The notes under the pieces are model-generated. The model was given only the letters and a program-made list of their open reading frames with translations. It was not told where the DNA came from and ran no database searches. The position numbers were made by a program, and so were the translations under genes. A DNA stretch of 41,929 bases. Source: Basidiobolus heterosporus B8920. Taxonomy: Eukaryota; Basidiobolomycota; Basidiobolomycetes; Basidiobolales; Basidiobolaceae. Of the stretch, positions 1 to 41,929 are shown piece after piece (the stretch's first letter is position 1; the number at the start of each line of letters is the position of its first letter). The DNA is taken from assembly GCA_000697455.1 (NCBI GenBank), contig JNET01032418.1:1-41929 (forward strand), read 5' to 3'.

Positions 1-207
1 ATATTTGGTATAGCTCTGACTCATTTAACGCATTTTGCTACTATGATGATCACTAGACATTACCATTACCTCTTTCCGCCTTATAATATCCTAGAACACA
101 ACAAATACATAACCTGACAAAATCTACTAATTAAATAATGGAACATTTGTAAGCAATGATGAGATAAGTTCAGATCTATTGGTTTATTATTAGCAAAAAT
201 ACAGAGA

Positions 208-744
208 TTAAAAAGCCAGGATACCAGTGGGAGCCAGAGAAGGAAAGCTCCAATCTCTTTGAAACTTGTCCAAATCCGGATCTGTGAAAGTATCCAAGTA
301 AACTGGCCTGAAGCCACCCTCTGGGTTAGCACAACCACTGACTTTTCTTTGCTCAGCCATATATTCACAGGAAAAGTCATAGGCATCGCTCAGATTAAAA
401 GCTTTGAAACCACCACCATCGATACTGGACCATCTCTTGAGACACTCTGACTGGCTCAGCTCTGGGAATTGAATACTTGCTGAGCGGCAAATCCCCAGCA
501 TGCACATAGCATATTCATACTCGCAGGCTATCTTGCTATGATCACAAGTTCTTATGCAACGGTCACGGTAAGTACAGCACACAGCAATATTGCTGTTAGG
601 ATATCTCTGGGCCAATCGTTGACAGCCAAGCTCTTTTGTGGGCTTACTGACCGTTGGGCAAACCAAAGGTGGCAAGTCGGATGCCTGAGATGCAACCAAC
701 AGAGCATTTAGCAACAGACCTGCGATAACTGAAAAGCCATACAT
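208..744 (-). CDS. Secreted group-XII phospholipase A2-like protein, probably inactive
   Basis: Single-exon, 178 residues. Residues 1-21 form a typical signal peptide (hydrophobic core GLLLNALLVA, small residues SQAS at the likely cleavage site), so the product is probably secreted or lumenal. The region CCTYRDRCIRTC...SKIAC...CMLGIC (about residues 56-87) follows the cysteine spacing of the active-site helix of group XII secreted PLA2, whose pattern is CCxxHDxC. Here the catalytic His is Arg60 (codon at 565-567), while the following Asp61 is kept. The upstream calcium-loop region is also degenerate, with only a GC remnant. By analogy with vertebrate PLA2G12B, which also lost this His, I infer a non-catalytic binding or structural role. 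The family call rests on cysteine pattern and local similarity only. Start chosen as the ATG that begins the signal peptide. Confidence 0.7.
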   Translation of the reverse strand: MYGFSVIAGLLLNALLVASQASDLPPLVCPTVSKPTKELGCQRLAQRYPNSNIAVCCTYRDRCIRTCDHSKIACEYEYAMCMLGICRSASIQFPELSQSECLKRWSSIDGGGFKAFNLSDAYDFSCEYMAEQRKVSGCANPEGGFRPVYLDTFTDPDLDKFQRDWSFPSLAPTGILAF

Positions 745-1752
745 GGTGGGAGCAAGAGAGTAAAATGCTGAGCGGCTTTTGTCAGCCCGGTGGTCAGCTT
801 TTATTTACACAGCGTGTTCTTGTTTTGCCACAAGGATGATACATGTTTGACGGTGATATCTGCAAAGAAAAAGATTTCAATCGCTGCCCTATCCATACGT
901 ACCAGTGAAACGGACTGAAAATTGATGTTTCAAACCCAACCATCCTCATTTGCCCTCTTTGATTTGTCTTTTACAGATGGTAGTATTTATTAGTCAAGAT
1001 TTGTTGCTAAACCTGGATGATTAGGAATTGGGTTAAAGTTTGGTTAGTAAAATTACCCACTTTATTTCAACCTAATTTAACTCTTGACTATCGCATTGTC
1101 TTTAATTCTTCGAAAAATACTATATTTTTAAAAGCGGAGACCAGAAAGGAGGCGACTGTTTCCGTAACCGTTGCCAAACCTCGATCACGTACAAATAATG
1201 GAATACTCGGGATGAACATCCGATTTCTCCAGAATTCACGGACTTACTTTGGTAGCAGGCGGGTAGCGTGCTACGGGGATTGACCAAACAGTATTGTACG
1301 TGTCCTTGATCGGATCTACAGAAACAGTCATACGTATACGTCAATGCCACCCATCTTTCGAACGAATGCTCAGAATTTTCATCTCTACACTTGTCAACAT
1401 CAGGGCCAATATCAGACCAATACATCCAGACTCGACCCTTGTGATTGTACAGTGATTTGGAATAAGAGCATATATATATATATAGCATTATCGATCATTT
1501 GCTTTGGAATTTAATCTATACCAATAACGGGAATGGTGGATCTCCATAAGGAACTGGTAATCCGCAACAAATCATAAATGTCAATATAAAGAGCTAAAAT
1601 TGATCAACCTATTCTCGATTATATTCTTGATTTTTCGGGTTAGCTCTGTAACTTAATTCCTTCATTTTCTTATACATTTCAATCTTAAATACCATAACTT
1701 TGTATTTTTCTTTGCTTCCTCGACTTTTAACCTTTGAATTCGCTTCTCATAT
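745..1752. other. Intergenic region between divergent PLA2-like and P4-ATPase genes
   Basis: About 1 kb between two genes transcribed apart, so it should hold both promoters. It contains a short TA dinucleotide run near 1470-1484 and a Cys-containing open frame on the minus strand (1120-1488, discussed in the findings). No RNA gene was recognised. Confidence 0.5.
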
Positions 1753-4700
1753 ATGCTAACCCCGCATCACAAAGAAGAGGATACCTCTTCATTGGCCTCA
1801 ACACAGATATCTACAACAAGTGGTGTGGCCCGCATCCCTCCCACTTCACGGCCTTCTTTTCGAACACAACGCTTTAACAATAGTAGCACTAGTATAGTCA
1901 CCGGCCCAGAATTGGTTAGACGAGAAACAAACGAGGTTCGATATGAGGTTGTGTTCAACGAGCCGGACGTTAACTTAAAGGAAAAATACCATTATACAAC
2001 AAACTATGTTAGAACGACAAAATATACCATTTTAACGTTTCTACCCAAGAATTTATTTTATCAAGTAAGTTTCGGGTCAAGCAAAGGACTTATTCCAAAC
2101 CAAAATACTCTATTGCTAACTCTATTTGTACCGATTTCTCCGTTTTCTTCTTGACTCAAAAATAGTTCCGAAGATTTTATAATTTATATTTCTTACTTGG
2201 AACCATTTTTGTTGCCATCGAACCATCTCTAGAGCCAATCACCCAAATTCTACCTTTGGTTTTTGTGTTAGCCGTTACTGCGATTAAAGACGCACTCGAG
2301 GATTATGTATGTGGCTTTCACAAGTTTAGGATATTCCGACCAGACCTAACTTCAAAGCACATTGACTAATATCAAACATGCATATTAACTTGTATCTAGA
2401 AACGATACAAACAAGATAAGCTTGCCAATAACCAAGTATACGAAATCGTACGTGATGGGAATCTGGAAGATATTGTCTGCAAAAGTATTGTGCCAGGGAA
2501 TATTGTGAGTATATACATATGATGACCTATTTTACGAGATATTAATTCTAATCTGATTGGGAAATTCTAGCTGAAAATTCATAAAAATGAGAAACTTCCG
2601 GCCGATTTAATGATTCTAAGTACTAGTACTGATGACGACACTTGCTTTGTGGAGACTGTAGAGTTGGATGGAGAGACAAACCTAAAACGTAAATTAGCAG
2701 TACCGTTTACTCACAAATCAGATACACCAGAGGTAAGATACTTATTTTGGTATTCGATTTGCTCAGAAATTCAAAGGCTAATTGATTTGGAAAATTAGAA
2801 AATTACCAGTATTCATGGACGAGTTCAATGTGAAGAGCCCAACGAAAGGCTGACTTCATTCGATGGACGTGCTATTGTTCATGATCAGAACGGAGATAGT
2901 GTAGAACCACTTGTACTGGACAACATGTTATTGCGAGGAACTATACTAAGAAATACCGACTATATTTACGGTGTAGCGATATACGTTGGCTCAGATACCA
3001 AGATCTTCCGGTAAGTATTAAGCTATTTCGTAAATAGATAGAGAAGCTAACGTTTCGACTATCCTAGGAACCTCAAAAACTCCAAACTTAAATTCTCAAC
3101 CATGGAGAGGAAGCTAAATAGAATGTTGCTATGGATTTTTGGGTTCAATCTTTTCTTGTTGGTTTCAAGTATTTGTCTAGAATACATTCCTTCGGTAAGC
3201 CTTTACACAACCTGCATGGAGCTCCCTCATTAACCATCCCTCCCTTACATGTAGAATGCACAAAGAAATTATTCTTTCCCAAATGCGTGGTATCTGGTGA
3301 CTCCTTATGAGAAATCAACCAAGGGGAAGGTAAACTATGTACCACTATCTAATCTATTAGAGGATCTCTTTCTGACTTTTAAAATCAACAGAGTGTAGTC
3401 GCGGACTTTATGGCATTCTTTGTAATCTACACTTACGTAATTCCTATATCAGTGTTCGTAACTGTTGAAATTGTTCGTGTGGTACAAATTCTCTTCATGA
3501 ATTGGGATGATCTGATGAAGGCACCCAATGGAGACCGAATGAAACCTCAAAGTTCGAACTTGAATGAGGATCTTGGTGTAGTGGAATACATTTTTTCGGA
3601 TAAAACTGGCACACTTACTCAGAATATCATGAAATTATCCCACTGGTGCATCGGGAAAAGATTGCTCAGCGAACTTAAGCATCCTGGTTCGCTGTTTAAA
3701 CGTTTATCAAATCTAGATAATTCTTCTCAAAATACGAAAGATTTGACCAACACTTACTGTCGAGCACTAGTCTTGTGCCATGAGGTTATGACGGTGGAGA
3801 ATGAGGAAACCGGTGAAATAGACTATGAATCCCCATCCCCTGACGAGATAGCCATCGTCTCTGCACTGAAGGAAAACAAGATAGAACTACTGTCTAGGAG
3901 GAAAGACAACATGACCATCTCATATCTCGGAGAGGAGATAAACTATCCAGTATTGAATGTATTGGAATTTAATTCGGACAGAAAACGTATGTCAGTCATT
4001 GTGAAAACGGAGGATGGGATAGAGTTGTATTGTAAAGGTGCTGATAACATCATCCTAAGTAGACTCAAGGACGGTCAGGATGCGGAAGGAGCTATCTCGG
4101 CCTTGGATCACTTTTCCGACAGCGGTTTACGTACCTTAATGGTTGCCTGGAGAAAACTCGACCCTGAAGTATATGAACACTTTAAAACCGAATACGAGTA
4201 TGCAGAAAGAGCTATCTCTGATCGCCCCAAGAAACTAGCTCAGGCTTGTGAGATGGTTGAAAGGGATTTGCTACTGTTAGGATGTACAGCTATCGAAGAC
4301 AAACTGCAAGACAAAGTCCCTGAAACTATCGAGTATTTACTTAAATGTGACATCAAGATTTGGCTGTTAACTGGAGATAAGCAAGAAACCGCCATTAAAA
4401 TCGGGAAATCTTCCAGATTACTTTCAGCGGACATGGAAGTGATGATTTTAAATGGACGCTCGGAAATTGATTGTCAAAAGAAAATGACCAAGATCGAGAC
4501 TTTTCTGGCTACTCAGGAAACCAACGTTAACGCACTTGTGGTCAATGGCGAAGCCTTGGTGCATATACTTGGTAAAGATGAATTGATCGACAGCTTCTTG
4601 AAAATCGCAGAAATGTGCCACTCAGTAATTTGCTGTCGAGTCACACCATTACAAAAATCTCTGGTTGTGAGAATCGTCAAGAAGAGACTTCAAAAGGTCA

Positions 4701-5671
4701 CACTTGCTATAGGCGATGGTGCCAATGATGTAAGTATGATACAAGAAGCACATGTCGGTATAGGAATCAAGGGTATGGAGGGTGCACAGGCTGTCCGTGC
4801 TAGTGATTACTCTTTTAATGAATTCAAATCTCTTCGGAGATTACTATCTGTGCATGGACGATTTTCCCACCTAAGAATTGCCGAAATGATCTATTACTCC
4901 TTTTACAAGAGTATTGCACTCATCACAGTTCAATATTGGTTTGGCATCCAGAGTGCCTGGTCCGGTCAATCCATCTATATTGATGTCTTCCTAACTCTTT
5001 GGAATGTCATATTCACATGCATCCCACCGATTGCCGCCGCCATTTTCGATAAAGATATTGCTGAAGAGAAGATTGCGCAGTACCCTCGCCTCTACAAAGA
5101 AGTCAAGGATGGATGCTATTGGAATGGCAAACTATGGATTTATTGGGGCTTCTCGTCCTTGTGGCATTCCGCTGCAGTATATATGATCATCTCCTTAATA
5201 CAACAATATGGCAGTTTTTTCGGGGATGGCCAGACGATGGATATCCGAATGCAAGCCTTCTTAGCTGATTCCATGATCCTAATTGTGGTTTATGTGAAAT
5301 TTTTCTTGATGGTCCACTATTGGGTTTGGCCTACATACGTGACTTTACTACTAAGTCTTATCGTGTACCTTCTCTTCTTTTATGTGGGTGAATTCATAGG
5401 CTTCCTGGATAAAGGAGTGTTTGTGGCCATGCACAGAATGCCCGATTACTATTTAGCCATTTTTTTGGGAAGTGTACTCGCACTCTTACCCGATTTGATG
5501 GTCGGCTACATCACCCGCACATTCTGGCCGAACGATGTTCATATCATACAGGAGGAGAGCATCACATGTCCTCATCTCAATCCACCGTCGGTAACCGACT
5601 CTGAGGATACAGCCTCCTCACAACCACCCATGTCCCAAACAAATCGTCGGGCTTCGCTGCTGACCATCTGA
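1753..5671 (+). CDS. P4-type ATPase (phospholipid flippase catalytic subunit)
   Basis: Eight exons: 1753-2064, 2166-2306, 2400-2504, 2571-2732, 2799-3010, 3068-3194, 3255-3329, 3392-5671. Together they give 1137 residues, the usual size for a P4-ATPase. Family knowledge: these pumps move phospholipids from the outer/lumenal to the cytosolic leaflet, usually with a Cdc50 partner. Visible motifs are the actuator DGET (about 219-222), the membrane motif IPISVFVTVE (P4 PISL equivalent), the phosphorylation loop DKTGTLTQN with Asp near residue 448, the nucleotide-domain YCKGADNII, TGDKQETA, and the hinge GDGANDVSMIQ. Two N-terminal membrane segments precede the actuator and about six hydrophobic segments follow the hinge. 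The C-tail is Ser/Thr/Pro-rich. Some residues before the phosphorylation motif differ from the Drs2/ATP8A consensus (LGVVEYIF instead of LGQIEYIF), so I leave the subfamily open. Confidence 0.95.
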
Positions 5672-6082
5672 GCGAAAGAGAGGAGTTCACCAGTATTACC
5701 AAATACTTTCAATCCTATGAGCATGTATATTCCTTAATTCATCTGGGGGAGTAACTTGTCAAATACAGCATAGATCAGTTTATACACAAGTTAATTATTT
5801 GGTGATTTGTTTCATTGTTCAATCCGTCAGACATTCGGTCAAGTTAGAGATCAAAATTTTATATACTAGGGAAATGACAGCTGAACAGATAGACACTAAT
5901 CTAATCAAGAATAATACTCCCTGGATGTGACTTTAGTGGTGAGAGCTTTCCAAAATACAACGGGTACCAGCACCTCTTTAAATATGTGAATGATGAATGA
6001 TTTTGTAAATAGTATCAGGCGGTTGTATACCAGGATGAATGCAATATAACCCTAATCAGTTCTCTTAGGTGTTAATGCGCAC
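5672..6082. other. Convergent intergenic region
   Basis: AT-rich sequence between the stops of the P4-ATPase (+) and the HERP-like gene (-). It should carry both 3' ends. No further gene is visible. Confidence 0.5.
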
Positions 6083-7465
6083 TCAAAACATTTCATTTTC
6101 AATATCTTCAGCTGGAATGTCTCGAATCTGATCACTAGGGATGATTGACCTGAAGAACGTGAAGACTGCAACTTTAAGAATACCCAATGTATCCTGGGGT
6201 GGCTCTTGTAGATGAGTGTCTTGCTGGGATGGCTGGTTTTCCTGTTGTTGAGATTGAGATTGAGGTTGTTGTGGTTGTGGTTGTGGTTGTGGCTGTGTCT
6301 GTGTCTGTGGCTGCTGGGTTGGATTTGGGTTCGGAAGTGGTGGCTGACCTGGGTTCTGATGATTTGGTGGAAATATGTCGGGTGGGTTTCTAGGGTTCAA
6401 TTGGTTCAATTGGTTGATTTGTACGCGCACAACACGCAGTCTACCAGTTTGATACCTACGAATCGATTTTAGTGGTTGTCACTTACGATGAACATACTAA
6501 TTCTAATAATATACGAATACTTACAAGTAGATCACCATACAGACTAACGAAATAAGTATCATCCTTTCAAAGCTTGCCCCCTGGCCAAACAGATATGCAA
6601 AGAAAACCAATCTGAATACCAGCCATAAGGAATGCACTGCTTGACGATGTCGTTGGGCCCCGTTCATCTCAGGAGGAATTAGATTTGGAGGCATCGGTGC
6701 CATGAGTGGCTCAGGAGCCTCTAGAGGATTAGCGATACCAGGCCCATAATTCATCGGATATCCAATGTTTGGGGGTAATTGGTTTGGTGTTTGCATTAGG
6801 TAAGGTAGACCACTGGATAACTGTTAGCACTTTGTGATTACAGTAGTGTTATGTATTTACTTTACTTACTTTATCAAAACATATTGATACTGGTACGATA
6901 AGCCCAGGTTGGTCACCAAATGAGGAGGAATGGCAGCATTTTCAGGTAGTGTGCCGAAAGCGGAACCAGCAGTAGCTGGCGGAGAAGCAGTTGGAGCTTG
7001 ATAAAAGGAGTTTTCGAAGGGTTCATCAAATTGTGACTGGAAGCGCTGACGGAGAGAGTTGGCTGCATTAAGGCCATAAGTGCTAGAGACTTGGTTAGCA
7101 AAAGTAGAACAGGTTTGGGGTTGTAGTTCCGAGGTAAGGCCTGATTTCACCACCAAGTGGAAGACTTGAGGAGCAGATAAATCAACCTATAATAGCAAGT
7201 CATTAAATGTGGTAGACAAAATGACAAAAGATTTAAAGGCTACCTTCTTAAATATATCTTTAATTACTTCCTCATTGGCTAGAATCTTTCCCTGAAAAAT
7301 CAACCGCTGATCCTCGAGGCTTGGATGCGCTTCTAAGGTGTCGTGTATTTGTTGCTTGATGGAAGTGATGTTGGCTTCAGGGGTAGTATTTATGTGATAA
7401 TCTTTGGGGATTGAACTGTTAGGTGATCGCACATAAATCTGTATTACACAATCCGAGGAACTCAT
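6083..7465 (-). CDS. HERP/HERPUD-like ubiquitin-domain ER membrane protein
   Basis: Four exons on the minus strand: 7465-7244, 7186-6870, 6812-6525, 6455-6083, giving 399 residues. Exon 1 and the start of exon 2 encode a ubiquitin-like fold (VIQIYVRSP..., LIFQGKIL, VFHLVVKSG). Exon 3 ends in a hydrophobic hairpin (WLVFRLVFFAYLF and MILISLVCMVIYL, about residues 230-277). Exon 4 is a Gln/Pro-rich linker followed by a C-terminal segment ILKVAVFTFFRSIIP. That order (UBL, hairpin, Pro-rich linker, terminal hydrophobic helix before a short tail) is the architecture of HERP. HERP proteins scaffold the Hrd1 ubiquitin ligase in ER-associated degradation; a role here is inferred. The ATG at 7463-7465 is used; a GTG just upstream is not needed. 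The exon 2/3 junction uses acceptor ATCCAG, because the nearer acceptor would create a stop. Confidence 0.75.
6245..6325 (+). repeat. Degenerate TTGTGG/TGTGTC hexamer repeat encoding Gln/Pro
   Basis: A short run of GTGGTTGTGGTTGTGG-like units drifts into TGTGTCTGTGTCTGTGG. On the minus strand it encodes the alternating Gln, Pro, Thr and Ser stretch of the HERP-like linker. The units keep the frame, and length variation between strains is likely. Confidence 0.75.
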
Positions 7466-7706
7466 CACAAAAAGACTCTGAGGGATTTCAAGAAGTAGTA
7501 AGAAATTCTTAAAAAATGATGGTTGGAGAGTATAGCAAAGAAGTTAATAGAGTTAAGAGGCTTGGGGGAACAGCTACCTCGTTAAAGAAAGTGTATTAGT
7601 TGATGATGATGGCAAATTGAGATTTAAAGGAATTTCTGCTTGAATCGGATTTTAAATATAAATCTAGGAAGTACTAGTGAAGACTGAATGTATTACAACA
7701 TTATGA

Positions 7707-7883
7707 TTATACAGCCAGATGTTGCATAATGATTGGATAAAATGGAAAGGTGCTCTCATGTTATCGAAGAGGTGGGTCGCTGATCAGCTTACTAAGTCAC
7801 TCAATCTGGGTATCCATTTGATGGGTAAATTCACCCGATTTGCATGGAATCTTCTACACGAACGAAAAAGTTCATGGAAGTAA
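7707..7883 (+). mobile_element. Relic of a Ty1/copia retrotransposon: C-terminal end of the RNase H region
   Basis: An open frame of 58 codons with no good start ends at a TAA (7881-7883). It contains WVADQLTKSLN, close to the (V/A)AD(I/Q)LTK(P/S)L signature that lies at the very end of copia pol after RNase H. It continues with GKFTRFAWNLL, similar in kind to the KF..L ending of such polyproteins. The upstream frame is closed by a stop at 7704-7706, and I see no protease, integrase or reverse transcriptase around it. It is therefore a small degenerate fragment lying in the divergent promoter region of the HERP-like gene and MID1. The call rests on one motif and should be taken as moderate. 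Confidence 0.5.
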
Positions 7884-8151
7884 CAATGACGATTGTCTTC
7901 AGAGATGAAACGAAACAATCAGTAAGATTATTGTTTTCGCTATATGTGTGTTGTGCTTGTTTGAAAATAGTAAAGCAGTCTAACATTTCAAGTCTTATGT
8001 ACCATATTTAGCAGTTCTCTGTTGTGTATGGCAACTGTGTCCTAATTTCTGATAAGTTTGATGTTAAAATTTGAGGACTCGGAAAATCTCAGCAAAGGTG
8101 ATTACTACGACAATAGTTAGCATTTACTCAGTTTTGACTGAACACAACACA

Positions 8152-9712
8152 ATGAGAATTAGGTCGTTGTTGTATAGTGCATTCCTTATTCTCATTACCC
8201 TCAAACTATCCACTGCTTCCCCGCTTGTTACTACACCTTTAGTTAAAAATTCTATTGTTGCAGGGGACATTGGGGCTGGTGAGACAGCAAACTATTATTA
8301 TAACACTTTAGAATCCTCAAATCTTTTTCTTAGCGATACTTCTGCACCTAAAGCGTACAACCTATACATCACTCTATCTACATGCTCTCTACCAGAGTAT
8401 ACAAAGCAACCTAAACCACTGGAGTTATATATTTCACAAACCGACTCTACCCCAGGCCCTGATACACTTGTCACTCCTGACTCCGAGTTGAAATTCAAAA
8501 AGGAGGTGGATTTAGAATATGTACGCTTGGTTGTAGAAAATTTTTCCCCTTCTAAAACTCTCTACGTCGGGGTTCACGCCCCTATTCTCGAAAACGTCAA
8601 ATCCGGAGAGAACCTTTGGCAATATGAGCTGAGTGTGTCCACTACAGGTATTGTTTACATATTCCTTTTAGTTTGGCCTTAGAATCTTCTCTCAAGAAAT
8701 TTTCTATAATACCTAGGCTTTATGGAGAGTGAAAGTGGTACCCCAGTCACGTTTCATGATGCGGATCATAACGCCGCAACTTTTTCCATACCTCATGAAA
8801 AAAAACAAAATATCCTTAAAGCATACGTTCTCCCAGAAAAAGAGAACCTCACTTGGATGCCGCTCTGCATGTTATCTAAAAAATCGCTGAAATCCTTTCA
8901 CGTCAAGAGAGACCTATCGCAGGAATCGATTCGCTTTCGTGTTGACGATCTCGATGTCAACTCAAAATATCGAATCTATCATGTTGAGGAGTCTACCGGC
9001 CCTACTCAATACAGGCGAATAACAAGGGGGGTATCTTTTGGTACAGCGCAAGCAGGTAAATATCAATATCTTAATAGGGTTATCAGTGTGTTAGGTTCAA
9101 CACTAACGCAAAATATCAGAGAGTAATTGTGTGGTAATCCAGCCCACAAAGTTTTGTACTGAGGTGAACTACGCTGTACCGGCACTAAACAACGGCACCA
9201 ACCAAACGACACTTGCAAATATGTATGACGACTATGCTTACAATATATTTCTACAATTCAATGCTACTTTACAACGGTTTGATTGTAGTACTGTTTATTC
9301 TCCATTGCGAAATTGTAGGGATTGCCAAAAAGCGTATCATACTTGGGTGTGTGCTACCACTATTCCTAGATGTACTAATGGGAAACCGCCCGGTGGTGAG
9401 GCCCCAGGCTTACAGTACCGTACCGATAATCCATCATATCCAGTGGGACCCTTCTTTCTCAATGAAACCAACTCTTTCACAGAGTACTTGCCGTGTTTGG
9501 ATGTTTGTTGGGAGGTGGTTCGAAGTTGTCCAGCATTTTTCCAATTCAGTTGCCCAAGTCCGGATCCATCGAACGTAGACTATGGCGTTGCACCAAATTG
9601 CAACAATTTCACCGTTCTAAGCGTTTCCAAGGGATCAGGTTTATCAACTGACCACATCTACCTCTACGCACTACTCACAACGTTCATCACCGCCCTTAGT
9701 CAGATACTCTAA
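8152..9712 (+). CDS. MID1: MID1-type stretch-activated calcium channel regulatory subunit
   Basis: Three exons: 8152-8647, 8717-9055, 9120-9712, giving 475 residues. The start is the ATG that opens a signal peptide (MRIRSLLYSAFLILITLKLSTAS). A long N-glycosylated beta-rich ectodomain follows. The C-terminal third holds the conserved fungal cysteine-rich region: CTEVNYAVP, then LRNCRDCQKAYHTWVCATTIPRC, and further Cys in the segment DVCWEVVRSCPAFFQFSCP. The protein ends in a hydrophobic tail (IYLYALLTTFITALSQIL), compatible with a GPI signal or terminal membrane helix. In yeasts Mid1 partners the Cch1 channel at the plasma membrane for high-affinity calcium uptake. The exon 3 acceptor ATCAG at 9119 was chosen because it alone keeps frame into NCVVIQPTKFC. 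Confidence 0.92.
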
Positions 9713-10350
9713 GTATACTGTTGATGGTCATTATTTCTAGGTTATCTCATTGTTGTCCAGATTCCACCACTTCCGTCTAGTTAACACTATATGTGTACCT
9801 CATTCATTTAATATGTAAGATACTTCACAGGCCAACGTGACAAGTTCAAAATCCCTAACCAATTCTGCCTGAATAAAGTCTCAATGCTTGAAGACCATCC
9901 ACGTAGTGGAAGCAAACAAATCTGCTTAGTTTTTATTAAGTGAAGCATTCCAAGAAATCAAAGCCATCACAATCGAAATAAGACACTTCTTTGGGATAGG
10001 ATTAAAGAGACGAATATAGAAAAAATAAGGAAAAAGATCGAACATCAGACAATGCAAGAGAATGTGGGTCAAAGGCACACATCCTTGCCAAAGGAAAGTT
10101 GCATTAAGAACAATATGGATGTATACACAGAATGCGAAAATCGTGATGTCAAGAGTGGATTTTGTCCGGATTTAAAATAGTTAGTCAAGTGGAAATTACG
10201 TACAACAATGACATAAGAACACTTTCTAAGTACATTTCACTTTCAAATAAAGATCTTCAAGTTGAATTTTCTTCTGAAGCCCTGGATTTCATGTACTCGA
10301 AAGTGAATTCACATCAAGTAAACGCTTATCCAGAGGCTATCTTTAGAGTA
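9713..10350. other. Convergent intergenic region
   Basis: About 640 bp between MID1 (+) and GID1 (-). The longest frame, near 10162-10356, has no convincing start or family match. I see no RNA gene or repeat. Confidence 0.5.
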
Positions 10351-12479
10351 CTATAACAAACAATCTTTGTGCACATTAACAAACGCACTATTGCCCACTC
10401 CTTGTTTTACGAGATCTTTGACCACAACACAAGTTTGTCGGAAAGTTTGTTCGAGTGGAGGAATAGGTGGTCGGTTTTGGGATACTTCATGATTAGAGAA
10501 GACAGATGAGTATTCAAACAATTTAACAGAAATCAAGTAGTGTCAGGTTATAACTCACCAAGAATAGCACTATTAAGAGTATTGGCTACCGGTTCCCGAC
10601 AAGCTGAATCAAGTAAATGTGCCATAACACTGTCCTCCGGATTGGGATAAGCCAATAGAGAGAATGTTTCCTATAACGTATTCCCATTAGTACAATAACA
10701 ACAGTCCGGAGAACACGCTGAGAGTTCAAACTTTACCACCAAAGTTTTTTTGACATCTTCTCGATCGTCATCCTTATAATCATTTTGCAGCTCTTGGCCG
10801 TATTTCATCGCCTCGAGCAAAGCATTCAAGTCAGTCTCAGGATTTAGCCTTCGTTTCCGACCCCTGATTTCGTTTTTGGCGTCATCAACTTCCATGGTAC
10901 TATTGTCCTCTTCTTTACTCTTATCACCATTAGAATTCACCACCGTCTTTCTCATCATTTCAATAAACTTGCGACAACGAAGTCGAAAAAGTATAGGTTC
11001 ATTATTTTGAAGAACGTCAGGATAGCACTCATTACACAGCTGAATGGCAGAATCAATATCACCGTCTAATATGTAGTCACGGATTTCTAGTTACGAGAAG
11101 TTTAGTAAGTGCCGACGAATAAATCAATAATGCCTTTATAATTACTCTGTCTGTTTCTAACATCTGCTTCGGTATTGCTTAAGCTGTTACCCATCACCGA
11201 GTCGTAATTGTCTTGACTCCCCATCACATCTTTAGCAAATGTTTTGGCAGTCTCGCTGTACCCGTGATGAACCATATACGAAAGTATAAGCTCGTTAAGT
11301 ATACTTGGCAGGTTGTTCTCGGACGAGATACTGTTGTGTTGGGGAACCACTTGTGATGACTGAGAGATTGGTGGAGTTGGTGTTGCATTGATTAAATTCC
11401 ATAGTTTGGTTTTTTCCTCCTACAATAGTGAGAATATTAGAATACATTCTGATAATAAACTGAAGACATATTTACTAACTTTCATGTAATGTTCTATATC
11501 GAACTTGAATCTTCTCTGACCAAAGTTCACCTCAACTTGTTCTCCAGGAGTTCTGAAGCCAACTGAAGGATATAATGTACCCTTTAGATCCCGGAAAGCA
11601 ATACCTATAAAATCATCCCTTTCATAAGAAAAAGTGCACAAAGTTAATCAAGTAGTTAGCACTTACCTAAGAACACTCCATTCTTTGTATAGAAGGCAGA
11701 GCCATCCCGGAAATTCACACAGCACCCAATAATGTCGCCTGTGGTATAAGTAGGTCCGTATGGCTTACCAGTGCCTGAGCAACAGAAAGAATGGCCATCA
11801 TCCCCATGGTATCCCCAGGAGTTGGGATCCCAACCTGGAAGACGACTCAAGGAAACTCCGTGAGTAGAGAATCCAATCCCAATATATCTACAAGGTAACA
11901 CTATCAGTCAGAACTTACTGACCAGGTAAAAACACGAGAATTCAAGTACATACCCGTCTCTTCCTTTGCTGATAATCTCCACTTCGAAATAGAATATGCC
12001 ACACTGGGGTGGCATTGGATGGTTCGACCTTACTGCTGCTGCGTCAGTATCGGATTTACCAGTGCCTAATGTAAGTAAGTATATTTATATGTTCAGCGAG
12101 GTGAAATTCAGGGTTTTAGTTATGTGTATTCCCTCATACCAATGTAGTTGACTCTAAGGCCATCTGTCGATAACTCGAGGAGGGAGCATTTATCTTTGCC
12201 ATTCCAACTTGTGGGAAGAATTGGAAGATCCATTTGAGTGGGATCGGCTGCCGGATCGCCATATGCGGCATCTAATACCTCAGCATAAGCAGTATCTTCT
12301 AAATATTTCGGAATAATGGGGCGTGTGGTTGGAGTTTGTGTGGAAGTAACCGCTGGAGAACCAGAAATGCTAGGACGGATTGGTGTAGAAACAGAGGAAG
12401 TCGAACGAGAAGAACCAAAACTAAAACCCAGAGATTGGGAAGTTGCTCTTCTTGAAGATGTTCCCGTTGAGTTAGTCAT
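10351..12479 (-). CDS. GID1: RanBPM/Gid1 (Vid30)-like SPRY-LisH-CTLH protein of the GID/CTLH ubiquitin ligase
   Basis: Eight exons on the minus strand: 12479-12140, 12065-11954, 11887-11667, 11604-11480, 11419-11146, 11086-10737, 10670-10559, 10484-10351, giving 555 residues. After a Ser/Thr-rich N-terminus, residues about 114-266 form a SPRY domain ([53 protein letters not shown]). LisH lies about 304-335 ([20 protein letters not shown]). CTLH begins [17 protein letters not shown] and is formed across the exon 5/6 junction. A CRA region follows with an acidic/basic insert, ending [10 protein letters not shown]. This is the order of RanBP9/10 and yeast Gid1, a scaffold that recruits substrate receptors to the GID/CTLH E3 ligase. 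All junction phases close. Confidence 0.93.
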
Positions 12480-13494
12480 GTATTTAGTAAGTAATAATCT
12501 ATGGCTTCTGAAAAAGTAAGGGGGTTGTTGTTAAGGTAATACTTTCTGAGAAGAGATTGAGACCGCTTACGGAAGATGACAATCAAGCCTTGATGATATG
12601 TGACCCCAGATTGGCCTTATGTTTGACAATGAAAATCTCAGTATCTTTCGTAATGTATTTTACTAGTAGCTGAAATATATTCGCATACTACAAACATATC
12701 TCACGAATTACATAGCGTGATCAGTCATCACCTGAACTAAAAGCTAGTCATGAAAATATCTTACTTTACACATATATGTATATATGCATACACAATACTT
12801 AATCATGATCAATGCAGCTTTTTTGAATCCAAAATTTGATTCACAGTTGAATGGAGATTAATGTACAAAAAGTGTGAAAGATTTTATCAACCTAATCAGT
12901 TCATTATTGCCTGACTCAATACCTATGTTAGTGTTATGCAATTGTCCTTAATATCATCACTTGAAGATTACAATAAAGCATATGGTTTATCATTCTAATC
13001 TGTAAGGCCATCAAGAATACCTTGGTTGAGCAAAATTGAGACTTGAGCCAGGTTATGATGATTGCTACATTGTTGGAGAATGGATTAGCCGTCTATGAAT
13101 GTCGTATCACGCGTAGTCCAAATAACTTGTGTATTCGTTTCTGAATAAACAAAATGCGCGTATCCGATGAAACCGTGGTCGAGAGTTGCTCATAAGAGCA
13201 TGTAGGGATATATATAACTGGCCTTTCATGTATACGAAGACATATATGCTCATTTAAACATCGATACCACATTCTATCAAATGTTACTTTGAAAAACACT
13301 CCAAAACATCCATCTTCCCAAAGCCTAAATAGATGAGATGTGAATTACATATGTGACTGGTTCTATAGTAAATTGGCGATACGCAGTGTTCTCATTCTTG
13401 AGAGTGAATAGTATAGGACGAAAGAGATAGGTTTAAGAGTATATTTGTTGTTGTGGTTGCTAGCCGGAGACTAGATGGATGGATACAATAACAA
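12480..13494. other. Intergenic region between GID1 and RPL31
   Basis: About 1 kb of AT-rich sequence upstream of GID1 and downstream of the L31 gene. The minus-strand open frame at 13093-13299 resembles nothing I know and has no supporting features. No tRNA-like B box was seen. Confidence 0.45.
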
Positions 13495-13860
13495 TTAGTT
13501 ATCCTCAACGACTTCGGTTTGAAGACCCTTGTAGGAAGTGACAGGAACGAAGGTGACATAGGTGTAGAGCTTTTCCTTGGCGTCCTCGTCATCGTTACGT
13601 CTACGGGCAAGACGAACACGAATGCGACGTTGAACATTACGGATACCATGGCTCCATACTTGCTTGTTAACAGAGGGATCCAAGCGGACATCGGTAGTGC
13701 CCATTTGCTTGGTGGCAAAAGCCTTGATAGCCTTGACAGCAGTAGGGGCCTTCTTCTTGAAAGAACGGTCGTGGATGAGCTTGTGAAGGTGGATGGTGTA
13801 CTCTCTGGTGACAACGTCGGAGAGAGTAGAACGCTTGGTACCCTTTTGTTCCTTGGCCAT
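13495..13860 (-). CDS. RPL31: 60S ribosomal protein eL31
   Basis: Intron-free coding region of 121 residues. The segments [76 protein letters not shown] and [10 protein letters not shown] are the eL31 family along its whole length. The usual eukaryotic size is about 115-125 residues. eL31 sits at the rim of the polypeptide exit tunnel of the large subunit. The start codon lies three nucleotides after a well-formed leader-intron acceptor, described separately. Confidence 0.97.
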
Positions 13861-13863
13861 TTT

Positions 13864-13957
13864 CTATGTGCGATGGATGAGTGTTTCAAAGAAATCGATT
13901 GAAATGTGGATAAGTATAATGGTATAAATCGATATTGACGAAAACCTCATTTCTTAC
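13864..13957 (-). other. 5'-UTR intron of RPL31
   Basis: On the minus strand a GTAAGA donor (13957 downward) and a CATAG acceptor ending at 13864 bound a 94-nt intron. It ends three bases before the ATG. Ribosomal-protein genes of fungi very often carry an intron at or just before the start codon. It is a prediction without transcript data. Confidence 0.6.
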
Positions 13958-14740
13958 CAAGAATACAGTCGCTTAGTTACGAAACGGCGAGAGAGAGAAA
14001 GAAACAAGTAACGATCGAACGAATTAATTGAACTGATTCAGATTTCTCAGTAAACCAATGAGCGGCTAAGGTTGTTGAATTTCTCGTGAATCCTCTGTAA
14101 TGAAAAAAAAAACTACTGATATGAGACTCGGGTGATTTTCAACTGATTTCAGCAGGAAATTAACTTGGATTTAGGATCTAATAGGCATACACCACCACAT
14201 CTTGAGGTTTAAGCAACTACCTGAGCCTTGATGTGCATATACTATACTGCTGAACTTTGCCGATCTACACATTGTACGAAGTAGCAGTAGCTCTTTCATT
14301 ATCACGAGCACCAGCTAAACATCAGTTCAAAGTGGAATAATCTTCATTTCCTAGTCAAATAACTCAATACTTACGCAACTATTTGCTCAAACTTAATTTG
14401 GATCTGTGATCTCGCTTATCTCGAAATACCCTTATGGCATCAAGATCCAGACTGGGAATCAAAACAGGCTTCAGACGCTTGATCCTTTTTTGACTAGTCG
14501 CTCAGTGCCCATTAAGATAAACATAAAACATCAAACAATTATAAAATCGATTTTTTAATATAAAATAAATGCCGAAAATTCAAGCTAAAAATTAGGGAAC
14601 GTATGAGAGAGGATAGTGGATGTCCAAGTTTTTGGTTCAACGTGTGATAGCTATACATAAAGTTGATCCAATTCTAGTAATAGATTCTTAGCTCAGTTAA
14701 TGATCAAGTGAAGGAGTACGCATGCTATATGTTGAAGGAT
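13958..14740. other. Intergenic region between RPL31 promoter and VTC4 3' end
   Basis: Holds the promoter and leader of RPL31 (purine-rich GAGAGAGAGAAAG stretch at about 13988-14003) and the 3' flank of VTC4. No further gene, tRNA or clear snoRNA boxes were recognised. Confidence 0.4.
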
Positions 14741-16861
14741 TTAAGGTTTGTTAATCGAGTTACTGGTAAACTTCAAGTAGAAATTGATGCAAACTGCAAA
14801 GAATAGAACGACAACTAGAATAACTGGACCAAATCTATCATCGTAAGGACCGGCTCTTCTTTGGCGGATTTGTTCAGCTCTCCACTGATATAAGATTAAT
14901 GAATAAATCATCACTCCCATTGAGATGAGGGTAAATAGAACACCAGAGATTTGCCCAACGCTATCGCCAAAATTCAATAAACCAAGAGCAAGTCCTCCAA
15001 GAACAATAGTGAAATGTAACCATGACAAGAAAGTACGCTCGTTAGCAAAGAAGACTTTAGGCTCAACACGAACTGGAATGGCAATACGTTTTGCAGGCTG
15101 GCGTACTTTAGGTGCCTCAGGAGAAGGTGTGCGGGATCTGTTGAACAGGCCACTGAAAAATCCAGCGCCATTCGTCTTCCGAGAGCGACTACGGGATTCA
15201 CGAAGAAGAGGAGCATTTTCATCATATTCGTTATCGGTAGTTTCCCTGGCTTTCTGTCTAGAAGAGTTAGTTCTCTGGTAAGACCCATCTACAACTACTT
15301 GGATCTCAGGCTCTTGGTGGCGGGATGAGCGATTGCGGCGTGAGGAGCCATACGAAGATGCCCTATCTTCATTGCTATGGCTACTTCCAGAATCCTTGAT
15401 CGAAAGAAGTTCTCTATTTGGGGACTTGCGAATATCTTTGTCCATTTGTGGAAGCCAGAATGGAAGAAGAGAAACACGAGATTCTAGTAGAGTGGAGACA
15501 CCATGTATATATTTGGAAAATTTGGGAACTGATTCAACCAGGTGGCTCTCGACCAGATTAGAAACCCAGTGAGGTGGCTCCGTGCCATGTTGGGTTTGTA
15601 GTTTAACTTCAAGGACAGCATAAGGGAAGCGACAGACATCAGAATCGGCCAATTGAGAAAAGGGGTAGTCGGTATCAATGTCGGTACGACGCCAGTTTTT
15701 GCCTGATCTTTCAACACCATCAAGATTATCCTCGCGGATCAATGTAAGCTCAGTATCGAGCGAGATACGAACACGAGCATCACCAGGGAGCTGGAATGCT
15801 GTACGGTTGTAGAAAGTTCTCACGGTAGGGTTAAGCTTCTTGGTAATGACAGTATACTGGATTTCACTGGAGAGTTGCTCAAGTTCTTTGAGATCCTTCT
15901 CGGATTTGGCTCCTCTTTCCCGTAATTTTTGAATGGTGTTGTCCATAGTATAATCGCCACAAAGGTAGTCGTTGACATATTTTTCCTTAAGCGGGAACCT
16001 TTCTTTTACACTCTTCTCGCCGGTCCAATCTTCACGGTGAGTTTTTCTTTCAATGAAAATTTCATTGTTATTAGAATTGCCGTACCAGCGAAGACGAATT
16101 GCCTCAGCCCCTTCAGATTTCTCGAGGCGACCTGTATACAAGTCGAAGGAATCATTGTCAAAGTATACTGAGCTGACAGCTGGGTTAAAATCACCGCCCT
16201 CTTTTGCGTTGTACACGAGGACAGGCAAATACTTCAAAATTAGGAGTTTGACTTCCATGACGTTGTCAGGATGAACCCAATATTTTGTGGTTTGACGAAT
16301 GAAATTTTGAGAACCACCAGCGGGTGCGGATGATTTGCCACTACCTGTTTGACCACAGTTGCGAACAATATCATAGAGTTTAGAAAGTTTCAATAAGAGC
16401 GTATCGAAGTTCTCTTTGTAGAAAGGACGAGCGTTCAAACGGACCATAAACATAGGCTTGAGCGAGTAGGTAGTGTGCTTATCATGCTTTTTGATAATCT
16501 TAAGGAAACCGGAATAATTGAGTCTAGTGAATTTTGCCAATTCATTAACCTCAGCAATAACGCGGTTAATATCCTCCTCAACTTCAGCATAGTCCTGTTC
16601 GGAAGCCTCCGAGTCTTTGGAAAGTTTCTTCACAGTCCGTTCACTGAACTCAACTCTTCTGTTGATTTCACCGAGTTTCACTGTTTGGAAAGTGAAAACC
16701 TTCTCCAATTCCTTTTCCAAAAACTCGACAAACTTGGCTTCGTCTTTTTCTGTGAATTCGCTAAGGCGTTCTTTCAACATACGCTTGAGGCCGTCATAGT
16801 CAAGATAGTAGAAACGCCACTCAGGGTACAAAATTTCTTGTAGCTGTGAACCGAACTTCAT
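14741..16861 (-). CDS. VTC4: Vtc4, catalytic subunit of the vacuolar polyphosphate polymerase
   Basis: Single coding exon, 706 residues. An N-terminal SPX domain ([15 protein letters not shown]..., with the lysine cluster [10 protein letters not shown] that in SPX proteins binds inositol pyrophosphates) is followed by the tunnel-shaped polymerase domain, about residues 190-480. That domain keeps the charged residues expected of a catalytic subunit: [40 protein letters not shown] and [12 protein letters not shown] Ser/Arg-rich linker leads to a DUF202-type membrane domain with three helices ([19 protein letters not shown]..., [10 protein letters not shown]). The intact basic/acidic set favours Vtc4 over the accessory Vtc2/3. 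It uses ATP to make polyphosphate and translocates it into the vacuole. Vtc1 is encoded nearby, transcribed away from it. Confidence 0.95.
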
Positions 16862-16877
16862 TGTGCTTTAATATGAA

Positions 16878-16940
16878 CTGCTAGGAGAAATAAATGGTCA
16901 GAGAATGGAATGCCAATAACAGCAGTACTTGATGACTTAC
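16878..16940 (-). other. 5'-UTR intron of VTC4
   Basis: Minus-strand donor GTAAGT (at 16940 downward) and acceptor TAGCAG (ending 16878) bound a 63-nt intron 16 nt before the VTC4 start. Both sites are strong. Transcript evidence would be needed to confirm it. Confidence 0.55.
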
Positions 16941-17016
16941 GAGTTGGTGAAGTAGCAATACTCAGTTAAATAAGGAAAACCTGGGAGTTGCTGTTGGTAC
17001 GTGATGACGAACCAAT

Positions 17017-17026
17017 CTTTTATATA
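17017..17026 (-). promoter_or_regulatory. TATA box of VTC4
   Basis: The minus strand reads TATATAAAAG about 155 bp upstream of the VTC4 ATG and about 75 bp upstream of the leader-intron donor. That is the right distance for transcription starting near 16950-16990. I see no convincing CACGTG Pho4-type site beside it. Confidence 0.5.
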
Positions 17027-17620
17027 GAGATTCTACCCTAACCCCCCAAATCCGGAATCTCAACTAAATATATCGAATCAATCATGGATCACAACCCAAT
17101 ATCCAATCATTGGATCCAGACAACGCAATAGCCTGGAGTACAGATTAGATTCTCAATGCTCTGTGACCTCTTTAATGGATATGGCTTAGGTATGGAGGTA
17201 TCGAGAGGTTTGCAGGTAGTTTCGTTGGTATTTACCCAGGAATCACAATTCGCATCGAAAGTTGGGGTGATGAGTTGTCTGTACATGAATACGAAATGGG
17301 CTCGCTTGATATGAAATAGCTAAATTAAAATTGCGCTCATAGACACCATTTTAGTCAACAAAATATAACATTTAATTTGGTTACTACAGTGTACGAATAT
17401 GGTGTCACTTAAGAGAGCATATGATTCTACCAAATGGCCGGTGCTTTCTTAACCGACAGCTATCTTGGTGTAGAGATAACAGGTCGCCACGAATAAACCT
17501 TTTTTGTCTTCTTTTGCATGTGCGTGGCCATCTTATGTGATAGGTTGTATTGACCAACCTACCCTGACTAAACTGATATTCTGTGTGCATAAAGCACACT
17601 ATTTGTTTATGAGCTTGGCC

Positions 17621-17637
17621 CCTGTAGAAACGAGTTT
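17621..17637 (+). repeat. Left arm of 17-bp perfect inverted repeat
   Basis: The sequence CCTGTAGAAACGAGTTT recurs as its exact reverse complement at 18565-18581. The two arms face each other and enclose 927 bp. Flanks beyond the 17 bp do not match, and I could not find a target-site duplication. Confidence 0.8.
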
Positions 17638-18564
17638 AGACCATGCTCACGGGTGGTTATATTCAGTTGGTAATATCTATGGCCTTCTGATCGTATACTA
17701 GGGTACCAAATAATATAACACTGGTAACTGGAAGCTTTAGGGGTTATAAGAACTAATTAAACCCCAATTCGTACATAAGAAAAGAGCCCTTCATTCCCTG
17801 AGACTCATAAGTTGCCAGATTTGGTCCCTAACTTTGCATTCAAATACACCTTCTATATGCGTCAAATGACCATTGCCCTTTATTGAACCCCTCAGGAGAA
17901 GCCTGGTTGTTTAGCGTAGATATCTAATGAATGTTCATCTATTGGTTAGATTGGTCCAACATGATCATGAGGCCCAAGCAAATCGCCAGAGCTACCTTAG
18001 CATACATGCTTAAATCGTTAGAATTACTTTGGCATACATTTCCAGATAATGAAGAGAATCACTCTAAAATACAAAGAAATTTTGCCGTAACAGTACAAGA
18101 TCGTTGGCCAAAAGGGTCTTTGTAAGACAGATTTTACAGTATTCTGATGGATCCAGGCTGTCTCTCCGGTGTAACCGACCGAAAGAAAGGCAACCTTATC
18201 TCCAAGCAGATCTGTTGAGATATGGTGCTAATCTAATCTGGCCCTCGTGCTTAAATTAGACATACGCATTGGCTCGCGTAATTTTGAGCCATGAATGTCA
18301 TCTCGCTACCATCCAGATGGAAAGGTGGACTTCGGGGAAACTAGGCAAAAACGGTACTAAACAAAATTTGTTGGCTGTACTCTTCGATTGCCCAGTTGAA
18401 CTCTCCGCTAGGCCCACATGGTTACATGAACGAGAAATGCATCGTAACCTATTCACCAGAATGACGCCAAATTGATTCATCTTTATCACTTCTAGAAGGT
18501 TACATCTATATTCGCTAGATTTACCTTTTACCAATTGCTCTTACGATTATTAATGAAAAAAACC

Positions 18565-18581
18565 AAACTCGTTTCTACAGG
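18565..18581 (-). repeat. Right arm of 17-bp perfect inverted repeat
   Basis: AAACTCGTTTCTACAGG, the exact reverse complement of 17621-17637. Together they may mark the ends of a small non-autonomous DNA element. Confidence 0.8.
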
Positions 18582-18954
18582 TAACTAGAGCCCCAGCCTA
18601 ACACTGTTTGCATGTTCGGAAAACCCTGAACATTGATGAGGCTCTTTTGTTTATGTTTGCCGATAGAGGTGCTCAGGTTCCCTTAAAAAGATGATGCAAC
18701 ATTGGAAGGTATGACCGCACACTAGTTAAGGAGTCAGGAAACACTGGTAAGATGGTAATACCGAGTTTGGGTATAAATGTTAAGGGAGCTCTTTTATATA
18801 CTGGCGCAAGTTTATCTTAAATTGGTATCTTATAAATCCGGGTATTCAATAGAATAAATGAGGCGTTACATATGGACATTTAACTGGAATATCAACAGCC
18901 TTATATTTTGGGCTGGCCAAATACTCTGTTCTCACTCCTCTACCAGTATACACA

Positions 18955-19446
18955 ATGATCTCAAATAGAGAGCGAAGCATTGCCCCTACTATGAATGACG
19001 TTCTGGGTGTTTATCGTGAGCCCACATTAGTCAAGGAGCCTAATGCATTCGAAGGTCCCAACAAGGTTCAGCCCAAGTCATATTTCGCTAATGAACGTAC
19101 CTTTCTTCGTTGGATGAACCTGGCGATTATTCTTGGTGCTTTGGCTGTTGGGCTGCTCAACTTTGGAGATTCTGTAAGCACGGTTTCCGCGGTATTCTTG
19201 TCACTAATCTCCGTGGGTATTATGCTTTATGGTCTTTATCTGTTCAGATGGCGAGCAGGGAAAATCTCCAGAAAAGAAACCGGAACATATGGTAAGTCCT
19301 AGAATATATATTATTATTCCTTTCTTTTCCTTTTTCCAACAAATTCTTTCCCTATAGACGACGATAACGCCTTGCGTGCCCTGACAATTATCATGTTTGT
19401 TGCTCTGGGGCTTACCTTTGCTTTCAGGCTGACTTTCGATATCTAA
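18955..19446 (+). CDS. VTC1: Vtc1-like small membrane subunit of the VTC complex
   Basis: Two exons, 18955-19291 and 19358-19446, giving 141 residues. It is a stand-alone DUF202-type domain with three predicted helices. The conserved segment [20 protein letters not shown] is followed by [34 protein letters not shown] and the last helix ALTIIMFVALGLTFAFRL. The family signature FANERTFL..W and LLNFGD is shared with the C-terminal domain of the nearby VTC4. In yeast Vtc1 builds the membrane channel with Vtc4 and Vtc2/3. The protein is clearly diverged from the VTC4 membrane domain and the N-terminal 40 residues are not conserved. A second ATG at 18991 is possible. The splice phase (G|AC, Asp) closes cleanly. 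Confidence 0.9.
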
Positions 19447-19956
19447 AATAGGCCACTTTAGCAGCTATGTTCCTTTTGAGTCTCATACTGAAGTTGAGAC
19501 TTGGTTCGATTTGTGAATATGATTTGGTGTAGGGAGATATCGGCTTTTGTAAGTAATTATCTCACATTTCCTCAAGTCCGGAACTTTATACATTCCCAGA
19601 AACCCGTAGATTTCTTTAAATTTCTATGTAGGTATGAGTTTCAATGAATGCTTTCTCCACGTTCTAGTTCATTTCTATCTTCCTAGTATCCTATACCATA
19701 AATATTGCATAATAAATGAATTTAGTGTCTCTGGATATATTTGAATGGCTCGTGAAAATTTATTTCTTTCGTAGCGTAGGAACATGGTAGTTGCTCTAAA
19801 ATATCAATCAAATATATCAGCAGATGAATGAAATCGTATCGTTCATGATTTCTTTGACTTATGTAATGATATGGGTATGCAATGCTATGAGTTTAACAGG
19901 TGGTACCGCGAGAGTGAAGTGAGATGTGAAGTTTGCTGTGATACTCCTAGCTACAA
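19447..19956. other. Convergent intergenic region
   Basis: AT-rich stretch between VTC1 (+) and AIM19 (-), holding their 3' ends. Nothing else is visible. Confidence 0.45.
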
Positions 19957-20463
19957 TTAAGCGAAATATTCCCGGAAGTATTTCTGTCCATAAATAAAAC
20001 CGTTTCCTGCTACAGTAGTTAACATAAGAATTGGAATTGGGCGTTTCGAACGAAGGGCTTTGTTCACGTTAAGAATAAGGTATGTTATGGACCATGCTTT
20101 AAGGAAAATTAAGTATGAGTTGGTTGAGCGAGTAAAGAATGCCAATCATATAATGCTATAAACTCTTACCGGTTGCAATACCAGCACCATTCTCATAATC
20201 ACCACATGAAGTAACGTAACCAGCTCCTCCGAAAATGGCAGCGAAAGAGGGTGTCTGGATGAATGAGGGTACACCTGGTAATTTTCTTAGAGAAAGCGGC
20301 ATAGCAAAAGCGCCTAAAAGGATTAAAGCAAGTTAACCATTAGTACTTGTGGGTTAAATGGTACGAAGAAGGAATGCTTACACATGGCTGACACGGCCCA
20401 AGCAGGATATGGAGAGCATGCAAGCTTGTCAAGGACGGTTTGTGTATTATTTTCAGTAGACAT
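19957..20463 (-). CDS. AIM19: Aim19-like mitochondrial membrane protein
   Basis: Three exons on the minus strand: 20463-20382, 20313-20170, 20096-19957, giving 121 residues. Features are an N-terminal SPYPAWAVSAM segment, a hydrophobic stretch AAIFGGAGYVTSCG, the signature DYENGAGIATAWSITYLIL formed across the exon 2/3 junction, and a C-terminal ALRSKRPIPILML...NGFIYGQKYF. These are the conserved blocks of fungal Aim19 (ENGAG..T.WS, R..PL, N...YGQRF), a small mitochondrial inner-membrane protein whose molecular role is unknown. Yeast Aim19 is somewhat longer at the N-terminus. The exon 3 acceptor TTAAAG is chosen because nearer candidates give a stop. The identification is by motif recall; I am fairly sure. 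Confidence 0.8.
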
Positions 20464-20854
20464 CTTTAGAACAACGAAAGGACCTGTTTGAAAATGTCTG
20501 AGAAATAGCTCTAAACCTTCGAGGTTAAATTTATGTTGCCCAGCAAATTTTCGATAACGAATTTTGACAATAATTTTTTCCGCATCCGATTCATCGATAT
20601 TGGCATGTGGTAACAAAAACTTGGTATATTATACATATAATCTAATATATGTTTGGAAACTCTAGAGAGGAAGTATAATTCTGGCGGTAACCTATCAACC
20701 AGACAGAAGTATCTCACACTAAAGGACCATTGCTCTAGAGAGTTTACAGTTCAAAACAACCGGAAACATTTTATATCAATTCAAAAATACATTGAGCTAT
20801 ATGGTAATTATAATTAATAGGATGAATTTACAAGCTCACTAAAACCGAAATATT

Positions 20855-23800
20855 TTAGATGAAAACGTCTACAGGAACCAGAAACTCTCGCGAGAATACT
20901 GCAGCATTCAAATTCTCTTCTTTCAAGAATTGGGTGGGGAATTGTACCAAGTGACCATTTATGCGTGACAACAGGCCCCGGGTGGCTTCTCTAGGCAGGG
21001 CTGTCAGTGCTAGATGTCCATATTTAACAACGTGAGGGTCAGGAACAAAAGCCTTGTATTCGTCCCAGGTGGTGACTAAATTCAAAATGTCAGTAAGAAC
21101 CACGAGTAGAAGACATTTGACCTAAAATCTTACCCGTGTCATCAGGCACACATCGGAAAGCATCACGGAAAATTTCCGTATTCTCACGAGCAGTTCTTTG
21201 CCATACGTCATTGAAGAAGTCGTCGCATAATGGATCTTTGACTATATCGTCGGGATTGACCTCCGGCTTTTTCCCTTCAGAGACTGAGCTAGAATTGGTC
21301 TCGCTAGGGGGATCGTCGACTGATTTGGTCATCTCAGCCATATTCATATCTGGTAACAGACCCAGATGCTCTTTAAATAATGAACAACGAAGTGTATGGG
21401 CGAATTTGGAGGCCAGGTACTAAGCATGAAACAAAGATCGAGTCAGCTTCAACGAAGGGTAAAATTTCGGAAATAGAAAAATACCTCTTTGCCATTCATC
21501 CGAGAGGGTACGCCTTCTTCATCTTCGATGATTAATGCGATTTCGGAATCCCGATTTCCAAGCATTGAGCGGTCGTTGATATTGGCTAAAGAAACAGGTA
21601 TATTAGGGATTGGAGATTGGAGAATGCAATTATTGGAGTAATGTCTGCTTACCAGATCCACATAGTACTATACGATCATCAATGATCATTAATTTGCTGT
21701 GAATGTAGGTTAGCTCGGTGATGAACCTTCCCTCACTCGGAACTTTATCGTGTTTAGTGACTACATTGGTGCCAGCTGGAGTTTCCACGACCGGCTCGTC
21801 ATCTGCTTGTGTTGTCTTCGAAGAGGCTGAGTTTTTGGAGTTGACTGAAAGACGTGAAGCCGATTTGGGACTTGTCAGATTGTCATTCTCTGTGCTGTTT
21901 TGATTCTTTTCAGGTGATCCTGGGGTAGTACTCTGTCTTGATGGTTCAAAGTTCAACCTGCCTTGAGCCGTATCGATTTTGAGTCCATCTGGGGCAACTG
22001 ATGATTCCAGCTGTTCAGCGTCCGACTTTTGCATTGGATTCTTTTTGCTGGTAATCTCCCGAACACTGGCTTTCATAGCGGTCTTCTCGTCGAATACTTC
22101 GTTACCGGAATTACCCGAATCGTCCGGATGATTGTGAGAGGAACTCTTATGGGCGTCAATCTGATGGTGACCATGAGTGTCAGCTGGTGTGCCTTCAACA
22201 AAGATATGATCGAACTCTGCGTCGAGGTCGTTTTCATCCGGCTCATCGAAGTTGAATTCATCGTCCATATCTGATTTACTGTCAGGTCCAGTGTAGTTAG
22301 GGTTCCTTATGAAATCATAATTTCTCAAGCCGAAGAAGGTAATGTAATCATCTGGCTTAATCCCCTCAGCAGTTAAGCATTCAAAAACTGAATTCTTCCC
22401 TTTGCAAATAGACATGTACTGCCAATGCATTACGAGTCGAATGGTGGTGGCGTTACTTGCGTCGATATTATTTTCGAAACCAGGGAGCAATGGCATAATG
22501 ACGACTACCTTGAACTTTGCTTTCTCTTGATGGGCTTTTATGATGCGTTCTACTAGGGCCATCCCAATTCTATTCTTTATAGTGTATCCAGAAGTGTCTG
22601 CAGCTGATGTGACAAAGAATTGGTTCTCGATGTAAATGAAGTGCTTCGCTTTGCGAATGCATTCCACATAAGCATCGTAGATCGAATTTTCACGCTCGAT
22701 GCCACTACTCCATTCTGCACTACTACGCAATAATTGGATTCGACAGGTACCTTTATGCTCACTTTCATCACGTCCAATAGCGTACTCTCCCTTTGGGATT
22801 AGGTATGGAATGTTTTGTTTTTGAGTGGCTTTCGAGCTTTTGATGAAGTTCCACCGCTCAATAAAATGCCTTTCGATATCTCTAGCTGTGTTCCCGTAAA
22901 CACAGAGGCCTATATCGTGCCATGGCATACGTGAGAGTTTTTTCCGATTGATAATGTCGACATCGTATTGTTCAACTAATAAACTAAGGTAAGTATACTT
23001 GTCAATTGTTAAGCTATTGGTTTTCTCTAAAAACCGTACCATCGCGGAAATCTTTGATTCTGGGGTTGGAATAGTCTAAACCTGGCCATATCTCATCTTC
23101 AGGGTCTTTATGGTAATCAGCTAAACGATGGGCATGCGTGTCCCAGCGGCTGTGAATAAAGGAGTTAAGGTTAGAAAAGTCTTCGAAGAACATTGAAAAG
23201 TTCCAGAGAAGTGTACCCGAAACACAGGTCAAGACCACCCATGAATGCTACTTCAGAATCTATAATACACATTTTCTATAAAATAAGGAAGCATATTAAC
23301 ACCATCATACGATGTAGTCAAGATTATAACTAGAATGTACCTCATGATGCTATTAAAGTATATCAAGCAGTAGGAAAATTCGGGTTAATCATATGAAGCT
23401 TTAAAAGAGATAGCAAAGTACCTACAGCCCAAAACATGGTCCCACCGGGTGCATGATCAGGATGACGCTGCACGACAATATTAGGATGAAGGTTCTTGAG
23501 GGCTTCCTTCGTATGCTGAGAAGAAATCGGGAGTGCATATGTCACCTCCTTATAGACAACAATATAAATTGCCAGTCCCTCCTCGGCTTTCTTTAGTAGC
23601 AGTCTATCTAAACGAAACTCTTGGTTGTCTTTGGGAGGCCTTCTGAGATACTATAGAGGTTTAGGATATTAGGCATGGGCGTCATAAACGAGAAGAAACG
23701 GTGGATAAGAAGAAGCTAAACTCTTACCATCTCAGGACTAAGCCACCAGTCTCCAATATATATAGTATGCTTGGCATTCAAAAGAGCTTCCGATAGTTCG

Positions 23801-25513
23801 TAAAAATAATCAAATCCATCAACAAACCAGCGAGCTCTAACGTTGTCACGAACAGGGGCAAACGAATCGAACCGATTTCGTTGAACCCATATGGAGTTCT
23901 TTTGAATTTGCTCCAGGTTTTTGATCCACTCATGAACATGCGCCTCACTGCTGGCACGTAGATCAATTCTACGGAACTTGTTTCCAATTGAGATTGTCCT
24001 ACGGCGAAGCGGGTTCTTACTATCTGCCGAATGTTCGACGCTGAAGTCTTTGTTACAGAGCAATATATCCTTTGGTGAGCTGTCACTGATAGAATTGCAA
24101 AAAATCACGCATGAATCTCTGATCGCAATCCAGTCTGAACGCCAACGACTAGGGCGAACTCCGGTACAACAATACCCGGTAGTTTTTTTCACACGGTTGT
24201 CCAGATAGCCTTCCTTTCCTTTCCAGCCCAAGTCGCGAATCAAGGAGATTGTGCTAGCTTCAAGGAAAGCACAAAACTCGAAAGTTACCCGTAGATTTAA
24301 CACTCTTATCAGCTTTAACAAATATTTCTCTACGGCTTTTCTTCGCTCGTAGGCAATCTGTCGAAGTCTCTCGTCTCTCGCACCAGCGCCACCATGTACC
24401 CTATCCAGAACTTTGTCAACAGCATAGCTCAACTGACTAGGAAAGGTAGGGATTTTGGGGAGCCTGCCTTGGAAATGGCGAAACGTAAGCAGGGTGTGTA
24501 GTCGTACGAAGTCGTACATCCGTCTATAAATGACCCATTTTACATCACCGTATTCCAGCTCGATTCGGAAATAAAAATGGTCATGGTGTAACCGTTTGTT
24601 CGGGTTTATATCAGACTCGGTGATCCGAAGTTTGAGGAATTGAAATATTATGGGAGGCTAGAAGCACCAAACGTTAAATCGAGTAAGAATGCATCTGAAA
24701 AATGTAAGAAAAGCTTACTGGCTTAAGTCCCCATTCATCTCTTTGTACCCAAAAGATAGGGATTGCAAGCGCTGTTTCCATGAGTGGTGAAAAGCTTGCA
24801 AAATCTGAGGCTGCTTTGGATCTCCCCTTCTTCCAGCCAGATGAGTTGAAAATATTGGATGATGACATGCGATTCATTATTCGTCGGAATTTCATTTTCA
24901 CTGAATCTGACGAAACAGGCTCTACGCCTTCTCCGTGGCTAAGTGAAGGCAGAGAAGCAAAGGTGTCCGCTCGTACATTATCAAATTGCACTGTCTGTGG
25001 TCTTGCTTTACTGGTTCCAGGTAGACTACCGGTTGTTGCTGCTCGCGCAGCTTGCTCCGGTCGATTAATATCCTGTCCGGTCAGAGGATCATTTTTGTGC
25101 TCCGGAATCTCAGTATTAGCATGCGTACTGGAAGAACCCATCTCTTTGGTGTCTTGCTGCATCTTTTCTCCATTCTGTTCGTCCTTTCCACTTTGCTTCT
25201 CCCGTCTCGCTTTTTGACGGAGCAGAAAAAGGGTAGTATCCCAATCGCTGGGTTTTGAATCGGTTTTTGGAGTCATTTTGCTTTGACTATTTTCAGCAGA
25301 GCGCTGGCGTCTTATACTAGGACTCAAGAAAAGAGGGTTATGTTCGTGCCCGTTAGAGGCTGTCGAAGATTCAACGACTTCTGTTCGTTAGTGAGGTGTA
25401 TAGAAGAGAAAGTGTATGAAATCAGCAAAAGAAATAGTTATACCTGAGGAAACATTATCTTCAGATTCATCTCCATTGAGGGGCTCAGCGGAACCTTTTT
25501 GGTTTTTTCGCAT
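20855..25513 (-). CDS. SPO14: Phospholipase D (PX-PH-HKD type, Spo14/Pld1 homologue)
   Basis: Eleven exons on the minus strand: 25513-25444, 25380-24719, 24657-23728, 23650-23426, 23349-23341 (9 nt), 23275-23217, 23149-23040, 22975-21653, 21585-21485, 21419-21134, 21075-20855, giving 1331 residues. After a Ser-rich N-terminus comes a PX domain (about 247-390, VIYRRMYDFVRLH), then a PH domain (about 405-520, WIAIRDSCVIF ... EWIKNLEQIQ). The catalytic core has two HKD motifs: HEKMCIID (His631, Lys633, Asp638), partly encoded by the micro-exon, and HSKLMIID (His1114, Lys1116, Asp1121), followed by CGSANINDRSMLGNRDSE. The C-terminal block SRINGHLVQFPTQFL is typical. It hydrolyses phosphatidylcholine to phosphatidic acid, with roles in sporulation and secretion in yeasts. 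An acidic low-complexity insert of roughly 180 residues lies just before HKD2. Confidence 0.95.
23341..23349 (-). other. 9-nt micro-exon of phospholipase D encoding His-His-Glu
   Basis: Minus strand TTTAATAG|CATCATGAG|GTACATTC: an acceptor, nine coding bases and a donor. It supplies HHE between FWA (end of exon 4) and KMCIID (exon 6), completing the FWAHHEK...IID block conserved in eukaryotic PLDs. Without it the first catalytic His is lost. All three phases are 0. Confidence 0.88.
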
Positions 25514-26110
25514 TTGCACTTGTTGGTAAAGATTTTATGTGGAGGTGGTAGAGAATTGAATATGTAGGTCTATGTAAGAGAAGAGTAGAAGTTGAGTAAA
25601 AACGAGCGTTTTCCTGACAAAAAGTAGTGTCGTGAGTTAAGTCACAGAACAAAAGATTGTACTGGGGCCAGAGTCTATTTGATGGTTGATATGTTACTGA
25701 ATACGGTTCATTATGCAAGGGTAGAAGGATGCGTGTGTGACTCTCCTCAGTGACATATTAAGGTAATAATAAATGAATACAGTCAGGATAAGGTCATTGC
25801 ATCGATTAAGATTTTTTTAAAAACCAATTTACGGATTAGAGTAACACTTACTAATGAAGTAATGTCCGTAGATTTGAATGCCAAAATGTTTAGCTCATCA
25901 CCACACCATTATGGCAAGCTCAATCATGGAGATCCTTATGGGATGAACAATCGATACACCAGCTAACACAATTAACCAAATAATGCAAAACGCGAACGAT
26001 TGAGCTGTGTTAATACTCAGCTCGGAAGATACCAATTCAGCTGATGACGTCGGATATTTATCTATCTATAATCGTCCGTTGTGCTGCTATACATGGTGTG
26101 GATGTGTATT

Positions 26111-26140
26111 GTCAGCTATTGTCAGCTGTTGCCAGCTATT
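26111..26140 (+). repeat. Three tandem 10-bp repeats (GTCAGCTATT-like)
   Basis: Units GTCAGCTATT, GTCAGCTGTT and GCCAGCTATT lie head to tail. The spacing is about one helical turn, so identical faces would be presented to a binding protein. Function is unknown. Confidence 0.85.
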
Positions 26141-26200
26141 GTTTCTAGACTAGCTCCTTTCCTGACCTGATTAATATCCGTGCTTGATTACGTAACAATT

Positions 26201-26265
26201 ACTTAACATACCCCAATTCTGGCTGAGATTCTTACTTAACATACTCCAATTCTGGCTGGGATTCT
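26201..26265 (+). repeat. Two tandem 33-bp repeats upstream of the transporter
   Basis: The 33-bp unit starting ACTTAACATACCCCAATTCT at 26201 is repeated from 26234 with two differences within the shared part (C/T and A/G). It lies about 270 bp before the transporter start. Confidence 0.85.
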
Positions 26266-26536
26266 AGACTATCACCTGCATCGATTCTGATATCTATTGC
26301 CTTAACATTTCATTCATCAAAACCCGTGCTGGTGACCTGACTTTTTAGTACTCAGAACTGTCAATTCCCAGAAATCTGTTTGTTCACATCCCGTTTTCTA
26401 TAGTTGGAAATCAAATGTTCACTTATTCCAATTTAATTGGCTTTGGTGATTTTCGGTGAAGAAAAATGAACTAGCGTACAGCAAGCACCATGAGAAAGTT
26501 GTCTTTATCTAGTCCTAGTTATATTTGCCAAGCATA

Positions 26537-28073
26537 ATGGCATCCCGTTCTAGCCAAGAAATAGAATTACGAACTATAGGTTCGAAGGAGCCAACATTGG
26601 CAAGCAAACTCGAATACAATCATGAGATTGGCGAGTTCGAGCGGACTGGTTCAAGCTTTGGTGCCTTCTTTAACATTGTTTGTGTTGTTGCTGGAACAGG
26701 TGTTCTTCAGATGGCCTATGCTTTTACTCTTGCCGGCTGGATCAGTATTTTAATAACTGTGCTGTCTGCTATATTGGCAACTTATACTGGATCCATTTTG
26801 ATAAAATGTTTATACTATAATGGGTCCTTACTTGTTCTTGATTTCAAAGAAAGCTACACCAAACTGACTTTCTTGGACTTTTAGGCCCGAACATCGCCTC
26901 GAAGGTTACGCCTCAATCGGTGAGGCAGCTTTTGGACGTTTTGGTAAAATATTCACTCAGGTCTTCCAATACTCCATTTTGCTTGGTGTATCGTGTTTAT
27001 ACATTATTTTGACGAAAATCAGTTTGCAAGATTTGACTCATCAGTTAGGCTTGAATGTAGACCCAAAAATATGGTAAATCCTGTATGCATTCTTCGGCCC
27101 AGTTGGTATGTTGATGTTGTTCAAAACGTAGGGTAACTACTGCCGTATGTCTTATATGGATCCCTTTTGTTACACTTCGTACACTTAAAGAGGTTTCATG
27201 GTTAGCGTAAGTACTTCAGTATTTCCTTTTTAGCTCCTAGCCTTATTCTGATTTTCTGTAAAGACTCTTCGGTGTTATAGCCACTATATATGTAGTTATC
27301 GTTATCGGTATTGTCGGTTTTACACATCTTGGGGAGGATCCTAATATTCGCCACGAGACTATTATCTATTCTGGTCTTCCTATGGGCGTGGCGTCGATTA
27401 GTTTCTGTTTCGGCGGAACCCCCGTATATCCTCATATCGAGCAGACAATGAAGAAACCAAAGGATTGGCCCAAGGTACTTCTGTACGGTAGTATTACTTG
27501 CTGTATTATTTATCTGTGTGCAGGTATCTTCGGATACTATGTATATGGTCAATCCTCCAAATCCCCCATTTTCTTGAGTTTGCCTGATGGAGCTTTGAAT
27601 ACTACTTCTACTATCGCCATTACTCTTCACGTGTTGTTGGCAGCACCAATCATGTTAACCAGCTTTTCTATGGAGGTATGTGTCCAATATGGGAACGATT
27701 TTTTGTGAAAAGTCGGGTATTAACGTTTACATTTGGTTAGCTTGAGGGCTACTTCAAAATCAACAATGGTCACAGATCTCGAACCCGATCATTCACCTAT
27801 CGTCTAGCTCTCCGCACCAGTATTTTGCTTGTTCTTGCCGTGATTGCTATGTTCGTAGAGGATTTCGGAGCTTTCATGTCATTAGTTGGTGCTATTTCAA
27901 ACACGATGGTTATTTTCATTCTTCCAGTCGTATGCTATTTAAAGCTTTTCGGGATTCGTCGAAGCATATTCGACCTTGTTATGTGCTTCATTTGTATCGT
28001 GGTTGGGATAATCTCATGTATCCTCGGTACCAAAGATGCTATTGCCGCCTTTAAGGCTGCAGTTCATAATTAA
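26537..28073 (+). CDS. AVT-type (SLC32/36/38-related) amino-acid transporter
   Basis: Five exons: 26537-26823, 26885-27073, 27132-27206, 27264-27675, 27741-28073, giving 431 residues. It opens with a short hydrophilic tail, then SSFGAFFNIVCVVAGTGVLQ, the first helix signature of the amino-acid/auxin permease superfamily. It continues with EGYASIGEAAFGRFGK, PMGVASISFCFGGTPVYPHI and about ten further hydrophobic helices, ending ILGTKDAIAAFKAAVHN. Family members move neutral or other amino acids, often across the vacuolar membrane in fungi (Avt proteins); the substrate cannot be read from sequence. The first intron needs a weak GTCCTT donor at 26824 to give NGPEHRLEGYASIG; the other junctions are canonical. 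ATG at 26537 is the first in frame. Confidence 0.88.
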
Positions 28074-28652
28074 GGCCGCATCCCATGCAACATGTAGTAT
28101 AGAGAACCCCAATGGCCACTTCGTTGGTGTAACTAGATGTTTAAAGCGTTGATCAATTTTTGGCACTGATTTAGTATATAATAATTTCAACTTTGTTCCT
28201 GAACAATGTCTTCCAGATTACCATACTGAATAAACTTGATCACATAGGAATCCCGCTAGAACATAATTGTTGGGTTGTAGATAGGAATATTTGGTGGTAT
28301 TCGATAGTATTAATATTAGTGTATTTTGATGATTAGTAGAGAATCAAAAAAAAATTCAAATCTTGTTGGGGGTGGGGGAACTCGTTGATACGGAGATAGG
28401 GAAACCTCAACCATCTTCAATGCTATTGCCATCACTACTAGATCCTGATTATCCTGGATTGTTTGTATTTGGTAAGATATTATTTACCTATATGAATGAC
28501 CAAGGAATCGGGTTTTATTGTTATGATAGAAGCAATAGGAAAAAAACTGGTTAATACCGACTCGGGTCAGTACTTATATTACAGTTCCCTGGCCTTTCTC
28601 GTAGATATCTTCACCTTTATTTCTTAGGTTATCCCCATATTCTTCATCTAAC
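28074..28652. other. Intergenic region before RNA1
   Basis: Contains the transporter 3' end (AATAAA-like ACTGAATAAACTTG near 28226), a poly-A tract near 28346-28354 and the RNA1 promoter. The open frame at 28363-28554 starts at a TTG and has no recognisable similarity. Confidence 0.4.
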
Positions 28653-29896
28653 ATGGCCGCACAACAAGAGTTCACTAAAGTCTGGAGTATTGAAGGTAAA
28701 GGTCTCAAGCTGGAGACTGCCGAAGATGTTCAGGAATTCGTCAAAGAAATCATAGCTTTTGAAGGACTTGAAGTGGTCATCATGAGCGGAAACACCGTTG
28801 GTGTCGAAGCCGGTAAAGCTTTAGCTGAAGCTTTTAAGCAAAAGAAGACTTTGAAGGTATAGTAAGCGTTGAAAGTGATATTTTCTCATAAAGGTTAGAG
28901 TGCTCACTTTGCGGTTTCTGGTTTTAGATTATGAACTTGAGTGATATCTTTACTGGACGTCTTCGTTCAGAGATTCCACCTGTTTTGAAGGCCATCTGTG
29001 ATGCTCTTGAAGACAAAGAAGAACTCATCGAATTGAACTTGAGTGATAACGCCTTTGGACCCGCTGGTGCTGAACCTATGGTTGATTTCTTAACTAACAA
29101 CCGTCATCTTCAAGTTTTGAAGCTTAACAATAACGGACTTGGTGTCCAAGGTGGTAATCTTATTGCCAAGGCCTTGTTAGCTGCCCAAGAGAAGAATGTC
29201 GCTGAAGGACGTTCTTCTTCTCTCAGAACTATTATCGCTGGTCGTAACAGACTTGAGAATGGGTCCTCCAAAGCCCTTGCTGAGGCTTTCGAAGCTCACG
29301 GCACCCTCAGAGAGATTCGTCTCCCTCAAAATGGTATCCGTCCTGAAGGTATTGAGTTGTTGGCCAAGTCCTTGGCCAAGTGCCCACATCTTGAAGTTCT
29401 TGACCTTCAAGACAACACCTTCACTGATGTAGGAGCTAGAGCAGTTGCTGATGCTTTGCCTTCTTGGACCAAATTGTCAGTCTTAAACATCGGTGACTGT
29501 CTTCTTGGTAAGCGTGGTGGAGTAGCAATCGCCGAGGCTCTTAAGACTGGACATGAGTGCTTAACAGAGCTGATTCTCACTTACAATGAAATCCAACAAG
29601 ATGCCGCGGAAATCCTTGCTGATGCTATTTCAGGCATGAAGAACCTTCGTACTCTTGAACTCAATGGTAATTACTTCCCCGAAGACAGTGATGTCGTTGA
29701 CAAAATCCGTGAAATTCTTTCGGAAAATGGGAATGAGGAAGCTCTCGGTTCTCTTTCTGATATGGAGGAATTGAGCGATGAAGAGGATGAAGAGGCACCA
29801 TCAGACGAAGAAGAGGACGAGGAGGAAGAGGAAGAGGAGAAGGAAACTGATTCTGTCGATGAGCTTGCTGACAAACTCGCTTTCGTCAAGGTCTAA
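28653..29896 (+). CDS. RNA1: Ran GTPase-activating protein (RanGAP / Rna1)
   Basis: Two exons, 28653-28856 and 28928-29896, giving 390 residues, the size of fission-yeast Rna1 (386). It is a leucine-rich-repeat protein of the RanGAP type: MNLSDIFTGRL with the catalytic Arg at residue 79, LSDNAFGPAGAEPMVDFL, LNNNGLG, IIAGRNRLENGS, QNGIRPEGIELL, LDLQDNTF, LTYNEIQQDAAEIL and LELNGNYF. It ends in a long Glu/Asp tail (29761-29860). It stimulates GTP hydrolysis by Ran in the cytoplasm and so sets the direction of nuclear transport. The intron falls just before the arginine-finger loop and the phase-0 junction (LK|IMNLSD) restores it exactly. Confidence 0.97.
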
Positions 29897-30252
29897 CTTA
29901 TAATCTTTCATTAGACTCTATCACGATATACACTGAATGTATAGTCATAATTCCCGGTGAAAATTCATATTTAATTTTTCGCGCACATTTTTATGTTTTT
30001 CCCCACTCATTTTAGATGTGTCCTCATATTGTAGCCCATTTTCGACGCAAGATCAGATACTGTCATTGTTTAATTTTTGGCCTGAATTGACCCAACATCA
30101 TGTTAATTGAAGTGTGCTTTCTATTAAACAGCCGAAACACATCTAACGTAGTCCAATTTTAACGATAACTTAGATCTATATTCTTCACAGTCACATACGA
30201 CTTGATACAAGAACTTCTATTGATATGCATGTGGTATTGGGGCGTTAAGTGA
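29897..30252. other. Convergent intergenic region
   Basis: AT-rich 3' flanks of RNA1 (+) and the acyltransferase (-). Nothing else is visible. Confidence 0.45.
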
Positions 30253-31743
30253 TTAAGGTTCAAGACGAAACTCGTTGGTTTCCCAGGAATTCTTCAAATC
30301 TTCAAGATAGCCGTCCTTTTCTCTGTAGATTTGTCTGACCCATTCATTCAACTTGTCATCATCCTTGGGTAATTCAGAAATAAGGAAGCGTCGAATGTGC
30401 ACATGGAATTTGTAGTCGTCCAAACATTGAGTATGGACGCCAACCATACCAGGAGCAGCGCAAAATCCACGAACCTTGTTCCAATAGGCTAAGGTCAAGT
30501 CTGCATATAAAACTGATTAGCCAAAGACCAACACGACATCAATGAGTTCCTCAGCTTACCATAGACATACTTGACGTGACTATCTCTTAAGGCTTGTACA
30601 GTGGCAACGAACCCTTTCGTGCGAGGCACCAATATATTTTGAGGTACGTAAAGACCTCTTTCAGCAGCGAAGAGCTGAGCCTAAGCAGATTCGGTTAATC
30701 TTATATGAGATAGATGATATGTATATGTCTATCGAAACTACCTTGGCAAGTTTGCTGGGGTTTATCCTACTGCCCTCCAGGAAAGAAATGACCCAAACAG
30801 GAGCTGAGATCGCCTTGAAGCGAGAAAAGGTATTCATGATACGAGTTTGATCCTAAAGCACATATCAGTGCCCGTTGAATATTAGACATCATTACTTCTG
30901 TCGCTATACCTTTTCCCAGTTTCTCTTAATAAACAACATGCCCATGATCTAAATACAACATTAAAATACGAAGAAAACGACTGGATAAAGTTTAGTCTTA
31001 CCCACATTCCCCATCCGAAAAAGGGAATCTAAAATCATCAACAGTTGTTTGAATATTACGTATCAACAGCGTGTCAAATCCGTGAATACTATCTATTGTT
31101 ATAGAACTTACATATTTAAGTGAATCCTTAGCAAAATACTAAAATGTGGATACGTAAACAACGTCAGCGAACGCTTGAAAATCAATGAAGTTTCGACTTA
31201 CCTTGCAATAAGGAAGCATCCCCTTGGCCTGAGCAACAGAGTGTAGAAGGTACACGTCTGCGGTAGAAACGTGATTACTAATTACAATGGCGCTTTCCCC
31301 ATGTGGTAAGGAATCGCCAGAGTAAGTAATACGGCCCTTATACCGACTCTGTTTTCCATAAGATAAAGAAATTATAGTACAATACGTTTAAGCGAGAAAT
31401 AGACCAGGTTCATACCCTAAAAATTCTCTAGATAGTTATCAACAAAGGAAGGTTAGCGCCAGTGGTGTTTACTTGAATGCGAACTAACTATACCTGCATG
31501 ACACTCCAAATAGACCCAGCTATATGGGAATTAAATTCATAGCTTATTCTTTTGGAAAATGAAATGAATGGTAGGGCAATGAACTGAAGAGTATTCATGC
31601 CACAAGCAAAGCTAGTATCAAGTTAGAATAGGTTGAGTTTGGGACGCTAAGAAAAGGCCAAAAGCATACCTGAAAAGCGAAACGCCATAGAATATTCCCC
31701 GGCAGAAACGCACCGGGAACATGAGAGTCGACATAACCGCCAT
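30253..31743 (-). CDS. 1-acyl-sn-glycerol-3-phosphate acyltransferase-like protein (AGPAT/LCLAT type)
   Basis: Ten short exons on the minus strand: 31743-31670, 31611-31494, 31427-31416 (12 nt, tentative), 31348-31202, 31138-31112, 31028-31002, 30948-30910, 30852-30742, 30680-30560, 30500-30253, giving 307 residues. The catalytic PlsC motif is NHVSTAD (H-x4-D), followed by LPYCKYFAKDSLKYIPFFGWGMW, FIKRNWEKDQTRI, SFLEGSRINPSK (the EGxR motif), LVPRTKGF and VYDLTLAY. This block order is that of the AGPAT3/4/5 and lysocardiolipin-acyltransferase branch (yeast Cst26-like), which acylates lysophospholipids in the ER. Coding exons of 27, 27 and 39 nt make this the most fragmented gene here. Without the 12-nt exon the frame still holds, with loss of four residues. 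Confidence 0.9.
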
Positions 31744-32090
31744 GATTTCAGAGTTCAAACAATGCCACGGAAGTGTAAAAAGGGTAAGTGCTATATGTAC
31801 TTGTTTTAAAATTGAAGGAGGTAAAAATTCGATGTAGTTTATTTAGTTGCTCATACCTCGACTCTAGTGGAGGAAAAAACAAAATTTAGTTTAACCATAT
31901 TGTGACATTTCAAGGAAACCAATTCACAATTTACAATGATCTTGATTAGACTGGGGAATGGGTAAATTTTGTGGTAATTTGATCAAGGAATAAACAAATT
32001 TAATATTTTATGACTATAAAGTTACACACGGTGAAAAATGTCTTGAAAAACGAACAATTACATGGGAACGGACTTAAAAATGGTACAAGA
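31744..32090. other. Intergenic region between acyltransferase start and SIL1 end
   Basis: About 350 bp, AT-rich. It is the acyltransferase promoter and the SIL1 3' flank. No gene is visible. Confidence 0.4.
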
Positions 32091-33413
32091 TTATGCTTCA
32101 AGTGAATGAAGCAATTGGGTATATTCGTCAAAGTCCTCATCGCTTTCGAACTCGTTCAACTGTAATTTAATCCAAGGTTGAAGTTCAGATTTTATCGGAC
32201 ATGACACTGGCGCCTGTGACCTAACCATCGAAAGTCCTCGGATAGTTTTCTCTTTAGTATCTTGGCTAATGCTAGCATCTAGTAGAGTTTTCTGAAAATG
32301 TTGACACCATTCTTCCATTCCCTCACTGGCTAAAAGGTTGTTGGGTGCCGCAACCTGTTCAGTTATTTCCTCAACTTCTTCCATGTCTGGGTTTAAGAAA
32401 TCGGCCACGAAAATAGCACACTTCTTCTTGAAGTCCTCATCCTGGTGCTTTACATACAATCCGGCGAGACGTGACAATCCATTCCTTTCGTTGACTATTT
32501 TGATGGCTTGGTTGTTTCCGCGAACTATACTCGAAAAGGCATACATGTAACGTGAAAGAACTTTAGGCTGTTGTTCGCTGGATAAGCGGTTCAACACATG
32601 ACCAACTAGATCGATTTGCAATGCGGATTGTTGAACTGCTGGGTTGTTCTGAAAGTAGAACGTTAGAAATCACAACTCAAGAACTCATGAAACATTCCTT
32701 TGGTAGTTACCTGCACTGCAGATCCGATAATGGTTGCAGCTTTGAGTCTAATATTATCTGGCCATTCGGGATCCATAAAGTTAGCAACTATGGTAAGACC
32801 TTTGTTTTTGGCCAGAAGCTTTCCAAAGTCAATCTCGTGGACAAGTTCCTCCATGCTATCCAGTGCTTCCAAAAGCTGAGTTTGCTCGAAATCTTGAGGA
32901 TTTGAAATAACCTTGTGGCTAGCCTCAAAACGCTGGTGATCGGATAAAGGGATTCGTGCGTTGGGCTTGGAAGTGGCATCATAGAGCTTGGATGAAACAT
33001 GTTCGGCTTTTTGAATGGAAGCCGTATCATTGTTTACGGCTACTACTGAGTATCCGTCCTCATCTCTATTCACGGTTAGCGAGAGATCGCCAGAAGACTC
33101 TTCATTGTCCATGATCTTTGCTTCCTTTTCACCAGTGTATACGTTTAGTCGCACATGAAGACCTTAAAAATGAAATTAACAACAATTCTTCCGAGTTGTG
33201 TAGCTGTTGTTAGTTGTAAATACCTGGAGGTATCTCTTGTCCTTCTTTAATCGGCTGAAATTCATTGGTCGCTTCGAATACTCGTGGATAGCAGGAGTCG
33301 TCTCCAATACAAATTACATCACTTGAAGAACCGCCAGATGCTGCATACGCAGTGATAAAGGGAACAGACGCAAGGAGTAGAATTAAGGAGAATTGTCGAT
33401 AACGAGAATGCAT
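32091..33413 (-). CDS. SIL1: Sil1-like ER nucleotide exchange factor for BiP/Kar2
   Basis: Three exons on the minus strand: 33413-33224, 33162-32711, 32648-32091, giving 399 residues. A signal peptide (FSLILLLASVPFITAYAA) is followed by the Sil1 N-terminal block ICIGDDSCYPRVFEATNEF and IPPGLHVRLNVYTGEKEAK. An armadillo-like helical domain follows (MEELVHEIDFGKLLAKNKGL, FMDPEWPDNIRLKAATIIGS, LSRYMYAFSSIVRGN). Sil1 drives ADP release from the lumenal Hsp70. The C-terminus ends LHSLEA, without the HDEL-type retention signal that yeast Sil1 carries, so retention may work otherwise or be incomplete. The exon 1/2 junction lies inside the conserved IPPGLHVRL block. Confidence 0.93.
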
Positions 33414-33882
33414 TACGGACTGTGTAGGTGGTTTAGAATTATATGCTGGCGTATAAGTTACTGATATTAAATAGATATCTAAGATCCATGACCTTCAATT
33501 TATTATAAATGAAATAAAAAAATCAGTAACAAATTTGACGTGAGCAACTTTGATTGGTTTTACGTGGATGAAGGTTAGAGGAAACCTCAGTTACCGCAGA
33601 AATTCATGGACAATTCAAACCATTAGGGTGTAATTATCGATAAGAACGAAGTCCCGAGAATTCTACCAAGTAACGTTGAATCAGTTGAACAGTTTCTGTT
33701 ATCCCGATTATACGATCTAGCTTGGTGGAATATTGATGTGGGTCAACTAATTGGATGTGATTATTATTATTTGTTTACTCAAAGCTTGCCTATCGAAAAC
33801 AACGATGATGGAATATTGGCTAATATAGTTGCTCACTATTCCCTTTCCAAGCTATATAGTCTCTGTTCTTCTATATTTCAGA
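33414..33882. other. Divergent promoter region of SIL1 and DUO1
   Basis: Contains TGACGTGA (33536-33543) and TTTTACGTGG (33558-33567) about 125-155 bp upstream of the SIL1 start. These are candidate bZIP/UPR-type sites. A Met-less open frame crosses 33627-33901. Confidence 0.45.
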
Positions 33883-34728
33883 ATGGCAATGGCGCGAAAT
33901 GAGCCCCTCGAATTCGAGAGTAGTTACGAAGAAAATAGCTATTTAGAGGAAAGCAATATATTCAATAATTCTAATGATTCTCCTGAGCGATCACTTGGCT
34001 TGTCTGAAACTGGCTTTTCCGATGAGGAAAACACAGAAGTTATTTCGAAACACATGTTCCTTAAAACTAAAGACAACCACAACGAGCAAGAGTTTTTATC
34101 GGAAGAGTTGAAGAAAGCACAGCAATTGAACTTTGCTTTGTGTAAAATCAAAGAAAACTTGAGCGGAGCTCGTATTAAACTTCAGGTACCTATAGCTACG
34201 TTATTCGATATCCAACACAGCCCTAGACTTACGCTTATTTTATTTCCTTAAAAGCATTTCAGTAACACTGTTGGTCAAACCGACAGTCTTTTAAATGTTT
34301 GGTCTAAACTTTTATCACAAACACAGCATACTCAAAAGTTGCTGTCAGATACCAACTGGGAGGGTGTTTCACACGTACGGTTTAGTATTTGTACCTTTGC
34401 AATTCTCTGAAACTGACTTTTTTCCAGGATCAGTTGAGAATTCAACAACTTCAAGCTGAAAAGGAACGGAAAGAAAAAGAAGCGAAGGAGCGCCGAGAAA
34501 GAGAGGAACGTAGAAAACTTGAACAAGAGCAAGCACTGAAGTCTTTGAAGAATCAACAAGGTTAGCTCCTCTATACTCTACTCTTTAGTTTTAGCTTTTG
34601 CTAACATATTTGACTCTATAGAGCCCACTTCACGCGTAGGTAACCTGAAGTCGCGTAAAAGTGTCCGAACTTCTGTCATGCCTACCAGGCGAACCACAAT
34701 GGCCAAACCAGGCACTCGCAAGATCTGA
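33883..34728 (+). CDS. DUO1: DASH/Dam1 complex subunit Duo1
   Basis: Four exons: 33883-34185, 34255-34374, 34428-34560, 34622-34728, giving 220 residues. An acidic Ser-rich N-terminus leads to the Duo1 core, with FLSEELKKAQQLNFALCKIK, then LLNVWSKLLSQTQHTQKLL followed by NWEGVSHDQ. A highly charged single helix (KERKEKEAKERREREERRK) and a basic tail ending MAKPGTRKI follow. The segment WSKLLSQTQHTQKLL..D.NW is the recognisable Duo1 signature. DASH rings couple kinetochores to microtubule ends, and the complex is restricted to fungi and a few relatives. The acceptor TAAAAG at 34254 is chosen because the next candidate gives a stop. Confidence 0.88.
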
Positions 34729-35030
34729 GTATCTCATGTTCCTTGACATCTTTCATATTCATATGTACAGTTCAAATAATATTGAATATAGCAATTCAGA
34801 ATAAAAAACGCTAATTATGCCACAAATACACGGGATGAATTTAGCATGCATAAGAAAATCAAGATTGCCGATTCTACTTCGGCTTTTCCTTTTTTCTACG
34901 AATTTCGTACTGATCAGTGTGGTAGACTGAAATTAAAAAACCGTTGCCAGATACAATGATATAGATTTGGTGTAAGCCGTAAGAAACGAAGTACCTGGTC
35001 TGTTTTTTGCTATCGTTTAACTAATTCGTG
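34729..35030. other. Intergenic region DUO1-PRP40
   Basis: About 300 bp with the DUO1 3' end (AATAAA at 34800) and the PRP40 promoter. Nothing else was recognised. Confidence 0.4.
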
Positions 35031-37883
35031 ATGTCGTGGGCATCTTCGGATAATTTACAAATGACACAAGAAGAACACGTAGTAAGTGCCCACTTGCTCA
35101 ACCTCACTTTGCAGTGGCGTAAAATCTTGATCGTGACATTTAAATTCACACCAACCCTTTATTTCATAGCCTTCTACTACTAATCAAGATGGCCAAACGT
35201 GGTCAGAACATCTGATGCCTGATGGTAGAACATATTACTATAACTCAGTAACGAAACAAAGTCTTTGGGAAAAACCCGTAGATTTTCCTGGGGATGGCAA
35301 GGTATTATACGCGCAAGCTGCTCGAATTTGGTCATTGAGTACTAATACAACCCTCCCATTACATGCAGAAAAAGCCTAAAAACGCGGTGTGGAAGGAGTA
35401 TTTGACAAAAGAGGGCAAAAAATACTACTACAACACTGAAACCAAGGTTACCACTTGGGAAGCACCTAGCGATTTGGAAGGTATTCTCAAATATGAATAT
35501 TTTAGTTCGACGAATGACTGATTTATAACTCAATCTAAGAAAATGCGGTTGCTTCTAATTCTCCTAACGCTAACTCAGTCCAGAAATCTACTACCACGAC
35601 TACCACTACCAACACCAGCACAACCACCGTATCGCAACCTTCTGAAAATTCTACTTCGTGGAAAGAATACACCACAGAGGCTGTCTCTTATACACATCTA
35701 AGAGGCAGAGACGGCATTTTTCAAGTTACTCAAAGACACGGTTAGCAGAAGCACGTAACTGCTCTTACACAACCAAATTCTCATATAATTTGCATCTCAA
35801 GGGAGTCACATCGACATGGTCTTGGGAACAAACCATGAGGGCGATTATCAGTCATCCTATTTATCGCTCTTTGAAATCGTTGGCTGAAAGAAAACAAGCT
35901 TTTCAGAAATATGTCCAAGAGAGAAGAAGAATTGAAGAGGTAAATTGAATGGTAAACGCCTTCGCGCTATCTTCACTCGTTACTAAACTAAGTTCACTAC
36001 AGGAAGAATATAAGGTCAGAACTCTCAAGAATCGCGGAGACTTTCTCCTGATGTTGGAGAAGCATCCTGAGATCACATCATCATTTACCTGGAGGTTTGC
36101 CAATACAATTTCTTAGCTCTGTGGCATTTTAATCAACATGACTTTACCTAGGAAAGCAGCGGAGGTTCTGCGACACGATTCCACATTCCAACAAATCCGA
36201 GATGAGAAAGAGATGCGAGGATATTATGAAGATTTCCTTTATGAGGTGAAAAAAAGAGAGAAGGTAAAAGCTTTGCTGATATGTACCAATGGGTTTAGTA
36301 CGGAGAGTTAATTACCTTCTCCGAATTTTAGGATCAAGAACGTATCAAACGTAAAGAAGGCATGGAGAGATTCTCTCAACTTCTCGAGGAGATTCCTGAG
36401 ATTACCAGAGAGACTCGCTGGAGGGATGCACAGGCCATTTTCAGAGGATCCCCAGGCTTCAAGGATGTATCTTGGGAGGCTATGGATGCCTTGGACTTTT
36501 TAGCAGTCTTCGAGGAACACGTCAAGAAACTAGAGGACGAATACATCAACAAAAGGAAGAAGGAAAAGGAGGCCCGCATTCGTACGGAGCGCAAGAATAG
36601 AGATGCCATCAGGGTAAATATTCTATCATCATCCAGTTTGATATTCGTTACCAACCTTTTTTCTTGCAGGAGTTGATCGACAATTCGATTAGATCTGGGC
36701 AAATCACTGTAAGATCTCGTTGGCAGGATTTCTATCCTCTAGTAAAGGATCACGAATGCTACATCAGCATGTTGGGCCAGCCAGGATCCAGCCCATTGGA
36801 GCTCTTCTGGGATGCTATTGAAATTCTCGATGAGAAAATATACCAAAAGCGAAAATATGTGAATGACATCTTAAAAGTAACGAGATCAACAATCTAAGAG
36901 TTAGATGCCATGTATTAACTTATCTTATTGGAACGTAGGAGAAAAATATCACTGTCACTCCTGATGATACCTTCAGTTCATTTGTCGAAGTGTTGAGAGA
37001 TTTTGAGGAAGCTTCTACCATTTCCGAGGAAGAAATGAAAACCATTTTCGAACAGGTTAGCCTTTTTGCCTCGTGGCTGCTTGATATCCTTGACCAACCA
37101 CCTTGTTCCATTTTAGATTCAAAAGAAAGCTAAAAGTAGACAGAAGGAGGAGCAAAGAAAGGAGCAGAAGCGCAAAAGAAGAATCGCAGATGATTTCAAG
37201 TACCTCCTTAAGCATTTGAAGCCTCAAATCACAACCGATACCAAATGGAGTGAGGTAGATAAATTGGTTAAACTCATGGATACTTTATAAGCTAACAGCC
37301 CTACTAGATACGTTCTGCGATTGAAAACGATGAAGATTTCAAAGCGGTGGAGTCAGAGGAGGAGCGTCAGCACATATTCCAGAAGTACTTGGATAGATTG
37401 AAGGTGAGCCATGCATATTATACTTTTCAATTCCTACTTTATTCATTCTTGGCCTTGAATAGGAGAAGGAAAAGGAACGTGCCGAAGAAAGTGAGGAAGG
37501 TACAATCAAGGGTGAAGAGGGTGAGCTGGAGGATAAAGAGTCTTCGCGCAAAAGAAAGCATAAAAAGGATCGCAAGAAGAAGCATCATAAGTCACGACGC
37601 CATAGATATGACTCCGATGTATCTGATAGTGACGATGAGCGTAGAAGGCATAAGAAAAAGGTATTCCTTGTATTACTTGTCTGCTGGTTTATTTTGAAGT
37701 ACCCAACACATTTTTTCATAACACTAGAAATCCAAACGTGATGAGGACGCTATGAGTACTTCTAGTATCGAAGAGGGTGAAGCTAGGGATGATGACTATG
37801 ACTACCAACATCGATCCCATCGCAAATCTCACCGCGAGAGCCACTCGAGGTCAAGAAAAGCTAGAGATTATTATGCAGACTAA
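35031..37883 (+). CDS. PRP40: Prp40-like U1 snRNP splicing factor (WW-FF), frame broken by adapter sequence
   Basis: Fourteen exons: 35031-35081, 35170-35301, 35369-35480, 35540-35740, 35802-35939, 36003-36094, 36152-36263, 36332-36613, 36670-36876, 36939-37055, 37117-37254, 37308-37403, 37463-37660, 37728-37883. Exons 2 and 3 each encode a WW domain ([16 protein letters not shown]...[21 protein letters not shown]...TWEAP). Serial FF domains follow ([60 protein letters not shown]), ending in a charged Arg/Ser/Lys tail. Prp40 bridges the 5' and 3' splice sites in early spliceosomes. Exon 4 is 25 nt too long and frameshifted because of an adapter-like insertion (35681-35705). Ignoring those bases, all phases close at 668 residues. 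Confidence 0.93.
35681..35705 (+). other. Tn5 mosaic-end (Nextera adapter) sequence inside PRP40 exon 4
   Basis: Bases 35681-35699 read CTGTCTCTTATACACATCT, exactly the engineered 19-bp Tn5 mosaic end used in tagmentation libraries. AA and a repeat of the preceding GAGG (35677-35680 and 35702-35705) follow. The natural Tn5 outside and inside ends differ from it. The extra 25 nt shift PRP40 out of frame, and on both sides of it the normal protein (YTTE | [11 protein letters not shown]) continues. Confidence 0.95.
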
Positions 37884-38241
37884 GATATTGCCAAACCATT
37901 CTCTGTGAAATCATTACTTTTATAAACGATATTTGACTGTAGTTATAGAATGTTTCGAAGTGAAAAGAATCCATCACAAGTAACCCACTCAAGACATATC
38001 TCACTAGTTGAGGTTGTTTTATATTAAACCATGTGTCGTCTGAAACATATATTTGCCAGTCTTGTTTATTCAACGGTTTACAGGGCTCATATGAAAGTAT
38101 TTATATGAAGGAAATTACATAATACAGGTTATAAAAAATCGTAAAACGAAGAACAAAATCCGAATAAAATAAGCATTGTTTGTTGAAGTATTTTACAATA
38201 ATGGTGAAAGGTTTCGCAGAAATAATACCGTAAAGTAGTGC
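37884..38241. other. Convergent intergenic region
   Basis: AT-rich 3' flanks of PRP40 (+) and the coiled-coil gene (-). Nothing further was recognised. Confidence 0.45.
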
Positions 38242-41200
38242 CTACTGCTGATTACACTCAGGCGTGGCTGCTTCCTCATCATTGTCTTTGTTAGCACTGC
38301 GACGAGATCTAAGGGGTCTAAGTCGTCTCGTAGGTTTGGCTTGTTTACTTTCTTCAGTGATGGTAGTTTCCTCCGAAGTTAATGATTGAGATTCCGTGGT
38401 AGTTTTCAAATTTTCAGTACGAGCCTTCTTCAAAGACGTTCTCCTTGTACGTCTGGCAGGGCTAACCTTGGTTTCAATTTCTACGAGTTCAACTACTTTG
38501 CGCTTAGGTGACACAATAGCTGAAGAAATTTCGGAGGTTGAGTTGGAGGTTCTGCTACTACGAGTGTGTCGTTTTGCTGGGAGATTATTCTCTACGGGTT
38601 TCTTCTCTTCCTCCTTAACATTTGCCATCATTGCGTCAAGTTTTCTCTTGAGCTTTTCGTTTTCCATTTGAGTTTGAAGTAGAGTATCCGCTGTTTGTCG
38701 ACTTTTAGAAATCTCGTTGTTCTTTACTAAGACAATAGTTCGGTATTCCTTTCGAAGAACCTCGTTCTCAGATCGCAATTGTTCCAGTTCATTATTTAAG
38801 CTACGTACAACATCTAACTGATCATCAGGTGTACCATGGCTGGGCTCGATCTCAGAGGATTCTTTTGAGATTTTGGTTTCAAGCTTTAGAAGCTTTTTGC
38901 TAGAAAATTCAACCTCACTGTCACGCTGATGTAACGATTGCTGTAGTTCGGCGGTCTTTTGTTGACTCATGACCAAATTTTCCTGCAATTCACTTACTTT
39001 GTCTTCCAGTTCTCTAACCCTTTGAGACTTGAGTTTACTTTCTTTGGCGAAAATAACCTGGTTTCTATCCATCTCAATTCGGAGCTGACTCTCAGTAGTT
39101 TCATATTTTTCTTTATCCGATATCCAGGTCTTCTCCTTCTTCTCAAATTCACCCATTAGAGTTTCCATTGCTAACTTGCTGTCCTTCTTCAAATTAAGAA
39201 TCTCTTTTTCTGTTTCTTGTTTGTAGTTCGCCAAGTCTTTTCGAATAGCTCTCAGCTCGGATTCTCGTTCAGCCAGCTCATTATTAAGAAGATTAACAGC
39301 ATTCTCATGCTCTCCGGAGCTCAACTCTGATGTTACTTGTTCGATCTTTTCCTTGGAATGGGTTAGCTCCTCTACAAGGAGTTCATTCTCTTGCTTGAAT
39401 GAGGATATTTCACTTGTACAAATTTGAAGTTTTTCTTCCAGTTCAGATATGCGGCTCTTGAAAACAACGATATCTTCAGCATTTGAAAGCTGCTTTTTGA
39501 GCTCGATACCAACGTTCTCAAGCTCCTCAGTAAGATTCGTGATTTGTTTGCTCTGAATTTCAATCTGTTCTTGAAGAGCAGACTGCTTGTCATTTGCAAG
39601 TTGAAGGTTTTCATTAGCTACTGACAATTCTGTCTTAAGCTCTTGTGCTTCCTTCGATATATTGGCCGATGATTCGAGCTGTACTTGTAAATCTTCAATC
39701 GAAGTGGCATATTCAAGTTGCTTGCTCTCCAAATCCAAGTTCTTCTGTTGCAAGAGAGCATTTTGTTCTTTCATGTCTTGAATTTCTTTCTGGAGAGACT
39801 CAATATCTGCTGTGAGTTCTTTGGTACTGGTCGTTTGATCAGAAGCCATTTGTTCGGTAATCTCAAGATCCCTTTCGGTTTCCGCAATTTTTTCACGCAA
39901 TTCATGTATGGTTTGAGCATGCTTTTCCTCCATTTCCTCGATCATCTCATCTCGAGTTTTAACAAGAAGTTGAGAGGCATTGAGTGCTTCCTGAACCTCA
40001 TCCAGGTTTTTGGACAAGGATTGCATATCCTGAGCGTGACTCTCACCCATTGCTTTTAGCTTGCTCTCTTGCTCGCTAATTAATTGCTTCGAGGAGTTTA
40101 GATTGCTTTCGGTTTCACTCATTTGTTTACGAAGAGATGCAAGTGTCTGATTATGCTCCACTTCCATTTCCTTGATTTTGATTTCCAAATCATGGGTCGC
40201 TTGGCTCGAGATCGTCAATTCATGCTCTTGCATCTGTTCCTTGAAATTGTCGAGCTCCTCTGATAGCATATAGTATTTCTGTTTGAAGGCTTCACTTTGA
40301 GCACGCTCCTTTTTCAGAGATTCCAACGTCTTAGAAAGTTCAGACTCATACGCGTGAAGGGCTTCAACGGCATTTTGGTAATCCTGAATTGGAGTGTAAC
40401 ATCCACTTTCAAGCTTCGAGTTTAATTGTTTGTACTTATTTTCCGTATCAGATAGCGTACTACGTAAATCGTTCAATTCGTTGTTAGATTCCGCTAATTT
40501 GTTCTCTAAATCTCTAATCTTGCTAGAGTATATATCGATAGTAGCCTTCAACTTATCGCTACTTTCTTGCTTAGCAGCAGCTGCATTATCCTCTAGGGAA
40601 CGCTCGAGTTCTTGGATCTGCTCAGTATGAGCCGCTTTTAGTTGTCGAATCTTTTCGGCAGCTTCCTCGTTTGCTTGAGCCAAGGCTTCTTCAGCTTCAT
40701 CGCACTGAAGCTCGATTTGCATGTTCTTCTCCTTGAGTGTTTCTCTAGCTGACTCCAAATCAAGCTTAATACTAGCGATTTCGCTGGTCAATTGGGCGGA
40801 TTTTGCTTTTTCTTGATCGAGTGATTTGACAATATCGGCTAGTCGATCATCACTACTATTTGCACTATCTTTCCACGCCTCTAGCTCTTGGGTTGCTTGG
40901 GTAAAGTTGTCGATAGCTTGCTGTCTCTCAGTCTTCAATCGATCGACCTCAGATTGATTTTGCTCAACAAATGTAACAAAGTGGGAGATAGTTTTTTCAA
41001 GTAAGCTTTGAAGTGCCTGAATCTCTTCTTTATGTTCCTGAATGATTGAAGTATGCTGTTGCTTTAAGATTGCAATCTTCAAGTGGAGTTCGCCCTTAAG
41101 ATTTGTAACTTCTTGTAGACTCTTGATGGAATCTTGGGTTTTGGATTTTTGCTCATCAAGTAACTTTTCAGTTTCAGCAATATTAGCCTCGCACTGAACT

Positions 41201-41929
41201 ACTTTATCCTTAAGAGATTCACATTCTTCCTGAGACTTGGTCAATTGCTCAAGAATGAGATCCTTTTCTTCAAAAGCTGAATCAAGCATGCCTTTGAACT
41301 CGGCCTCTAAATCGTTCTTCTGTTGCTCAGTTTGCTGAGTTAACTGTCGTACTTCATTTAACTCGGATTTCATTTCCTCTAGCATTTCCTCGTATTTCGC
41401 TTTCATCTCTTCAATTTCGCGTTGGGATTGCTCTCGGAGTTCTTCACACTTCAGATTATGTTTTTCTATTTCCTCAGATAGCTCCAATTCCTTTGAGTCA
41501 AGGCTCTCTTGCAATTCACTTAATTGAATCGACAATTGCTTTGCGTTACTTTCAAACTCCTTAATTCTACGTCTTTCAGTTTCAAGGGTTTCTTGCATCT
41601 CAAACATACTAGAGCTACTTCCTTGCATCGCTTGCTTAAGCTCAGTGTTCATGTTTAATGCTTCTGACAATTGTTCGGATAAGTTGGTCTTCTCTTGTTC
41701 CAAACTAGATATGTTGTCTTCAGCTTTGGAAAGCTGATTTTTGGTTTCCTCAAAACTACGTGTTAATTCCTCGCTTTGAGCATTTAGTTGATCAATTTGA
41801 GAATTGGATGATTCGAGTTTTTCCTTAAGCTCAGTAACTAGTGATTGCAAATCCTGAACTTCTGCAACTTTAGTATTAAATTCAGCTTTGAGTGTGCGAA
41901 GTTTCGCTAGATCCTCATGTAATTCAGTA
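38242..41929 (-). CDS. Very long coiled-coil protein, 5' end beyond the window
   Basis: One uninterrupted minus-strand frame of at least 1228 codons that stays open to the window edge, so the N-terminus lies outside. Nearly the whole visible protein is heptad-rich coiled coil full of Glu, Gln, Lys, Ser and Leu (repeated ELEEK, LESxK, ISELEEKL-like units). The last about 110 residues switch to a basic Ser/Thr tail with KRHTRSSR, SPKRK and SPARRTRR, which resemble nuclear-localisation and proline-directed kinase sites. Such layouts occur in long kinesins of the CENP-E type, Mlp/TPR nucleoporins and spindle or septation scaffolds. Nothing in the visible part decides between them. The lack of introns over 3.6 kb contrasts with its neighbours. 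No start codon is assigned. Confidence 0.85.
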   Translation of the reverse strand, partial: TELHEDLAKLRTLKAEFNTKVAEVQDLQSLVTELKEKLESSNSQIDQLNAQSEELTRSFEETKNQLSKAEDNISSLEQEKTNLSEQLSEALNMNTELKQAMQGSSSSMFEMQETLETERRRIKEFESNAKQLSIQLSELQESLDSKELELSEEIEKHNLKCEELREQSQREIEEMKAKYEEMLEEMKSELNEVRQLTQQTEQQKNDLEAEFKGMLDSAFEEKDLILEQLTKSQEECESLKDKVVQCEANIAETEKLLDEQKSKTQDSIKSLQEVTNLKGELHLKIAILKQQHTSIIQEHKEEIQALQSLLEKTISHFVTFVEQNQSEVDRLKTERQQAIDNFTQATQELEAWKDSANSSDDRLADIVKSLDQEKAKSAQLTSEIASIKLDLESARETLKEKNMQIELQCDEAEEALAQANEEAAEKIRQLKAAHTEQIQELERSLEDNAAAAKQESSDKLKATIDIYSSKIRDLENKLAESNNELNDLRSTLSDTENKYKQLNSKLESGCYTPIQDYQNAVEALHAYESELSKTLESLKKERAQSEAFKQKYYMLSEELDNFKEQMQEHELTISSQATHDLEIKIKEMEVEHNQTLASLRKQMSETESNLNSSKQLISEQESKLKAMGESHAQDMQSLSKNLDEVQEALNASQLLVKTRDEMIEEMEEKHAQTIHELREKIAETERDLEITEQMASDQTTSTKELTADIESLQKEIQDMKEQNALLQQKNLDLESKQLEYATSIEDLQVQLESSANISKEAQELKTELSVANENLQLANDKQSALQEQIEIQSKQITNLTEELENVGIELKKQLSNAEDIVVFKSRISELEEKLQICTSEISSFKQENELLVEELTHSKEKIEQVTSELSSGEHENAVNLLNNELAERESELRAIRKDLANYKQETEKEILNLKKDSKLAMETLMGEFEKKEKTWISDKEKYETTESQLRIEMDRNQVIFAKESKLKSQRVRELEDKVSELQENLVMSQQKTAELQQSLHQRDSEVEFSSKKLLKLETKISKESSEIEPSHGTPDDQLDVVRSLNNELEQLRSENEVLRKEYRTIVLVKNNEISKSRQTADTLLQTQMENEKLKRKLDAMMANVKEEEKKPVENNLPAKRHTRSSRTSNSTSEISSAIVSPKRKVVELVEIETKVSPARRTRRTSLKKARTENLKTTTESQSLTSEETTITEESKQAKPTRRLRPLRSRRSANKDNDEEAATPECNQQ

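Follow-up and report, generated by a model that had tools for sequence, protein, structure and literature searches.

The window analyzed here, a 41,929-nt stretch of Basidiobolus heterosporus B8920 (contig JNET01032418.1), raises the question of how a short engineered sequence came to lie within the coding sequence of a splicing-factor gene, PRP40, and whether that gene is otherwise intact. The sequence CTGTCTCTTATACACATCT, foreign to the genome, occupies positions 35681-35699 of the forward strand and is the sole match in the window even with up to three mismatches; in a shuffle control, 0 of 100 shuffles gave any match at this threshold. It is identical, letter for letter and at exactly 19 nt, to the Tn5MErev oligo of PMC4248319, and the Tn5 mosaic end given in PMC2229646 has the same letters. 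This identity bears out an earlier sequence-only reading, which had named the 19-mer as the engineered Tn5/Nextera mosaic end and had taken it for an assembly artefact, neither a mobile element nor a pseudogene. We agree: that the 19-mer is an adapter artefact is virtually certain, and its presence in PRP40 is technical, with no biology behind it. Elsewhere the window holds ordinary neighbors, namely a phospholipid-translocating P-type ATPase (3383-5671), an SPX-VTC protein (14741-16867) and a leucine-rich-repeat protein (28928-29896).

The PRP40 copy is one of many, as the earlier reading had suspected when it proposed that other adapter scars may exist. A search of 428 contigs of the assembly (8,137,145 bases) returned 64 exact copies in 27 contigs (36 on the forward strand and 28 on the reverse), where about 6e-5 copies would be expected by chance in 8.14 Mb on both strands; the reversed 19-mer, used as a control, returned none. 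Searches of the assembly with one or two mismatches added no further place among the matches listed, and such mismatch counts are lower bounds. Two part-patterns, the initial 14 bases and the final 13 bases of the 19-mer, each match the same 64 places only, and these searches revealed no truncated copies (the reversed control of the 13-base part gave two chance matches). All 64 copies are followed directly by non-adapter sequence. None of the 64 is followed by an i5 or i7 index tail (CCGAGC.. or GACGCTG..), and none is part of a 38-bp double mate-pair junction, in which CTGTCTCTTATACACATCT would be followed at once by AGATGTGTATAAGAGACAG. The flanks differ between loci, and no N was found in the 159,413 bases of this genome's sequence that were read (overlaps counted twice). 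Twenty-one of the copies are single and lie in twenty contigs; the other 43 form tandem arrays in seven contigs.

Probable sequence loss at the PRP40 joint

Pfam matches at the site comprise WW and FF domains, with WW before FF, identifying the gene as PRP40, the WW-FF protein of the U1 snRNP. Its closest relatives are proteins of Basidiobolus ranarum (P0001, 67% identical) and Basidiobolus meristosporus (P0002, 69%), and all remaining listed homologues are at most 44% identical. Judged by this one protein, the source is probably a fungus in Basidiobolaceae or close to that family. The left piece (35200-35680, forward strand) consists of exon parts 35200-35301, 35369-35480 and 35540-35680, with splice sites placed by eye; from 35200 on it encodes two WW domains and then the opening residues, WKEYTTE, of a third, and it ends in ..CACAGAGG directly before the 19-mer. 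The right piece begins on the same strand at 35700-35740, where AAGAG fits a native ..EE and is followed by a 12-residue stretch. Further forward-strand exons between 35802 and 37200 carry the FF domains (35802-35939, 36003-36094, 36152-36263, 36332-36613, 36670-36876, 36939-37055, and from 37117 onward). The placement of the 19-mer inside a coding PRP40 exon is thus confirmed, with the WW piece on one side and the FF piece on the other, and the conserved protein block reported there also stands, as an 18-residue stretch kept in both Basidiobolus proteins with at most one change.

The adapter shifts the reading frame of PRP40, such that the left frame, read through it, meets a TAG stop at 35743-35745 (forward strand), and the frames on the two sides agree once the adapter is removed. 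The left piece aligns up to residue 151 of P0001 and 124 of P0002, and the right piece (AETAFF..) begins at residues 234 and 209, respectively; between these limits, counted up to the A of AETAFF, the homologues have 82 (P0001) and 84 (P0002) residues. The left flank covers the first seven residues of the third WW domain, and about 80 codons are skipped before the right flank takes over. The residues absent here, present in both homologues, are the rest of the third WW domain (DGRKYYHN..TTWEMPAE..) and a linker ending in ..KTKEE. On this comparison, some 240-246 coding nt, plus any intron, appear to be missing, and the joint is best read as a loss of sequence containing 19 foreign bases rather than as a clean insertion. 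The earlier reading had described a clean 25-nt insert, made up of the adapter, AA and a 4-bp repeat of the flank (GAGG), whose exact removal would restore the gene. That description does not hold. The homologues read ..KTKEEAETAFF, and the AA GAG that follows the adapter fits (x)AA GAG, or ..E E; because of this fit to the end of the homologue linker, AAGAG is best read as native sequence. Neither the removal of 19 nt nor that of 25 nt would restore PRP40, because the 240-246 nt and any intron would still be missing. Nor is the frame match without the adapter proof of a clean insertion, because the glycerol kinase joint described below, also with loss, matches only when the adapter is kept.

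A search of the 428 contigs for the lost part recovered just the WW domains of PRP40 itself, plus weaker matches in three further contigs. The DNA spanning the joint has no second copy in these contigs and matches only its own place. The third WW domain is present in the two Basidiobolus proteins and absent from the eight other fungal proteins aligned. A natural loss of the domain in this species is possible, because those eight proteins lack it as well; sequence loss at four other joints makes this less likely.

Single-copy joints and tandem arrays

Five of the 21 single-copy joints, PRP40 and four others, were tested, having been picked because a known family lies at the joint. Sequence is lost at all five, and at three of them the rest of the gene continues beyond the adapter in the same orientation. 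In the glycerol kinase of C303, the left piece ends near residue 135 of 2d4w and the right piece begins at 180, leaving about 44 residues missing; here the frame is open through the adapter and mismatched without it. In a proton-ATPase-like gene of C294, the left piece ends at residue 162 of PMA1 chains and the right piece begins at 770, a loss of about 607 codons. This contig carries tandem proton-ATPase-like genes at 2-493, 1932-4211 and 5081-6092, of which one is complete over the family profile, one is cut by the contig start, and one lacks its middle at the adapter. Because of these tandem copies, part of the C294 loss is possibly a jump between paralogues. The NagA match of C391 breaks off at profile position 291 of 380, next to the adapter, and the contig gave no other match. 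In a second Hsp20 gene, on C56, the frame has come to profile position 43 of 102 when it meets the adapter; the genome search carries the match only slightly farther, to position 53, across a stop and a few bases beyond the adapter.

Other sequences seen beside the adapter include a GH32 gene at C412, a 188-aa frame without a family at C155, and, by eye, Copia-type retrotransposon-like open frames in the right flanks of L160 (C384) and L175 (C279). Translated, the adapter yields peptides such as RDVYKRQ, IDVYKRQ and EMCIRD (L033, L166 and the C303 joint), which could serve as a quick contamination tag for protein sets.

The tandem arrays lie in contigs C136, C189, C228, C307, C401, C123 and C313 (loci L016, L018, L020, L025, L033, L035 and L036). 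Their units are exact tandem repeats with one copy of the 19-mer each, except in C401, where each unit has two in opposite directions. Periods range from 171 to 502 nt, and total lengths fall within a narrow range: period 174 for a total of 1518, 380 for 1521, 217 for 1519, 171 for 1541, 268 for 1589, 456 for 1349 and 502 for 1487 (mean 1503, sd 75, range 1349-1589). Copy number drops as period rises (rho -0.96), and total length is not significantly related to period (rho -0.54, p 0.22). When copy numbers were permuted over periods, 2 of 5040 orders were as tight, the observed order included. Natural tandem arrays have no obvious reason to share a fixed total length. The seven arrays are very probably not biology, and the fixed length near 1.5 kb points to an assembly or gap-closing step, in which a program may have kept unrolling a loop until a length limit or an estimated gap size was reached. 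The long open frame of the C189 array gave no match in a homologue search; Pfam reports Laminin_G_3 and a weak Arm_4 match for the gene in this array. The idea that short homology primed the joins was also set aside, since the native sequence before the repeat unit in C313 and C123 is, by eye, unlike the 3' end of the adapter.

Origin of the joints and competing explanations

The account we favor, and consider likely, is that these joints were mis-closed, with adapter-tipped dead ends being joined to other genomic pieces. The library would have been of the Tn5 tagmentation (Nextera-type) kind, with the 19-mer as its mosaic-end oligo. Sequences running past the end of a genomic fragment into an adapter whose index tail was missing or had been trimmed would leave dead ends of the form "genome + 19-mer", and a later assembly, scaffolding or gap-closing step may have attached these dead ends straight to other pieces. 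That extra step must be assumed, because all 64 copies are tail-free and inside contigs, whereas the copies in prokaryote records are mostly tailed and at contig ends. At three of the five tested joints, the attached piece is a stretch from farther along in the gene, oriented alike. The sequence between the joined pieces would be lost; in PRP40, the presumed losses are the linker that leads to the first FF domain and most of the third WW domain. A dead end looping back on its own fragment would instead give false tandem copies, written out to about 1.5 kb.

The clean insertion of the earlier reading, in which 25 nt comprising the adapter and a short target repeat were added to an exon of PRP40 that lacks nothing, would agree with the frame match across the joint and with the absence of a third WW domain from the eight aligned proteins from outside Basidiobolus. 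We consider it improbable. The beginning of that domain (WKEYTTE) is encoded in the left flank, the 82 or 84 residues that come next in the homologues are absent, and the four other tested joints show sequence loss as well. AAGAG fits native EE codons; moreover, the Tn5 repeat is 9 bp according to PMC4248319, against the 4 bp proposed.

A native origin, as a natural Tn5/IS50-related mobile element or some other 19-bp repeat of this genome, is exceedingly improbable. It could draw on the presence of 64 copies in scattered places, but the 19-mer is that of the engineered oligo, with no diverged copy among the matches listed, and the window site has no 9-bp repeat: by eye, its two flanks have no more than AGAGG in common beside the adapter, where AAGAG fits native codons. 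The wild-type Tn5 outside end gave 0 matches at up to one mismatch. Unrelated prokaryote records also contain this 19-mer, in most cases followed by index tails of the kit. The IS50 transposase profile PF02281 had 0 matches in this genome, and likewise 0 in the control genomes.

Alternatively, mate-pair junction molecules, in which the 19-bp mosaic end was blunt-ligated to genomic DNA during circularization, could have been assembled as such. Mate-pair kits list a single junction adapter. As such molecules would be, each of the 64 copies is exactly 19 bases long, flanked left and right by non-adapter sequence and free of an index tail, and small circles would account for the fragment-adapter-fragment repeats of the arrays. 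However, a circle joins an end to an upstream start, whereas the PRP40 and glycerol kinase joints jump forward in the gene, as does the ATPase joint, though among tandem paralogues, and the constant array length of about 1.5 kb suggests a software origin. We judge this explanation rather unlikely, if clearly less so than a clean insertion; it overlaps with mis-closed joints over the origin of the dead ends, and the probabilities of the two do not sum to one.

If joints were mis-closed in this way, internal tail-free mosaic ends may be a reliable flag for them, each marking lost sequence or a false array of about 1.5 kb, a generalization for which we see the chances as evenly balanced. Should it be true, a plain scan for the 19-mer could reveal unnoticed deletions and spurious repeats in draft genomes already published. 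For annotators of this draft, deleting the adapter alone is insufficient, as coding sequence is missing at all five tested joints, and the seven arrays would be annotated as tandem repeats. The 19-mer offers a quick quality check for this draft and for others.

Comparison with other adapter-contaminated records

Adapter contamination of public assemblies, at contig ends, is already known from PMC11536531 (Moeller et al. 2024), according to which library adapters carried into assembled contigs lower accuracy and contiguity. As described there, the adapters are Illumina universal adapters concentrated at contig ends; here a Tn5 mosaic end lies inside contigs of a fungal draft, tail-free, at joints with missing or falsely repeated sequence. 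Our scan of prokaryote genomes found the 19-mer in at least 119 stretches. Among the matches listed, these loci hold 133 copies, of which 121 are at outward-facing contig ends (99 carrying i5 or i7 tails, 20 where the contig stops with the last base of the 19-mer, and 2 with other ends) and 12 are internal (4 with tails, 7 with 1-4 bases and then a run of N, and 1, at L108, with other sequence). In prokaryote records, then, the artefact usually sits at a contig end with its tail kept, in contrast to this draft, where all 64 copies are tail-free and inside contigs.

The nearest likeness is in seven Doro1-named scaffolds of Streptomyces and Actinoplanes (L046, L078, L099, L115, L131, L144 and L155), which have an internal mosaic end among the matches listed. 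As here, the adapter lies inside the scaffold, at an apparently unfinished join. In those scaffolds 1-4 bases and then a run of N follow the 19-mer, some of which runs might be masks, since the collection masks a few stretches as N; the sequence read in the present draft contains no N. Compared with the Tn5 mosaic end and Tn5MErev themselves, the window copy has identical letters and differs from a transposon end in that its site lacks the 9-bp target repeat, the copy being an assembly scar.
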